DNA of 64,000 nucleotides. It comes from Psychrobacillus sp. NEAU-3TGS (lineage in GTDB: Bacteria > Bacillota > Bacilli > Bacillales_A > Planococcaceae). The stretch spans positions 310,001 to 374,000 of the forward strand of contig NZ_JAPNOZ010000011.1 in the NCBI RefSeq assembly GCF_029955155.1, in the 5' to 3' direction. The position numbers were made by a program, and so were the translations under genes. The notes beneath the pieces are model-generated. The model saw nothing but the letters and a program-made list of their open reading frames with translations, was not told the DNA's origin and did no database searches. Positions 1-64,000 of this stretch are shown piece after piece (the stretch's first letter is position 1; each line of letters begins with the position of its first letter).

Positions 1-254
1 GCTTCTCCTATACCTTTTACAGACATTATTTCTTCTAATGTAGTGTTTTTAAGTTCTTGAATTTGTTCGATAAAGTTGAGGACTCGGTTAGCTAGATGGA
101 GAACAGACTCTTGCTTCGTACCAGTACGAAGCAAGATTGCTATTAATTCTTGGTTGGATAGACTTTGTGCACCTTGTCTTACAAGTCTTTCACGAGGTCG
201 ATCGGCTATATGAACATCCCGAATCATTAAAGAGGATGGTACATCAAGAGTCAT
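1..254 (-). CDS. radC: RadC family JAB-domain protein (5' part only)
   Basis: N-terminal part of RadC, which runs off the left edge of the window so the JAB/MPN metal-binding domain is not visible. The start is the ATG at 254; its first two bases plus the next overlap the maf stop (ATGA), indicating translational coupling. The translation begins MTLDVPSSLMIRDV and soon gives DRPRERL and the SLSNQELIAILLRTGT stretch typical of the RadC helix-hairpin-helix N-terminus. maf followed by radC is the normal Bacillus order. The family was named for DNA repair, but its biochemical role is unsettled. Confidence 0.9.
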   Translation of the reverse strand, partial: MTLDVPSSLMIRDVHIADRPRERLVRQGAQSLSNQELIAILLRTGTKQESVLHLANRVLNFIEQIQELKNTTLEEIMSVKGIGE

Positions 255-853
255 TTGCTCAACTCCTTTTCAAACGTGAGCACTTCAAGTGTCAGTAACG
301 TTTGAAACAAACGACTAATCGGAAGGCCTACAACATTATTGTAATCGCCTTCGATTTTTTGGACGAATAATCCTCCCATCGTTTGAATACCATATGCACC
401 TGCTTTGTCCATTGAATCTCCGGTAGCTACATAAGCATCTATTTGCTCATCTGTTAGTTCATAAAATGTCACAAGCGTGGTTTCTGCAAAACTGATACTT
501 GTCCCTGCTCCTTGAATGGAAACGCCTGTCACTACATGATGTGTGCTTCCTGAAAGCTTTTGTAAATATTCTTTTGCTTGTTCTTTACTAGTCGGTTTCC
601 CTAACACTTCTTCCTCTAAATAGACAATCGTGTCTGCTCCAATAACAATAGCATTTGGATTACTTTCAACAATCGGCACCGTTTTTTTATACGCAATAGA
701 AATTGCCATGTCTTCCGGCGTAAGTTTTCCTTCTGCAACTTCTTCAATTTTTGCAGGCTGCACTTCGAAAGGAATAGCTAATTTACTAAATAACTCTTTT
801 CTTCTTGGCGACTCACTCGCTAGTATAAATGAATAATCAGTTGTTAGTTTCAA
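251..853 (-). CDS. maf: Maf family nucleotide pyrophosphatase
   Basis: A 200-residue Maf/YhdE-type protein, the usual family length. The N-terminal nucleotide-binding motif reads LASESPRRKELF (residues 11-22) and is followed by the IGADTIVYLE region and the late GDYNNVVGLP motif. Members hydrolyse non-canonical or modified nucleoside triphosphates, and in Bacillus Maf is linked to septum control. The start appears to be TTG at 853, seven bases after a GGAGGA ribosome-binding site; no ATG is better placed. It is coupled to radC by an ATGA overlap and follows the spoIIB-like gene, as in B. subtilis. Confidence 0.93.
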   Translation of the reverse strand: MKLTTDYSFILASESPRRKELFSKLAIPFEVQPAKIEEVAEGKLTPEDMAISIAYKKTVPIVESNPNAIVIGADTIVYLEEEVLGKPTSKEQAKEYLQKLSGSTHHVVTGVSIQGAGTSISFAETTLVTFYELTDEQIDAYVATGDSMDKAGAYGIQTMGGLFVQKIEGDYNNVVGLPISRLFQTLLTLEVLTFEKELSK

Positions 854-947
854 TTTAAATTCCTCCTTTTCCCTAGCATACAGAAAAATTGGAAAAAGGG
901 AAATTGTTTTAAAAGTAGAACAATGAGAGAGTTGCTCTGTATTTTGC

Positions 948-1586
948 TTAGAAACTTAATTTTACACATGTGTTCTGTTCTGCATAATGGGTAAAAACAT
1001 GTAATCTCATAACGGACGAAACATCGGAAAACGCTGATATAGCTTGCACTATAGTCATTAAATCATCCGGATAATCTTCTTTTTTGGCAATTGACTCAAA
1101 AAAGTTTTTCGAAATATTATCTTCTTGTAAAATATTAATAAGTTTTTTTACTTTTGGATTTTCACAACCGCTAGTAGAAACATGTACCGTTTTATTGAAA
1201 CTAGGAAGAGACTCCGATTGTGGAGTAGGCACGTCATTTAAAAATAAATCACTCCACACAAAAAACTGGTTTTCAACCTGCACGATACCTGCTCTCTCTA
1301 ACGAGGGCTGCGTTGCCATAAAGGAAATTGCACTATCTTTCGAAGAAAACATTCCATATTGTTTTACATGAAATGATAATACGCCATCTGCAGCAACCTC
1401 TACTTTTTCTTCTTGTGATTGAGCCCCCGCCGGTGTCGTATCTTCTTCCTTAGTAACCTCTACTTTTTTATCATTTGCTAAATTAAGTATAAAACCAAAA
1501 AGTAAAACACCGACAACCCCAAGGACAAGCCCTTGAACACCAGCTAATATTATCTTCTTTCTTGGATTTCGCCTTCTAATCGGCAT
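948..1586 (-). CDS. spoIIB: SpoIIB-like membrane-anchored SPOR-type protein
   Basis: A 212-residue protein with a basic N-terminus (MPIRRRNPRKK), one membrane segment at about residues 11-34, an acidic linker, and a domain starting FHVKQYGMFSSKDSA near residue 75. That domain resembles a SPOR fold (beta strand, then F.S..A, then helix). Its position between comC and maf is exactly that of spoIIB in B. subtilis, whose product helps septal peptidoglycan thinning and engulfment in sporulation. The call rests on position and general architecture, since sequence conservation is weak. Ribosome-binding site AGAGGTG precedes the ATG. It has its own transcription unit because a terminator follows comC. 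Confidence 0.6.
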   Translation of the reverse strand: MPIRRRNPRKKIILAGVQGLVLGVVGVLLFGFILNLANDKKVEVTKEEDTTPAGAQSQEEKVEVAADGVLSFHVKQYGMFSSKDSAISFMATQPSLERAGIVQVENQFFVWSDLFLNDVPTPQSESLPSFNKTVHVSTSGCENPKVKKLINILQEDNISKNFFESIAKKEDYPDDLMTIVQAISAFSDVSSVMRLHVFTHYAEQNTCVKLSF

Positions 1587-1626
1587 AACATCACCTCTTT
1601 TTTCACAACCTTATCACGAACAACAT

Positions 1627-1656
1627 AAAAAAAGACGAGACCTATGTCGGCTCGTC
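1627..1656 (-). terminator. Rho-independent terminator after the prepilin peptidase gene
   Basis: On the minus strand a GACGAG/CTCGTC hairpin with two further G:C pairs and a 6-base loop is followed by seven T residues. It lies 17 bases past the comC stop, so it ends the pilus operon and separates it from spoIIB-maf-radC. Confidence 0.8.
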
Positions 1657-1672
1657 CTAAAAATTTATCGAG

Positions 1673-2434
1673 TTAAAAAAACAAATTCACATACCAATCG
1701 ACAATCGATTCTCCGTAAAAATAAGAAATAATCGCGGCAATCGCAATCGATGGTCCAAATGGGATCGGAGTCTTCCGTCCTTTTTTCGCTTTTTTTAAAG
1801 CAATGACACCAAAAAAGGTTCCAATAAGAGAAGCTAAAAATAATGTCAATAAAGTCGGAACAAGCCCTAACACCATTCCAATTACAAAAAATAATTTAAT
1901 ATCTCCACCGCCCATACCGCCTTTTGACAGCACAGCGATTAAAAGCAATACTCCAAAACCAGCCACAGCACCCAACAAACTACCCCACCAAGGGGTTAAC
2001 GGCGAAAAAATGCGGGCAATGATTAAAGGAATTAAAAAGAAAAGCAATATCTTATCCGGAATAAGCATATACGCTAAATCAGAAACAGTAATAATAACAA
2101 GCATAGAAATAAATAATATCGCAACAATTAGCTCTATAGAAAAGCCTAACTGACTATACGCAAACGCAAATAATAATCCAGTTACAAGTTCCATCACCGG
2201 ATATATCCAATGAATCTTCGTGCCACACCCCCTACATTTTCCTCTCAAAAATAGATAAGAAAACACAGGAACTAGATCCACAGCAGTTAAGTTTCGGTCA
2301 CAAACCGTACAATGCGAAGGCGGCTTTACAATCGATTCTCCTTTCGGTACACGGAGACCGACTACATTGAAAAAGGAACCGAATATTATGCCGTATATGA
2401 AAAATAATAACGTGTACACACTAGTCATTTCCAT
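1673..2434 (-). CDS. comC: Type IV prepilin peptidase / N-methyltransferase (A24 family)
   Basis: A 253-residue polytopic membrane protein that cleaves and N-methylates prepilins. It has the N-terminal GSFFNVVGLRVP motif, the two CxxC pairs (CTVC and CRGC) of the cytoplasmic zinc-binding methyltransferase region, and both catalytic aspartates of the A24 aspartic protease (SDLAYMLIPD near residue 120 and GGGDIKLF near residue 178). About eight hydrophobic segments are visible. B. subtilis comC occupies the same place. Here it is the last gene of the pilus operon and overlaps pilO by 14 bases; an ATG two codons in is an alternative start. It probably processes both the pilus and any competence prepilins encoded elsewhere. 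Confidence 0.92.
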   Translation of the reverse strand: MEMTSVYTLLFFIYGIIFGSFFNVVGLRVPKGESIVKPPSHCTVCDRNLTAVDLVPVFSYLFLRGKCRGCGTKIHWIYPVMELVTGLLFAFAYSQLGFSIELIVAILFISMLVIITVSDLAYMLIPDKILLFFLIPLIIARIFSPLTPWWGSLLGAVAGFGVLLLIAVLSKGGMGGGDIKLFFVIGMVLGLVPTLLTLFLASLIGTFFGVIALKKAKKGRKTPIPFGPSIAIAAIISYFYGESIVDWYVNLFF

Positions 2435-3209
2435 TCTCCGCTATTGTTGCTTGTTCGTCATGATAAAAAGTAGTCAGCTGTATCGTAGCAGCTATATCGT
2501 CCTCTTGATCCTCATCCAAAAGCTGTTCCTCACCAGGTGCTGACAAAATAATCTGATCAACGCGATATATTCGTTTCAAGTTCTCTACTTCTTCTACGAA
2601 CAGAACAAGCTGATCATAATTTTTTGCCAAAATAGAAATATTAAAAGTAATTAATTTTAATTTTTCAGGAAGAACAATTTCAGAAACAGGAGAAACGGGC
2701 GGTTCTTCGGATGCTTCACCTGTAGTAGAGGTTGTTTCATCTGTCATTTCTTCCGTCGTTTCGTTCGTTTCTTCGGTTTTTGTGTCTTCTGTTGGTACAT
2801 CATTGCCTTCTGCTTCAGTCTCCGCGTTTTCCTCTGAAGTCTCCGGTAACAACTGAGACTCTTCTAGCGTTCCATCATAATTATTAAACTCTACAGAAAG
2901 AATTTTTGAATCACTTAGTAATTCAACCTCTTCAATAGAACGAATAAGCTCATTTAATTCACGGGTCAATGGCACCTGGGTTTTTAAAAAGAATGTATTC
3001 TCTGAGGTATCTTCCTCCGACTGAGCAGAAGAATATTCTTCCTTCAAAGCAGCAACCTCACCCTGTAAAACCTGTACACTTATTTCTTTCGATGCCCTTT
3101 CATCTTTTAACGGTTGCAGGACAAAGTAGTAAACTGCCCCTAACAAAACGACCACAAGAGCAGCGATTAATATAAAGGCCGTTCTTTTATTGCTAACTAG
3201 TTCATTCAT
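2421..3209 (-). CDS. pilO: PilO-like type IV pilus inner-membrane platform protein
   Basis: A 262-residue bitopic protein: a short cytoplasmic N-terminus, a membrane segment at residues 10-32, a coiled-coil region to about residue 100, then an unusually long acidic Glu/Thr/Ser-rich linker (about residues 115-172), and a C-terminal domain beginning LPEKLKLITFNISI that resembles the ferredoxin-like fold of PilO. Position after PilN and the four-base ATGA-type overlap with it support the call. PilO normally dimerises with PilN to link the PilM ring to the pilus machine. The linker is an addition compared with proteobacterial PilO. Assignment relies on architecture and operon order more than on strong sequence similarity. 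Confidence 0.75.
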   Translation of the reverse strand: MNELVSNKRTAFILIAALVVVLLGAVYYFVLQPLKDERASKEISVQVLQGEVAALKEEYSSAQSEEDTSENTFFLKTQVPLTRELNELIRSIEEVELLSDSKILSVEFNNYDGTLEESQLLPETSEENAETEAEGNDVPTEDTKTEETNETTEEMTDETTSTTGEASEEPPVSPVSEIVLPEKLKLITFNISILAKNYDQLVLFVEEVENLKRIYRVDQIILSAPGEEQLLDEDQEDDIAATIQLTTFYHDEQATIAENGND

Positions 3210-3793
3210 GGAGTGATACCTCCATTTTCCAAGTAAGTTTGATCAATATCTAAATTTAAAATTGCTGAGTAGCGTGGAATAATCTCATATTTTTTTTCTG
3301 TATTTTCCTCTGAATTGGAAAGCTCAAAGTTAGTGACACTCTCCACCTTTATATCTGAAAAATAATCGCTAATTAGTAGTTTATCCACGAATAAAGACAG
3401 ACTCTTCATCGTTTCTACATCTACAGAGATATGGATACTTCTTTCTACAAATTCATATTGCCGTAAATATGTATGTGGCTCGAGTAATGCATTCACTTCT
3501 ATAAGTAAAGGACTTACAGGATATGAAACACGTTCAGCAAAAGTCACAGAGGTCTGCAGATCCCCTTGTCCGGATACTTTTAAATCGGTTACTACCTGTG
3601 TGAGGTCATCTCTTTCTGCCGTCGAATAAATTTCATCAGCAGTAAGGGTTTCTATATCTCTCTTTACGGTTAAATATTGAATAAAGAACAACACAAGAAT
3701 AGTGAGAATTAAAATTAAACTAATAACAAGCACTAAAATAGAATTGGACTTTTGCCGCTCCCTTTTAGGCAATAAATTTATCTCTGGAACCAT
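3206..3793 (-). CDS. pilN: PilN-like type IV pilus assembly protein
   Basis: A 195-residue bitopic protein with the diagnostic PilN N-terminus M(V)PEINLLPKRERQK, which in other systems inserts into PilM, followed by a membrane segment at about residues 20-42 and a periplasmic-type domain. The ribosome-binding site AGGGAGG lies 7 bases before the ATG at 3793; ATG at 3796 is also possible and would overlap the pilM reading-frame stop as TGATG. It couples to pilO by a four-base overlap. Function (platform for the pilus machine with PilM and PilO) is from family knowledge. Confidence 0.88.
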   Translation of the reverse strand: MVPEINLLPKRERQKSNSILVLVISLILILTILVLFFIQYLTVKRDIETLTADEIYSTAERDDLTQVVTDLKVSGQGDLQTSVTFAERVSYPVSPLLIEVNALLEPHTYLRQYEFVERSIHISVDVETMKSLSLFVDKLLISDYFSDIKVESVTNFELSNSEENTEKKYEIIPRYSAILNLDIDQTYLENGGITP

Positions 3794-3795
3794 CA

Positions 3796-4763
3796 TCAAG
3801 CCTCCCTATATATAAGTCCAATAAGTGGAATATGCTTAGACTTCAAATTAGGATGATAATTTTGTAATTGAGAATCATCTATATATGTAACAGGTGTGAC
3901 AAAATTCACCGTCATCTCAGAAGCAATATAATCCATTTCTGGCGAGTCTCCCAATGTAATTATTTCATCTACCGCTTTTTCTCCCTTATATAAAGAGAAA
4001 CGATAAAAGTTTAGAATTCTTCAATCTCAGCAATTTGATCGATCAATTGCGCGCGATATTCCTCAATCTCTCCATCATAAACAAAACTGATTTCATCCTT
4101 TTCACTTTTACTTTGCCACTTTTCTTTAAATGTATCAATAGATTGATAGCGAAGGAATTCAACATTTCCTCCCGTATAAATGCTGATCGAAACACCTGAG
4201 ATAGACCATTCACTTATTAAATAACTCTTATTTTCCTCCAAATCAATTGTCTTTTCTAAAAAGCGAATTGTGGCTAATGCTCTAACATCTGCTGTAACCG
4301 GCTCTAAATGTAAATCGTCTAATAACCCAGCTATTTTGTTAATTTCTTCGGAGGGTGCAGCAAACAAAACCGCCTCTCCATCATTAGCTTTAAAATCATA
4401 GACATCTATTAGCGGTTGAGAGAATGGCAAGTGAATTGTTTGTCCCAGCTCCATCTCCACATATCCTTTTAATTTCGCTGTCGTCACATCGGTAGGATGC
4501 TCAAAAGTTTTCATCATCACAGTACTGTCTGGCACAAAAAAGCGTACATCATAACGCTTAATACCCCACTCATGGATGAGTGTCTTCAACGTTTCATACA
4601 ACGCCATTTCATCTTCTAAAATATCCCCATCAAAAATACCTTTCTCCAAAGGGTACTCATAAACAGCTGACTGCGCAATATCGTTACCAGTCATCACTAT
4701 TGCTCTTAGTATGTATTCATTTAAATCTAAAGCAACATAGCGCTTTAGTTTCTTTTTAAACAT
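3796..4763 (-). pseudogene. pilM: PilM-like actin-fold pilus protein, single-base frameshift
   Basis: PilM forms the cytoplasmic actin-like ring that binds the PilN tail. The N-terminal 250 residues are intact (YVALDLNEYILRAIVMTG at the start, an actin/FtsA-type nucleotide site), but the frame hits a stop at 4011. The rest of the family C-terminus continues one base out of frame: ILNFYRFSLYKGEKAVDEI, a typical PilM ending, running to a TGA at 3796-3798 that overlaps the pilN start. One missing A in the GAAGA at about 4015-4020 explains the break. Repaired length would be about 322 residues. The start at 4763 has GGGGGAG six bases upstream; the ATG at 4778 lies before that site and is less likely. 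Either genuine inactivation or an assembly error. Confidence 0.85.
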
Positions 4764-4847
4764 ATTCTTCTCCCCCATATTCGGCAGTAATTAGTTTTAT
4801 GGTTCAGAAAATGAAGTATTCATTTGCTCAATAATAAAACTAAGGGA

Positions 4848-4872
4848 CTACAGCAGCGGTGGGCTGCTGCAG
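4848..4872 (-). terminator. Strong hairpin just past the pilin gene (attenuator or mRNA-stabilising)
   Basis: CTGCAGCAGC and GCTGCTGTAG pair over ten positions (one G:U) around a five-base loop, beginning 6 bases after the pilin stop. Only a weak T tract follows, so it may be a leaky terminator or a 3' stability hairpin that lets pilin mRNA accumulate above the pilMNO message. The choice between these is inference. Confidence 0.6.
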
Positions 4873-4877
4873 AAAGA

Positions 4878-5360
4878 TTATTGATTCATTGCTTTGTTAA
4901 GTGATTTTTCTTGGATTGAAGTTGTACCTACAGTATAAGCAGCTATACCATTAGCTGCATCTGCTGCTACTGAAAACTTAGTATTACTTACGTTTCCTAG
5001 TTTAGAATAAGTAACAGTCCATATTGCATCTGCACTACTAGTAGCTTCTGTTTTTACAACTTGGTCACCAGTTGCTAAAGTTATTCCTTCAACATATGGT
5101 TTTAGCTCATCTTTATCGCAAGTAAGGCCAGTTGTATCAGCAGCTGTTTTTTTACATGCCCCATCAGTCATAGCCAACTTTGCCGCTGACAGAATTGTTG
5201 AAGCATCAGCGAAAACCGCTTTATCCCTTGAATTTTGAATAATATTACCGATAGCTGGCACAGCAATTGCAGCAACAATTGCAAGAATTACGATTACCGC
5301 TAGTAACTCGATTAGCGTCAAACCTTTTTCATTTTTTAATAACTTTCTCATTTTTTTCAT
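4878..5360 (-). CDS. pilA: Type IV major pilin-like prepilin
   Basis: A 160-residue class III signal peptide protein. The leader MKKMRKLLKNEKG is cut before LTLIELLAVIVILAIVAA, with the conserved Glu5 and a hydrophobic N-terminal helix; the head domain contains a Cys pair (GACKK and LTCDK) that could form a disulfide. The ATG at 5360 has AAAGGAG eight bases upstream. A second in-frame ATG at 5417 also has a strong site (GGAGGTG) and would give a leader 19 residues longer. Single-copy placement between the pilC and pilM genes and its abundant-type hairpin make it the likely main subunit. Confidence 0.9.
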   Translation of the reverse strand: MKKMRKLLKNEKGLTLIELLAVIVILAIVAAIAVPAIGNIIQNSRDKAVFADASTILSAAKLAMTDGACKKTAADTTGLTCDKDELKPYVEGITLATGDQVVKTEATSSADAIWTVTYSKLGNVSNTKFSVAADAANGIAAYTVGTTSIQEKSLNKAMNQ

Positions 5361-5446
5361 ATGATTAGCTCCTTTATTTGTAATTTCATTTGGCTTTTTC
5401 ATTTCATTCATCATCATATAATTTCACCTCCTTCTAATGGAAAATA

Positions 5447-6652
5447 TTAAATTTGTTCATATATACTAAACATAGGTATCATAATGGCCATAACAATAGT
5501 TCCTATAATAGCAGCGAGGAAGACAATCATTAAAGGCTCGATTAATGATTTCAACGTATCTACAGTACGGTCAACATCATCCTCATAAAAATCCGCTATT
5601 TTTTCAAGCATATAATCGAGAGAGCCTGTAGATTCCCCGATGGAAGTCATTTGCGTAACTAAAGGAGGGAAAATCCAGCTTTTTGCTAGTGGAGCGGATA
5701 ATGTACTCCCTTTTTCCAAGCTTGTCCGTGATTCCTTAACTACCTTACCTACGACTGGGTTTCCAATTACTTTTTCTACAATAGTTAGAGCCTGTAAAAT
5801 AGGTACTGAACTGCTAAACAACGAGGATAGTGTTCTTGTCATACGAGCAATTGCTGACTTTTGTAGCAACTTTCCAAATACAGGTAGCTTTAAAAGTAAT
5901 AAATGAACTGAATAATTAAATTGTTCATTTTTCTTATACAGGTAATTGAAAACAATAACTATAATTAAGAAAAGTATCGAATATATATACCAAGATGACT
6001 GTAGTGATTCACTTATCCCCATTACTACCCTTGTGATCGTTGGTAATTCTGCCCCCATATCCTCAAACATAGAAACAAATTGAGGAACAATTGTAAGCAT
6101 CAAAAACACCGAAACAACTATCGTCAGAAATAGCAAAACAACAGGATAAGCTAACGTTGATTGAACTTTTTTCTTTAGGTTAAACTGTTTTTCATAAGAA
6201 AAAGCTAGTCTCTCTAGTGATTCATCCAAATTACCAGTCGCTTCACCAGCGCGGATCATATTTACAAACAAAGCTGGAAAGACTTTTGGGTTTTTAGCTG
6301 CTGCATCAGAAAAAGATAATCCTGACCGAACATCCTCTTCCACATCCTGCAGTCCTTTTTTTAATGGTTTACTAGACGTTTGCTCTGCTAAAATTTTTGT
6401 AGATTCTAGTATAGAAACCCCTGCTCTAATAAGCGTGGCAAATTGTCGACTATATATAACAAAGTCCTGATTTTTTACTTTACCACCTAAAGATAACTCT
6501 TTATGAAGAATACTTTTCGACTCTTCTATTTCTCGCGGATTTATACCTTGAGTACGTAGTCTTGAAATGGCCATCTGTTTATTGGTCGCGTCTATAATTC
6601 CTTTTTTTACCGTACCTCTAGAGGTTCTACCGACATATTTATAGACCACCAT
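5447..6652 (-). CDS. pilC: PilC/GspF family inner-membrane pilus platform protein
   Basis: A 401-residue protein with the two tandem T2SF domains of the family: cytoplasmic helical bundles starting FVIYSRQFATLIRAGVSILE (residues 65-84) and ARMTRTLSSLFSSSVPILQA (about 270-289), each followed by membrane helices, and the closing MIVFLAAIIGTIVMAIMIP segment. PilC couples the ATPases PilB and PilT to pilin insertion and removal. The ATG shares one base with the pilT stop (TAATG), so the two are translated together. Confidence 0.93.
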   Translation of the reverse strand: MVVYKYVGRTSRGTVKKGIIDATNKQMAISRLRTQGINPREIEESKSILHKELSLGGKVKNQDFVIYSRQFATLIRAGVSILESTKILAEQTSSKPLKKGLQDVEEDVRSGLSFSDAAAKNPKVFPALFVNMIRAGEATGNLDESLERLAFSYEKQFNLKKKVQSTLAYPVVLLFLTIVVSVFLMLTIVPQFVSMFEDMGAELPTITRVVMGISESLQSSWYIYSILFLIIVIVFNYLYKKNEQFNYSVHLLLLKLPVFGKLLQKSAIARMTRTLSSLFSSSVPILQALTIVEKVIGNPVVGKVVKESRTSLEKGSTLSAPLAKSWIFPPLVTQMTSIGESTGSLDYMLEKIADFYEDDVDRTVDTLKSLIEPLMIVFLAAIIGTIVMAIMIPMFSIYEQI

Positions 6653-7692
6653 TAGTAGTCACCAACGTTCATATAAGGTCGGGCAGATTCTAGAGAAATC
6701 TTGCTTGTTGAGACTAATTGCTGAATAGATGATTCTAGTGTGTGCATCCCAAGAGCTCGACTCGTTTGCATGACATTTTGGATTTGATGTACTTTTTCAT
6801 TTCGAATAAGATTGGCAACAGATGGTGTTTGCATCAGAATTTCTGTAGCAGCGACACGACCTTTTTCATCTTTTCGAATAAACAATCGTTGGGATACAAT
6901 CCCTTGTAGTACATTTGCCAACTGTATTCTTATTTGCCCTTGCTGATATGGTGGAAACACATCAATTATTCTATCAATTGTAGTAGGCGCACTGCTCGTA
7001 TGGAGTGTCGCCATTACTAGGTGTCCAGTCTCAGCAGCTGTAATTGCTGTGGAGATTGTCTCTAAGTCTCGCATTTCTCCAACAAGAATAACGTCTGGAT
7101 CTTGTCGTAAAGCTGCTCTTAAACCATTTGAAAAACTTTGTGTATCCGAACCAACTTCGCGCTGATTGATAATAGACTTTTTATGGTTATGCACATATTC
7201 AATCGGATCTTCCAACGTAATAATATGCTTGGATGTAGTAGAGTTAATATAATCTATCATCGAAGCTAGTGTTGTTGATTTACCAGAACCAGTTGGGCCT
7301 GTCACTAAAATAAGCCCTTGAGGTTTATCTGCAAGTGTGTAAAGTACATTTGGCATACCTAACGCTTCAATAGAAGGAATTTTAGATTCGATCATTCTAA
7401 TGGCAATTGCAATATTGTTTTGTTGATGATAAGCATTGATACGAAAGCGACAAAGCCCTGGCAAAGCGTAACTAAAATCGATTTCTCCTTTTAATTCGAA
7501 CTCTTCCATTTTGGCAGGTGATAATAAGTCCTCTAGCATTCTTTTCGTATCTACTTCTTTTAATAAATACTCACCATAAGATTTAAGCTTTCCATTTACG
7601 CGAAAAACTGGCGTTACCCCTACTGTTAAATGAAGATCAGAAGCCTTATCATGAAAAGTTTTTTCTAATAATTGAATGATACTGATTTCCAT
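6652..7692 (-). CDS. pilT: PilT family pilus retraction ATPase
   Basis: A 346-residue hexameric secretion-type ATPase. It begins with the PilT N-domain (ASDLHLTVGVTPVFRVNGKL), then Walker A GPTGSGKSTTLA at about residues 129-140, Asp box ITLEDPIEY, Walker B VILVGEMRD and His box GHLVMATLHT. The protein lacks the long N-terminal extension and tetracysteine zinc motif of PilB, and is of PilT length, which argues for a retraction motor rather than a second extension ATPase. Competence ComG systems of Bacillus normally have no PilT, so this is evidence for a true retractile pilus. Confidence 0.92.
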   Translation of the reverse strand: MEISIIQLLEKTFHDKASDLHLTVGVTPVFRVNGKLKSYGEYLLKEVDTKRMLEDLLSPAKMEEFELKGEIDFSYALPGLCRFRINAYHQQNNIAIAIRMIESKIPSIEALGMPNVLYTLADKPQGLILVTGPTGSGKSTTLASMIDYINSTTSKHIITLEDPIEYVHNHKKSIINQREVGSDTQSFSNGLRAALRQDPDVILVGEMRDLETISTAITAAETGHLVMATLHTSSAPTTIDRIIDVFPPYQQGQIRIQLANVLQGIVSQRLFIRKDEKGRVAATEILMQTPSVANLIRNEKVHQIQNVMQTSRALGMHTLESSIQQLVSTSKISLESARPYMNVGDY

Positions 7693-7702
7693 TTATCTCA
7701 CC

Positions 7703-9367
7703 TCAATTAACTGTAGCTACACGAAGTACTTCTTCTGTTGTCGTAAGTCCTTCTTTTACTTTTAGTAGTCCATCCTCTAGTAAATTTAAATACCCTGTTT
7801 CTTTCATATAATCTCTAAGATGAGCTGGACTTTTTCCAGTTAGAATTGTCTCTTTAACGACCTCGTCTACCATCAATACTTCATGAATAGCGATTCTTCC
7901 ACGATATCCCGTCTTATTACAAGCTGGACAACCTTTTCCTCTTCGAACCTTCTCCACAGACATTCCATGCTCGGCGAAGATTTCTTTCTCTCGTTCATTT
8001 GGTTCTCTATTCTCTCCACAGTCTCTACATACTTTTCTAACTAAACGTTGTGCAACTATTCCAACCAACGAAGAAGAAAGCAAAAACGGTTCAATCCCCA
8101 TATCTCTTAGTCTAGAAACAGATTCTACAGCACTGTTTGTATGAAGCGTACTTAATACTAAATGTCCTGTTAATGAAGCTCGCACGGCAATCTGTGCAGT
8201 TTCTAAATCACGTATCTCCCCTACCATTACAATATCTGGATCTTGACGTAAGATAGAACGAAGACCTGCAGCAAAAGTAAGATCAACTTCTTCCCTCACT
8301 TGAATCTGATTGATACCTTCCAATTGATATTCGACTGGATCTTCTACAGTGATAATATTGACGTTTTCATTATTTAGTTTATTTAAAGCAGCATATAGAG
8401 TGGAAGATTTACCGGATCCTGTTGGTCCTGTTAGTAACACAATTCCATTAGGATTTTCAATCATTTTATTGAATGCCAATAAATTTTTTTCATTAAAACC
8501 TAATTTATTTAAATCATTTAACGCACTACCCATATCTAGAATACGCATAACTACTTTTTCACCATAAATTGTGGGAAGTGTCGAAAGTCGGATATCGATT
8601 GCTCTCATATTTACCGTCGTTTTAATACGTCCATCTTGAGGTATTCTATTTTCTGTAATATTAAGGTTCCCCATAATCTTAATACGAGCAATTATGACAT
8701 TTTGCATATATTTTGGTAGTGCACGTTCAGTCTTGAGCATACCATCAATACGATATCTAACCTTTAACTCTGTCTCTTGTGGGTCAAAATGGATATCACT
8801 CGACCTTTGCGCCACACCATTTGCGATTATCTGATTCACTAATCGAACGATTGGGGAATCTTCATCAGTAATTTGGTTGTCATTTTCTATTTCAGTTGGC
8901 GTCATATCTACCAAAGCTTGATCCATTGATTCTTGTAAATCATAATATTTAGTTATCGTTCGATATAAATCATCTTTTGCAGCAATACTAGTTTCAATTT
9001 GACAGCCTGTAGCCATCCGTACTTCTTCTATAGCAAAATAATCCATTGGATCAGCCATCGCTATCAAAAGTCTATTTTTATTTTTCTTAAGTGGCATTAC
9101 ATTTGCACGTTTTGCCAATTCTTTAGGAACTAATTGAATAAGCTCCGGTTCAATAGAATATTGATTCAGATTGACATGGGGGATACCTAGCTGAAACTCT
9201 AGTACCTCGATAAGCTGCTGTTCGGTGATTAGGTTTTCACTGATTAAATAATCTCCCAATTTTTCATTTTTATTTTTATGGGACAATGCAAATTGCAGTT
9301 GCTCATTGTCTATAATTCCTGATTCAACTAGTAGATCCCCAAGTAGTTTACGAGTATTAGTTTTCAC
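7703..9367 (-). CDS. pilB: PilB/GspE family pilus extension ATPase
   Basis: A 554-residue ATPase. Residues 1-150 form an MshEN/T2SSE_N-type domain (LGDLLVESGIIDNEQLQFAL, then QLGIPHVNLNQY), followed by the N2 domain and the ATPase core with Walker A GPTGSGKSSTLY, Walker B IVMVGEIRD and His box GHLVLSTLHT. The tetracysteine zinc element is intact (CRDC and CPAC in the 420s-460s). MshEN domains of this type can bind cyclic di-GMP in some relatives; the presence of a diguanylate cyclase gene 4 kb upstream makes that worth noting, though binding is not shown here. It follows the VanW-like gene with a 28-base gap. Confidence 0.93.
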   Translation of the reverse strand: MKTNTRKLLGDLLVESGIIDNEQLQFALSHKNKNEKLGDYLISENLITEQQLIEVLEFQLGIPHVNLNQYSIEPELIQLVPKELAKRANVMPLKKNKNRLLIAMADPMDYFAIEEVRMATGCQIETSIAAKDDLYRTITKYYDLQESMDQALVDMTPTEIENDNQITDEDSPIVRLVNQIIANGVAQRSSDIHFDPQETELKVRYRIDGMLKTERALPKYMQNVIIARIKIMGNLNITENRIPQDGRIKTTVNMRAIDIRLSTLPTIYGEKVVMRILDMGSALNDLNKLGFNEKNLLAFNKMIENPNGIVLLTGPTGSGKSSTLYAALNKLNNENVNIITVEDPVEYQLEGINQIQVREEVDLTFAAGLRSILRQDPDIVMVGEIRDLETAQIAVRASLTGHLVLSTLHTNSAVESVSRLRDMGIEPFLLSSSLVGIVAQRLVRKVCRDCGENREPNEREKEIFAEHGMSVEKVRRGKGCPACNKTGYRGRIAIHEVLMVDEVVKETILTGKSPAHLRDYMKETGYLNLLEDGLLKVKEGLTTTEEVLRVATVN

Positions 9368-9395
9368 GACGCCTCATCCTAACCATTTAATTCAT

Positions 9396-10778
9396 TTATT
9401 TTGGTGTAATGATATTTCCTGCCTTATCATAATAGCTACCCTTTGGCAACGAATCTAAATCATCCTCTGAATAAGATTTTCCTGATTCTTCATCAGCGCT
9501 ATTATTATCTGAGCTATTGTTACCAGGGTTATTATTATCAGATGTATTACTCTCGGAATTACCGTTTTCCATATCCGGCAAGCCATCAGCATTCAAATCA
9601 ATTTCCAAATCTGGATCGACTACAGGGTTTGTTTCAGGTGTTAAAGAAGATTTCAATACTATTCGATGAGTCGGCGAATAATAATCTTGGCTTATAATTT
9701 CTTCTTTCTCAAAAGGTCCTTTTTTATCAGATATTATTCGATAAACAGTTACTCTCAATCCTGGGATACCTTCTTGAATAAGACTTTCTTCTCCGGCTTT
9801 TAAATCGGAGGAGTATCGATAAATTGTTCTTGGTTTTACAAGTTCACTTTCCCGTACTTCATACTTACCTACTGTTTCAACGGGAAGAGAGTATAACTCA
9901 ACTAATAAGCTAGAATCCTTTGAACTCACCTTTAATACTGCAGGGTTACCCTTATTTAAAAACTTCAGGTCTTTGTTAGCATTTAGGTCGATATCTGCCT
10001 CAATTCCTGGCTCTAAATAATTTGGTACAGTTCCTTGAGAGTGTCGTTCCACAATTTCGAAATTAGTTTTTAAAATTACGCTGTATAATAACGAAGCGAC
10101 AAAATCGGCAGTCTCATCGTTATATACAACACCTAATTCTTTAATTTTCTCAGAAAAAGAGAACACATCCCCTGTAGAAATAACCTGTTCATTCAATGTT
10201 GCAATAATTTCAGATAAACCAATCGCATTTACAGATACGTCTTCAAGTGAAAAAGCAATACGATCTGATTCTAAAGCTGTTAGGTCCACTAAAATGGCTT
10301 CGACAGGCCCTTTTGATAATTTGCCAACTTGTTCTTTAATGTTTTCTATAGTCTTCTCTTTATTCAATAGCGATTTTTTTTCAATTAGCTCTAATAACTC
10401 AGAATCTATTGTTAATTGAAGAGGAATATGTACGATGGAATCGGATTTCCAAAATGCATACCAAGGCTTTTGCGAAGCATTTAAGTATTGATTTACAGAA
10501 GCTTCTACATCAAAAACAAAGTAATTAGTATCTAATGTTAAATTTATTCCTTCACCTTCTAGCGCTAACTTACTATCTCGTTTCCAATCTTCAATAGCTA
10601 TTTCTAAACGACTAGTTATTTCCTTTTTATTTAAATTTTCTATTTCTATTCCACCGATCGTAGAACCACCCGATTTTGCATCTACACTTAAAAATGCAAT
10701 ATTATTTTCTGGTAATAATAAATAAATAAAGAGCGTGATTAAACAGATAAGAGTAATAATTTTTGTAAGTATTTTCAT
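9396..10778 (-). CDS. VanW/G5-domain surface protein at the head of the pil operon
   Basis: A 460-residue membrane-anchored or secreted protein. Residues 1-22 are a hydrophobic anchor; a YoaR-like region follows (IGGIEIENLNKKEITSRLE); a VanW-like stretch contains ISTGDVFSFSE and later FEIVERHSQGTVPNYLEPG; a G5-like domain begins RTIYRYSSDLKAGEESL; the C-terminus is Asn/Ser/Asp rich and ends DKAGNIITPK. The usual VanW motif GGGxCQ is not present in the expected place (the sequence reads DETADFVASLLY). The ATG at 10778 sits 7 bases past GGAGG. Function is unknown; position suggests anchoring the pilus to, or guiding it through, the peptidoglycan. Confidence 0.7.
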   Translation of the reverse strand: MKILTKIITLICLITLFIYLLLPENNIAFLSVDAKSGGSTIGGIEIENLNKKEITSRLEIAIEDWKRDSKLALEGEGINLTLDTNYFVFDVEASVNQYLNASQKPWYAFWKSDSIVHIPLQLTIDSELLELIEKKSLLNKEKTIENIKEQVGKLSKGPVEAILVDLTALESDRIAFSLEDVSVNAIGLSEIIATLNEQVISTGDVFSFSEKIKELGVVYNDETADFVASLLYSVILKTNFEIVERHSQGTVPNYLEPGIEADIDLNANKDLKFLNKGNPAVLKVSSKDSSLLVELYSLPVETVGKYEVRESELVKPRTIYRYSSDLKAGEESLIQEGIPGLRVTVYRIISDKKGPFEKEEIISQDYYSPTHRIVLKSSLTPETNPVVDPDLEIDLNADGLPDMENGNSESNTSDNNNPGNNSSDNNSADEESGKSYSEDDLDSLPKGSYYDKAGNIITPK

Positions 10779-10834
10779 CATCATTCCTCCGATCAAGACC
10801 ATTTCTTCTATTGAATCCTAGTTTAAACACTGTA

Positions 10835-10840
10835 ATTATA
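10835..10840 (-). promoter_or_regulatory. Possible -10 element upstream of the pil operon
   Basis: A perfect TATAAT on the minus strand lies 57 bases before the VanW-like start, in the 255-base AT-rich gap between the minor pilin module and the operon. No good -35 box was found at 16-18 bases, so this is only a candidate. Nothing else was recognised in this gap. Confidence 0.3.
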
Positions 10841-11033
10841 ATACAATAATGCAACCTTCATTGTATACGACTTTTTTCATACGTTAACATAAAATTTATA
10901 AATAAATAAAATTCATTTAGAACTTTAGAAATATCAACAAACCAATATTCAGTCTTATAGACCTATTTTGTGTGTTTAATAGTTCCAATATATGTTTTAT
11001 ATTTTATAAAATAGATTCTTTATAATGATATGA

Positions 11034-12683
11034 CTAAATTTCGATCAGAGGCTCTCTTTTAGTTAAATCGGGATTCGGAGCTTTGGTTGGCGGTGTTCCA
11101 GGCGTACTTGGTGTACCCGGAGTCCCAGGAACCCATGTATTATATTGTGGTTCTCCAAAATGTATTAAACCCTCTCCTTCCATGCTTATCGAATTACCAA
11201 TAATTGTTCCTGTCACTTTCCCGCTATTTCTAACTTCAAAATGAGCATTAGGAGCAAAGTATAAAGAAGGACCAACTTTTCCTTCACCTCTTACAATAAA
11301 TGAGGTGCCACCAGAGAGAATATTCCCATAAATTCTAGTACTAGAAGCAATTTCTACATTGGCTTTTTGGGCATATAGAGAAGCGTATATCTCTGCACCT
11401 CCTCCAAAGTTTTTCCCCAAAACTTCACTTCCTGAGTAAAAGATTTCTGTGTTTTTATTCGAAGATTGCACATTAAATTTTCCACTCCCTGTTACATAAA
11501 ATTTATTTTTTACATACATAGTTAACTTACCGGTCCCTCTTACAATTACTTGAGCGCTACCACTAATCTCCAAATTATCTAGTACAATTTCTCTGTCGCT
11601 ATCGCCTATATCTATTGTCAATATATGACTTCCCGATACTTTTAAAGTCCCCATTAAAGTATTGTTTTGCACTTTTAAAGAAGAAGATCCATCTTCTGGT
11701 GATATATAGTTACTCGAAAGCTTATAACTCGGAATGGATGGAAACGGTGGTAGATCTGGTAAGCTTCCCATCTTAGCACCATTTACTTGAGGGGAAAACC
11801 CCATAGAGGCCGGTTTCGTTAAAGCAGTCGCTTCTGAACCGCTAGGTACGAAAAATGAACCATTGATAGCAGGGACACCCCAGTCAATCGTTATACTTTT
11901 TGCTCCTGGTTTAAGAGTTGCAATATTTCCAGTTACTGTTGAACTTTTTATCATTACTTCATTTTTCACCATAATTGCTGTATTTTCGGGCAAACCTTCT
12001 ACTAGGCCTCCCCCATGTCCTGGCGTTCCTGGGGTACCCGGTATCTCTGGAGTTCCAGGATCTCCAAGATTTCCAACTTTTAAATTGACGATCAATTTTT
12101 GTTTAACGGTTCGCTCTTTATTGCCGATTGAACCGACCGATGTGAGTTTATACTCAAGAGCATCACTAGTTTCCTTTTCTCTGGTGATGGTTACTGTTGC
12201 GATTTGATCGGTTCTAACATCACCTTCATCATAGTTCTCTTCAAAAATGAATCTATCTTTAAAGTCAATGCTATCCGATTTTACTATTCGGGATTTTGGC
12301 AAGTCTGTTTTTACCTTAGCTATATAGTATTTTTCTAATGTAGTTGCAAAGTCAAACTTAAACCCTGTTTGCTCTTTTAGGGGACGTTTATAATATTCAT
12401 CTTCTGCTTTTTTATAGTCCTCTCTAGTTTTAAAGTATGCATAGTCGTATGCCAGTTGCAATTTATCCTCCATATCTTTTCTAGTTACAACAATCCCAGC
12501 TTCAGCTATATAGAAAGTGGATTGATCAGTACGTTCATTACCAGATAATTTTAAACTATTATTAGCCACCGCTAATATACTTACCCCTAAAACACTAAAA
12601 AGAACTAATATCATTAATACACCTAAAAGTGTAAAACCATTTGAATCTAAATTCCAAGCCTTTTTGAAACTTTTGAATTTCAA
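11034..12683 (-). CDS. PilX-like large minor pilin with beta-rich domain and Pro-Gly-Thr hinges
   Basis: A 549-residue protein with a class III signal (NSNGFTLLGVLMILVLFSVLG) in which the position-5 glutamate is replaced by glycine, as in tip pseudopilins of the GspK/PilX type. AEAGIVVTRKDME follows the helix, a PilX-typical feature. Residues 60-205 form a first domain; a PGTPEIPGTPGTPG hinge then leads to a repetitive Ser/Gly/Val beta-solenoid-like region (SGSAQVIVRG, TGSGKFNVQ, EGKVGPSLYF and similar), and a second PGTPGTPSTPGTPP hinge near the C-terminus. It starts at TTG, three bases after the upstream gene. A pilus-tip adhesin role is inference. Confidence 0.75.
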   Translation of the reverse strand: MKFKSFKKAWNLDSNGFTLLGVLMILVLFSVLGVSILAVANNSLKLSGNERTDQSTFYIAEAGIVVTRKDMEDKLQLAYDYAYFKTREDYKKAEDEYYKRPLKEQTGFKFDFATTLEKYYIAKVKTDLPKSRIVKSDSIDFKDRFIFEENYDEGDVRTDQIATVTITREKETSDALEYKLTSVGSIGNKERTVKQKLIVNLKVGNLGDPGTPEIPGTPGTPGHGGGLVEGLPENTAIMVKNEVMIKSSTVTGNIATLKPGAKSITIDWGVPAINGSFFVPSGSEATALTKPASMGFSPQVNGAKMGSLPDLPPFPSIPSYKLSSNYISPEDGSSSLKVQNNTLMGTLKVSGSHILTIDIGDSDREIVLDNLEISGSAQVIVRGTGKLTMYVKNKFYVTGSGKFNVQSSNKNTEIFYSGSEVLGKNFGGGAEIYASLYAQKANVEIASSTRIYGNILSGGTSFIVRGEGKVGPSLYFAPNAHFEVRNSGKVTGTIIGNSISMEGEGLIHFGEPQYNTWVPGTPGTPSTPGTPPTKAPNPDLTKREPLIEI

Positions 12684-12685
12684 AC

Positions 12686-13117
12686 TTACTCATCACCTTT
12701 CCTAAGATAGACTTCAGTTTTTTCAGTCTTTTCTACTCCTGCTCGATTAGAACTTTCTATTTCGATAAACCACTTATCGTTTTCGCTTGTCACTTGAAAG
12801 CGTTTAATGGAACTAGCTATGACAACACCATTTCTAGTAATTGTGTTACCATCAAGTGAGTAGTTGATACCATCTAACTTTATTTTGCTATTACTGATTA
12901 TTTGAGGATTTTCTGTTTTTCTTATATCTTTTGTAATCATTTTTAAAGCATAAGAGATATCGGTTAGTTGATTGTTTTTCTCAAGTTGATTTTTGTATTG
13001 TTTGGTACCAGACATTAGCAAACTATAAACTAACAACATCACAATACTAGCAAGCACAATAGCTGCAAGAAGTTCTACTAGCGTGATGCCTTTTCCATTA
13101 TTCAAGTGTTTGCGCAT
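12686..13117 (-). CDS. PulJ/PilW-type minor prepilin
   Basis: A 143-residue prepilin with leader MRKHLNNGKG, mature start ITLVELLAAIVLASIVMLLV including Glu5, and a small beta-rich head (YSLDGNTITRNGVVIASS). Such proteins prime pilus assembly together with PilV- and PilX-like subunits. The gene sits between the broken pilV-like gene and the PilX-like gene, nearly contiguous with both, forming a three-gene minor pilin module. It could equally be described as ComGF-like; the context favours the pilus. Confidence 0.8.
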   Translation of the reverse strand: MRKHLNNGKGITLVELLAAIVLASIVMLLVYSLLMSGTKQYKNQLEKNNQLTDISYALKMITKDIRKTENPQIISNSKIKLDGINYSLDGNTITRNGVVIASSIKRFQVTSENDKWFIEIESSNRAGVEKTEKTEVYLRKGDE

Positions 13118-13120
13118 AAT

Positions 13121-13550
13121 TTATGACTCCCATTCCAAAATCGTTTCCATTTTAGCTCTCGGTCGTTTCCCATTCTCCTGTTCAAAAACTTCTATTATAA
13201 GATAAGACATTCCTGGATAATAATGATTTTTTAATTTTAGATTAATGTATAACCCATTAGTCTTCTTTGAAAATATATATTCGTTTGGATTAGTTCGTTT
13301 GTAATTTAACCTATTTACTATTTCCCCAACTCCATTGTTTAAATCTCCCTTTTACTAATCTCGTATATTTTTTCCATTTCCGCTTGTGCTATATAAGTTG
13401 CATCTACCACCTCTTCAGAAGTTTTACCGGTTCTTGCAGACTGTATAAATAATGAAAAGAATGTAGTTATAATAATAGTAATTAAATGATAGATACTAGA
13501 ATTTCAATAAGAGTTAATCCCTTTGTGTTTAAACGAACACTAAACTTCAT
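13121..13550 (-). pseudogene. PilV/PulI-like minor prepilin with two frameshifts
   Basis: Reading from ATG 13550 gives a prepilin start, MKFSVRLNTKG then LTLIEILVSI, which stops at once. The next frame continues with LITIIITTFFSLFIQSARTG and YIAQAEMEKIYEISK, then stops; a third frame continues with GDLNNGVGEIVNRLNYKRTN to a TAA at 13121-13123 directly before the next gene. Two separate one-base deletions would join the three parts into about 143 residues, a normal size for this family. The YxAQAEMEKI stretch is typical of PilV/PulI-like subunits. Either the gene is decaying or the assembly lost two bases. Confidence 0.7.
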
Positions 13551-13591
13551 TATTTTTTCATTCCTTTTTCCTAGGGTTTTCATTTATGGGT

Positions 13592-13625
13592 ATTAAAAAA
13601 ACCAATTAGCATAATCTAATTGGTT
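13592..13625 (-). terminator. Terminator between the diguanylate cyclase and pilus genes
   Basis: On the minus strand AACCAATTAG and CTAATTGGTT form a perfect ten-pair stem with a six-base loop and a run of seven T. It starts 25 bases after the cyclase stop and isolates the minor pilin module, which must have its own promoter. Confidence 0.85.
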
Positions 13626-13649
13626 ATTGGTTCTATTTCACTATAGCAT

Positions 13650-15352
13650 TTACCTAACATACTCCGCAACTCGATTCCTACCCGCCTGCTTCGCACCCGT
13701 ATACAACGCACGATCCGCATTTCGAAGAAGCGACATACCTTCGTCGCTGTCTTCAGGTGCGGTGGAAACACCGATACTTGCTGTGATGAAAATGATTTGC
13801 TCACCAGCCGTTTGGTCTAGGTCAGATTGGACGATGAACGGTGTTTGTTCTATTTTTAGACGAAGCTGTTCGGCGACATGGAATGCTTCTGTTTTCGTAT
13901 AATTTGGAAGTAAAATGACAAATTCTTCTCCACCATATCTTGCAACCGTACCGCTACTACCTATTTCCCTTTTGATAATTTGGGCAAATTCTTTTAATAT
14001 GAGATTTCCGCTATGATGGCCAAACGTATCATTGACTGTCTTGAATTTATCGATATCCATCATGATGAGTGACAAAGTACTATGCTGACCGAGCGATAAT
14101 TTTTCCATATCTGATTCAAGTTGCCTATCCAGGTATCGGTAATTATGCAATTTTGTTAATTCACAACGTTCACTTTTAGCAAGTGCAGCTCTTACATATT
14201 TAGCCTTTTCTACAGAAACCGCAAAATAAGAACAGAGTAAATGAACGATTTTAAGTTGATATGCTTCAAATGAGTATTTGTTGCGAGATGCTAAGACTAA
14301 GACACCTTCTATTTTTTTATTTCGATAAACAGGCACACACATGACACTCTGCATCTCTAAACTTAAAATGGTGGTTTTATATGAATCCATTCACTTTGCT
14401 TATTATATAAGGTAGGAACCCCTTTTTCGTAAACAATTCCTGCCAGGCTCTGTTCCAGCTCTTCATGTGCAAAGTGTAGATCTTTGTTTTCTCCATCTTC
14501 AATTGCCCTTAAAATTTCAAAGCTTCCATATAAATCATCGACGATATAAGCAGCATCGATCGGAAACATATTAGCAATTCTTTCGATGAACATATCGATA
14601 ATCTCTTTGCTGGTCATCCGCTCCGCTAGTTCATGTCCGAACTCACTAGCTTTGTTCAAATCACTATTCACTTTTTCCGAATCACTATAAAGCCTTATTA
14701 ATATGGTGATTAATATAAAGGGTATCCCGAGCAGCCAAAACGCACTTGTTCCAACATAGCTTTGCAGAAAATATAAGCTTAAACCAAAAGGCAATGTCAT
14801 CAATAATCCTATAAGGTCCCACCCAAAATCTTTCGTGAGAAATTTTGGCTTTAGACCTGTCACTACATCACGCACATATAAAAATAAATGATTAAGAAGT
14901 ACGTATAAAGAAGCATAAATAGAACCGTAAATTAATATGTCTTTTACGACTAATGAGCCTAATTCAAACCCAAGAACATGAACAATTGTCCCACATAAAA
15001 TAGACACTAAAAAAAACATAAAGGAACTATAAACAATTCGGTACACATTCTCTCGATTTGTTTTCATATGATAAGCAATTGGTATTAAACATAATTGCAT
15101 CACAAGCAATTCCGCAAAGATACCATAATTCAAAAAGATTGCTAACGTAACCCACTGCACAAGAAACATCGTAGTTCCAGAAATAAAAAACGGAAAAATG
15201 GTCGTTAATAACCCCAAAAGGATTAATAAAGACAAAGTTCCCCAATCAATTTGTCGTGTCGGCGCGTATTCATAAGCTAAATATGTCCCAAGAGGCACTA
15301 ATAATAGCCATAAAATATAAATATTCTTTTTTGCCTTATTCGAAATATTCAT
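13650..15352 (-). pseudogene. Membrane GAF-GGDEF diguanylate cyclase, one frameshift
   Basis: The upstream frame encodes seven to eight membrane segments (about 210 residues) and the first half of a GAF domain, ending IHIKPPF at 14363; the downstream frame resumes at DSYKTTILSLEMQSVMCVPVY, the second half of the GAF domain, and a complete GGDEF domain with MMDIDKFKTVNDTFGH and the active site RYGGEEF. One lost base, probably a G in the TGG-GAT junction near 14380-14388, restores about 567 residues. No RxxD inhibitory site is seen before GGEEF, so feedback inhibition is not expected. A start at 15352 is chosen because membrane helices begin right after it; the frame is open to 15427. It would make cyclic di-GMP, possibly for pilus control. 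Confidence 0.8.
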
Positions 15353-15448
15353 AGAACTATTTTCCACCTCGTTAGTATATTCTAACCATTCCAAATAGCA
15401 CGTTTTTTCTTCACCTTCATTGTACACGAAATTTATAGAATATTTAAA

Positions 15449-16679
15449 TTACCATTTAACTATTTTTGCTCTTATTTCTGTAAGGAAATATAGAGAACCT
15501 GTGACAATAGTTATATCGGAATTATCATTATTCTTTAAATGTATTTTACTTATATCTTTAGTAATACATTTTTCACTGTGTAAACTGTGTTTGTATAAAA
15601 TGGAAGCCGATAGTGCTCGCTCATGATGAAAGTTCACAAATTGAAAAGAGGTTGCAACTTCCTCTAATTTTCTTAGCATATATATATAATCCTTGTCTTT
15701 CAAGATGCCAACGATAAAGTGGATATTTTTGTTCGGAAAAACATCTTTAATTGTTTCTACTAATGCATCTATACTTGCCTCGTTATGCGCACCATCAAAA
15801 TAAACGTTTTCTTCTACTCTTTCCATTCTACCTAGTAAGCTTGCTTTTTTTACAGCTTGTTGAACAGCACTTTCCTTTAACAAAACTCCACTTTCTATAA
15901 GTGCAGTGATTGCTAAGGCCATATTGGATAATTGATGTTTGCCTAACATTTGAGGATATAAATCTGTGAATGTAGTAGTTTTTCCATATCTATACTTATT
16001 TTCGTGTATAGAAAAGTTTTTTTTCAAATTCCAAAATACTTGCGTTTTGTTCTCTAGCAACTTCATGAACAATATGTTTTGCACGCTCTGAAAGTGCACC
16101 TATTATTAATTTGCTGTTAGCTTTAATTATCCCTGCTTTATGCCAACTTATTTGTTCGATCGTATCTCCTAAGAAATTCGTATGATCGATAGATATGCTC
16201 GGAATTACGGCGATAGATTGTTCCATAACATTGGTACTGTCCAATCTTCCCCCCATGCCCGTCTCGATAAAAACTAAATCTAGTTGGATTTGTTCAAAAA
16301 CGAGAAATGCAATGACAGTTAACAATTCAAAATCAGTTAACATGCCACTTAGCTCAGCCAATTGCATTTTTCGAAATGCCTCGTCCATCTGTTGCTCCGT
16401 TACGTTTTGTCCGTTTAGCTGAATTTGATCATGCACATCTATAATACTCGGGGAAGTAAAGGTTCCATAAGTAAGACCATGTTCTTTGGCAAGCGCACTT
16501 AAAAAGGCAATGGTCGATCCTTTTCCATTTGTACCAGCCACATGGATAACACGATGCTTATTTTGTATATCTCCTAGTTTTTTTAATGCTTTTTGTATGG
16601 ATTTAAGCCCTGGTTTTATCACTGTTTCACTCTCTATATTCCACTTTTTTTTGTACATATTAAAATTTGTTATTTCCAT
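15449..16679 (-). pseudogene. folC: Folylpolyglutamate synthase, frame broken in a poly-A tract
   Basis: FolC adds glutamates to folates and joins dihydropteroate to glutamate in folate synthesis. The N-terminal half has VIHVAGTNGKGSTIAFLSAL (P-loop), FTSPSIIDVHDQI and ETGMGGRLDSTN; the C-terminal half has LLGRMERV and YFDGAHNEASIDAL. They are in different frames and overlap at 15996-16099. A run of eight A between GAATTTG and CTTTTC (about 16017-16024) is the break: seven A would read EFEKNFSIHEN and restore one 409-residue protein. Because folC is important for growth, a homopolymer sequencing error or transcriptional slippage is more likely than true loss. In B. subtilis folC lies directly between valS and comC. 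Confidence 0.85.
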
Positions 16680-16767
16680 GCACCTTACCCTACTTTCGTG
16701 TTTGTTCTTTTCGTGCTAAACTTCTTATGAACACCATTATAACACGCAATCGAAGGGGTCTTTCATT

Positions 16768-17646
16768 ATGCAAACATGTTGGATTGTATACAACGGTAGT
16801 CTTACTCATGATAAATTTATCGAACAAGCGCTCCTCCTTCAAGAAGCTGCTGAAAAACAAGGAATCCAAGCAATATTAGTGAAGAACTATGAGCTGCTTA
16901 TCAATGTCCAGGAATACTTATCAACGAGACCTGATTTTGTCGTCTTTCTCGATAAAGATATATTACTGGCCAAATATTTAAAAAACCAAGGCATTCCTGT
17001 TTTTAATGATCCGAATGTCATTGAAATTTGTGACAATAAAGCGCAGCAATATCTCGCTTTAGCTCAAGCATTAGTGCCAATGCCCTTAACAATTATTGCA
17101 CCGAAAGTGTATCCCGAATTTTCGATTGTGCACACAGGTTATTATGAACAAGTGATAGAAAAATTGAAACTTCCTATGATTATAAAAGAAGCACACGGAT
17201 CATTTGGAATGCGTGTCTATTTAATCGAAACTAGAGAGCAATTTTACGAGAAAGTAGAAGAACTTAGAGGGATTGAATACGTATTCCAACAATTTATTGA
17301 AAACAGTCGTGGACGAGATATACGCGTAAATGTTGTCGGCGGAGAAGTTGTCGCTTGCATGCATCGTCAATCTGAAACTGATTTTCGTGCCAATATAACA
17401 AACGGCGGATCTGCCTCCCCTATTATTTTGACGGAAAGACAAAAAGAAGTAGCCATTCAAGCTGCCGCTGCATTAAACGCTGAATTTGCGGGAGTCGATT
17501 TGTTATTTGGCGAGGATGAGGAACCATTAGTATGTGAAGTGAACGGCGTTGCCCATATTCGCAATCTTTATAATGTGACGGGTATCAATGTTGGAGACTA
17601 TATGATTAGTTATATACTTTCTAAAGTTGGAGCAGTTACGATATGA
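16768..17646 (+). CDS. RimK-like ATP-grasp ligase
   Basis: A 292-residue ATP-grasp protein. A pre-ATP-grasp domain (residues 1-90, ending GIPVFNDPNVIEICDNKAQQ) leads to the ATP-binding core with MIIKEAHGSFGMRVY, EYVFQQFIENSRGRDIRVNV and the metal-ligand strands AGVDLLFG and VCEVNG. This is the arrangement of RimK/LysX ligases that join an amino acid to a carboxylate. The substrate cannot be told from sequence. It overlaps the next gene by four bases (ATGA), is divergent from folC, and breaks the valS-folC neighbourhood found in Bacillus. Confidence 0.82.
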   Translation: MQTCWIVYNGSLTHDKFIEQALLLQEAAEKQGIQAILVKNYELLINVQEYLSTRPDFVVFLDKDILLAKYLKNQGIPVFNDPNVIEICDNKAQQYLALAQALVPMPLTIIAPKVYPEFSIVHTGYYEQVIEKLKLPMIIKEAHGSFGMRVYLIETREQFYEKVEELRGIEYVFQQFIENSRGRDIRVNVVGGEVVACMHRQSETDFRANITNGGSASPIILTERQKEVAIQAAAALNAEFAGVDLLFGEDEEPLVCEVNGVAHIRNLYNVTGINVGDYMISYILSKVGAVTI

Positions 17647-18500
17647 ACGGCTTATTGATTTATGAATTAAAAGAAATCGAGCGAAATAGAAGTTTTATAG
17701 ATAGACTAATTACGGCCGCAAAGAGCCATGGAATCACTCTTACAGTTATAGAAGATCAAAACCCAGTAATTCCAGAAACTGATTTCATCTTTTTTAGAAC
17801 TAGGCATCCTAAGCTTGCTAAGAAATTAGAGCAACTCGGGATTCCAATATTTAATCGGGCAGAAGTTAACGTGATAGCTAACAATAAATTAAAAGCCATT
17901 CAGCTAGTACAGCTACTAGGAATAGCCACTGTCCCAACAAAGAAAGTACAGAATATATATGATATCAGCGAATATCCAATAGTATTAAAAACGGTTGATG
18001 GATATGGTGGAACACAGGTAGAGCTTAGTCAAACAAAAGAAGATGCCCTACTCTTCCTAGAAAAACACGAAACGCAAACAATCATCGCACAAACATATAT
18101 CGAAACAAACGCAACAGATGTACGCGTATTTATGTTAGGCGATGAAGTTGTTGGTGCTGTAAAACGCATCGGTGCTGAAAATAGCTTCAAATCTAACTTC
18201 ACACTTGGCGGTACCGTCGAAAAATATATACTAAATAATGAGCAAGCTACAGATGTTCAAAAAATCGCTAAGGCTTTGAAGAGTGATTATATCGGAATAG
18301 ACTTTCTTCTTCTTCCAGATGGAACTTGGTTATTCAATGAAATCGAAGATCCGGTTGGAGCAAGGTCCTATTTCGCAACGACTGGTGAAGACATTGCGAT
18401 CCCGATTATGAATCATATAAATAAAAAATTAACTGAAAAAAGAGCGCGCCGATTGATAATTGGCCGCGCTCTTTTTTTACCAGAAATATGGATATTATAA
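17643..18500 (+). CDS. Second RimK-like ATP-grasp ligase, C-terminus runs through a terminator
   Basis: A 285-residue ATP-grasp protein paired with the preceding gene: GIPIFNRAEVNVIANNKLKA, then PIVLKTVDGYGGTQVEL, IIAQTYIETNATDVRVF, and the metal-binding GIDFLLLPDGTWLFNEIEDP. Its last 20 or so codons are encoded by the terminator stem and its T tract, which is abnormal. A one-base change in the A run at 18423-18428 would expose TAA or TGA before the hairpin, so the natural C-terminus is probably near INKKLTE. The pair may add two residues in turn to one acceptor; substrate unknown. Confidence 0.75.
   Translation: MNGLLIYELKEIERNRSFIDRLITAAKSHGITLTVIEDQNPVIPETDFIFFRTRHPKLAKKLEQLGIPIFNRAEVNVIANNKLKAIQLVQLLGIATVPTKKVQNIYDISEYPIVLKTVDGYGGTQVELSQTKEDALLFLEKHETQTIIAQTYIETNATDVRVFMLGDEVVGAVKRIGAENSFKSNFTLGGTVEKYILNNEQATDVQKIAKALKSDYIGIDFLLLPDGTWLFNEIEDPVGARSYFATTGEDIAIPIMNHINKKLTEKRARRLIIGRALFLPEIWIL
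18437..18478 (+). terminator. Terminator of the ATP-grasp operon
   Basis: AGAGCGCG and CGCGCTCT form a GC-rich stem, extended by CC/GG, followed by seven T. It overlaps the annotated 3' end of the second ATP-grasp gene. Only its right arm and T tract were copied into the tandem repeat that follows. Confidence 0.85.
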
Positions 18501-18957
18501 CTAAATGCGTTATTTTTACAACTAAATCATCCAAAATTCCAACTAAACCTCAAAATTTCCAACTAAAACCTCTTTTTTTTACAACTAAACTCGATTCTCT
18601 ATCTAAAGTAGAATCTAGTCGGTTAATAAGTGGCTGTACTCATTTTAACGCGCGCTCTTTTTTTACCAGAAATATGGATATTACAACTAAATGCGCTATT
18701 TTTACAACTAAATCATCCAAAATTCCAACTAAACCTCAAAATTTTCCAACTAAAACCTCTTTTATTACAACTAAACTTGATTCCCTATCTAAAGTAGAAT
18801 CTAGCCGGTTAATAAGTGGCTGTACTCATTTTAACGCGCGCTCTTTTTTCACCATAAATATGGATATTACAACTAAATGCGCTATTTTTACAACTAAATC
18901 ATCCAAAATTCCAACTAAACCTCCAAATTTTCCAACTAAAACCCCCAAAATTCCAAC
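18465..18957. repeat. 186-bp direct tandem repeat made of 21-bp phased AACTAAA boxes
   Basis: Gene-free stretch between convergent genes. The motif CGCGCTC recurs at 18465, 18651 and 18837, giving a period of 186 bases; there are two full units and a third partial one. Each unit has five AACTAAA boxes spaced exactly 21 bases apart (105 bases) followed by about 81 bases without boxes. About 15 boxes are present in all. Because 186 and 21 are multiples of three, one frame stays open by chance and reads TTK/PTK every seven residues; it has no ribosome-binding site and starts in a terminator, so it is not called as a gene. Confidence 0.92.
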
Positions 18958-19002
18958 TAAAAAGAGTGAGCGGGCATACTTTACGCCCACTCACTCTTTT
19001 TT
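18958..19002. terminator. Bidirectional terminator between the repeat and valS
   Basis: AAAAGAGTGAG pairs with CTCACTCTTTT, then one mismatch and four more G/C pairs, loop of about nine. T runs flank both sides when read on either strand. It ends two bases before the valS stop and serves valS on the minus strand. Confidence 0.88.
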
Positions 19003-19003
19003 C

Positions 19004-21646
19004 TCATAGATTTTTCAATTCTTCTAAACGCTTTAACACAGTTGCGTGTTTTTCTAGATAATCTTGTTCTTTTGCACGTTCTTCGGCGACAACTGCTTCT
19101 GGGGCTTTGGATACGAAGCGTTCATTGGATAGTTTTCCTTGAACTAGCTTCACTTCTTTTGCCCATTTTTCTAATTCTTTTTCTAGACGAGCTTTTTCTG
19201 CATCAATATCGATTAATCCTTGAAGTGGAAGGTATAAAACTGCTCCAGTTACAACAGCAGACATCGATTGTCCAGGTGCTTCTAAATCTTGCCCGATTAC
19301 AAGCGGTTCTGGGTTACAGAAGCGCTCTAAATATTTTGCGTTTGCTTCAAGTACTGCTAGCGTATCTGTATCTTTTGCAGAAATGTATAACGGTACTTTT
19401 TTGCTCATTGGCGTTTGTACTTCTGAGCGGATATTACGTACTGCACGAATAATTTCTGCAAGTAATTTCATGCTAGCTGCTTCTTCTTTATTGGAAAGGG
19501 CTTCGTTTACAGTCGGCCAAGCTGCTAATGTAATAGACTCCCCTTCGTGCGGTAGGTTTTGCCAAATTTCTTCTGTGATAAATGGCATGAATGGGTGAAG
19601 AAGTCTCATTGTATTATCTAAAACATATGCTAATACAGAGCGAGTCATTTTCTTCGCTTCTTCATCGTCTCCGTTTAGTGGAAGCTTAGACATTTCAATA
19701 TACCAGTCACAGAAATCATCCCAGATGAAGTTATATAGCGCACGGCCTACTTCACCGAATTCATATCTGTCTGAAAGTCTTGTTACTTGCTCGATCGTTT
19801 CGTTTAGACGTGTTAAAATCCATGCATCGGCAACTGATTTTTTGCCATCTAGATTGATTTCTTCAAATTTCAAACCGTCCATATTCATCAATGCAAAGCG
19901 AGATGCATTCCAGATTTTATTGGCAAAGTTCCAAACTGCTTCTACTTTTTCTGTAGAATATCGCAAATCTTGGCCTGGAGATGAACCTGTGCTTAAGAAA
20001 TAACGTAGAGAATCGGCACCGTATTGGTCGATTACGTCCATTGGGTCTATACCGTTACCAAGCGATTTAGACATTTTCCGTCCATCTTCTGCACGAACAA
20101 GTCCGTGGATTAAAACGTCATCGAATGGACGAGTTCCTGTAAATTCAACCCCTTGGAAAATCATACGAGAAACCCAGAAGAATATAATATCATAACCGGT
20201 TACAAGTGCATTCGTTGGATAGTACTTTTTGAACTCTTCGTTTTCAGCGTTCGGCCAGCCGAGTGTGGAGAATGGCCATAGCGCAGAGGAGAACCAAGTA
20301 TCTAGCACGTCTTCGTCTTGATCCCAGTTTTCTGCGTCAAGAGGAGCTTCGTGTCCAACATACACTTCGCCTGTTTCTTTATGGTACCAAGCTGGAATTC
20401 GATGACCCCACCATAATTGGCGAGAGATACACCAATCGTGAATATTTTCCATCCAGTTTAAATAAGTTTTTTCAAAGCGGTCAGGTACGAAGTTTACTTT
20501 TTCTTCAGCTTGTTGTAACTTAACTGCTTCTTCTGCAAGCGGCTGCATTTTAACGAACCATTGTAAGGATAAATACGGCTCTACAACTGCTCCACTACGC
20601 TCTGAATGCCCAACTGAGTGAAGATGTTCTTCAATTTTGAATAAAACACCTGCATCCTGTAAATCTTTGACGATTTGCTTACGACAATCAAAACGATCCA
20701 TTCCGTCGTAGGATGCTGCGTTTTTATTCATCGTACCGTCTTCATTCATAACTAGGATTCGTTCTAAATTATGACGATTTCCAATTTCAAAGTCGTTCGG
20801 ATCATGTGCAGGTGTAATTTTCACTGCTCCACTACCAAATTCCATATCTACGTAGTCGTCTCCAACGATTGGAATTTCACGGCCAACGATAGGTAGCTTA
20901 ACTGTTTTACCGATTAAATGTTTATAGCGTTCATCTTCAGGATGTACGGCAACTGCAGTATCACCAAGCATCGTTTCTGGTCTAGTTGTTGCAATATCAA
21001 TAGAACCAGTACCATCCGTTAGGGGGTAATGCATATGATAGAATGCACCCTGTACATCTTTATGAATTACTTCGATATCAGATAGTGCCGTTTTTGTTGC
21101 AGGATCCCAGTTAATAATGTATTCACCACGGTAAATTAGACCTTTGTTGTACAGCTTAACGAAAACTTCTTTTACAGCATTCGATAAACCTTCGTCTAAT
21201 GTGAAACGCTCACGTGAATAGTCTAGACCAAGTCCGAGCTTTGCCCATTGCGAACGGATATGACCAGCATATTCTTCTTTCCATTTCCATGTTTCTTCGA
21301 CGAACTTTTCACGACCTAAATCATAGCGAGAAATATTTTCTGAACGCAGTTTTTCTTCTACTTTTGCTTGTGTAGCAATACCTGCGTGGTCCATTCCTGG
21401 TAACCAAAGTGTATCGTACCCTTGCATACGTTTCATACGTGTCAGAATATCTTGTAGAGTAGTATCCCAAGCGTGGCCTAAATGTAATTTTCCAGTTACG
21501 TTTGGTGGTGGAATTACGATTGTATATGGTTTCTTATCACTTTCTGGGTGTGCTTCGAAGAATTTCCCTTCTAGCCACCACTCATATCGACCTTTTTCAA
21601 TCGACTGAGGATCGTACTTTGTTGGCATCGTCGTTTCATTTGTCAT
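19004..21646 (-). CDS. valS: Valyl-tRNA synthetase
   Basis: An 880-residue class I synthetase, the usual length in Bacillales. It shows [16 protein letters not shown] (HIGH motif near residue 48), [17 protein letters not shown], the editing domain with [29 protein letters not shown] (KMSKS motif near 525), an anticodon-binding domain with [13 protein letters not shown], and a C-terminal coiled-coil arm ([18 protein letters not shown]). AGGAGG precedes the ATG. Expression is controlled by the T-box leader upstream. Confidence 0.98.
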
Positions 21647-21932
21647 AATTTTTCCTCCTAAAAAAGAATATAAAAAACTCCTGTCGTCATTAAAGGACGA
21701 AGGAGTTTGTTCGCGGTACCACCTTTATTCGCAGATGCCAAAAAATGCGCATCACGCTCTCAATTCGATAACGGCTTCAAACCGGCATTTGCTACTATTA
21801 GTTCACAAAGGCTGCTCATGGGCTACCTTCAAATGGTAGTTAACAGAAACATTTCAGCAAGTTGTTTCCTTTCTTTTGATAACCAAGTCATTTTACTCTT
21901 CCCATTCATTGCATCATTATTTAGATGTCAAT
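21647..21932 (-). promoter_or_regulatory. T-box leader of valS
   Basis: The invariant T-box AAGGTGGTACCGCG is at 21713-21726 on the minus strand. It is followed by a terminator hairpin, AACTCCTTCGTCC pairing with GACGACAGGAGTT, then T residues (about 21673-21710). The upstream part contains GGGAAGAGTA of Stem I and several further stems. Uncharged tRNA-Val should stabilise the antiterminator and allow valS transcription. The specifier codon was not identified with confidence. Confidence 0.93.
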
Positions 21933-21962
21933 ATTGTACCTAATCTTATCATATGTCGTCAA
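21933..21962 (-). promoter_or_regulatory. Sigma-A promoter for the valS leader
   Basis: TTGACG at 21957-21962, an 18-base spacer, and TACAAT at 21933-21938 on the minus strand, placing transcription start just before Stem I of the T-box. Confidence 0.75.
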
Positions 21963-21988
21963 GTCAAGTCTCGTGAAAGGAGAATATT

Positions 21989-22183
21989 ATGAAAAGAAAA
22001 GGCTATAACCCTTATTTGTTACCTGATTGGTTGCGCAAAACACGTTTTTATTGCAAAGGTTTCATCATTCCTATTTGTGGTTTTCAGCTAATACGTGTAT
22101 TAATCGTACCTACCACTTGGGATTTTCTATTACTTGTTTTGTTACTCCTCATCTGTTTTCTGTTTTACAGAGACATAATTTGA
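21989..22183 (+). CDS. Small hydrophobic membrane protein
   Basis: A 64-residue protein with a good ribosome-binding site (AAAGGAG, six bases before ATG). Residues 1-24 are basic (MKRKGYNPYLLPDWLRKTRF), then two hydrophobic segments at about 25-41 and 44-62 suggest a hairpin in the membrane. Its 3' end overlaps the convergent SpoVID-like gene by 42 bases. No function is recognised. The promoter would lie in the valS regulatory region, reading the other way. Confidence 0.5.
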   Translation: MKRKGYNPYLLPDWLRKTRFYCKGFIIPICGFQLIRVLIVPTTWDFLLLVLLLLICFLFYRDII

Positions 22184-22777
22184 TGGATAGGAAACCTTGG
22201 AGTAACCATCGGCTAAATCTAAAATGAATTGAAGTTCAGACTCTTCTCTTGTTGTGCTTTCGTTTTCATTCGTGTCTTCTGTATTTTTTTCTTTAACATC
22301 TTTTTCTTCCAGAATAGGTTCCAATTCTATTTTCTTTTCGATCTCAATTTCGATCTCTACTGCTTCCTCATTGGGACCTTCAAATTCGCAATTAACAGAC
22401 CATGCAATTTCAATTGCTGCATGCTCTGTGGTTTTCGCATTTACATGTTGAACATTCAAAGTAGGTGAACTGCCTGCCCGTAATTTTTCTTTTGGAATAT
22501 CTATACTCATTGGTACGGCATATTCAAAATAACCGACTTCGCCTTGTACATCTAAATCTTCAATTTCTGTAATTTCACTTGTTGCATGATGGGCATGTTC
22601 ACCTTCTTCGAACTCAACATGACAGGTAATATGATAGATCCCCACTATTTGGATCGATTCTTCTGTTTCTTGTTGTTCAAATTGTGGAGTAACTGCCACC
22701 GTTCTTATATCTTTTGGCACACCGAAGCTTGCAGGAAAAAGAAACTGTTCTTTTACATCCCAATTTTTCACTTCCAT
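22142..22777 (-). CDS. SpoVID-like spore coat protein, short form without LysM
   Basis: A 211-residue protein with an N-terminal beta-rich domain (VKEQFLFPASFGVPKDIRTV, then IVGIYHITCHVEFEEGE) and a highly acidic Glu-rich second half. The beta domain and the place between the hem operon and valS match spoVID of Bacillus, whose product anchors coat layers to the spore surface. The usual C-terminal LysM domain is absent; the protein ends SVKQKTDEE. Either this is a short lineage-specific variant or a different acidic protein. Start ATG at 22777, with AGGAGG upstream. Confidence 0.5.
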   Translation of the reverse strand: MEVKNWDVKEQFLFPASFGVPKDIRTVAVTPQFEQQETEESIQIVGIYHITCHVEFEEGEHAHHATSEITEIEDLDVQGEVGYFEYAVPMSIDIPKEKLRAGSSPTLNVQHVNAKTTEHAAIEIAWSVNCEFEGPNEEAVEIEIEIEKKIELEPILEEKDVKEKNTEDTNENESTTREESELQFILDLADGYSKVSYPSNYVSVKQKTDEE

Positions 22778-22847
22778 TTGTCATCCTCCTTCATATAGGA
22801 CAACTTATGAAAAAGAAGGTACGAATAGAACAGCGATTCTTTAGCAA

Positions 22848-23426
22848 TTATCTTAAATTTTCAGCTTCCCCTATTAGCTGCTTCCATTCGGCCCAATCTG
22901 AAAATCTTGGAATGGTTAGATGCTCATTATAGGATTGAGTTTTCACAAATACTTTCGTGTCACAGTTAGCCAATGTATTTAATACATCTGGTTTGTCATC
23001 GAAATAATAATCTAACTGCAATTTTTTAATAATATTTACTTTTTCTTGATCTTTCATTCCACAATAGAAATTTTCATCTTTCACCGGAAAACCTTGTTCT
23101 TCTAGCCATTTTTTTGTTCGCTCCCCATGTTCAGGCGGGCGAGCAGTAATATAAAAAATATCATGTCCTTCTTTCGTTAATTGTTGCAACAATTCCACTG
23201 CACCTATATAAGGTGGACAGTTAGTATAATATATTTCTTCTAAAGAGCTGTTCCACATCTTGGAGCCTTCCTCTGCAGTCATACCAAAAGGCTCGTGTAT
23301 TTCCACTTTATTTAACGCATGAAAAATTTCAAGAGCAATGTTTTGATTGAGTATTTTATTATAAACGTGGAAAGCGTGCTCCCGAAGGTTAATCAATGTA
23401 TCGTCAATATCAAATCCAAATCTCAT
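22848..23426 (-). CDS. HAD-family 5' nucleotidase (YqfW-like)
   Basis: A 192-residue HAD hydrolase of the 5'(3')-deoxyribonucleotidase group. Motif I FDIDDTLINL (residues 5-14), motif II YITARP, motif III lysine in the QEKVNIIKKL region, and motif IV YYFDDKPD are all present. The cap region after motif I is short. It probably removes phosphate from nucleoside monophosphates. The ATG overlaps the ribD stop by four bases, so it is the third gene of the ribA-ribD operon; a link to flavin phosphatase activity is possible but not shown. Confidence 0.78.
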   Translation of the reverse strand: MRFGFDIDDTLINLREHAFHVYNKILNQNIALEIFHALNKVEIHEPFGMTAEEGSKMWNSSLEEIYYTNCPPYIGAVELLQQLTKEGHDIFYITARPPEHGERTKKWLEEQGFPVKDENFYCGMKDQEKVNIIKKLQLDYYFDDKPDVLNTLANCDTKVFVKTQSYNEHLTIPRFSDWAEWKQLIGEAENLR

Positions 23427-24528
23427 TCTGTTATCCCTCTTTTATAAACTGGATATCCGACAAACTTAAAATCTTTTCCGATTTTAACAACGTCCGTATC
23501 CACTAGTTCTACTGCATCGTTCATACTTTCGATGCCGGTACCTCCCATAAATGAAGGAGCATTAATCCCACCAATTAATTTTGGAGCAATATAAATAATT
23601 GCCTTATCGATTAATTTGTTTTCCAAAAATGCAGCATTAATTGTGCCTCCACCTTCTATAAGTAAAGAAGAAATCGATTTTTCTCCTAAAATGGTGACGA
23701 CTTCAAGTGGATCTACATGCTTTGGAGTAGAAGTATGGAATATAGATATACCTATTTTTTCTAGAGCCTCTTTCTTTTTTTCATCATAGCTTGCACTAGT
23801 GAAAATCCAAGTATCTGCAAGCTTATCTGTAACTAATTTTGATTCTAGGGGTATTTTCAATGAAGAATCCAGTACAATTCGGAGTGGATTTCGTCCATTC
23901 GGGATACGAGTCGTTAACTCAGGATTGTCTGCAATAACCGTGTTAACCCCTACTAATATTGCCATATGCTCATTGCGTAGATGATGTACGTCGTGTCTAG
24001 CCTCTTCTGAAGTAATCCATTTACTATGGCCTGTATGAGAAGCTATTTTACCATCTAGAGTAATCCCCGATTTTAAAGTAACGAATGGTTTATTTTCTAC
24101 GATGAATTTATTAAACACCTCATTCATCTTGCGTGAAGCCTCTTCTTCCACACCAACAATAACGTCAATACCCGCATCTTCCAAGATTTTGACTCCTCGT
24201 CCAGATACGATAGGATTCGGATCTAACGTTGCAATGACTACCGTTTGTATACCTGCTTTTACGATGGCCTCTGCACATGGGCCAGTTCGACCGTGATGAG
24301 AGCAAGGTTCGAGCGTTACATAGATAGTAGCCCCTTTTGTTTTATCTCCCGCCATTTGAATTGCATGAATTTCTGCATGAGGTTCGCCCGCCTTCATATG
24401 TGCCCCTACACCAACGATACGATTATCATTACAATCACCGCTCCAACGAGTGGATTCGGATCTGTTTGTCCTTTCATCGCTTGCGCATTTTGAAGCGCAA
24501 GATTCATATAAAACGCATGATTAGTCAT
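23423..24528 (-). pseudogene. ribD: Riboflavin biosynthesis deaminase/reductase, one frameshift
   Basis: RibD carries out the second and third steps of riboflavin synthesis. The first frame gives MTNHAFYMNLALQNAQAMKG then TDPNPLVGAVIV before going wrong; the second frame resumes at about GVGAHMKAGEPHAEIHAI. One missing A after GTA (near 24430) restores VGAVIVNDNRIVGVGAH. The deaminase zinc site (HAEIHAI, PCSHHGRTGPCAEAI) and the reductase domain (PFVTLKSGITLDGKIA, SLLIEGGGTINAAFL) are intact. Repaired length is 368 residues. The start at 24528 overlaps the ribA stop by eight bases. Loss of a riboflavin gene is unlikely in nature, so assembly error is the simpler reading. Confidence 0.88.
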
Positions 24529-25279
24529 GTAGGAATGTACCTGCTTCCTCCAAATGTCCAGAGCGGTTGATTTTCGTTTGTAAGTATGACTCATTATATT
24601 CCGATATATCACCCCATAAAGGAGTACGACCAGAAACGGGAAGTCCTGCGTCTTGCAATGCTTTTAACTTTTTCGGATTATTGGTGATCAATGTTACTGG
24701 TTTTGAACGCAATGCTTTTAGCACTTCAATTGCATCGCTATAATTTCTTGAATCATCGACAAAACCTAGTTTTTCGTTTGCTTCTACTGTATCGGAACCA
24801 TTTTCTTGAAGGATATAAGCCATTGCCTTACTAAACAAGCCAATTCCTCTACCTTCGTGATTGGCTAAATAAAATAATGCTCCTGATCCATTGTCCACAA
24901 TCATTTGCATCGATTGTTTCAATTGGAAGCCACAATCACATCGTTTGCTTCCAAAAATATCGCCAGTATGGCAAATGGAATGCATACGGATTAACGCCTC
25001 TTCATCCTGCTGGAAATCCCCATAAACGAGAACACTCGATTGTTGATATTCAGCCAAATTAGCAGAAGATAAGTTGTCTATAATTTGTCCGATATCCTCT
25101 GTTTCTTCCTTGCTATTTAACCAGCAATACCACTGGAAAATCACTGTTTCTCCATGTAAGTTAACAGGCAAGCGAATTGGTCCAACTAAGTAGATCGATC
25201 CTTCTGTAGCCTTAAGTACTTGTATTTTATCTTTTAAAACATTAATGGCATCGTTTGTAACGGTTTGAATATTAACCAT
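24521..25279 (-). CDS. ribA: GTP cyclohydrolase II
   Basis: A 252-residue monofunctional GTP cyclohydrolase II, first enzyme of riboflavin synthesis. It has the zinc-binding HSICHTGDIFGSKRCDCG motif, the NHEGRGIGLFSKAMAY catalytic stretch, VEANEKLGF and LITNNPKKLKAL. The dihydroxybutanone-phosphate synthase domain that is fused to RibA in B. subtilis is absent, so that step must be encoded elsewhere. No FMN riboswitch signature was seen upstream. It heads an operon with ribD and the nucleotidase. Confidence 0.88.
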   Translation of the reverse strand: MVNIQTVTNDAINVLKDKIQVLKATEGSIYLVGPIRLPVNLHGETVIFQWYCWLNSKEETEDIGQIIDNLSSANLAEYQQSSVLVYGDFQQDEEALIRMHSICHTGDIFGSKRCDCGFQLKQSMQMIVDNGSGALFYLANHEGRGIGLFSKAMAYILQENGSDTVEANEKLGFVDDSRNYSDAIEVLKALRSKPVTLITNNPKKLKALQDAGLPVSGRTPLWGDISEYNESYLQTKINRSGHLEEAGTFLHD

Positions 25280-25439
25280 GATTAATTCCTCTTTTCTTCG
25301 TAACTAAATTGCATTTTCATTTATAGTATTCTTCATTAATTACTTTTCGTAAGCAATTATATTTTAGTAATCATATTATGTCAAATATGTTTGACTAAAA
25401 AACTTAAAGGGCTTACTTTGTTTGGCATTATAGGGATAA

Positions 25440-25690
25440 AGTGTCTTAGAGGTTGAATGAAATGTCCGCTGGAATTTTCGCTACAGGATGGACGCTTTCT
25501 GCGGGTACGGCTTCCATCTCCTCGTCGCTCTGAAAACAAATGCTCCTGCTGTTACTCGTCGCAAAGACATTGGTCAAACAAAGTTCGACCAATGTCTTTC
25601 CTGCGGGGCTTTTAGCTCGTACTTTTCCCGCTGGAGTCGCCATCCTTTCGCTCCAATCCAGTAGAGTTTGCCACTTATTCAGAAATAATG
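25440..25690. repeat. GC-rich dispersed Bacillales repeat, type 1
   Basis: Part of the 1,024-base gene-free gap 25280-26303. It is far richer in G and C than its surroundings. On the minus strand it reads CTGGATTGGAGCGAAAGGAT, then GCGACTCCAGCGGGAAAAG, an inner hairpin GACATTGGTCGAAC/GTTTGACCAATGTC, and CCGCAGAAAGCGTCC ending near AACCTC. Such elements recur in many Bacillaceae intergenic regions. The short frame through it is not a gene. Confidence 0.7.
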
Positions 25691-25904
25691 CACTAAATCC
25701 AAACTTATCTCACATTTACTATAAGTAAAATCACATGCAAAGTTGAATGGGACAGACTATCAAGCAATGGATATCAAGTTATTGGAAGCTATTTCTTCTT
25801 AAATGACTAATAGTAACAATATGCTATATTGTTTTACTAAAACACTACCAGGTGGATGCTCCTAAACTTAGTGTGCTATTTATATACAAAGTAGTCTGCA
25901 AGTT

Positions 25905-26035
25905 CCATTGATTGAAGCGCAAGGCGGCGACACCTGTGGGATCAGCGGGACAGGTTAGACCCCGCAGGAAGCGCTAGCGACGAGGAGGCTCACCGCCCGC
26001 CCCACGGTAAGCGTCCGCCTGAAGCGCAAATCTTA
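25905..26035. repeat. GC-rich dispersed Bacillales repeat, type 2
   Basis: A second GC-rich block in the same gap. It is bounded by near-identical direct ends, TTGAAGCGCAAG at about 25912 and CTGAAGCGCAAATC at about 26020, with CAGGTTAGACCCCGCAGGA and GCGACGAGGAGGCTCACCG inside. Between the two blocks (25690-25905) I see only AT-rich unique sequence. Confidence 0.7.
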
Positions 26036-26096
26036 GTATCTTTATAATGCAATATCCCCATAATATGAACTACCTCGTTGCACTATTATCCAGTTA

Positions 26097-26195
26097 ATGA
26101 CTAAGAGCAATCAATTCTATTCGGAATCAACTAAATCAGCATAAGAGCAACCAAATCACTAGTGAAAGCAACCATTTCATAAAATCAGAGTAAGA
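26097..26195. repeat. Short 21-bp-phased array (probable third member of the family)
   Basis: Four or five imperfect copies of a unit like AAGAGCAACCAAAT lie 21 bases apart, with one interval off by about two bases. The same unit and spacing occur at 43968-44115, and a related one at 18465-18957. It lies just before the hemL terminator. Confidence 0.65.
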
Positions 26196-26263
26196 TGAAG
26201 ATGCAGATAATTACATTGCTGTATCCCTATATAATACCAGACCTTCTTCTTCCTATCCCCAAA

Positions 26264-26296
26264 AAGATAAAAAAGGACCTTGCATTTACAAGGCCC
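26264..26296 (-). terminator. Terminator of the hem operon
   Basis: On the minus strand GGGCCTTG pairs with CAAGGTCC around a short loop and is followed by six T and then more A/T. It begins 8 bases after the hemL stop. Confidence 0.88.
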
Positions 26297-26303
26297 TTCG
26301 TTA

Positions 26304-27596
26304 TTATCTTGCTAATTTTTCGAATACTGTATGGAATGCTTGTACTGTTTTTTCAATATGTGCTTCTGTATGGGCACTTGATAAGAACAAGCCTTCAAAT
26401 TGAGAAGGTGGTAGATAAATACCTTCCTCTGCCATTAGACGGAAATACTTAGCGAATAGCTCCAGATCAGATGTTTTTGCTGTATCAAAATTAATTACGT
26501 TTTCATTTGTAAAGAAGAACCCAATCATTGAACCAGCACGATTTACTGTATGGGGAATATTATATTTGGTTGCTGCTTCTCGGAAGCCTTTTTCTAATTG
26601 GTCACCTAGTTTAATGAAATAGTCATATGTTTCCTCATTTAAACGAGAAAGTGTTTCGTACCCTGCTGTCATCGCAAGGGGATTCCCAGAAAGTGTACCA
26701 GCTTGATATACAGGACCGCTTGGTGCAATCATTTCCATGATTTCTCGCTTTCCACCAAAAGCACCAACAGGTAGACCGCCGCCGATTACTTTTCCAAGAC
26801 AAGTCAAATCTGGTGTGATTCCAAAATAACCTTGTGCACAATTATAACCAACTCGGAATCCAGTCATTACTTCATCAAAGATTAACAAAGTTCCATTTTG
26901 CTCTGTTAACTGGCGAAGCTCTTCTAAAAAGCCTTCAACTGGTGGAACAACGCCCATATTTCCTGCTACAGGCTCTAAAATAACTGCTGCTAAATCATCA
27001 CCAAAGTTCTCGAATACGTGACGAACACTTTCTAAGTCATTATAAGGTACCGCAATCGTGTTTTTCGCAATCGATTCAGGAACACCAGGACTATCAGGTA
27101 AACCAAGCGTAGCGACTCCAGAACCAGCTTTAATAAGGAGGCTATCTCCATGACCGTGATAACTACCTTCAAATTTCAATATTTTATTTCTACCTGTATA
27201 TCCACGAGCTAAACGAAGTGCACTCATTGTCGCTTCTGTACCAGAAGAAACCATGCGAACCATCTCGATAGAAGGTACTCGGTCCATTACAAGTTTAGCA
27301 AGCTTGTTTTCGATTATTGTCGAAGCACCAAAGCTTGTACCAGTTTCCGCTACTTTTTGGATAGCTTTCACTACGTTCGGCTCTGTATGGCCTAAAATAA
27401 GGGGACCCCATGACAATACATAATCGATGTATTCATTGCCATCGATGTCTGTTAAAATGGCACCTTTACCACTTTCCATGAAAATTGGATCCATATCAAC
27501 GGATTTAAATGCACGAACTGGGCTGTTTACGCCGCCTGGCATTAGTTCTTTTGCTTCTGTAAACGCTTGTTTAGATAAGTCATATGATTTTGTCAT
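26304..27596 (-). CDS. hemL: Glutamate-1-semialdehyde 2,1-aminomutase
   Basis: A 430-residue PLP enzyme that converts glutamate-1-semialdehyde to 5-aminolevulinate. Visible features are [10 protein letters not shown] at the N-terminus, [40 protein letters not shown], and the PLP lysine in [16 protein letters not shown]. The ATG at 27596 shares its A with the hemB stop (TAATG) and follows GGAGGAG; a longer frame to 27614 has no separate signal. Last gene of the hem cluster. Confidence 0.96.
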
Positions 27597-28579
27597 TATT
27601 TCTCCTCCAACCAACGTGCAACGTCTTTTGCATGATATGTTAAGATAATATCTGCTCCGGCACGTTTCATTCCTGTTAACGTTTCTAGTACTGTTTCTTT
27701 TTCGTTAATCCAGCCGTTAATCGCAGCTGCTTTGACCATTGCATATTCCCCGCTTACATTATAAGCAACGATCGGTAAGTCAAAGTTATTTTTCACATCA
27801 CGGATAATATCTAAATAGGAAAGGGCTGGCTTCACGATTAACATATCCGCACCCTCTTCGATATCAGATGATGCTTCACGGATTGCTTCCATGCGATTAG
27901 AGTAATCCATTTGATACGTTTTGCGATCTCCGAATTTTGGCGCTCCATCAGCCGCTTCACGGAATGGGCCATAATACGCGGAAGCATATTTCACCGCATA
28001 AGACATAATTGGTACATCTGCGAATCCTGCAGCATCCAAACCGTGACGAATAGCCGTAACAAAGCCGTCCATCATATTCGAAGGGGCAATAATGTCTGCA
28101 CCTGCTTCTGCTTGGCTTATTGCTGTTTTAGCTAATAAATCAAGAGAAGGATCATTCAAAATACGCTCATTTGCATCTACTACCCCACAATGTCCATGGT
28201 CTGTAAATTCACATAGACAAGTATCTGCGATGACTACCAAGTGAGGATGACGTTCTTTTATGAAACGGATTGCTTTTTGGACAATTCCGTGATCGTGATA
28301 TGCTTGTGTTCCAACTGCATCTTTTTCTGCAGGAAGTCCAAATAGAATAACAGAAGGAATACCTAGTGATACTACTTCATCTATTTCCTCTGCTAGACGA
28401 TCTAAAGAAAATTGGAAAACACCAGGCATAGAAGCTACTGCGTTTTTAATATTTTCCCCATCTATTACGAAAATCGGGTAGATTAAATCTTCTTTATGTA
28501 AATATGTTTCTTTGACCATTGCTCTTATACCAGCTGTTTTTCTTAAACGACGGTGACGTTGAAATACTAATTCTGTCAT
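27596..28579 (-). CDS. hemB: Porphobilinogen synthase
   Basis: A 327-residue 5-aminolevulinate dehydratase. The zinc-binding cysteine cluster reads [14 protein letters not shown], and the Schiff-base lysines lie in [18 protein letters not shown] and [16 protein letters not shown] 28579 (MTELVF) follows AAGGAAGAG and overlaps the hemD stop as ATGA, so it is preferred over 28597. Confidence 0.96.
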
Positions 28580-29340
28580 TGTGCTCTTCCTTTCCACTCT
28601 GCTAATTTATTTACTACATCTAATAACGTGTATGTCTTCGGCATGACTTGTACGGTCGCCCCTAATGATTCTAAATAGTTTTTCGTAATATGACCAATAG
28701 TACATATGGTGAATCGATCATAACCTGTATGAACTCCTATACTTCGATGAAATACACTTGCAGTAGACGGACTTGTGAAGATAATTGAACAACCCTCTCC
28801 ACTTTCCAGTAGTGCTCGAACTTGTTCCGAGTTTTCATCTACTTCCACCGTTTCGTATATTGTCCATGTATCAATTACATTTGATAACCCATCAACTATG
28901 GTGTTTTTAGCCAGATTGCCTTTAAAGAACAGACAATTTTCATGTGCTGCAGAAACTGTTGGAAACTCTTGTACAAAAACATCTGCACTAAATACAGTAG
29001 GTGTAAAACTTACTTGAAAACCTAGGCTTTCTATGGCACATGCCGTTTTTGAACCAACAACTGCAATTTTAGATTTAAATGAAGATGCATCTAATTCATA
29101 TTCTTTTATTTTTGAAAAGAATGCATGCACACTACTTTGACTCGTAAAAATCAACCAATCATATTCGTAACAAGCAAGTAATTTCTGTTTGTCATCTACC
29201 GCAACGATTTCCTGTGTCGTGATTAAAGGAGCAATTACTGGATTGCCTCCTAATCGCAACGTTAAATCGACTGCGTCCGAGGATCTTAGTATTCCAGTAA
29301 AAATGACATGCTCGCCTTTTAAGGGTTGCCCATTAGTCAT
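28576..29340 (-). CDS. hemD: Uroporphyrinogen-III synthase
   Basis: A 254-residue protein of the poorly conserved HemD family, recognised by two alternating Rossmann-like halves ([65 protein letters not shown]). It closes hydroxymethylbilane to uroporphyrinogen III. It overlaps hemC by eight bases and hemB by four, which fixes its identity through context. Confidence 0.9.
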
Positions 29341-30262
29341 TTAAATCTGCCTTTACTTGTTGGATTAAATCATATGCTCCTTGCTCTGTAACTAGGCGCG
29401 CTACTTCTTTTCCTACTGTTTCGGCATCCGTTCCCGTTACTACTTCTTTATACACGACAGATGCATCCGGCGCCGCAACTAGTCCGGTCATCGTTATTTT
29501 ATCGCCATCAATAACCGCATGTCCTGCTATAGGCACTTGGCATCCTCCATCCATAGCAGCCAAAAATGCACGCTCCGCATGTACAGCATCCCAAGTTTCT
29601 TTATCCGAAAGCTTCGCAAGCTCTGCAAGCAATTCTGCATCATCTTCGCGACATTCGATTGCTAAAGAACCTTGTCCTACTGCAGGAACACAATCCTCGT
29701 GTGACAAATATTCCGTCACTACTTCGTCACTCCAGCCGAGGCGCTTCAGACCCGCTGCTGCTAAAATGATCGCATCATACTCGCCGTCTTGCAGCTTTTG
29801 AAGTCTTGTATCCACATTTCCACGAATCCATTTAATCTCGATATCTGGTCGCATTAATAGTAGTTGAGCACTTCTTCTTAAGCTGCTCGTCCCAACAACT
29901 GCTCCTGCAGGTAAATCTGCAAATTTCACATGATTTGTTGAGATAAATGCATCTCTTTCATCTACTCGTTTTGGTGTGCAACCCATTACCAATCCTGGTG
30001 GCAATACGGAAGGCATATCTTTCATGCTATGTACAGCAAAGTCGATTTCTTTGTCATATAATGCTTGTTCAATTTCTTTTACAAAAAGTCCTTTTCCACC
30101 AACTTTAGATAGCGTCACATCTAGAATTTGGTCTCCTTTTGTTACAATCTCTTTTACTTCAAACTCAAAAGGAGCACCCATATCTTTCATTTGCTGTATA
30201 AACCAGTTTGTTTGTGTTAAAGCTAACTTACTTCTTCTTGAACCTACAATAATTTTACGCAT
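29333..30262 (-). CDS. hemC: Hydroxymethylbilane synthase
   Basis: A 309-residue porphobilinogen deaminase. It has the N-terminal [39 protein letters not shown], and the dipyrromethane cofactor cysteine in [13 protein letters not shown]. Length is normal. A 95-base gap separates it from hemX. Confidence 0.96.
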
Positions 30263-30357
30263 CTTTTCGCTACCTTTCTATCAATTACGCCTTGGCATAA
30301 TTACGTCTAAATTTTAATGTGTTTATTGCGCTTGCGACAAGCTTTGGTTGCCCTTCG

Positions 30358-31188
30358 TTAATACCATAAATGGAATTGGGAGAATTGACTACCCAATAAA
30401 AAATTGATCAAAACAAATAAAAATGCATATATATGAACCCAAGCATAGTTTGTTCCAATAAATTTTGCTCGTTTTTTTATTATTAAAACGACAATATATA
30501 CAACCAATAAGAAGAAAGAACTGATAATTTTAAAATCAGCGATAGAAAATACTTCTAGGGATACATATGCCCATTCTAACCCAAGAACCAAACTTACAAA
30601 CAACAAAGGAATCCCTATTAAAATAGATAACGTCATTCCTGTTTCTGCTTGTTTTAAAGATGGCAATCTAGAAAACTGATTTGTCCATTTTTTCTTTTTC
30701 AGCACACGATATAAAATTAAGTATAATGTCGAAAAAACAAATGATAAAGAAAAAGCGACATATGCCAATAGAGCAAATGTAATATGAATAAATAATAGCT
30801 CTGATCGCAATGTGTCACCAACTGCTGACTGTTCAATCTGATTTGGCGCAAAGGTATGAATCGTCATAAAGATAAACCCAATCACATTCAAAAAGAACGC
30901 GGGTAAATCTAATCGGAATATAAGCTGCAACACTAAGGATAATAGGATGATTAACCACGCATAAAAATATATTCCTTCAAACAAAGATAGTATTGGAAAC
31001 CGCTTCGTTTCGACTATGTACAACACTAAAAACACCGTTTGCAATATCCAAACAATAAAGAGCAGCCGCACCGCAATTCGGTGTGCATGACGATCTTTAT
31101 TCAAATAATCGATAAAATAAAAAACAAGACTAACGGATTGGAGGACGACCATTATCTCGTGCAGCCTTGTCATCGTCAAATCTGCCAT
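30358..31188 (-). CDS. hemX: HemX/CcsA-type membrane protein
   Basis: A 276-residue polytopic protein of the cytochrome c assembly family with about eight membrane helices. It lies between hemA and hemC as in B. subtilis, where HemX lowers the amount of glutamyl-tRNA reductase. The WAYVSLEVFSI and WVHIYAFLFVLINF stretches resemble CcsA-like WWD-region helices in position only. Start ATG at 31188. A terminator upstream separates it from hemA. Confidence 0.88.
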   Translation of the reverse strand: MADLTMTRLHEIMVVLQSVSLVFYFIDYLNKDRHAHRIAVRLLFIVWILQTVFLVLYIVETKRFPILSLFEGIYFYAWLIILLSLVLQLIFRLDLPAFFLNVIGFIFMTIHTFAPNQIEQSAVGDTLRSELLFIHITFALLAYVAFSLSFVFSTLYLILYRVLKKKKWTNQFSRLPSLKQAETGMTLSILIGIPLLFVSLVLGLEWAYVSLEVFSIADFKIISSFFLLVVYIVVLIIKKRAKFIGTNYAWVHIYAFLFVLINFLLGSQFSQFHLWY

Positions 31189-31204
31189 ATCAAATCTCCC
31201 TCTA

Positions 31205-31315
31205 CATAAGAAATGCCCTAGCGCCTAATGTAATCCTATGCGCAAGTCCACTAGCCATCACAAGCGATTTTCTTTTTGACGAGCTTGTGAAGGACAAGGT
31301 GCTAGAGCTAGATCG
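31205..31315. repeat. Dispersed repeat, AAAATCGCTTGTG type
   Basis: On the minus strand the block reads ACAAGCTCGTCAAAAAG then AAAATCGCTTGTGATGGCT. A closely similar string (GCTCGTCGCAAACAAAATCG then CTTGTGGTGGCT) is found at about 59977-60011. It fills most of the hemA-hemX gap. Confidence 0.6.
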
Positions 31316-31354
31316 ATACTAAGCAAAAAAGCTATTGCCTTTGTATCTACATAT

Positions 31355-31404
31355 AAAAAAGGCGTTTAAAATATCTATTAGTTTCCATATAGATATAAAA
31401 CGCC
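31355..31404 (-). terminator. Terminator directly after hemA
   Basis: On the minus strand GGCGTTTTATATCTAT pairs with ATAGATATTTTAAACGCC (small bulges), followed by six T. It begins 14 bases after the hemA stop and would split hemA from hemXCDBL. Confidence 0.85.
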
Positions 31405-31417
31405 TCCTTTTACTTGG

Positions 31418-32782
31418 TTAAAATGATAAATTTTCTTTTAAATGTTGAGATTGGATAATTGTTTGCTTTAAGTTAATTTTCGCTTTTTCAGCTTGGTCAA
31501 TGATTTCCTTTTGCACCTCTTCTTCAATCCCAAAAATTTGTTGGAATAATTGAAGTTGTTCCACCGAATCTTTAGCTGTGGATAATTCTTTCACTTGTAA
31601 AATCGGCTCTTTTAAAAGCTGATTAATAATAGATTTTGTATGCTTATTTAGAATTTTACGCTCACGCTCGGTTAAATCAGGCATTTTGTTTTCAATAGAA
31701 ACCATTGTTTCGGTTTGTATTTTGTTTGCTTTTTGACGAAGTGCGGAAATAATTGGAACAACTCCAAGTGTAGCTATCCAATCGTTAAATTGTTCTACTT
31801 CGGTTCCGATCATTTTCTTAATTTGCCCTGCTGCTCGTTCGCGCTCTGCTAAATTCGCTTCCACAATACCTTGTAAATCATCGATATCATATAAAAAGAC
31901 ATTTGGTAAGTCACCAATACGTGGATCTAAATCACGTGGTACCGCGATATCTACCATAAATAATGGTTTGCCCTTACGTAAACGTTCTACAAATTGCATT
32001 AGTTCAAAGTCAATGACGAAATCTGTTGCACCTGTTGAGCTGATTAAAATATCCGCTTCTAACAAAGCACATTGTAGCTCGTCCATCGGTTTTGCATTTC
32101 CTTCGAATTTCTCTGCAAGCTCTTTCGCTTTTTCAAAAGTACGATTAATAACTGTTACTTTTTCTGCACCGCTACCGTGCAAGTTTTGAATAGCAAGCTC
32201 TCCCATTTTTCCAGCACCTAAAATAACTACATGTTTATGTTTTAACGTACCGAAAATTTTCTTTCCAAGCTCCACTGCAGCATAAGAAACGGAAACTGCA
32301 TTTTCACCAATTGCTGTTTCAGAATGTGCACGTTTTGCAAATGTGACCGCTTGTTTAAATAATTGATTGAAAACTGTTCCTGTTGTACCATTTTCCTGAC
32401 CATTTAAAAAGCTTTTTCTCACTTGACCTAATATTTGGGTTTCTCCAAGCACCATTGAATCTATACCTGCCGTAACTCGGAACAAATGATTATTAGCATC
32501 ATTATCCTCATGGATAAATAAATAGTTAGATAAGTCTTCTAATGGGATATCAAACCAATTTGCTAAAAATTGCTTCACATAGTATTTGCCTGTATGTAAT
32601 TGATCTACAGTCGCATATATTTCTGTACGGTTACAAGTAGATACAATGACATTTTCGAGTATGCTTTTTTGTCCTTGTAATGCTCGCATTGCATTCGGAA
32701 GCTCTGTTTCGACAAATGATAGCTTTTCTCGAATTTCAACTGGAGCAGTACGATAATTGACACCTACCACGATTGTATGCAT
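31418..32782 (-). CDS. hemA: Glutamyl-tRNA reductase
   Basis: A 454-residue NADPH enzyme that makes glutamate-1-semialdehyde, first committed step of haem synthesis. It shows [18 protein letters not shown], the catalytic [10 protein letters not shown] cysteine, the NADP-binding [15 protein letters not shown] and the C-terminal dimerisation helices. ATG 32782 follows AAAGGGAG; the open frame extends to 32809 but that ribosome-binding site lies inside the extension. A PerR-like box 100 bases upstream suggests peroxide- or metal-responsive control. Confidence 0.96.
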
Positions 32783-32881
32783 GGAATCATGTCTCCCTTT
32801 CACGTTCATTTCATTAGTCCTATTATATCATAGCTTTTCCTCAGGTTTTTAGCCATTTGTGAACAAGCTATGAAATCTTAT

Positions 32882-32896
32882 TTAGAATGATTATAA
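32882..32896. promoter_or_regulatory. PerR-type operator upstream of hemA
   Basis: The minus strand reads TTATAATCATTCTAA, one mismatch from the 15-base Per box TTATAATnATTATAA. B. subtilis hemA is a PerR target, and the distance to the start codon (about 100 bases) suits a promoter operator. I did not find a convincing -35/-10 pair to match it. Confidence 0.7.
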
Positions 32897-32982
32897 AATA
32901 ATATTAACAAACAACTTGACCCATTACAAGGCAATAGCTTGAATGCGAAATATGCAGAAAATTAGCAAATTGAACACAACAT

Positions 32983-33026
32983 AAAAAAGATTACGTAGAA
33001 ATATATTACCCTACATAATCTTTTTT
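32983..33026. terminator. Terminator after ysxC
   Basis: AAAAAAGATTA(C)GTAG pairs with CTAC(A)TAATCTTTTTT, T-rich on both strands, 181 bases past the ysxC stop. The stretch 33030-33206 has a short CCCGAA/TTCGGG hairpin and nothing else that I recognise. Confidence 0.75.
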
Positions 33027-33206
33027 AATCACTTATTTAATCGTGTTGTGGTTATATAATATCCTATTTAATGAATAACCAAAAGTTCGCAGTATGAACT
33101 TTGTATTAATAAGCAAGGAACGCATGATAGAAAGCGATAAGGTGCCCGAAATTGCATCTTCGGGAACTTACTCTTTATATAAAAAGGTTGATCAACAGAA
33201 GTGATG

Positions 33207-33791
33207 TTATTGTATTCTGCTTTCAATCTCCGCCCAAGCCGTGTCATAACCTAGACCTGTTTCAGATGAGAAAACGACTAGCGGATCGCCTTTTTCCATC
33301 TGCAGCTCCTCTTTGACAATTTTTTTATGCTTGTCCCATTTGCCTTTAGGAATTTTATCGGCTTTTGTAGCAACTACGATACATGGAATATTATAATGCT
33401 TTAAAAAGTCATACATCATGCAATCATCCGCTGTTGGAGAATGACGCAAATCTACAAGTAGCACGACCGCTTTTAATACATCACGGGATGTGAAATATGT
33501 CTCAATCATTTTCCCCCATGCCGCACGTTCTGTCTTAGATACTTTCGCGTAACCATACCCAGGTACATCCACAAAAAGTAAATCTTCCTCTAATTTATAA
33601 AAATTTAATGTTTGCGTTTTTCCCGGCTTCGATGAAATCCGCGCCATACTTTTTCGACCAATCATTTTGTTGATAAAAGATGATTTCCCAACATTCGAAC
33701 GTCCTGCTAACGCGAATTCTGGTAAGCCCCCTTCTGGATATTGCGCTGGTCTTACAGCACTTATAAGTAGCTCGACGTTATTAATTTTCAT
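33207..33791 (-). CDS. ysxC: Ribosome biogenesis GTPase YsxC/EngB
   Basis: A 194-residue GTPase: G1 [13 protein letters not shown] (residues 30-42), G3 [11 protein letters not shown]4 TKADK and G5 SSETG. YsxC acts in assembly of the 50S ribosomal subunit and is essential in B. subtilis. Its ATG overlaps the lon stop by four bases, so the two are co-translated, as in other Bacillales. Confidence 0.96.
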
Positions 33792-36112
33792 TTTTTTGTC
33801 TCCTCCAATGCTAATTGAAGCACCTCTTGAGCATCGGAAACAAAATGAAATGTTAATACTTCACGAACACTTTCTGGAATATCTTCAATATCACGCTCAT
33901 TGTCTTTAGGGCAAATAATTGTTGTTAACCCTGCGCGATGTGCACTTAATGTTTTTTCTTTTAATCCACCAATTGGCAATACTCTACCTCTTAGTGTTAC
34001 TTCCCCTGTCATGCCAATTTCACGTTTGATCGGACGTTTGGACAAAGCTGATACAAGTGCGGTAACAATTGTAATTCCCGCTGACGGTCCATCTTTTGGA
34101 ACCGCTCCTTCAGGTACGTGAATATGAATATCTTTGTTTTCGTAGAAAGATGCATCAATACCAAATTCATCTGCTTTCGAGCGAACATAGGATAACGCTG
34201 TTTGCGCGGATTCTTTCATGACATCCCCGAGTTTACCAGTTAGTTGAAGTTTCCCGCTACCTGCAGATAAAGATACTTCAATTTGCAAGGTATCGCCACC
34301 AACCGTTGTATATGCTAGTCCAGTAGCTACACCTATTTGGTTTTCTGTTTCTGCTAGTCCGTATCTGAATTTTCGTTTACCGATTGTATCTTCTAAATTC
34401 TTCGGTGTAATAGTTATCCGTTTTTTGTCACCAGAAACAATTTGGAGTGCCGCTTTTCGGCAAACATTTGCTAGTACACGGTTTAAACCCCTTACCCCTG
34501 CTTCTCGTGTAAAATAGCGGATGATATCTATAATCGCATCATCCTTCAATTGAAGCTGAGACTTTGTTAGACCATGTTCTTTTATTTGCTTTGGCAATAA
34601 ATGATTTTTGGCAATAGAAAGCTTTTCCAATTCCGTATAACCTGCAAGAGAAATAATCTCCATTCGATCTCGTAATGGTCCTGGAATCGTGCTTAAGTCA
34701 TTCGCAGTAGCAATAAATAATACATTAGATAAATCATATGTTTCTTCAATATAATGGTCACTGAATGTATTATTTTGCTCTGGATCCAATACTTCTAGCA
34801 TAGCAGCAGAAGGGTCTCCTCTAAAGTCGTTCGACATTTTATCGATTTCGTCTAACAAAAATAATGGATTTATAGTGCCTGCTTTTTTCATTCCTTGAAT
34901 GATGCGTCCAGGCATGGAACCTACGTAAGTTCTACGATGCCCACGAATTTCTGATTCGTCTCGAACCCCACCCAACGAAATACGAACAAAATTACGGCCT
35001 AATGATTCAGCAATAGACTTTGCAAGTGAAGTTTTTCCAACACCAGGAGGTCCTGCTAAACAAAGAATTGGTCCCCGCAATGATTTCGTTAATTGGCGAA
35101 CAGCCAAATATTCTAAAATTCTTTCCTTTACCGACTCTAATCCTTCATGGTCTCGATTTAATATTTGTTCAGAACGTTTAATATCTAATTGATCTTCTGT
35201 TGCTTTTGACCAAGGAATAGAAACAATCCAATCGATATAATTACGAATAACACCACTTTCTGGTGCTTGAGATGGTAATTTTTCATAACGATTTAACTCT
35301 TTTAATACATTTTTTTTAGTTGTTTCAGGTAGTCCGGCTTCATCAATCCGCTTTTTCAACTCTGCTACTTCACCAGTTTTACCTTCTTTTTCTCCCAGCT
35401 CGGTTTGGATGGCTTTCATTTGCTCACGCAGATAAAATTCTTTTTGTGTTCGTTCCATCGCATGTTTGACACGTGTATTAATCTTTTGTTCGAGGTTGAG
35501 TATTTCCTGCTCATTGTATAATCGGGCGATCAGTAACTCTAATCGCTCTTTTACATCCATTATTTCTAAAAGTTCTTGTTTGCCAGAAATTTTTAAAGGT
35601 AAATGAGACGCAACCATATCAGCCAATCGTCCTGGTTCTTCAATATCTAACACTGAATTATATGTTTCTTCTGATACGCTCTTGGATACCTTTGAATAAT
35701 TTTCAAAATTATGTAGTAACGTACGCATAAGTGCTTCGTCTTCCTGATCTGCTTTTTCTGGTTCAATGTATGCAGACACAGTTACTTCATCGAACGTATC
35801 CGTTTTTTTATAATCATCCCAAATCGCACGCTGCAATCCTTCTACTAAAACACGCATCGTTCCATTTGGTAGCTTCACCATTTGTTTTACAATTGCAATA
35901 ACCCCAACATCATATAAATCTTCCATCGTCGGTTGTTCAATCGTCATATCTCTTTGTGCAGATAAAAACAACTTTTCTTCACGTAACATCGCTTCATTTA
36001 AAGCCGCGATTGAACGTTCACGCCCTACATCGACATGAAGAATCATTGTTGGAAATACTAATAGCCCTCTAAGAGGTAATACTGGATAGTATGTCGTATT
36101 TTTGTTTGCCAT
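33788..36112 (-). CDS. lon: ATP-dependent Lon protease
   Basis: A 774-residue LonA: N-terminal substrate domain ([20 protein letters not shown]), coiled-coil region, AAA+ module with [15 protein letters not shown] and FLLDEIDKM, and a protease domain with the catalytic serine in [14 protein letters not shown] and lysine in [13 protein letters not shown]. It degrades damaged and regulatory proteins. The adjacent lonB gene of B. subtilis is absent between lon and clpX. Confidence 0.98.
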
Positions 36113-36221
36113 TTCGGGAAGTCACCTCCAACTTATTCTGTCCGAATCGTATGAGAAAAATACGGTTCAATCTCTCTATTCCGCTCTTCCCTAATTTCAC
36201 CAAAAGGAAACGTAAGAAGAA

Positions 36222-36272
36222 AAAGCTGACATCCTTGCTTGCGCTAAGCACGCGCAGGTTGGAAGCCAGCTT
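36222..36272 (-). terminator. Terminator after clpX
   Basis: Outer stem AAGCTG/CAGCTT with internal mismatches and an inner TGCGC/GCGCA stem, followed by five T on the minus strand. It starts 18 bases past the clpX stop. Confidence 0.65.
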
Positions 36273-36289
36273 ATATTATCAACATCAAG

Positions 36290-37567
36290 TTATGCAGATG
36301 TTTTTTCGTTATCTTTTTCTACTTCAGTGCCGTCTTCTAACAATAGTCTTGGACGAGCTTTTTCTGTAATAGCTTCTTTCGTGATGACACACTCTACAAT
36401 ATCTTCACGAGACGGTAACTCGTACATCACGTCTAACATGATATTTTCAATAATAGAACGAAGACCACGAGCTCCAGTTTTACGCTCAATCGCTTCTTTC
36501 GCAATTTCAATTAATGCATCATCTTCAAATGTTAGTTTTACATTATCTAACTCAATCATTTTTTGATATTGCTTAACAAGCGCATTTTTAGGCTCCGTTA
36601 AAATTTGTACAAGCGCTTGATTGTCTAACTGTTCTAAGCTTGCAAGTACAGGTAAACGACCGATAAACTCTGGAATTAACCCAAATTTCAATAAATCCTC
36701 TGGGATTAACTGGCTAAGGACAGAACCCGCCTCTATTTCCACTTTGTTTGGATCTGCGCCGAAACCAATTACTTTTTCACCTAGACGGCGTTTAATAATT
36801 TGTTCGATTCCGTCAAACGCACCGCCAACAATAAATAAAATATTCGTTGTATCAATTTGTATAAACTCTTGATGTGGATGCTTACGACCGCCTTGCGGTG
36901 GAACACTAGCAACAGTACCTTCTAATATTTTTAAAAGTGCTTGTTGAACACCTTCACCTGAAACATCTCTAGTAATAGAAGGATTTTCAGATTTACGCGC
37001 TACTTTATCTATTTCATCGATATAAATAATCCCTTTTTCTGCTTTTTCGATATCATAATCCGCAGATTGGATAAGTTTTAAAAGGATGTTTTCAACATCT
37101 TCCCCAACATAGCCCGCTTCTGTTAAAGAAGTCGCATCTGCAATAGCAAATGGTACGTTCAGTATACGTGCTAATGTTTGTGCTAGTAATGTTTTACCAC
37201 TACCTGTAGGTCCAATCAGTACTATATTCGATTTAGATAATTCCACTTCATCGATCACGCTATTTGAATTGATGCGTTTGTAATGGTTATACACTGCAAC
37301 TGCTAGTGATTTTTTTGCTCTTTCCTGCCCAATTACATACTCATCTAAAATAGTTAAAATTTCCTTTGGTTTTGGAACTTCTTTAAACTCTACTTCTTCT
37401 TCGATACCAAGCTCTTCTTCTACAATCTCAGAACATAAGTCGATACATTCATCACAAATATAGACTCCTGGTCCTGCAACTAGCTTGCGAACTTGTTCTT
37501 GTGGTTTTCCACAAAAAGAACATTTTAAGTTCCCTTTTTCATCATTGAATTTGAACAAAATATTCAC
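36290..37567 (-). CDS. clpX: ATP-dependent Clp protease ATP-binding subunit ClpX
   Basis: A 425-residue AAA+ unfoldase that feeds ClpP. The N-terminal zinc-binding domain ([11 protein letters not shown] and CDECIDLC), Walker [16 protein letters not shown], Walker [14 protein letters not shown], the pore-loop region and sensor motifs are present, as is the IGF-type ClpP loop VIGFGADP. A 371-base gap separates it from tig; see the terminator and repeat there. Confidence 0.98.
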
Positions 37568-37654
37568 CCCTATTCAAGCAATTATCTTACAAGATTCTCA
37601 TTAAGTAATCAAATAATACGTTTATGTTTTATAACCGTGTAACCTATGTATGGT

Positions 37655-37692
37655 ATAAAACAAGGCACAGACATTGCTGTACCTTGTTTTAT
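37655..37692. terminator. Terminator between tig and clpX
   Basis: ATAAAACAAGG(C)ACAG pairs with CTGT(A)CCTTGTTTTAT, a six-base loop between. Works on either strand; in context it ends tig transcripts. Confidence 0.75.
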
Positions 37693-37744
37693 ATTATAAC
37701 GCTTCCAGGTATGAATAAGAAAGTATAAACCCTTTTATCCATTA

Positions 37745-37885
37745 TCTGATCAGTTCCAATGACTAGCCCCTCAGGGTCAAATACCCTTCACTCAAAGAAT
37801 TAAAAGCACTTTTCTTAAGTGAAGAATATCCACCTGTCGCAGGTAAGCAGTGTGTAGGTCATGTAGTTAAAGCGCAACATTGTCG
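37745..37885. repeat. Degenerate dispersed repeat between clpX and tig
   Basis: The block contains GACTAGCCCCTCAGGGTCAA at its left end and CACCTGTCGCAGGTAAGC towards the right. The left end resembles TTACCCCTCGGGGTCAAATG at 59935, so it looks like a decayed member of the same repeat group. It fills much of the 371-base gap 37568-37938. Confidence 0.5.
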
Positions 37886-37938
37886 CTAACTTAAGCTATA
37901 TGCTTACTACACTGGAACTTGCACATTTCTAATGTAAA

Positions 37939-39231
37939 TTATGAAATTTTAGCGTTGTCTACTAAGAACTCAACTGTTTTTTGGAAACGAATGTCGTTTT
38001 CAAGCACTGCTGTACCACCAAGAGCTTTTTTAATATCTTCAGCAGACATATTGAATTGTGCAGCCATTTTTTCAAGTTCAGCATTTACATCTTCTTCTGT
38101 AGATTTCAATTCTTCTTGTTCAGCGATTGCTTCAAGTGTTAAAGAAACTTTTACGCGGCTGTTTGCATCTTCTTGCATTTGAGCACGTAATGCTGCTTCG
38201 TCTTGACCAGAGAATTGGTAATAAAGATCTAAGTTCATCCCTTGTTGTTCTAAGCGTTGACCAAATTCTTGAAGCATGCGATCTGTCTCAGACGCGATCA
38301 TTGCTTCTGGAATGTCGATTGTTGCATTAGCTGCAGCTGCTTCTACTAAGTTGTCGCGAAGTGTTTGTGCTGCTAATTGTTTTTTCTCTTCAGCAGCAAC
38401 TTCTTTTAGTTTTGCACGTAAAGCATCGATACCTTCTACTTCAGCATCGATTTCTTTTGCAAGTTCGTCGTTTAGTTCAGGAAGTTCTTTTCCTTTAACT
38501 TCTTTCACAGTTACTTTGAAAACTGCTTGTTTACCTGCTAGTTCAGCAGCATGGTATTCTTCTGGGAAAGTTACATCTACGTCTTTTGACTCGCCAGCTT
38601 TTACACCAACTAGTTGTTCCTCGAAGCCTGGGATGAAAGAGTTAGAACCGATTTCTAGTGGGTAGTCTGTTCCTGCTCCACCTTCAAATGCAACGTCATC
38701 AACGAAACCTTCAAAGTCGATTACAGCAGTATCGCCTTCTACGATTGCATCTTCTTTTACAACTAACTCAGCTAAACGAGTTTGTTGGCTTTTTAGTTGC
38801 TCTTCGATTTCTTCGTCTGTAACAGTTTCGTCTAATTTAGTTACTTCTAAACCTTTGTAATCACCTAAAGTTACTTCTGGTTTTACAACAACTTTTGCAG
38901 TGAATACTAAAGGTTGTCCTTTTTCCATCGTTACGATATCGATTTCAGGTTGATCTACTGGGTCAATACCAGCATCTTCAACAGCATGCCCATAAGCATG
39001 TGGAAGAATAACGTCTAGTGCATCTTGGAATAAAGATTCCACACCATACATTTTTTCGAACATTTGACGTGGCATTTTCCCTTTACGGAAACCAGGTACA
39101 TTTATTTGTTTTACAACTTTTTTAAACGCTTGGTCTAAACCTTTTGAAACTTCTTCTGCAGCTACTTCTACAGTTAATAAACCATTATTGCCTTCTTGTT
39201 TTTCCCATTTTACTGACAAATCCATTGACAT
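37939..39231 (-). CDS. tig: Trigger factor
   Basis: A 430-residue ribosome-associated chaperone and prolyl isomerase. The ribosome-binding signature [13 protein letters not shown] is at about residues 37-49; the PPIase domain begins [17 protein letters not shown]; the helical C-terminal domain is Glu- and Ala-rich. ATG 39231 lies after GGAGGT; the frame is open to 39246 without another site. Confidence 0.97.
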
Positions 39232-39325
39232 ATATTCTACCTCCAAAAATTAATTTACAATAATTTAGCAGCCTGTATTTTTACATACAGGGCGATTATA
39301 CACTAATTATATTGACAACTTGTAT

Positions 39326-39353
39326 ATTATAGCATAGTTGAATAGACTTTCAA
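39326..39353 (-). promoter_or_regulatory. Sigma-A promoter for tig
   Basis: TTGAAA at 39348-39353, 16-base spacer and TATAAT at 39326-39331 on the minus strand, ending 94 bases before the tig start. Confidence 0.7.
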
Positions 39354-39355
39354 CA

Positions 39356-40360
39356 TTATTCATCCACGATTACATCTGTTGATTCTTCCAATAATTTTAT
39401 GAACTCATTCAACTCATTTGGCTGAACACTTTCGTTTCCGAATAAAGTTTCAACAAAATTTACATATTCTCGTGCAACATCTTCATCGCTATATGCTTCC
39501 CAGTCTAATGGAAATAATGCATATGCATGGCTATGTACTAATCCTGTAGTCAACTGCAATTTAGTAGGGTCTTTCTCTAAAATACTATTAATATGTTGAG
39601 TAACAGACTCTACTCGTTCCATCGCATTTGGGCTAGGTGGGGAAACTGGATTGACTATTTGTTTTAAACCAAACTTTTCAATTAGTATATTGGTTGTTAC
39701 ACCATTAGATCCTAGTAGTAAAAGAGCAAGCGTTTGAATAGTAGGAGACACTTTTTTACTTTGGATAATTTCAATAATATTAGTGATTACTTCTTTTATA
39801 TCTTGGTGGAAAGCTTCTTGTATCAACGCTTCTTGCTTTGAAAAGTGTAACTTTTCAAACTCCTCAATCGCAAATTTCTCTTTGTCAGCGCTTGGGTTTG
39901 GCTCAGTGCTACTCCCAAGAAAGCTATCCTGCTCTTTAGCAAGTCGCCCACTTAATTCTTTTAACTGTAAAAAGTTTTTCTTTCTTTCATTCGTAAATCT
40001 TTTATCTACAAGTAATTTATTTAACACGCTGTCCACTTCATGATAAGCTTTTAAGTCGAGTAAGATAGTTAAGTAGAGTTCCACTATTTGTTCGAACAAA
40101 GGTGACTTTTTATTTAGTAGATCCTCACAAATAAGTTTTGCTTCTGGTTGACGATTAGTTTCTAATAGAGAAAGTATGTATACAATTAATATCGTGTCGT
40201 CTAGTTCAATATGTTCCTTTGCTTGATCAAAGCATTTAGCCGCTTCTATATGATTATTTACTTCTGCAAAAGCTAATCCGTCTTGTATTAGCTTTTCAAC
40301 CATTCCCGGAAAGAAAATAATATTTTCTTTCGTTTTAGGAACATGTTGTTTCTTTTTCAT
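39356..40360 (-). CDS. ysoA: YsoA-like TPR-repeat protein
   Basis: A 334-residue soluble helical protein with tetratricopeptide-like repeats in the first half (LIQDGLAFAEVNNHIEAAKC then FDQAKEHIELDDTILIVY; LETNRQPEAKLICEDLL) and a less repetitive, Glu-rich C-terminal half. It sits directly upstream of tig, the position of ysoA in B. subtilis. Its role is not known; TPRs point to protein-protein contacts. Confidence 0.72.
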   Translation of the reverse strand: MKKKQHVPKTKENIIFFPGMVEKLIQDGLAFAEVNNHIEAAKCFDQAKEHIELDDTILIVYILSLLETNRQPEAKLICEDLLNKKSPLFEQIVELYLTILLDLKAYHEVDSVLNKLLVDKRFTNERKKNFLQLKELSGRLAKEQDSFLGSSTEPNPSADKEKFAIEEFEKLHFSKQEALIQEAFHQDIKEVITNIIEIIQSKKVSPTIQTLALLLLGSNGVTTNILIEKFGLKQIVNPVSPPSPNAMERVESVTQHINSILEKDPTKLQLTTGLVHSHAYALFPLDWEAYSDEDVAREYVNFVETLFGNESVQPNELNEFIKLLEESTDVIVDE

Positions 40361-40433
40361 TTTACTCGCCTACCTTTGTCTTAATATATACTTATTATAC
40401 TATATCAGTTTATAGCTTTTTACTATATCCCGC

Positions 40434-41618
40434 TTACCTTTTTCTGAAAATTTCCACAGCAAGCCTCTTACAGTTATTTCTGTCGAAATAGTCTATGTAA
40501 TTGGAAGCTATAGTGTAAAAGGGATTTTCTGTATGATTACGCTCAGTTATATGAGACATGAATTCTATCACTTCATCTATTGTATTGGCTTTATACCCAT
40601 ACAAGTCTTTATCCAAATCTAGATAAGAACCTCTCATTTTTAAAAATTCCTCTTGATCAAAAGTAAAAAAGATGATGGGCTTATTCATATATAAAAAATC
40701 CCATGAAATACTAGAATAATCAGTAAGTAACATATCTGCTTCTATAATCTCATCCCCAATAGATATTTCATCAAAGCTATAAAATTTCACTTCTCCTCCG
40801 CTAATATCAATATTCCTAAAAAGGTGTTCAAATTTCTTCATAAATGGGTGCAACATTACTTTAAGATGAAGCTGCCCAAAAGAGATAAGTGCTTCCATTC
40901 GTTTATCTTGAAAGATTTTCAATGTGGATTGAAAATAATTACTCGCTAAAAATTCCTCCTCTGATAAATCGAATAACGTTTCTCTCCAGGTGAACATTAC
41001 CAGAATATGCTTTACCTTTTTTGAAGGCCTGTTTGGACCAAACCGGTCGAACCTTGCCATCCCTGTCACTATAAGTTTCTCTTCTGGTATCCCCCATTCG
41101 TGAAGCTTAATGTTTTTTTCGTATTGGGATGCACAGTTGAAGAAATTGCATCGGGCTAGTAAAGGTACGTCTTCTTTTTGAATAAGAATTTTTTTAAAGC
41201 ATTCAATTCCATGACTAATATGAATCATTATCGTTTTCTTGTTTAAGAATATGTACTTGTCGATAGAAGGTGCAATGTCATAAGCAATCGAATGACCGTG
41301 AATCGAATAATTTGCCTTAAAAAAAAGCAAATAGTTCCGAAAGCTACCTAAAGCCACAGCATTTGGTATACGTTGCTCTTTTATATAAGTTGTTTTCGGA
41401 TCATACATCCAATAGATATCCATCTCTTCACGATGATGTTCTATTAAATACCGATGAAACACAGAGGCGTTATCTTCATACTTCTCCCCTAAGTTCCCTC
41501 CGACTAAAACAATACTTTTTGTCTGCTTACCGAAAGACAATTTCGATAAAAGAAATGCTCCCAATACTTTTACAAATACTATTAACGGATCAAATGTCCC
41601 CTTAGTCTTCAATTCCAT
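40434..41618 (-). CDS. CDP-glycerol glycerophosphotransferase family protein
   Basis: A 394-residue TagB/TagF-type enzyme of wall teichoic acid or polyol-phosphate polymer synthesis. It has the family pattern HISHGIECFKK, GIPEEKLIVTGMARFDRF, LKVMLHPFMKKF and LLTDYSSISWDFLYMNKPII, the last being the diagnostic active-site region. It lacks the long N-terminal domain of TagF, so it may be a primase-like or side-chain enzyme. It is the first accessory gene after the conserved block and is not linked to other tag genes here. Confidence 0.88.
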   Translation of the reverse strand: MELKTKGTFDPLIVFVKVLGAFLLSKLSFGKQTKSIVLVGGNLGEKYEDNASVFHRYLIEHHREEMDIYWMYDPKTTYIKEQRIPNAVALGSFRNYLLFFKANYSIHGHSIAYDIAPSIDKYIFLNKKTIMIHISHGIECFKKILIQKEDVPLLARCNFFNCASQYEKNIKLHEWGIPEEKLIVTGMARFDRFGPNRPSKKVKHILVMFTWRETLFDLSEEEFLASNYFQSTLKIFQDKRMEALISFGQLHLKVMLHPFMKKFEHLFRNIDISGGEVKFYSFDEISIGDEIIEADMLLTDYSSISWDFLYMNKPIIFFTFDQEEFLKMRGSYLDLDKDLYGYKANTIDEVIEFMSHITERNHTENPFYTIASNYIDYFDRNNCKRLAVEIFRKR

Positions 41619-41768
41619 TGGTTTACTCCTTTCTTTCTAACACTATTTTTCCTAATCCTACAAAATAAAACATAAATACGTTTAAGTTTTCAGAATTCGG
41701 GAATAGTAATCTAATAACTTAATAACCTAATTTAGTAGTTTCAAAACATAGGAAAGGGGAAACAGTAT

Positions 41769-42992
41769 ATGAATAATAATATTTTATTTATCTCCGATCA
41801 TGGAGATCCATTGGCGCCCTTAGGCAGCGAACAAGCTGGCGGGCAGAATAATTATGTGAAACAACTCGCTTTAGCTCTTCAAAATGAAGGAAACACTGTA
41901 GATGTGGTTACACATTGGAGTAATCCACTAGACCCTCCTATAGAAAACTTTGGCCATTCTTGTCGAGTTATCCGAATAGGTGCAGGAAACAGAAGTTTCG
42001 TTCCAAAAAATGAACTATATAATTTATTACCAGCTTTTTATGAAGAGATGACGACAATCCTACCAATTTCAACATATGATCTAATTCACACACACTATTG
42101 GCTCTCAGGATTGTTAGGCTCTTTTTTAAAGGCTGAATATCATATACCTTGGATTCATACAAATCATTCATTAGGAATTGCAAAAGAATCAGCAACGGGA
42201 ATTGCGGAACCCTTAAGACTCTATACAGAAAAAATGATTTTAAGTTCTGCTGATTATATTGTTGCCACAACAAAAAGTGAAAAAAGCTTGATAAATAAAT
42301 TTGTCGAAAATCCTTCCCCAGTTAAAATTATTCCTATTGGGGTTGATCGAGCTTTCCGTCCTTTTCATCTAAAAAAAGAGGAAATCCTGCATCCTTATTT
42401 TGCATTTGCGGGAAGATTGCAAACTACAAAAGGAATTTACACTTTAATAGATGCTTTCCGTCTGCTGGTGGAAAAATACGATATTCATCCGACTACTAAG
42501 CTTGTTATAGCAGGCGGTGAATCAAATTGTGTTGACTTTCGCAACAAATTACCTAAGGATAATAAGTTAAAAGCTGCAATTCGAGGTCTAGAGGATAGAA
42601 TTGACTTTTTGGGAGCGAAATCTCAAAAACAACTCGCCTCTATATTTAATAGCGCTACTGCTGTAGTAGTTCCTTCTTTTTATGAATCATTTGGTATGGT
42701 TGCCGCCGAGGCACAAGCTTGTGGTTGCCCAGTTATCGCCTCAAAAGTAGGTGGTTTAACAGATATAGTAAAAAATCGAGTTACAGGTTTGCATGTTGAA
42801 AAAGGAAATGAAAATAATTTAGCACAGGCAATGAAAACAGTAATATCCAATAAAAATTATTCAAAAAAACTTGGAAAAAGTGCTGCTGTTTTTGCAAATC
42901 GAGAATTCAATTGGTCCATTCTAGCCAAACGGATGGATAGTTTATATGAGGTGGTAATTGGTGAAAGAAAAAGCTTTCGTGTTGGCAACTGA
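41769..42992 (+). CDS. Sucrose-phosphate-synthase-like GT4 glycosyltransferase
   Basis: A 407-residue GT-B retaining glycosyltransferase. The N-terminal GSEQAGGQNNYVKQLALAL loop and the HTHYWLSGL motif are typical of the sucrose-phosphate synthase and MshA branch of family GT4; the donor-binding half has AFAGRLQTTKGIYTL and the E-x7-E motif in PSFYESFGMVAAEAQACG. The stop overlaps a downstream phosphatase gene, in frame order synthase then phosphatase, as in sucrose synthesis operons. Product could be sucrose phosphate or another sugar-phosphate glycoside; the acceptor is not predictable. Confidence 0.82.
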   Translation: MNNNILFISDHGDPLAPLGSEQAGGQNNYVKQLALALQNEGNTVDVVTHWSNPLDPPIENFGHSCRVIRIGAGNRSFVPKNELYNLLPAFYEEMTTILPISTYDLIHTHYWLSGLLGSFLKAEYHIPWIHTNHSLGIAKESATGIAEPLRLYTEKMILSSADYIVATTKSEKSLINKFVENPSPVKIIPIGVDRAFRPFHLKKEEILHPYFAFAGRLQTTKGIYTLIDAFRLLVEKYDIHPTTKLVIAGGESNCVDFRNKLPKDNKLKAAIRGLEDRIDFLGAKSQKQLASIFNSATAVVVPSFYESFGMVAAEAQACGCPVIASKVGGLTDIVKNRVTGLHVEKGNENNLAQAMKTVISNKNYSKKLGKSAAVFANREFNWSILAKRMDSLYEVVIGERKSFRVGN

Positions 42993-43731
42993 CCTTGACG
43001 GGACACTGGTCGGTGATAACACCGCACTACACACACTACTAAGCTATTACGAGGAATCTAGTCTTGATATAGCTATTATTTATATTACAGGGAGGCATCT
43101 AGCCTCTTCCCTTTCCTTAATAACAGAGGAGAATTTACCACAACCAGACATTCTAATTACAGATGTCGGAACTGCTATCTATACATCTCTAAGTCTAACC
43201 GAAGAGGCGCTATGGACAGAAAAGATGCAAAGCGATTGGTATCCCCAAAAAATCATACGTATTGCTGAGAATTTCCCTCTTCTCAAAAGACAGGTTCTTC
43301 CAACCGATAATCGCATTTCCTATACTGTCCTTCAAAACGAGGAAGTGGTTAGAGAATTTAAACAAGCATTATGTGAAGAGAATATTCCTCACAAGCTCAT
43401 TTTCAGTTCCAATCGCGATGTGGATATACTTCCTCCGAATAGCGGTAAAGGAGAAGCATTATTATATGTCCTTCAAAATTATTTTCACAAGGAAGTTCAA
43501 GTGCTCGTTGCAGGAGATTCGGGAAATGATGTAGAGATGCTCTCTCTCGGCTACCCATCTGTTATCGTAGGAAATGCCCAGCAAGAACTAATCGACATGA
43601 CTAGCCATCCTCTTCTTTACCGAGCCTCTAAGCATTTCGCGGGAGGTATTCATGAGGCTTGGTTACATTTTTTTAATAAGAACAGCACAAGTGCCAATGT
43701 CGCCTGTAATAAGGAAACTGCGCGGTTGTGA
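42958..43731 (+). CDS. Sucrose-6-phosphate-phosphatase-like HAD hydrolase
   Basis: A 257-residue HAD phosphatase with motif I ATDLDGTLVGDN (residues 10-21), motif II IIYITGRHLAS, the lysine of GKGEALLYVL and motif IV VAGDSGNDVEML. The IIB-type cap and the DVDILP and LITDVGTAIY segments match the sucrose-phosphatase group. The frame is open from 42958, overlapping the upstream gene by 35 bases; GTG 42961 after GAGGTGG is the likely real start. With the upstream GT it would release a free disaccharide or glycoside, plausibly a compatible solute. Confidence 0.82.
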   Translation: MVKEKAFVLATDLDGTLVGDNTALHTLLSYYEESSLDIAIIYITGRHLASSLSLITEENLPQPDILITDVGTAIYTSLSLTEEALWTEKMQSDWYPQKIIRIAENFPLLKRQVLPTDNRISYTVLQNEEVVREFKQALCEENIPHKLIFSSNRDVDILPPNSGKGEALLYVLQNYFHKEVQVLVAGDSGNDVEMLSLGYPSVIVGNAQQELIDMTSHPLLYRASKHFAGGIHEAWLHFFNKNSTSANVACNKETARL

Positions 43732-43732
43732 G

Positions 43733-43925
43733 TTGAATGAAGTGTTCGCCATTTCCATGGGGTGAGCGATGAGCAATCCCCGCCGCTTAGTCGTACGTTG
43801 GGGTGACTCATTAGCCCATGTGGAACAAAGGTTAAGAACGCCAAATCGTGTGGCAACGCCTTTGAAATCAACATCCTGTTGCCCTCCACAGGAGTCGACG
43901 CCTGAGCGAAAATCAATTGTAATTG
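43733..43925. repeat. Dispersed GC-rich Bacillales repeat, type 3
   Basis: Immediately after the phosphatase stop: GTTGAATGAAGTGTTCGCC, TGAGCAATCCCCGCCGCTTA, TGTGGCAACGCCTTTGAAAT and CAGGAGTCGACGCCTGAGCG. GC content is clearly above the flanks. It starts with the same GTTGAATGAA seen at the left of the 25440 element. A short open frame through it is not considered a gene. Confidence 0.65.
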
Positions 43926-43967
43926 CTTATTTATTTATTATCGACTTGCTAAAAACAAAATCTCTAA

Positions 43968-44115
43968 CAGTTATTGGACTGGGTAAATCCAATAAATGGC
44001 TAAGGGCAATCAAACAGCTGTCGAAAGCAACCAATTCTAGTCTGAAAGCAACCAAACGACTGTTGAGAGCAACTATTTCTAGTCTGAAAGCAACCAAATT
44101 CCTCTAGAGAGCGCA
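43968..44115. repeat. 21-bp-phased array with GAAAGCAACCAAA units
   Basis: Six consecutive units begin AAGGGCAATC, GAAAGCAACC, GAAAGCAACC, GAGAGCAACT, GAAAGCAACC and GAGAGCGCAA, each 21 bases after the last. In the open frame this appears as a seven-residue repeat (KATNSSL, KATKRLL, RATISSL, KATKFL). It lies between convergent genes. Confidence 0.88.
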
Positions 44116-44208
44116 ATCAATTTTCATAAAACAAGTTTACTTGGAGTGAGACGACGGTAACTACCACGCAGTTTCCCTAGACCAAGTTCGAACAAATTTC
44201 TTAAATAC

Positions 44209-44243
44209 AAAAAAGCCAACCAGAAATGTAATATCCGGTTGGC
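44209..44243 (-). terminator. Terminator of the HELGH gene
   Basis: GCCAACC pairs with GGTTGGC across a loop of about 15 bases, then six T on the minus strand; 11 bases past the stop. Confidence 0.8.
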
Positions 44244-44253
44244 AATATATTTT

Positions 44254-44811
44254 CTAAGCAATTTGTACACTTTGTAAAGCAACAAGCTCCTCGTATAAAT
44301 GTAAATCCTCTTCATATAAGCTTTTATATGTTTCAAGGCTATGAGCTTTAACAGCTTCTAATATCTCCTCATCGACCAATTGAAAATCCTTATTAAGGTT
44401 CTGGGCATTTTCCCATGCTGTCTCTTCAAAAACGATATTCATCTCATGTTCCTCAATAAGCATGGCAAGTAAATCTATATTATTATAAAGCTCGTATAAT
44501 GAATGGCTCTTCTTTGTATCAAAAATTTCGAGAGTCCGAGATAATGTATTTAATAATGCATCACGGTCAATTGCATGACCTAATTCATGCATAGTAATTA
44601 TTTTAATATATAATTCAAGAGAAATCGGTGTTTGCATCTCTTTGCTTGCTTCTAGTAAACGATCCACGTCAAATCCAACATAATCACCAATAAAATTATA
44701 ACTCATATTTATTCCAGAGTTATCTTGTTTCAATTCAACGTCCATTCCGACAGCTTGCATAGTGGATTTGATCAAACGTTGAATATATTTCTCGTTGTAT
44801 TTATTTTTCAT
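44254..44811 (-). CDS. HELGH-motif putative zinc metalloprotein
   Basis: A 185-residue protein of unknown role. Residues 92-99 read MHELGHAID, an HExxH zinc-protease motif, and a later stretch EEHEMNIVFEETAWENAQ could provide the third ligand. No signal peptide or membrane segment is seen, so it is probably cytoplasmic. It is monocistronic, with its own terminator, between convergent repeat DNA and the structured element at 44852. Peptidase activity is inferred from the motif only. Confidence 0.65.
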   Translation of the reverse strand: MKNKYNEKYIQRLIKSTMQAVGMDVELKQDNSGINMSYNFIGDYVGFDVDRLLEASKEMQTPISLELYIKIITMHELGHAIDRDALLNTLSRTLEIFDTKKSHSLYELYNNIDLLAMLIEEHEMNIVFEETAWENAQNLNKDFQLVDEEILEAVKAHSLETYKSLYEEDLHLYEELVALQSVQIA

Positions 44812-44851
44812 TTATTGATCTGCTTCTCCTCGCATCTGATATATAAAACCT

Positions 44852-45015
44852 TTTTATCCCGCATTAACGGGCAGTAAGACTCCCACTTCAAGATTTAGAT
44901 TTAAAAAAAGCGATAAAGATAAGTGGGAGATCAACTGCCCGTAAAAGCCCGATTGGTTCAACTAACCATCAGTGGGGGATGAAGAAAACCCCCACTGATG
45001 GAAATTTCACTTTAT
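44852..45015 (+). repeat. Structured palindromic element, copy A (MITE/PATE-like or ncRNA)
   Basis: A 164-base block shared, in inverted orientation, with 47002-47217. It starts TTTTATCCCGCATTAACGGG, then has two nested nine-pair stems (ACGGGCAGT/ACTGCCCGT at 44867-44875 and 44934-44942; CTCCCACTT/AAGTGGGAG at 44880-44888 and 44921-44929), a linker CCCGATTGGTTCAACTAA, a 13-pair hairpin (CCATCAGTGGGGG at 44966-44978 with CCCCCACTGATGG at 44989-45001) and ends TTTCACTTTAT. No transposase gene is present. Subterminal hairpins suit a non-autonomous IS200/IS605-type element; a structured RNA is the alternative. Confidence 0.85.
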
Positions 45016-45121
45016 AGTATATGATAAAAAGAATTATTTTTTTCAACAGAAATAAATATATAACAATATTATTTTTAATTCAACGAAGACGAACTGAGTT
45101 TTCAGAGTGAGAAGAAACAAG

Positions 45122-45166
45122 AAAAGACACGCTTTAATCAAAAATCGATTAAAGCGTGTCTTTTTT
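45122..45166. terminator. Terminator after the first KGG gene
   Basis: AAAAGACACGCTTTAATC pairs perfectly with GATTAAAGCGTGTCTTTT around a seven-base loop, with T runs on both strands; 38 bases past the stop. Confidence 0.9.
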
Positions 45167-45203
45167 CATACTTATTAAGTTGTATTATATATCAATCTAT
45201 TAC

Positions 45204-45653
45204 TTAATCATTATCATCTTTGTTATTGCGTTGTTTACTCCGTGCTTCTCCGCCTTTACGTCCGGCTTCTTCTCTACTCATTTTGCCATCGTCATTATCA
45301 TTGTTGTCGTTGTCGCGTTGATTACTCCGCGCTTCTCCGCCTTTTGATCCAATTTCTTCATAAAAATCTCGGTCATGGTTTTCCGAAGTAGCTTCTCCGC
45401 CCTTGCGGCCAATTTCTTCGTAAAAGTCTCGATCATGGTTTTCTGAGGTAGCTTCTCCGCCTTTACGACCGATTTCCTCGTAAAAGTCTCGGTCATGGTT
45501 TTCCGAAGTAGCTTCTCCACCTTTTCTTCCAATTTCTTCGTAGAATTCACGATCATGATTTCTGGAGGTAGCTTCTCCGCCTTTACGTCCCGCTTCTTCG
45601 ACAGTCATTTTTTCATCATTGTTTCTGTTGCGATTGTTTTGCTTATTAGCCAT
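45204..45653 (-). CDS. KGG-repeat general stress protein (GsiB-like, long form)
   Basis: A 149-residue, very hydrophilic protein built from six KGG units of about 20 residues: first MTVEEAGRKGGEATSRNHD, then four of the form FYEEIGRKGGEATSENHD, and a last KMSREEAGRKGGEARSK after an Asn/Asp-rich spacer. These resemble GsiB of B. subtilis and plant LEA group 1 proteins and are thought to protect against water loss and other stress. Strong ribosome-binding site; a sigma-B-type promoter lies 56 bases upstream of the start. A two-unit paralogue is at 50884. Confidence 0.9.
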   Translation of the reverse strand: MANKQNNRNRNNDEKMTVEEAGRKGGEATSRNHDREFYEEIGRKGGEATSENHDRDFYEEIGRKGGEATSENHDRDFYEEIGRKGGEATSENHDRDFYEEIGSKGGEARSNQRDNDNNDNDDGKMSREEAGRKGGEARSKQRNNKDDND

Positions 45654-45708
45654 TATTCAATTCCTCCTTTAGATTTTTATCAAGCTTGTAATCAAGCTTA
45701 CTCTTTAT

Positions 45709-45733
45709 ATTCCCAGCTTCTATAAAGCTAAAC
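45709..45733 (-). promoter_or_regulatory. Sigma-B-type promoter of the long KGG gene
   Basis: GTTTAG at 45728-45733, spacer of 13, GGGAAT at 45709-45714 on the minus strand, close to the sigma-B consensus GTTTAA-N12-14-GGGTAT. The same arrangement and the following AGCTTGAT sequence are found before the second KGG gene. Confidence 0.75.
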
Positions 45734-45855
45734 ATGTAGTTTTAAAATTTTCACGGTTGTTAGTTAACCTTATTTCATGAGTAAAAGCTCACAAAAAATG
45801 CGTAGGGATGCGATAAAAACTCATCCCTACGCATGAAGATTACGGATTCTTCCGC

Positions 45856-46992
45856 TCAATCCATTTTAATAATAATACGCGAGGCATCTCCTGTAGCAAG
45901 TAAATCAAATCCCTCATTAATCTCCTCTAAAGAAATTATATTAGAAAGAAGTCGATCGACTGGTAGTCGCCCTTGCTCCATTAAGTTGATATAATTTGGA
46001 ATATCTCTTTTTGGAACACAGCTTCCTACGTACGATCCCTTTAACGTCCGTTCTTCAGCAGTCAAAGTAACATAAGGAAATGCAAATTTATGTTCAGGAT
46101 GGGGTAGTCCAGTTGTCGTCGTTACTCCTCCGCGTTTTGTTACACCGTATGCAACTTCCATTGCAGCAACAACTCCTGCCGTTTCAAATGCATAATCTAC
46201 TCCTCCATCCGTGTAAGCACGCACTTGCTCCACAACATCTGGATCATTCGAGTTAAATGTAGCAGTAGCTCCAAGCTCTTTTGCTTGTTCCAACTTCTTC
46301 TCATTAATGTCAATGGCAATGACCTCATTAGCCCCCGCTGCAATCGCCCCAAGTAATGCGCTCAATCCAATACCACCAAGTCCAATAACTGCCACTTTAC
46401 TCCCTAAAGTAACTTCCGCCGTATTTACTACAGCACCTACTCCTGTTATTACTGCACAGCCGAATAAAGCCATTTTTTCGAAAGGCAAATCTCTATCTAC
46501 TTTAACTAAGGAATTCTGCGCAACAACCGCATATTCGGAGAATGCGGAAACCCCAACATGGTGTCCAATGCTCTCTTCGCCATTATGAATACGCATACCG
46601 CCTCCGAGAAGCGTGCCCGCCCCATTTGCTTGGGCACCCGGTTCACATAACGCTGGTCGGCCTTCTGCACAGGGAATGCATTGACCACAGCTTGGTACAA
46701 ATACGCAAATAACCTTGTCTCCAGGCAGGAAGTTTGTTACACCTTCCCCCGTTTCAACTACGACTCCTGCTGCTTCATGACCAAGCGCCATAGGAAGGGG
46801 GCGTGGCCTGCTACCATTTATCACGGACAAATCGGAATGACATAAGCTTGCGGCTTTTATTTGTATTAATACTTCTCCAGCTCCAGGAGAATCTAGGTCT
46901 ACTTGCTCAATTTTAATGGGTCTACTAGATGCATAAGGTCGCTCTGCACCTGATTCACGTAAAATAGCAGATTTTACTTTCATAAAACTCAC
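45856..46992 (-). CDS. Zinc-dependent alcohol dehydrogenase
   Basis: A 378-residue MDR dehydrogenase. Catalytic zinc ligands in SLCHSDLS and GHEAAG, the four-cysteine structural zinc loop CGQCIPCAEGRPALC, and the NAD-binding GLGGIGLSALLGA followed by an acidic IDINEKK end (favouring NAD over NADP). The frame starts at 46992; ATG 46983 (MKVKSAI) is a likelier start, after GGAGTGAG. Oxidises a primary alcohol to an aldehyde; it lies downstream of the aldehyde dehydrogenase, with element copy B between them. Confidence 0.9.
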   Translation of the reverse strand: MSFMKVKSAILRESGAERPYASSRPIKIEQVDLDSPGAGEVLIQIKAASLCHSDLSVINGSRPRPLPMALGHEAAGVVVETGEGVTNFLPGDKVICVFVPSCGQCIPCAEGRPALCEPGAQANGAGTLLGGGMRIHNGEESIGHHVGVSAFSEYAVVAQNSLVKVDRDLPFEKMALFGCAVITGVGAVVNTAEVTLGSKVAVIGLGGIGLSALLGAIAAGANEVIAIDINEKKLEQAKELGATATFNSNDPDVVEQVRAYTDGGVDYAFETAGVVAAMEVAYGVTKRGGVTTTTGLPHPEHKFAFPYVTLTAEERTLKGSYVGSCVPKRDIPNYINLMEQGRLPVDRLLSNIISLEEINEGFDLLATGDASRIIIKMD

Positions 46993-47001
46993 TCCTTTAT
47001 G

Positions 47002-47217
47002 ATAAAGTGAAACTTCAATCAGTGGGGGTTTTTCGACGCACAGGACGTGCTAGTGGGGACGGTGCGACATGGACGTCGCGCTTTTAGTCCTCGTCATCCC
47101 CCACTGATTGTTAGTTGAACCAATCGGGCTTTTACGGGCAGTTGATCTCCCACTTATCTTTTCGCTTTTATTATATCTTGAAGTGGGAATCTTACTGCCC
47201 GTTAATGCGGGATAAAA
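47002..47217 (-). repeat. Structured palindromic element, copy B (inverted relative to A)
   Basis: The minus strand matches copy A from TTTTATCCCGCATTAACGGG to TTTCACTTTAT. It differs mainly by about 50 extra bases inside the last hairpin loop, which themselves fold (GCGAC/GTCGC and GCAC/GTGC). The 13-pair stem is kept with a compensatory change: CAATCAGTGGGGG (47016-47028) with CCCCCACTGATTG (47098-47110), where copy A has CCATC and GATGG. The inner stem has a C-to-T change that leaves a G:U pair. The first 26 bases overlap the end of the aldehyde dehydrogenase frame. Confidence 0.85.
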
Positions 47218-48643
47218 TTTTCATTCCGATAAATTTAAGGTCCGTCATCTCTTCGATTGCATAATGAATTCCTTCTTTGCCGATACCACTTTCTTTTACC
47301 CCACCGTACGGAATATGATCGTATCGTTTAACAGAAGCTTCATTAATCCATACTCCCCCGGTTTCTAAGGATTCTGCTACTCTCATTGCCAGATTAATAT
47401 TATTCGTAAATACTCCTGCCTGTAGCCCGTAGCGTGAATCGTTTGCATAACTAATTACTTCTTCTTCCGTCTCAAATGGCACTATAGCGATAATTGGAGC
47501 AAAAACTTCCTGACAAACAACCTTCATCTCCAAATTAACGTTTTCTAAAATCGTTGGTTCTAAGAAAGTACCGTTTCTTGTTCCACCCGTACGAATAACC
47601 GCTCCCGCTTCAACAGCTTCTTGAATCCATAATTCTGCCTTTTTGGCCGCCTCTTCGGTAATCATCGGTCCTAACTGAGTCGATTCTTCTTTAGGATCAC
47701 CAATTCTCAGAGCAGCTACCTTCTCTGTAAGTTTATTTAAAAACTCGTCATAAACGGATTCATGAACAAAAATACGTTGTGCCGATACGCATGCTTGGCC
47801 TGCGAAAGTAAAGCCGCCCATCAGGATGGAAGATACGGCATTATCTATATTTGCGTCATCAAAAATAATATTTGGCGCATTGGACCCTAATTCAAGTGTC
47901 ACTTTTTTCCCTTTAGCCATCTCATGGATTTTCCACCCCACTGCTCCACTACCAGTAAAAGTTACTTTTTTGACAAGTGGATGGGTCACAAGTGGCTCTA
48001 CTAAATTCTGCCCTGGACCTTGAATGATGTTCAGCGCACCAGACGGTAACCCAGCCTCTAGAAATAATTTATATAAGGCAACGGTAGAAAATGGTGTTTT
48101 TTCCGCAGGCTTTATAACAATTGTATTTCCTGCGGCGATTGCAGGCGCAATTTTATGCAATGCCATATTTAATGGGAAATTAAAAGGCGTTATTGCAGCG
48201 ACAACTCCAAGTGGAACACGCTTGGAAAAACCAAATTGTTGCTCTCCACCGATTGCATTATCAAGAACTATTTGCTCCCCGTGAAGATTTTTCGCTCCCT
48301 CTGCAGCAAAATGTAAAACTTGAATCGCCCTTGCTACCTCACCTCGAGCTTCTACGATTGGTTTACCAGCTTCTAATGTTAAAAGCTCTGCAAATGCTTC
48401 TTTTCTTAACTCTAACAAATCTGCCGTGTTGCGTAAGATTTGACTTCTTCTATGCGCCGGCATTTTCTTCATCGTATGCTGAAATACTTCATGCGCATTT
48501 TCCACCGCTTGGACTACTTCGTCCCTAGTAGCACAAAAAATATGTCCTATTTTTTCTTGATTGTATGGATTTAGAACATCGATTACATCTCTTTCACCTG
48601 CTATTAACTCCTCTGAATCTATGAAAGAACCGTTTATTAACAT
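47192..48643 (-). CDS. NAD(P)-dependent aldehyde dehydrogenase
   Basis: A 483-residue ALDH superfamily enzyme. It shows ITPFNFPLN, KPAEKTPFST, FTGSGAVGWKIHEMAKG (cofactor loop), the catalytic LELGSNAP glutamate and FAGQACVSAQR cysteine, and late CQEVFAPI. GSNAP rather than GGKNP suggests the phosphorylating-type or GapN/lactaldehyde-dehydrogenase-like branch. The last eight codons (LSRINGQ and stop) are contributed by structured element copy B, so the original C-terminus has been replaced. Upstream neighbours are a lactonase and a zinc dehydrogenase on the same strand. Confidence 0.93.
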   Translation of the reverse strand: MLINGSFIDSEELIAGERDVIDVLNPYNQEKIGHIFCATRDEVVQAVENAHEVFQHTMKKMPAHRRSQILRNTADLLELRKEAFAELLTLEAGKPIVEARGEVARAIQVLHFAAEGAKNLHGEQIVLDNAIGGEQQFGFSKRVPLGVVAAITPFNFPLNMALHKIAPAIAAGNTIVIKPAEKTPFSTVALYKLFLEAGLPSGALNIIQGPGQNLVEPLVTHPLVKKVTFTGSGAVGWKIHEMAKGKKVTLELGSNAPNIIFDDANIDNAVSSILMGGFTFAGQACVSAQRIFVHESVYDEFLNKLTEKVAALRIGDPKEESTQLGPMITEEAAKKAELWIQEAVEAGAVIRTGGTRNGTFLEPTILENVNLEMKVVCQEVFAPIIAIVPFETEEEVISYANDSRYGLQAGVFTNNINLAMRVAESLETGGVWINEASVKRYDHIPYGGVKESGIGKEGIHYAIEEMTDLKFIGMKILSRINGQ

Positions 48644-48671
48644 ATGTTCCCTACCTCCTAAAATAAGATTA

Positions 48672-49523
48672 TTATTCGTAGTACCCCTCCGTAGATTTAA
48701 TCAATGTTTTGAATTGTTTTTCATCATGACCAAACCAAATGGTCGAGTTATTCTCTTTTGCGAAGCTTCTAATTCGTTCAACTGTGGAATTATAACCAAC
48801 CGAATCATATAGAATTCCTGGTGGTTTAACCGGTGGTCCTAGACTTTCTGCCGTATACAAGGCGTCTGAAGCTAATAATAAATTCCCAGTGCCAGGCAAT
48901 TCAATATGCAACCCTAGCATCCCATATGCATGCCCAGGCCCAAAGTTAATAATTTTAATCCCTTCCACTAAATCCACTTCTTTTTCATTTGGTTTAATCG
49001 TTTTCCAGCGTAGCTCATTTTTAATCCACGCCATAACATCTCCCCATATATAAGCGCCCATGTTACGGGTCATCGCAAATGTCTTCATCACATTTTGTAA
49101 TTCGGAATCATGTACGATAATTTCTGCATTTGTAAACAGCTCTAAACAGCCAGCATGATCTAAATGCAAGTGAGAAGCTACTACATACTTAATATCTTCA
49201 GGACGTACCTTTAACTGTTCTAATCGGTTGATCAGATAACATTCTTCATTTTGAAACGCCGGGAAAAGTTGCTGAATCCCTTCAGGCCAACGCCCATCGT
49301 CCCCCATACCTTCCGGATTACATCCTGTATCAAACAAAATCTTCCCTTCCGGATGGTCGATTAATACAGCGAAAACCGGAAACTCCACAAATTCTGCTTT
49401 TGGACTCGGATTAGCTACACTCGCAGGGTTGTGCATGGAAATCATATAGTTTTTATCCATCTTCATCGTACCTGTATCCAGCACGTAAACTTTTTTAGAA
49501 TTACACATTATATATTCCTCCAA
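48672..49523 (-). CDS. N-acyl homoserine lactonase-like metallo-beta-lactamase-fold hydrolase
   Basis: A 283-residue MBL-fold enzyme of the AiiA/AhlS type. ILFDTGCNPEGM is followed by the dinuclear metal motif SHLHLDHAG (HxHxDH), a later FGPGHAYGMLGLH histidine, ASDALY aspartate and WFGHDEKQF histidine. The frame is open to 49523 (MEEYIMCNSK); ATG 49508 (MCNSKKVY) lies after TTGGAGGAAT and is the better start. Family members open lactone rings of acyl-homoserine lactones, but genes on both sides encode dehydrogenases, so a catabolic lactone is as likely. Confidence 0.82.
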   Translation of the reverse strand: MEEYIMCNSKKVYVLDTGTMKMDKNYMISMHNPASVANPSPKAEFVEFPVFAVLIDHPEGKILFDTGCNPEGMGDDGRWPEGIQQLFPAFQNEECYLINRLEQLKVRPEDIKYVVASHLHLDHAGCLELFTNAEIIVHDSELQNVMKTFAMTRNMGAYIWGDVMAWIKNELRWKTIKPNEKEVDLVEGIKIINFGPGHAYGMLGLHIELPGTGNLLLASDALYTAESLGPPVKPPGILYDSVGYNSTVERIRSFAKENNSTIWFGHDEKQFKTLIKSTEGYYE

Positions 49524-49564
49524 TATTTTATATTTCCTTCATTTAATTGAGAAAAAACTATATT

Positions 49565-50659
49565 TCAATTGTTGTGTTCAATTTCAATTGATGCTCTCGT
49601 CACTCCACGATTAAAGGAAGCATCTAGAGCTTTCGATAGATCCTCTAAGGTGAAATCACAAGCGAGAATCTCACTAAATGGATATTTGTCAATATTCGAG
49701 CTTAAGAACTTTAACGATTTATATAAATACCAAGGCTCATAACGAATTAAACCCAATATGGAAATATTCTTTCTTGTCATTAAACCCGGATCAAACTCAG
49801 TTAATTTGCCAGGTGAAATATTACCAATAGAAACATATTTTCCACCGGATTTAATGAGATGAATACCTTCTGATAGAGCCGCAGGAACCCCTGTAAGTTC
49901 CATCACAACATCCGCACCGACTCCGTTTGTTAGCGACAATATTTTTTCCACACGCTCCTCAACTGTTTTATACTTGTCCATCGATATTATTTCGTCAGCG
50001 CCGAATCTTTTTGCTAAGGCAAGACGATTAGGTACTGTATCAATAACAATCACTTTAGCCCCAAACATTTTTGCAACTGCCGTAGCATTTAATCCAAGTC
50101 CACCAGCACCTTGAATAACAACTGTATCTCCATATTTTAGCCCTGACTTTTCAATGCCAAAATATACTTGTGACAGGGCACAGTTTGCACCAGCTGCTAC
50201 TTCATCTGGAACATTGTCTGGTACTTTATAAAAATATTGATTGGGATGAATATAATAATGCGTAGCAAATGACCCATGAAAATGTGGATACTCATGCGCC
50301 TCTTTGCTCCAATATTCATATGCATTTTCACATAAGTTCGCATATCCCTGTAAACAGTTTTTACATCTTTTACAAGTTAAAAAATATGCTGCTGCAATAC
50401 GATCACCTACACGTACAGGTTGTCCTGCATAATCAGTAATAACACCCTCACCTAGCTCAACAATTTCACCCACCATTTCATGCCCCATAACGCCGGATTT
50501 TTTCGTAGGATGTAACCCTTTCCAAATATGCAATTCCGATCCACAAACATTCGTCCTTCTGACACGGACTAGAATGGAATCTTTTGCTGCCTTCGGTAAT
50601 TCATATTCTTCAAAAATCATCTGTTCCGGCTCTGTCATTACTGCAACTTTTCCCTTCAA
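49565..50659 (-). CDS. Zinc-binding MDR dehydrogenase (threonine/sorbitol dehydrogenase-like)
   Basis: A 364-residue medium-chain dehydrogenase. Catalytic zinc residues in NVCGSELH and GHEMVGE, structural zinc cysteines in CKRCKNCLQGYANLC, and NAD-binding GAGGLGLNATAVA ending in VIDTVPNR. Likely oxidises a polyol or hydroxy-lactol; if the product is a lactone, the next gene could hydrolyse it. First gene of a run of three co-directional genes with 40- and 28-base gaps. Confidence 0.88.
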   Translation of the reverse strand: MKGKVAVMTEPEQMIFEEYELPKAAKDSILVRVRRTNVCGSELHIWKGLHPTKKSGVMGHEMVGEIVELGEGVITDYAGQPVRVGDRIAAAYFLTCKRCKNCLQGYANLCENAYEYWSKEAHEYPHFHGSFATHYYIHPNQYFYKVPDNVPDEVAAGANCALSQVYFGIEKSGLKYGDTVVIQGAGGLGLNATAVAKMFGAKVIVIDTVPNRLALAKRFGADEIISMDKYKTVEERVEKILSLTNGVGADVVMELTGVPAALSEGIHLIKSGGKYVSIGNISPGKLTEFDPGLMTRKNISILGLIRYEPWYLYKSLKFLSSNIDKYPFSEILACDFTLEDLSKALDASFNRGVTRASIEIEHNN

Positions 50660-50800
50660 CTAAAAACCCCCGATCTCATATTAAAAAATGGCCAAAACAA
50701 ATAAGGAAAATTGGCTATTTCTTAATCTATTCAAAGACTTTCCAAAATATCTCTTCATTTCGAGAAAAGTTTTATGGAGAGATTTTTACATGCTACAAAG

Positions 50801-50846
50801 AAAAAACACTCTTTCGTCATTTTTTCATGACAAAAGAGTGTTTTTT
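50801..50846. terminator. Terminator after the short KGG gene
   Basis: AAAAAACACTCTTT(C)GTCAT pairs with ATGAC(A)AAAGAGTGTTTTTT around six bases; T runs on both strands. Confidence 0.9.
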
Positions 50847-50883
50847 CGTGTTGCTCCTATTTAAGGAATATTTTATTTACTGT

Positions 50884-51066
50884 TTAATTTTTGTCTTTAT
50901 TATTGTCACGTTGTTTACTACGTGCTTCTCCGCCTTTACGACCTATCTCCTCGTAAAATTCGCGACCATGATTCTTAGAGGTAGCTTCTCCGCCTTTACG
51001 TCCCGCTTCTTCGACAGTCATATTTTGGTTGCTGTTTTTGTTGCGATTGTTTTGCTTATTAGCCAT
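50884..51066 (-). CDS. KGG-repeat general stress protein (short form)
   Basis: A 60-residue paralogue of the KGG protein at 45204, with the same N-terminus (MANKQNNRNKN then MTVEEAGRKGGEATSKNHG) and C-terminus (GGEARSKQRDNN) but only two KGG units. The long form looks like this one with inner units duplicated. Upstream, both genes share the ribosome-binding site, an AGCTTGAT stretch and a sigma-B-type promoter, so they are probably co-induced under general stress. Confidence 0.88.
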   Translation of the reverse strand: MANKQNNRNKNSNQNMTVEEAGRKGGEATSKNHGREFYEEIGRKGGEARSKQRDNNKDKN

Positions 51067-51120
51067 TACTAAATTCCTCCTCTAAATTTTAATCAGCTTG
51101 AAATCAAGCTTACTCTTTAT

Positions 51121-51145
51121 ATTCCCAGTCAAATTAGAAGTAAAC
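51121..51145 (-). promoter_or_regulatory. Sigma-B-type promoter of the short KGG gene
   Basis: GTTTAC at 51140-51145, 13-base spacer, GGGAAT at 51121-51126 on the minus strand. Same spacing as at 45709-45733. Confidence 0.75.
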
Positions 51146-51153
51146 ATAGAAAT

Positions 51154-51627
51154 TCAATCTTTGTTGGCATACATAGTTTCCGTACTATGATTATAAAGTT
51201 CAATTATATTCCCATAAGGATCTTCGCAGTATACTAAATAATAAGGCTTGCCTTTCCAGACATTCCATATATCGCTACATCTTTTACCACCCGAATTTTC
51301 TATTTTTTCAGCAAGTCGTTCAATATTATCTGTTAGTAGACAAATATGAAAGAAGCCTTCATATTCTTTTGCTTCTCTGTTTTTCATTCGGGGTTCTTGA
51401 AATTCAAACAGCTCGATTCCTACTTGATTACCCGTCATCATATGTGCATTTCTCATTTTCATAATATGGTCACCAAGTAAATCATTGGTCATATTATGCT
51501 TGTTTTCTTCTTCTGCATTAAAAGAATAAGGACCTGCTATTAACTTAAATTCCAAAATTTCTTCGTACCATTTAATTGCTTCTTCGATATCTGGCACGGA
51601 CAAACCTATATGTGTAATTGCTATCAT
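51154..51627 (-). CDS. VOC family (glyoxalase/dioxygenase fold) protein
   Basis: A 157-residue vicinal-oxygen-chelate protein with two beta-alpha-beta-beta-beta modules. ITHIGLSVPDIEEAIKWYEE and EGFFHICLLTDNIERLAEKI carry the first metal histidines of each half, and DPYGNIIELY carries the C-terminal glutamate. ATG 51627 follows TAGGAGGGAT; the open frame continues to 51678 without support. Substrate is not predictable; lyases and dioxygenases are both possible. Confidence 0.85.
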   Translation of the reverse strand: MIAITHIGLSVPDIEEAIKWYEEILEFKLIAGPYSFNAEEENKHNMTNDLLGDHIMKMRNAHMMTGNQVGIELFEFQEPRMKNREAKEYEGFFHICLLTDNIERLAEKIENSGGKRCSDIWNVWKGKPYYLVYCEDPYGNIIELYNHSTETMYANKD

Positions 51628-51728
51628 CAGTATCCCTCCTATTAAAAAGGTTCCCCTTCTAAGTAAAATGATAAACAAATGATTTTTGGACTGAGTTTTA
51701 GTGGCATAAATCTTATGAAAATATAAAA

Positions 51729-51765
51729 GATCTCATTCAAACTTCTTCCAAGTTTAAACGAGATC
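51729..51765 (-). terminator. Terminator of the symporter gene
   Basis: GATCTCGTTTAAACTT pairs with AAGTTTGAATGAGATC on the minus strand, two mismatches, followed by CTTTTAT; 58 bases past the stop. Confidence 0.75.
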
Positions 51766-51822
51766 CTACAGACTTTTATCATTGTATCGGAACTTACTCT
51801 TTCTAACTAATAAATGAAGCCT

Positions 51823-53289
51823 CTAATTATCTTTACGATTCTTCCCTTTTTCTTCATAAAATACACTAAAATTCGGATCAATGGTGCCTATATTTAAATA
51901 CCTTGCTTTATAGTCTCGAAGTAATTCAAAGAACTTTTTACTCAGTATTAAAATCACGACTAAGTTAATGAATGTGGGAATGGCTGTTGTAATATCCGCA
52001 AAATACCAAACTGCTTTTCCAGGAAGATTATACATAACTGCATAAACTACCATTAACAAGCCAGGGATCGGATATAGCCACTTGAATAAAGCAAGTATTT
52101 TATATTTTAACGTAATTTTCTTTTCATTTTTAAACAAATGCCTTAGCAAAATCTCATAGTACGTATACCATCCAGTAGAAGTTGTAAGACCAAATAGGAA
52201 GATGGAGACCGTTATAATGTAGCGCCCGATTTCCCCAATACCTATTTCAAATGCAGATAATGTTAATGCTGCCCCGTCTAAGCCGGATGACCAAACGCCA
52301 GTGATAATAATTGTAAAAGCGGTAATTGAGCAGACGATTATTGTATCAACAAAAACTTCGACAGCTCCCCACATTCCTTGTTTAATAGGATGAGTCGTTT
52401 TTGCAGTAGAATGAATCATTGGAGAAGTTCCCCAGCCAGCCTCATTGCTATACACTGCCCGTGCTACCCCCATACGAATTACTTGGGCAATAACTGCTCC
52501 AGTGAAACCTCCAACAGCTGCCATCCCAGAAAATGCACTATCAAAAATTAAAGAGAATACTGGAATAATTTCAGAGTAATTTTTGAGAATAATAAATAAT
52601 CCTGCTAAAACATAAAACATACACATAAAAGGAACTAATCTACTTGCTATTTCTCCGATCCGTTTAATCCCACCATAGATAATGATATATATGAGTGTTA
52701 AATAAATAAATGATGCGGGTATCATTCCAATATCAAATGTGGAACTTAATGCCTCGGAAATTGTATAGTTTTGTAGTGTGATGAAAAACGTCGTAAAAAT
52801 TCCGAATCCAAAAAGAATTGCAGGCACTTTCCAATACTTAAAATTCTTTTCCTCACCGAGCCCTTTTTCCATATAGTAGGTAGGCCCGCCATATGGATTT
52901 CCTTGTTCATCTGTATTTCGATAGTAAACGGACAATGTTACTTCTACGGTTTTAGTAATCATACCTAGAAACGCTGTAAGCCACATCCAAAATACAGCAC
53001 CAGGGCCACCAATTGCAATGGCAGTTGCTACACCGCCGATATTTCCAACACCAACACTGCCTCCAATTGCTGTACTCACTGCCTGAAATGGTGTTAAAAT
53101 TCCTTTTGAATCCTCTGATTTGTCTCTTTTGGAAAACACTTTTCCAAAAGTCTGTTTAAAAATGTGTGGTAAATAACCGAACTGAAATAGCTTGCTACCT
53201 ATTGTGAAATATAAACCGACGAATAAAACAGTGAAAATAAGTGGTAATCCCCATAACCAGCCGACAATCGTTTCAAGTATGGCATCCAC
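51823..53289 (-). CDS. AGCS family sodium:amino acid symporter (AlsT-like)
   Basis: A 488-residue alanine/glycine:cation symporter with about ten to eleven membrane helices. Family motifs FQAVSTAIGGSVGVGNIGGV, GGPGAVFWMWLTAFLGM and ARAVYSNEAGWGTSPMIHST are present. The C-terminus is short and basic. Imports small neutral amino acids with sodium or protons. It lies 51 bases after a metal-dependent amidohydrolase gene and may be co-transcribed with it, suggesting uptake of a substrate linked to amide hydrolysis. Confidence 0.93.
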   Translation of the reverse strand: MDAILETIVGWLWGLPLIFTVLFVGLYFTIGSKLFQFGYLPHIFKQTFGKVFSKRDKSEDSKGILTPFQAVSTAIGGSVGVGNIGGVATAIAIGGPGAVFWMWLTAFLGMITKTVEVTLSVYYRNTDEQGNPYGGPTYYMEKGLGEEKNFKYWKVPAILFGFGIFTTFFITLQNYTISEALSSTFDIGMIPASFIYLTLIYIIIYGGIKRIGEIASRLVPFMCMFYVLAGLFIILKNYSEIIPVFSLIFDSAFSGMAAVGGFTGAVIAQVIRMGVARAVYSNEAGWGTSPMIHSTAKTTHPIKQGMWGAVEVFVDTIIVCSITAFTIIITGVWSSGLDGAALTLSAFEIGIGEIGRYIITVSIFLFGLTTSTGWYTYYEILLRHLFKNEKKITLKYKILALFKWLYPIPGLLMVVYAVMYNLPGKAVWYFADITTAIPTFINLVVILILSKKFFELLRDYKARYLNIGTIDPNFSVFYEEKGKNRKDN

Positions 53290-53340
53290 TTTCCTCTTCC
53301 TCCTTTATTTATTATTGTCACCGCTTTCATTAATCTCTTC

Positions 53341-54939
53341 TCATCCTCTTCGGTACTTCAATTCTCCACCAATTACCGTCATCTCTGCGTTCGTATTCAA
53401 AAGTTCATCTGCATCCTCCATTATAAAAGGATTTCGGGACAATACCGTCATATCACACAGCTTCCCTATTTCAAGAGTACCTTTTTCTTTCTCCTCGTTT
53501 GTTGCGTATGCACCTCCTAACGTAAATAGTTGAATAGCTTCGTACATCGATAATCTCTCATGTTCATTGTATCCGTTATGTGTTTCTCCTTTTTTTCTAC
53601 GAGTAACAGCTGCATGAATACCAAGGAGAGGGTTTAATGGCTCGATTGGCGCATCTGAACCACCTGCACACCATACACCAGCCTGCAAAAGTTTTTTAAA
53701 TGGATAAGAGTAATTAGCTCTCTCTTCTCCTAATCTCTCCGTAATCCAAGGGTAATCACTAGAGACAAACTTGGGTTGCACATCTGCAATGCGATGAGGG
53801 GTTTTCAATCTGCCGATTAGCTCCTCATTCAAAACGGATACATGTATAAGACGATCGCGTATTTTTGCTGGTTGGAATTGGTCTAGGTTGTCTAAAACAT
53901 TTATTAATGCTTGATCACCAATGGTATGAACTGCAACTGGCATATCATTTTTTCTAATATCTTTGAAAATATGGTAGAGCTCCTCGTTTTCGTACATTGC
54001 ATTTCCTGAATTATTAGTAGCGTCCTCATACGGACGTGAAAGTAGTGCAGTCCTTCCTCCTAAAGCACCATCTGCAAAAAGTTTTATAGCCCCAATCATT
54101 ACTTTATTATTTCCGTATCCCGCATACATACCTAATGCAATCAGTTCTTCTAAATAATCGTAGTCGATCAAAAGGTTACTTCTAGGACCAATACCTTCTT
54201 TATTCACGAGTTCATCAAAAAGCTTGTATGTTTGAAACGCACCACCTAAATAATTCGGATCATTGGTATGAATTCCCGTCAATCCTAGAGATACTGCATC
54301 ATGCAATGCAGTTTTTAAAGCATGTTTTAACTGGCTAAAGCTTTTTTTAGGTATATGGCTTGTTATGATTGTTGAAGCAGTTTCAAGTAACAGTCCAGTT
54401 GGTCTTTTAGTAGAAGGATCTAATACAACTGTGCCGCCATAAGGAATTGTTATTTCGGAATGATAGCCACTCAGCGTAAAGGCTCTACTATTGACTAAGG
54501 ATGCATGTCCACATATTCTAGGTAAATAAAGCGGGGAAAATGGGGCTACATGATCCAATTCTTGTATAGTAGGTATTTGTTTATCCGGGAAAATATTTTC
54601 ATCCCACCCGCGACCTAATATCCACTCACCTGGTTGCAATGAAATTGCCTTCTCTTTAATTGCTTTCAAAAGGGCATCTTTTGACTTTACACCAGTAAGA
54701 TCTAACTCTTGCGAATTTATGCCAACACTAGAAATGTGTAGATGACTATCTATCAAACCCGGAATTACCGTTTTTCCTTCCAAATCGATAATGTTTGTCT
54801 CATTTCTTCCCCATTGGAGATTCATATTCTCATTCGTGCCCATGTCTACAATTCTTCCATCCTGTGCAACAATGGACTGCACTACAGGTTCATCAGAATT
54901 CATCGTATAAATATTGCCGTTAGTATAAATTGTCTTCAT
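53341..54939 (-). CDS. Metal-dependent amidohydrolase (YtcJ-like)
   Basis: A 532-residue amidohydrolase-3 family protein. The metal-binding GLIDSHLHISSVG lies near residue 60, GRGWDENIF follows, VHTIGDQA and GSDAPIEPLNPLLGIHAAVT are the later ligand regions, and the beta-sandwich C-terminus ends with KLCDMTVLSRNPF. Such enzymes hydrolyse exocyclic amides or N-substituted compounds; the precise substrate is unknown. No signal peptide is visible, so it is cytoplasmic. Confidence 0.88.
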   Translation of the reverse strand: MKTIYTNGNIYTMNSDEPVVQSIVAQDGRIVDMGTNENMNLQWGRNETNIIDLEGKTVIPGLIDSHLHISSVGINSQELDLTGVKSKDALLKAIKEKAISLQPGEWILGRGWDENIFPDKQIPTIQELDHVAPFSPLYLPRICGHASLVNSRAFTLSGYHSEITIPYGGTVVLDPSTKRPTGLLLETASTIITSHIPKKSFSQLKHALKTALHDAVSLGLTGIHTNDPNYLGGAFQTYKLFDELVNKEGIGPRSNLLIDYDYLEELIALGMYAGYGNNKVMIGAIKLFADGALGGRTALLSRPYEDATNNSGNAMYENEELYHIFKDIRKNDMPVAVHTIGDQALINVLDNLDQFQPAKIRDRLIHVSVLNEELIGRLKTPHRIADVQPKFVSSDYPWITERLGEERANYSYPFKKLLQAGVWCAGGSDAPIEPLNPLLGIHAAVTRRKKGETHNGYNEHERLSMYEAIQLFTLGGAYATNEEKEKGTLEIGKLCDMTVLSRNPFIMEDADELLNTNAEMTVIGGELKYRRG

Positions 54940-55164
54940 ATTAAGGTAGGTCCCCTTTCCTTTTCTTTAAATAGTAGAATGACTATGTTTCATTTTCTGT
55001 AAAATGGATATTAGATTTCCGTATCTATATTATAAAGGAAATTTTAGCTATCTCACAATATATTTTGAATCTTCTAAACTTTTTGTTTTAAAAGAATATG
55101 AGGAATCAAATAGGAATAGAACCAAATGAGTTGGGTAGCGAGGCTACGAACATTTTCCAAAATA

Positions 55165-55207
55165 AAAAAAGCAGTAAATGTTGAATTACAACATTTACTG
55201 CTTTTTT
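55165..55207 (-). terminator. Terminator of the first tRNA-Arg gene
   Basis: AAAAAGCAGTAAATGTTG pairs perfectly with CAACATTTACTGCTTTTT; it starts 6 bases past the tRNA 3' end. The stem reads as a terminator on both strands. Confidence 0.9.
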
Positions 55208-55213
55208 CTTTTA

Positions 55214-55287
<74 letters not shown>

Positions 55288-55475
55288 TTATGTATTGCGA
55301 AAGTAATTAATCGAATAACCAAAATTACCTTCTTTTTTATTATAAAGGAAATTTATCAAAATTCAACCTTTAAATGAATTTTTTTATACCAAACTTACTA
55401 TTTCTATATTAGGTAATCAAAATACCTGCGTCACTAATGTTTAAACCCTAAATGACTGAGGTTTTCCTTTATCTA

Positions 55476-55511
55476 AAAATCCCTTCTAATATAAATATTA
55501 GAAGGGATTTT
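55476..55511 (-). terminator. Terminator of the second tRNA-Arg gene
   Basis: AAATCCCTTCTAATA pairs with TATTAGAAGGGATTT; it starts 7 bases past the tRNA. Confidence 0.88.
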
Positions 55512-55517
55512 CTAATA

Positions 55518-55591
<74 letters not shown>

Positions 55592-55762
55592 AAGTACTCC
55601 CCCACCACACAGATAGGAAAGACAAGATTTATTATATAATTATATTTGAACAAAGTCAACGTTTTCTAAAAAATTTATATAATTTTTTTATTTAAACTTA
55701 AGTCAATTTCGTTCAAGGGTTTTTGCGTCATCTTCTTAGGGGTATCCCTATGTTCAATAAAA

Positions 55763-56257
55763 TCAAAAACTGATACTTTCTAGAACCTCATGCTCCGTAG
55801 AGTAAAAGTTTACAAGCCATGTATCTTCGACTTTTTCTACAATTGCATAACTTTTCTCTTTACGTCCACGAGGCATATGTAAGCTCCCTGGATTAATATA
55901 TAAATGGCCGTTTTGTAACTCTGCTCCAAGCAAATGAGAATGTCCGAAGCAGACAACAGTGGCTTGCACTTCTTCACCACGATATTTAAGCGGCATGAGC
56001 GTTGTTTTTACTTGATGCTTATGACCATGAACAACTAATATTCTTTCGTTCCCAAGTTCAATTATTACTTCCTCCGGAAACTCCTCATCGAAATCACAAT
56101 TTCCTCGTACAATATGAATTGGCTTACTTTCAAAATAAGAAGCAGGTAATTCACTATCTCCGCAATGAATTACAGCGTCCACTTCTTTCCAATGTTCTAT
56201 TACTTGTTCCATTGTTGCTGTGTCACGATGCGTGTCACTCATCACTAATATTTTCAT
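55763..56257 (-). CDS. ysnB: YfcE/MJ0936 family metallophosphoesterase (YsnB)
   Basis: A 164-residue calcineurin-like phosphodiesterase with all metal motifs: MSDTHRD, HCGDSE, RGNCD, VVHGHKH and FGHSH. It lies 9 bases after rdgB, the same order as rph-ysnA-ysnB in B. subtilis. Natural substrate is not established. Confidence 0.92.
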   Translation of the reverse strand: MKILVMSDTHRDTATMEQVIEHWKEVDAVIHCGDSELPASYFESKPIHIVRGNCDFDEEFPEEVIIELGNERILVVHGHKHQVKTTLMPLKYRGEEVQATVVCFGHSHLLGAELQNGHLYINPGSLHMPRGRKEKSYAIVEKVEDTWLVNFYSTEHEVLESISF

Positions 56258-56266
56258 CGGTATATC

Positions 56267-56869
56267 TTACGCTTTCCCGACTAACTCATCTAAATTCGCT
56301 GCAAGTAATTGGAGCGCATTACCCCGGTGAGAAATAGCCCCTTTTTCTTCCGCTGTCAGTTCAGCCATCATCTTGTTTTCAGAAGGAACAAAAAAGATTG
56401 GATCGTAACCAAATCCATTCGTGCCTTTTCTTTCTGAAGCAATAACTCCTTCACAAGTTCCCCTTACAGTAAATGGTTCACTTGTTGGAGACACTACCGC
56501 AATGGCACAAACGAATCTTGCTGTTCTTTCTGATTCTTTGACGTCTCTCAGCTCTTCTAGTACTTTATCGATATTTGCCTCATCGCTCTTCTCTTCACCC
56601 GCATATCTGGCAGAATAGATGCCTGGGCGTCCGTCTAGGGCATCGATTTCAAGTCCACTGTCATCTGCTATAACCATTGTTTGTAAACGGTTAGAAAGGG
56701 CGGTAGCTTTTAGTAATGCGTTTTCTTCAAAAGTGGTTCCCGTTTCTTCTACATCCATGTCATCTGCCACATCATGGAGCGTTAGTACCTCGTATCCAAG
56801 TGGACCAAAGAGTGCTTCAAAATCTTTTGCTTTTCCTTTATTTTTCGTTGCAATAATTATTTTTTTCAT
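56267..56869 (-). CDS. rdgB: XTP/dITP pyrophosphatase (RdgB/HAM1)
   Basis: A 200-residue nucleotide-pool cleaner that hydrolyses ITP, dITP and [18 protein letters not shown] at the N-terminus, [20 protein letters not shown], and the late GFGYDPIFF and SHRGNAL motifs are diagnostic. It overlaps rph by four bases. Confidence 0.96.
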
Positions 56870-57627
56870 GCTGTTTCCGTACCTCCCTCTCCAATTTTAG
56901 TTGCTAATTCTCCTAGAGCTGCTTGTTGGATGTCCATTAATCGTTTAATACCGATTTCTCCTAAATCCAGCATTTCCATTAATTGTTTCCGAGAAAATGT
57001 TGCTTCTTCTCCAGTACCTTGCAGTTCCACATATTCACCACTACTCGTTTGAACGATATTCATATCAACGGAAGCAGTAGAGTCTTCTTCGTAATTTAAA
57101 TCTAGTACACCACCAACGTTTTCCAAAACCCCAACACTTGTTGCAGCTAAATATTCACGAACAGGAAAATAGGCTAGCTGCTTTTGTTCATTTAGTTTTC
57201 CTAGCGCAATCGTTAGTGCAACAAATGCACCTGTAATACTTGCAGTTCTTGTACCGCCATCTGCTTGAATGACGTCACAATCGATCCAAATTGTCTTTTC
57301 CCCAATTACTTCTAGATCGACAACCGAGCGGAGTGCTCGTCCAATTAGACGTTGGATTTCCATCGTACGGCCCGTCACTTTTCCTTTAGATGATTCTCTT
57401 TGGTTACGGGATTCTGTGGCGCGTGGCAGCATGGAATACTCTGCAGTAATCCATCCTTTCCCTTGTCCCCTTAAAAACGGTGGCACACGGTCTTCAATCG
57501 TCGCATTACAAATGACTTTTGTTCGTCCAACCGTTATTAATACAGAGCCTTCCGGATGAATTAAATAATCAGTTTCTATTTTTACATCTCTTAGTTCATT
57601 TACTTTTCTTCCATCAGTTCTAATCAT
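56866..57627 (-). CDS. rph: Ribonuclease PH
   Basis: A 253-residue phosphorolytic 3'-5' exoribonuclease that trims tRNA 3' ends. [36 protein letters not shown] and the phosphate-binding [15 protein letters not shown] are clear. Length is normal. In B. subtilis gerM lies between murI and rph; here only 72 bases separate them. Confidence 0.97.
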
Positions 57628-57664
57628 AAATTTCTCCTTTAGTCCATTCCTTTACGCAAAAGAA

Positions 57665-57701
57665 GACCCCGTTATTTAAGTCGTCTCAAGCTAACAGGGT
57701 C
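57665..57701 (-). terminator. Possible terminator between murI and rph
   Basis: GACCCTGTTA and TAACGGGGTC pair over ten positions with one mismatch, a 17-base loop and a short TTCTTTT tail on the minus strand. It reads after murI and overlaps the stop, so its strength is doubtful. Confidence 0.5.
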
Positions 57702-58497
57702 ATTTGAATGAAATTGTTCGTACATCTGCATTTTGTAACTCTAACCATTTTTCCACTATTGTTTTAAAAATCGGGACCGATCCCGTTGTATAAAAAACAG
57801 GTGTTTTTTTCTCCTCAATTGGATGATGCATATGATGATAATCTAAATACTCATTAACATCCTGGGCAGTTTCTTCGGCAGAGGAAAGTACTTTTACATG
57901 CGGGCCAACTGCCTCTTCAATGTGCTTTTGTAGTAACGGATAATGCGTACACCCGAGAATAACTGTATCGAATTGTTCCTTTTTTAACGGCAATAATGTC
58001 TCCATTACCATATTCCTTGCAAACTCGCCTTCATATTCATTACTTTCAACGAGTGGAACAAAGGTAGGGCAAGCAAGTGGAATAACTTTGCTAGAAGTAT
58101 TTAAAGCTGCTATTGCTTCTTCATACGCTCCACTTTTAATCGTACCGCTTGTACCTAGCACTACGATTTCATTTTTCTTTGTTGCTTTGATCGCTGCCCT
58201 TGCTCCTGGAAAAATAACACCTATAACAGGAAAAGGCATTTTTTTACTCAATGAATTAAGTGCTACAGCCGTTGCCGTATTACAGGCAATAACGAGCATT
58301 TTTATATTCATTTTAGCAAGCGCAGTAGCGAGTTGCCATGTAAACTTGCGCACCTCTTCACTTGACCTTGGTCCATATGGACATCTTGCTGTATCTCCTA
58401 TATAAATAATTTCCTCATTAGGTAGATGTCGCATAATTTCTTTTGCAACTGTTAAACCACCTACTCCAGAGTCTATAACACCAATTGGGGCTTTCAC
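57700..58497 (-). CDS. murI: Glutamate racemase
   Basis: A 265-residue enzyme that makes D-glutamate for peptidoglycan. PIGVIDSGVGGLTVAKEI, the first catalytic cysteine in VIACNTATAVAL, and the second in VILGCTHYPLLQ are all in place. Corresponds to racE of B. subtilis, in the same order before rph. Confidence 0.97.
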   Translation of the reverse strand: MKAPIGVIDSGVGGLTVAKEIMRHLPNEEIIYIGDTARCPYGPRSSEEVRKFTWQLATALAKMNIKMLVIACNTATAVALNSLSKKMPFPVIGVIFPGARAAIKATKKNEIVVLGTSGTIKSGAYEEAIAALNTSSKVIPLACPTFVPLVESNEYEGEFARNMVMETLLPLKKEQFDTVILGCTHYPLLQKHIEEAVGPHVKVLSSAEETAQDVNEYLDYHHMHHPIEEKKTPVFYTTGSVPIFKTIVEKWLELQNADVRTISFK

Positions 58498-58506
58498 GTT
58501 AATTCC

Positions 58507-58977
58507 TCAGTTCTTTTTCATCTCTTGATGCAATTTTTCTAGTAAAATCGATAAATTTGCTACTTCTTTTTCGTTAAACTGACCAAGGATATCTTTTAAG
58601 TATTGCTGTCTTTTATCAATAACCTCTTCAATAATACGTTCACCTTCCGCAAGTAAATGTATACGCACTACACGGCGATCTTGTTCATCTCTCACTCGTT
58701 GAACTAGTTCACTTCTTTCCATACGATCGATTAAATCAGTCGTAGTACTAAAAGCTAGATACATTTTAGTGGAAAGATCACCGATAGTCATGTCTCCAAG
58801 CTCTAGCAGCCACTGAAGGGCAACAAACTGCGGTGGTGTGATTGTATATGCATTTAAAATTTGACGGCCTCTTTGTTTAATGATTCCTGATATATGTCGA
58901 AGCTCTTTTTCTAAAAAAGCAACATCTTCTTGATTATGTTCCGTATTTATTCTATCATCTGCCATATAATCCTTCAC
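58507..58977 (-). CDS. ysmB: MarR family transcriptional regulator (YsmB-like)
   Basis: A 156-residue winged-helix protein. The recognition region reads MTIGDLSTKMYLAFSTTTDL followed by IDRMERSELVQRVRDEQDRR with the wing. Located between gerE and murI as ysmB is in B. subtilis. Ligand and targets are unknown; it ends 9 bases before murI and may be co-transcribed with it. Confidence 0.88.
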   Translation of the reverse strand: MKDYMADDRINTEHNQEDVAFLEKELRHISGIIKQRGRQILNAYTITPPQFVALQWLLELGDMTIGDLSTKMYLAFSTTTDLIDRMERSELVQRVRDEQDRRVVRIHLLAEGERIIEEVIDKRQQYLKDILGQFNEKEVANLSILLEKLHQEMKKN

Positions 58978-59042
58978 TCCTCAAAACAATTCTACATATT
59001 TATTATTGTGACGTGTTCTGAGGAAAATGGCAAGGATTCAGG

Positions 59043-59267
59043 TTAGTTCAACGATAGTTCGCCTAGTCTTAATAGTTCCACAATTGCTTGTGACCTTCCC
59101 GATACTCCTAATTTTTGTATCGTGTTAGAAATGTGATTTCTGACCGTCTTTTCACTAATTGATAACTGAATTGAAATTTCTTTTGTAGAATTATCTTCTA
59201 CAAGTAACTGAAAAATTTGACGTTCTCTGTTCGTCAAGATTGATCGATGCTGATTGTTATCGTACAA
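59043..59267 (-). CDS. gerE: Spore germination/coat transcription factor GerE
   Basis: A 74-residue LuxR-type helix-turn-helix protein, the size of GerE. LTNRERQIFQLLVEDNSTKE then ISEKTVRNHISNTIQKLGVS align closely with B. subtilis GerE, which directs late mother-cell coat genes under sigma-K. Start is TTG at 59267. Position between ysmA and ysmB is conserved. This is strong evidence that the organism forms spores. Confidence 0.94.
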   Translation of the reverse strand: MYDNNQHRSILTNRERQIFQLLVEDNSTKEISIQLSISEKTVRNHISNTIQKLGVSGRSQAIVELLRLGELSLN

Positions 59268-59332
59268 TGCCTTAGCCCCCTATCCACTCTCCTTCTAACG
59301 TATGTAGCACCGGGATAGTAGGTGACGGCTAG

Positions 59333-59782
59333 TTAGCACTGTTTTTGAAAAACTTCTCGTTCTTTTTCATTCCACTTGGAAGCTTTACCTGTTTTTTTGT
59401 CAATTTGAACGACAGAACCCCTGCCAGTAAAGACAATCTCACCTTTTTCATTTTTCGCCATGTAATGTATATCTACAGAAGAAGAACCTAGCGTATTTGC
59501 ATTTACATATATCCGAAGTTTTTCGTCGAAGAATACTTGTTTGACATAATCACATTGTAAATCCGCAACAACTGGGATTTTTTCTCCCTTGGGATTCAAC
59601 CAGTCGCTCATGAGATGGATATGTTTGAAATATTCAATTCGTGCATATTCAAAATAAGCAAACGTTACTGTATTATTCAAATGTCCATACATATCCGTTT
59701 CTGAAAAACGTACACTTACTTCCACAAAAAAAGAAAATTCCTGTTCCCAACTCGCAACATCTTCTATGTAATTAGCTCGCAT
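59333..59782 (-). CDS. ysmA: Acyl-CoA thioesterase, hot-dog fold (YsmA-like)
   Basis: A 149-residue 4-hydroxybenzoyl-CoA-thioesterase-like protein. The active-site stretch RFSETDMYGHLNNTVTFAYF and the helix YFEYARIEYFKHI are typical. Probably hydrolyses an acyl-CoA; the substrate is unknown. Gene order sdhB-ysmA-gerE is as in B. subtilis. Confidence 0.88.
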   Translation of the reverse strand: MRANYIEDVASWEQEFSFFVEVSVRFSETDMYGHLNNTVTFAYFEYARIEYFKHIHLMSDWLNPKGEKIPVVADLQCDYVKQVFFDEKLRIYVNANTLGSSSVDIHYMAKNEKGEIVFTGRGSVVQIDKKTGKASKWNEKEREVFQKQC

Positions 59783-59835
59783 AAAAACATTCCCCCATAA
59801 ATGAATTTTTATTCATTTATTGTAACAGAGAAAGA

Positions 59836-59874
59836 AAAAATCTGCATAGAACATTTCATTCTACGCAGATTTTT
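59836..59874. terminator. Terminator of sdhCAB
   Basis: AAAAATCTGC(A)TAGAA pairs with TTCTA(C)GCAGATTTTT around seven bases. It is about 205 bases past the sdhB stop, after a dispersed repeat, and before ysmA. Confidence 0.85.
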
Positions 59875-59917
59875 CATGATGATTCAAGAGAAAGTGTTAA
59901 CTTTCCTACTTAGTTAT

Positions 59918-60075
59918 TGTCCAGCTGCAGCGCCTTACCCCTCGGGGTCAAATGTGAAAAAGCTGCTCCTGCGCAAAGCTCGTCGCAAACAAAATCGCTT
60001 GTGGTGGCTGAAGAGCTGCCTCCTCGCTTTTCCTCATTTGCCTGTCGGGGCAGACATAGACGCTTCCGCATTTCT
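59918..60075. repeat. Dispersed Bacillales repeat after sdhB
   Basis: Reads GTCCAGCTGCAGCGCCTTAC, CCCTCGGGGTCAAATG, CTCGTCGCAAACAAAATCGC, CCTGTCGGGGCAGACATAG and CGCTTCCGCATTTCTATATT. GC-rich against its flanks. Parts match blocks at 31205-31315 (minus strand) and 37745-37885. No gene is supported inside it. Confidence 0.7.
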
Positions 60076-60078
60076 ATA

Positions 60079-60855
60079 TTAGTCAACCATATGATCGCTT
60101 CCGAAGAAGTTTTTAAACATTTGAACTGTTGTATCACGGTTCAATGCAGCAATAGAAGTAGTTAAAGGAATACCTTTTGGACAAGCAACAACACAGTTTT
60201 GTGCGTTACCGCAGTTTGCAAGGCCTCCATCTCCCATAATAGCATTTAAGCGTTCATCTTTGTTCATCGAACCAGTTGGATGTGCATTAAATAAACGTAC
60301 TTGTGATAGTGGAGCTGGTCCCATGAAAGATGCACCACTATTTACGTTTGGACAAGCTTCCAAACAAACACCACAAGTCATACATTTAGATAATTCATAT
60401 GCCCATTGACGTTTACGTTCTGGCATACGTGGTCCTTCACCAAGATCATAAGATCCATCGATAGGAACCCAAGCTTTAACTTTTTTCAATGAATCAAACA
60501 TACGAGTTCTGTCTACTTGAAGGTCACGAACTACAGGGAATGTTTTCATTGGCGCCAGTTTAATCGGTTGAACCAATTGATCGATTAATGCAGAACAAGA
60601 TTGACGTGGTTTTCCATTGATAACCATCGAACAAGCTCCACACACTTCTTCTAAACAACTCATATCCCACGCTACTGGAGTAGTTGCTTTTCCATCGGCA
60701 TTCACAGGATTTCGACGAATTTCCATTAGGGCTGAAATAACGTTCATATTAGGTCGATAATTCACTTCGAATTTTTCCCAATATGGTGTTGATTCCGGAG
60801 TATCTTGACGATAAACTTCAATTTGAACTTTTTTAGTTTCAGTTGCTGTTACCAT
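60079..60855 (-). CDS. sdhB: Succinate dehydrogenase iron-sulfur subunit
   Basis: A 258-residue subunit of respiratory complex II. The [2Fe-2S] cysteines lie in MSCLEEVCGACSMVING with the fourth in KPRQSCSAL; the [4Fe-4S] and [3Fe-4S] cysteines lie in CMTCGVCLEACPN, GNAQNC and CVVACPKGIPL. Electrons pass from FAD in SdhA to haem in SdhC and menaquinone. Last gene of sdhCAB, two bases after sdhA. Confidence 0.97.
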   Translation of the reverse strand: MVTATETKKVQIEVYRQDTPESTPYWEKFEVNYRPNMNVISALMEIRRNPVNADGKATTPVAWDMSCLEEVCGACSMVINGKPRQSCSALIDQLVQPIKLAPMKTFPVVRDLQVDRTRMFDSLKKVKAWVPIDGSYDLGEGPRMPERKRQWAYELSKCMTCGVCLEACPNVNSGASFMGPAPLSQVRLFNAHPTGSMNKDERLNAIMGDGGLANCGNAQNCVVACPKGIPLTTSIAALNRDTTVQMFKNFFGSDHMVD

Positions 60856-60857
60856 GA

Positions 60858-62615
60858 TTAATTTTCTCCCTTCGTAGAATAATCACGTTTACGAGGTGCA
60901 ACAAGCGATACGTCAATTTCTTCATAATGAATAACTGGAGCTCCAGTTGCTGGATCAAATTTTGCCATAGTTGTTTTCATGAACTCTTCATCATTACGCT
61001 CAGGAAATTCAGGTTTGTAATGAGCTCCACGGCTTTCATTACGTTGAAGAGCACCTAGTGTAATTACACGAGCTAACACAAGCATATTTTTCAACTGGCG
61101 AGTAAAGGATGCACCTTGGTTAGACCATTGTTGTGTATCATCCATGTTAATATTTTCATATCGTTCAAGCAATTCTTGGATTTTTTTGTCTGTTTCTTCT
61201 AACTTATCATTGTAACGAACAACCGTTACGTTGTCAGTCATCCACTCACCTAATTCTTTATGAATTAAGTAAGCATTTTCTGTACCTTTCATCGCAAGCG
61301 TCTTATCCCATTTTTCTTGCTCAAGTTTCACTTCAGCTTCGAAAATGGAGTCGTCCATATCGATCGCATGAGTTTTTAATTTACTCATGTAATTAACTGC
61401 ATTTGGTCCAGCAACGCTTCCGCCGAATACAGCTGATAGTAGAGAGTTTGCTCCTAGACGGTTCGCACCATGTTGAGAATAATCACATTCACCAGCAGCA
61501 AATAGACCTGGAATATTCGTCATTTGATCTTCATCTACCCAAAGTCCACCCATTGAATAGTGAACAGCAGGGAAAATCTTCATCGGAACTTTACGAGGGT
61601 CATCACCAGTGAACTTCTCATAGATTTCGATAATTCCACCTAGTTTAATGTCCAGTTCGTGTGGATCTTTATGTGAAAGATCCAGATAAACCATGTTTTC
61701 CCCGTTAATACCAAGTTTTTGGTTAACACATACGTCGAAAATTTCACGTGTTGCAATATCACGTGGCACTAGGTTACCGTATGCAGGATATTTTTCTTCT
61801 AGGAAGTACCAAGGTTTTCCGTCTTTGTATGTCCAAATACGTCCACCTTCACCACGTGCAGATTCTGACATTAAGCGTAGTTTATCGTCGCCAGGGATTG
61901 CAGTTGGGTGAATTTGAATAAATTCTCCATTTGCATAGTAAGCACCTTGTTGATAAACGATAGAAGCTGCAGAACCAGTATTGATGATAGAGTTAGTCGT
62001 TTTTCCGAAAATAATTCCAGGACCACCAGTTGCCATAATAACAGCATCTCCGCGGAATGCACGAATTTCCATTGTTTGAAGGTTTTGTGCTTTAATACCG
62101 CGACAAACCCCTTCGCTATCTTTTATAATTCCAAGGAATTCCCATCCTTCGAACTTCGTAACTAGACCATCTACTTCAAAACGACGCACTTGCTCGTCTA
62201 AAGCATATAGCAATTGTTGACCAGTCGTTGCACCAGAAAATGCTGTACGGTGCATTAATGTGCCACCGAAACGACGGAAATCTAATAAACCTTCTGGCGT
62301 ACGGTTGAACATAACACCCATACGGTCAAATAAGCTAATAATTCCAGGAGCAGCATCAGTCATTGCTTTTACTGGTCTCTGGTTTGCTAGGAAGTCTCCA
62401 CCATATACAGTATCATCTAAGTGTACTGCCGGTGAATCCCCTTCCCCTTTTGTATTTACAGCCCCGTTAATACCGCCTTGTGCACAAACAGAGTGTGAGC
62501 GTTTTACAGGAACTAATGAAAATAGATCTACGTGCGTGCCATCTTCGGCTGCTTTCATTGTTGCCATTAATCCAGCTAGACCACCGCCGACAACAATAAG
62601 TTTACTTTTTGCCAT
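60858..62615 (-). CDS. sdhA: Succinate dehydrogenase flavoprotein subunit
   Basis: A 585-residue subunit. FAD-binding LIVVGGGLAGLMATMKAAED, the covalent-flavin region RSHSVCAQGGINGAVN, substrate residues in HPTAIPG and SESARGEGGRIWT, and SMGGLWVDEDQMTNIPGLFA then AGECDYSQHGANRLGANSLL are clear. Oxidises succinate to fumarate at the inner face of the membrane. Confidence 0.97.
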   Translation of the reverse strand: MAKSKLIVVGGGLAGLMATMKAAEDGTHVDLFSLVPVKRSHSVCAQGGINGAVNTKGEGDSPAVHLDDTVYGGDFLANQRPVKAMTDAAPGIISLFDRMGVMFNRTPEGLLDFRRFGGTLMHRTAFSGATTGQQLLYALDEQVRRFEVDGLVTKFEGWEFLGIIKDSEGVCRGIKAQNLQTMEIRAFRGDAVIMATGGPGIIFGKTTNSIINTGSAASIVYQQGAYYANGEFIQIHPTAIPGDDKLRLMSESARGEGGRIWTYKDGKPWYFLEEKYPAYGNLVPRDIATREIFDVCVNQKLGINGENMVYLDLSHKDPHELDIKLGGIIEIYEKFTGDDPRKVPMKIFPAVHYSMGGLWVDEDQMTNIPGLFAAGECDYSQHGANRLGANSLLSAVFGGSVAGPNAVNYMSKLKTHAIDMDDSIFEAEVKLEQEKWDKTLAMKGTENAYLIHKELGEWMTDNVTVVRYNDKLEETDKKIQELLERYENINMDDTQQWSNQGASFTRQLKNMLVLARVITLGALQRNESRGAHYKPEFPERNDEEFMKTTMAKFDPATGAPVIHYEEIDVSLVAPRKRDYSTKGEN

Positions 62616-62663
62616 GCTATTCTCACTCCTCGATTTTATGGTAGTTGAATGTATATAAAGTTC

Positions 62664-63293
62664 TTATACAAATGCTAGAAGAGCTTGTACACCAACTACA
62701 GATAACGCTAAGAAGATTACTAATGTTACATATGTAGCAATTCGTTGTGATTGTGGTGATTGTGTAATTCCCCAACTAACTAAGAATGACCAAATACCGT
62801 TAGCTAAATGGAATGTTGCAGAAATAACCCCTACAATATAGAAGCCTAACATCCATGGATTTGATAAAATTTCAGCCATCATGTTAAAATTAACTTCTTT
62901 CGCACCAATCGCTGCTTGAAACCTTGTCTCAAAAACATGCCATGCGATGAAAACAACAAGAAAAATCCCAGTAATTCTTTGTAAAATAAATAAATAGTTT
63001 CGTAGCGTCCCGTATCTCTGTGGATTGTTTTTTGCGGTAAACGCAATATATATACCGTAAAAAGCATGGAACATTAATGGTAAATAAATGACGAAAATCT
63101 CCAACATTAATCTAAATGGAAGACTTTCCATAAAATGTGATGCACTGTTAAAAGCATCTTCTCCTCTAGTAGCAAAATGGTTTACTACTAAATGCTGCGC
63201 CACAAATAATCCAACTGGAATTATTCCTAATAGAGAATGTAAGCGGCGCCAATAAAATTCGCGATCTTTCGACAAAACAGTTACCCCCCTCAA
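62664..63293 (-). CDS. sdhC: Succinate dehydrogenase cytochrome b558 subunit
   Basis: A 209-residue five-helix membrane anchor of the Bacillus type that binds two b haems. Axial histidine candidates are in LHSLLGIIPVGLFVAQHLVV, LMFHAFYGIYI, FIAWHVFETRF and ATFHLANGIWSFL. No sdhD is needed in this type. The open frame begins at 63293 (MRGVTVLSKDREFYWRRLHS); a start nearer MSKDREF-like VLSKDREF is possible. First gene of sdhCAB. Confidence 0.95.
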   Translation of the reverse strand: MRGVTVLSKDREFYWRRLHSLLGIIPVGLFVAQHLVVNHFATRGEDAFNSASHFMESLPFRLMLEIFVIYLPLMFHAFYGIYIAFTAKNNPQRYGTLRNYLFILQRITGIFLVVFIAWHVFETRFQAAIGAKEVNFNMMAEILSNPWMLGFYIVGVISATFHLANGIWSFLVSWGITQSPQSQRIATYVTLVIFLALSVVGVQALLAFV

Positions 63294-63382
63294 ATTTACA
63301 TTTGCTCTGCATAAAAACTATTCTAGTAGAGTAGTTTTTATACGTGGTTCACATCATCATGTTACGAATTTATGACATATCT

Positions 63383-63411
63383 ATTGTACTCTCATCATTT
63401 TAGAGCGTCAA
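63383..63411 (-). promoter_or_regulatory. Sigma-A promoter of sdhCAB
   Basis: TTGACG at 63406-63411, exactly 17 bases, TACAAT at 63383-63388 on the minus strand, leaving a leader of about 80 bases before sdhC. Confidence 0.8.
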
Positions 63412-63563
63412 GGCATCTTTAGACTTTTCAATATTCTTCTCGATTCATTTTTGAATAATAATTCGTTTATTTTTTCACAAACTATTCCATTACCACCAAG
63501 AAATTATTTATGATAAAATAGACGAGGACAATGATACTCACTTTTTGAAAGAAGGGTTGCTAC

Positions 63564-63977
63564 TTGAATGATAAGGAACATTCACATGTAACTTCCTTTG
63601 GATATGAATTACTAAGAGACCACGTGCTTGCTTCTATTCTCGGAAAACATGAAAAAGATATTTTATATTGGGCTGGAAAAGATCTTGCTCGCAAGTTTCC
63701 ACTTTACTCGATGGAAGAAGCCATTACATTCTTCCAACAAGCAGGTTGGGGAACATTAGAGTTAGAGAAAACAACAAAAGACTCTGCATTTTATACCTTA
63801 CATACGTTTAATTTACCTCAAAGTGGAAAAATAAGAAGCCACCGATTAGAAGCAGGCTTTTTAGCCGAGCAACAACAGAAAATTGGCGGTTATTTAACAG
63901 AATGCTACGACGAAGAACCAAATAAAAACGGAACTGTTTCCTTTCAAGTAAAATGGGATGTAAAAGTTACTAAATAA
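63564..63977 (+). CDS. yslB: YslB family protein (DUF2507)
   Basis: A 137-residue protein with the family pattern SFGYELLRDHVLASILGKHE, ILYWAGKDLARKFPL and FFQQAGWGTLEL, related to V4R/hydrocarbon-binding folds. It is found next to sdhC in Bacillus. Role is unknown. The start appears to be TTG at 63564, eight bases after GAAGGG; the overlapping ATG at 63568 is out of frame. Confidence 0.88.
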   Translation: MNDKEHSHVTSFGYELLRDHVLASILGKHEKDILYWAGKDLARKFPLYSMEEAITFFQQAGWGTLELEKTTKDSAFYTLHTFNLPQSGKIRSHRLEAGFLAEQQQKIGGYLTECYDEEPNKNGTVSFQVKWDVKVTK

Positions 63978-64000
63978 GCATTGGATGGTTGGTGCCATCT

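Follow-up and report, generated by a model that had tools for sequence, protein, structure and literature searches.

The window analysed here, a stretch of 64,000 nucleotides from Psychrobacillus sp. NEAU-3TGS, carries two inverted copies of a structured element bordered by the pentanucleotide TTTAT, denoted W1 and W2. W2 adjoins two dehydrogenase genes, and an RNA module of the Rfam family Bacillaceae-1 (RF01690) is found both within W2 and outside the two copies. The features concerned are the following:

43816..43882, + strand: the window's second Bacillaceae-1 module (52.5 bits), lying in a repeat of a different type and not in a TTTAT element
44853..45015, + strand: W1, the module-free short form, 163 bp including both terminal TTTAT (covariance model R1, 179.3 bits; site empty in the sister species G117)
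44853..44857, + strand: left TTTAT of W1 (edge)
44856..44875, + strand: 5' arm of the outer stem of W1, pairing with 44934-44953 (16 pairs, 97.7% of cells paired, double changes in 3)
44934..44953, + strand: 3' arm of the outer stem of W1, partner of 44856-44875
44960..45006, + strand: right-end hairpin of W1, with arms 44960-44971 and 44996-45006 and an inner GGGGG/CCCCC stem (double changes in 7 of 10 pairs, a C:G to A:T pair among them)
45011..45015, + strand: right TTTAT of W1 (edge)
45856..46992, - strand: gene for a zinc alcohol dehydrogenase, downstream of W2 and with its ribosome-binding site just outside W2
47002..47216, - strand: W2, one-module form, 215 bp (163.5 bits with the R1 model; G117 and G068 both have a precise empty site)
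47212-47216 and 47002-47006, - strand: left and right terminal TTTAT of W2 (edges)
47037..47102, - strand, same orientation as W2: Bacillaceae-1 RNA module (RF01690) of W2, in the right-end hairpin loop (36.8 bits, gathering score 35)
47192..48643, - strand: aldehyde dehydrogenase gene (PF00171), whose 3' end is the W2 insertion point and whose present stop codon is supplied by W2 (tail ...LSRINGQ, then stop)

The two inverted structured copies described in an earlier, sequence-only reading of this DNA are present, and their true edges run from TTTAT to TTTAT, i.e. 44853-45015 (+) and 47002-47216 (-). Their inverted arms are complementary to 97% (44915-44985/47091-47161), 96% (44852-44897/47172-47217), and 85% (44985-45024/46993-47032). 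Folding of the DNA gives z = -7.6 for W1 and -7.1 for W2 against dinucleotide shuffles, and no shuffle out of 200 folds as well. The loop of the right-end hairpin measures 10 nt in W1 vs 66 nt between the same arms in W2; the roughly 50 bases that the earlier reading saw added to this loop thus amount to ~56, and they match RF01690 above its gathering threshold, covering model positions 1-67 of 67.

When the flanks of W2 are joined without the element, the aldehyde dehydrogenase frame reads ...KFIGMKILS followed by a TAA stop. The insertion has removed this original stop, and RINGQ is appended before the stop of the element itself. Within 47192-47216, two of the three forward frames meet an early stop provided by the element (after the tails LSRINGQ and FIPH), so that insertions at gene ends yield short, defined tails. 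Two further observations concern the wider window. A KGG-repeat stress protein (PF10685) with about six repeats is encoded at 45204-45653 (-), and a shorter relative lies 5 kb off at 50884-51066 (-). The flanks of the module at 43816-43882 are similar to those of a copy at C12:26699, which suggests a further dispersed repeat family.

Direct evidence for movement comes from sites that lack the element. The W2 flanks, joined at one TTTAT, find a gapless match of 1188 bases (87%) in the sister species G117 and another gapless match in G068 (78%), and matches with small gaps in more distant genomes. The sites of W1 and of four other copies (L011, L012, L013, and L015) are all empty in G117 as well; with W2, the empty target sites that the earlier reading had called for are present at 6/6 tested loci. 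The pentanucleotide in G117 is unchanged at W2, L012, and L015 and has drifted at other sites (TTTAG at L011). One copy, L012, splits a histidine-phosphatase sequence (PF00300, 4.7e-18) precisely within its conserved ASDLSRA motif, and joining the flanks of L012 at one TTTAT makes this motif whole again. The same unit is visible in head-to-tail arrays, in which neighbours have exactly one TTTAT in common (L053, L064, L093, and L110; G109 C65), and at G076 C1:713886-714363 three elements follow one another in a row with TTTAT shared. Since the sister-species sites are empty and continuous, the element moved as a DNA unit, and together with the arrays they define the mobile unit as the element plus one TTTAT, with TTTAT as the target. 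The presence of TTTAT on both sides of the element and of a single one in the empty site fits a duplication and a fixed target alike.

W1 and W2 belong to a large dispersed family. BLAST with W1 gives 64 matches in the own genome, with 92-93% for the next copies, and the R1 model gives 63, one long copy being able to produce several matches; 40 elements were extracted with their flanks. These copies differ from each other by ~10%, and several are truncated, so that present-day activity is no more than possible. The further copies looked for on the basis of the earlier reading also exist beyond this genome: in a class-wide sample, the element is present in 47 of 399 Bacilli genomes and 24 of 145 genera. 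A 22-base left-end pattern occurs at more than 117 loci in named genomes of Lysinibacillus, Psychrobacillus, Domibacillus, Sporosarcina, Filibacter, Cytobacillus, Peribacillus, Neobacillus, Priestia, Rummeliibacillus, Gottfriedia, Terrilactibacillus, Sporolactobacillus, and others. The nearest named copies are those of Psychrobacillus lasiicapitis, which share the same 316-317-bp composite form, in keeping with an origin of the window in Psychrobacillus. The phages searched for the element gave no match, and IMG/VR contains one matching contig. A decayed copy in an AT-rich, Bacillus-like stretch of the Klebsiella grimontii plasmid pNY3A (L195; CP079755.1, 221561-221652) reflects either horizontal transfer or mis-assembly/contamination.

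The basic form of the element is 156-158 bp (~157 bp) long, non-coding, and without an ORF. Intact copies read TTTAT-CCCGCATTAACGGGCAGTAAGA...TGAAGTTTCAC-TTTAT and vary in length. Of the 123 elements with both ends resolved, 101 have TTTAT at the start and 111 at the end, some copies having lost it at one end; where a left end has no right end close by, the copy is truncated, diverged, or internally rearranged. Terminal inverted repeats (TIRs) are absent, as is evident from comparing the left end CCCGCATTAACGGG with the reverse complement of the right end, GTGAAACTTCAATC, and the end sequences CCCGCATTAAC and GTGAAACTTC are unrelated to each other. Some Bacillus/Peribacillus-type genomes (L066, L092, L115, and L136) have another kind of insert in the middle loop, ~110 bp long and including part of the element's own right end in inverted copy.

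The fold of the element is under selection, as the sequence-only reading had argued from the two copies of the window. In an alignment of 35 diverse short-form copies (A1), the consensus structure comprises 28 pairs, of which 97.3% of cells are paired, and 11 of these pairs show double changes vs 2.9 +/- 1.1 in shuffles. The covariation score amounts to 0.138, compared with 0.061 +/- 0.005 for shuffled alignments and at most 0.028 for slid structures. The palindromes near both ends, i.e. the outer stem and the right-end hairpin, both covary, the latter in 7 of 10 pairs. The exchange of C:G for A:T with pairing kept, noticed between W1 and W2, corresponds to alignment pair 124/160 in this hairpin, which is A:U in 21 of the 35 copies, C:G in 10, G:U in 1, and unpaired in 3. 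In a variant subfamily (L085 and L093), CGGGCAGT/ACTGCCCG is replaced by CAGGCTGT/ACAGCCTG. A CCCG/CGGG hairpin at the start of the element, previously proposed to compete with the outer stem, is able to form, but a switch between two folds is unsupported: the motif is invariant, without covariation, and is broken in three sequences by a G to A change, while in the same three sequences the outer stem still pairs through a compensating change; the L085/L093 subfamily is among those in which it is broken.

Beyond W2, the same loops in other genera contain Bacillaceae-1 modules of up to 80.6 bits. Element length tracks the number of modules, with 0, 1, and 2 modules at ~157, 217, and 279 bp. Among 54 elements from 50 loci, no module is present in 15/15 elements of up to 172 bp, one in 17/21 elements of 173-250 bp, and two in 11/18 elements of 251-345 bp. 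Modules in the middle-stem loop occur in either orientation (16 opposite, 13 same), and those in the right-end hairpin loop have the orientation of the element in 11 of 13 cases.

The family is by no means confined to TTTAT elements, being present inside no fewer than three unrelated repeat families as well. These account for 33 of the 59 RF01690 matches in the own genome; judged by marker motifs, 14 of the remaining 26 lie in a second repeat (AAGCGCAAGCGCC...CGACAGGCAAATGG...), five in a third (CCTCCGGCGGATG...), and two, including 43816-43882, in a fourth. G117 contains a module-free copy of the second repeat (L275). A palindromic repeat family, AAGCGCAAGCGCCTATGTCTGCCCCGACAGGCAAATGG...GGCGC, whose module-free copy in G117 is likewise L275, carries Bacillaceae-1 modules in the own genome (L211-L228 and L232). 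RF01690 is present in 67 of 300 Bacilli genomes, often in at least 16 copies. Of the best 30 loci, taken one per genome, two are inside TTTAT elements and ~11 abut or sit between rRNA or tRNA genes. In several Bacilli, the modules fill spacers between tRNA genes or abut the 5' ends of 16S or 5S rRNA (L250-L253 and L258-L268, e.g. L258:809-1568 and L263:1501-1566), a neighbourhood that hints at a role in RNA processing.

Given these varied locations, the described "sRNA" is a repeated module with several kinds of home, which may insert by itself or travel by recombination. Bacillaceae-1 is catalogued as a stand-alone candidate sRNA of Bacillaceae, whereas here it is nested in the hairpin loops of mobile repeats; the W2 insert conforms to the family in its score and in its two hairpins with (A/G)TCCT-type loops. 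RF01690 is not known to have been described before as part of mobile repeats, and the literature searched has no such description. The proposal that the two copies represent an RNA related to IS200/IS605 transposons finds no support in that wording, the RNA part being a Bacillaceae-1 module nested in the loop. At somewhat less than even odds, Bacillaceae-1 may be a transferable double-hairpin cassette of ~61-70 bp that settles in hairpin loops of several unrelated mobile palindromic repeat families (TTTAT elements in either orientation and at least three others in the genome) and in tRNA/rRNA operon spacers, and that may act as an RNA-processing or insulating signal making insertions in transcribed regions harmless. 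If true, such a signal would favour the spread of the host repeats.

Among known repeats, bcr1 is the closest counterpart; it is reportedly ~155 bp long and, by hybridisation, specific to the B. cereus group, as Okstad is said to have found in 2004. The two have in common that they are non-coding and structured, of similar size, dispersed in tens of copies at variable sites, and ended by TTTAT. In contrast to bcr1, reported from the B. cereus group only, the TTTAT family is distributed over at least 24 genera of Bacilli and carries Bacillaceae-1 modules. The group A repeats bcr1-bcr3 are described as MITE-like, ~150 bp long, and containing TTTAT motifs (PMC6542083, PMC3446304, PMC2267715). The TTTAT element most resembles bcr1, and kinship with it would follow from the description of bcr1 rather than from its sequence. 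A BLAST of the element against plasmids retrieved no match from the B. cereus group, and BclA_C (PF18573) was discarded as a marker of this group, being too widespread. The nearest architectural parallel, compared as architecture only, is provided by the BOX elements of Streptococcus pneumoniae, which are built as boxA-boxBn-boxC, the fixed outer modules enclosing an inner structured one in varying copy number (PMC3049150). Unlike TTTAT elements, BOX has TIRs and target duplications; the inner module of TTTAT elements is an Rfam family that also occurs outside the element in other repeats and occupies two separate loops.

W1 and W2 are best read, with a probability of roughly 0.86, as copies of a bcr1-type mobile DNA element that is non-coding and non-autonomous, targets TTTAT, would be moved in trans, and has loops that accept Bacillaceae-1 modules. 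The earlier suggestion that the element is mobile but non-autonomous and that selection acts on its fold is borne out by further copies, covariation, and empty target sites. The basic unit of ~157 bp begins and ends with TTTAT, between which lie, in this order, a long imperfect stem, a short middle stem, and a second strong hairpin. It inserts precisely at TTTAT, leaving one TTTAT per side and no other change of the target, and a separate enzyme acting in trans would move it. Conserved folds at both ends are expected if this machinery recognises hairpins of single-stranded DNA (or of a transcript). The loops of the middle and right-end stems take up modules of ~61 bp, giving rise to forms with 0, 1, and 2 modules, and the module-bearing forms would then spread as composite units.

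Which enzyme might serve this function is the point on which the IS200/IS605 reading bears. It holds that the element is a miniature IS200/IS605 derivative (PATE/REP-like) and that a Y1 HUH transposase, either TnpA or the single RAYT-like protein of the genome, moves it in single-stranded form. According to PMC4227781, elements of this group use a short T-rich target with insertion 3' of it and have subterminal palindromes and no TIR, and group A IStrons of the IS200/IS605 type have TTTAT among their targets. The anatomy of the TTTAT element agrees: its target is a T-rich pentanucleotide, palindromes lie near both ends, TIRs and any additional duplication are absent, and tandem copies have TTTAT in common. 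The own genome also encodes one Y1_Tnp of 196-202 aa, which is RAYT-like. This anatomical part of the earlier assignment stands; the link to a transposase does not. The element differs from PATEs and REPs in having neither an associated transposase gene nor co-occurrence with Y1. Among 121 family genomes, with kinship ignored, Y1 and element occur together in 32 vs 32.2 expected (Fisher p = 1), classical TnpA and element in 11 vs 13.8 expected, and RAYT and element, at most weakly associated, in 27 vs 22.3 expected (p = 0.10). Eighteen element-bearing genomes have no Y1 match in either search, and no copy lies within 12 kb around the RAYT gene. A full-length relative with tnpA/tnpB, which the earlier reading had thought worth seeking, did not appear among ~120 loci scanned in 8-kb stretches for paired ends; none of these loci had the same ends kilobases apart. 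RAYT and TnpA were set aside as mobilisers on the co-occurrence in the 121 family genomes, and the IS200/IS605 origin is considered rather unlikely; an extinct or displaced transposase may stand behind the TTTAT elements. IStrons and other composite mobile elements resemble the element in enclosing a structured RNA part in mobile DNA, but the TTTAT element has no ribozyme or ORFs and is far smaller.

Two further rival explanations remain. If the element were a conventional MITE under a DDE transposase, TTTAT would be its 5-bp target duplication; this would account for a small, non-coding element with TTTAT on both sides and a single one in the empty site, and bcr1-bcr3 have been called MITE-like (PMC3446304). 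However, TIRs are missing, and a near-fixed 5-bp sequence suggests target specificity rather than an arbitrary duplication, which makes this origin distinctly improbable. The family might also be primarily a functional RNA, cis-regulatory or small, whose fold is kept for its RNA function and which spread by ordinary duplication. The compensatory changes are compatible with that, as are the membership of the module in an Rfam RNA family whose other locations include the spaces between tRNA and rRNA genes and the transcription of about half of the B. cereus bcr repeats (PMC3446304). Yet the sites are unconserved (all six empty in the sister species), one copy lies inside a coding sequence, exact TTTAT edges and arrays with shared TTTAT are marks of a mobile unit, and size changes by whole modules, so that an RNA function as the primary cause appears improbable.

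The TTTAT family consists of real, mobile, fold-conserved repeats of a known kind, in a modular variant with an Rfam family as its inner part. With it, a bcr1-like class of mobile repeats reaches beyond the B. cereus group into a broad spectrum of Bacilli, and the class gains clean empty sites and a covariation-supported fold. An orphan Rfam family is re-filed as a module moving with, and between, repeat families. It thereby becomes testable what moves the transposase-less TTTAT elements, and which role the Bacillaceae-1 double hairpin has in rRNA/tRNA spacers and inside mobile repeats.
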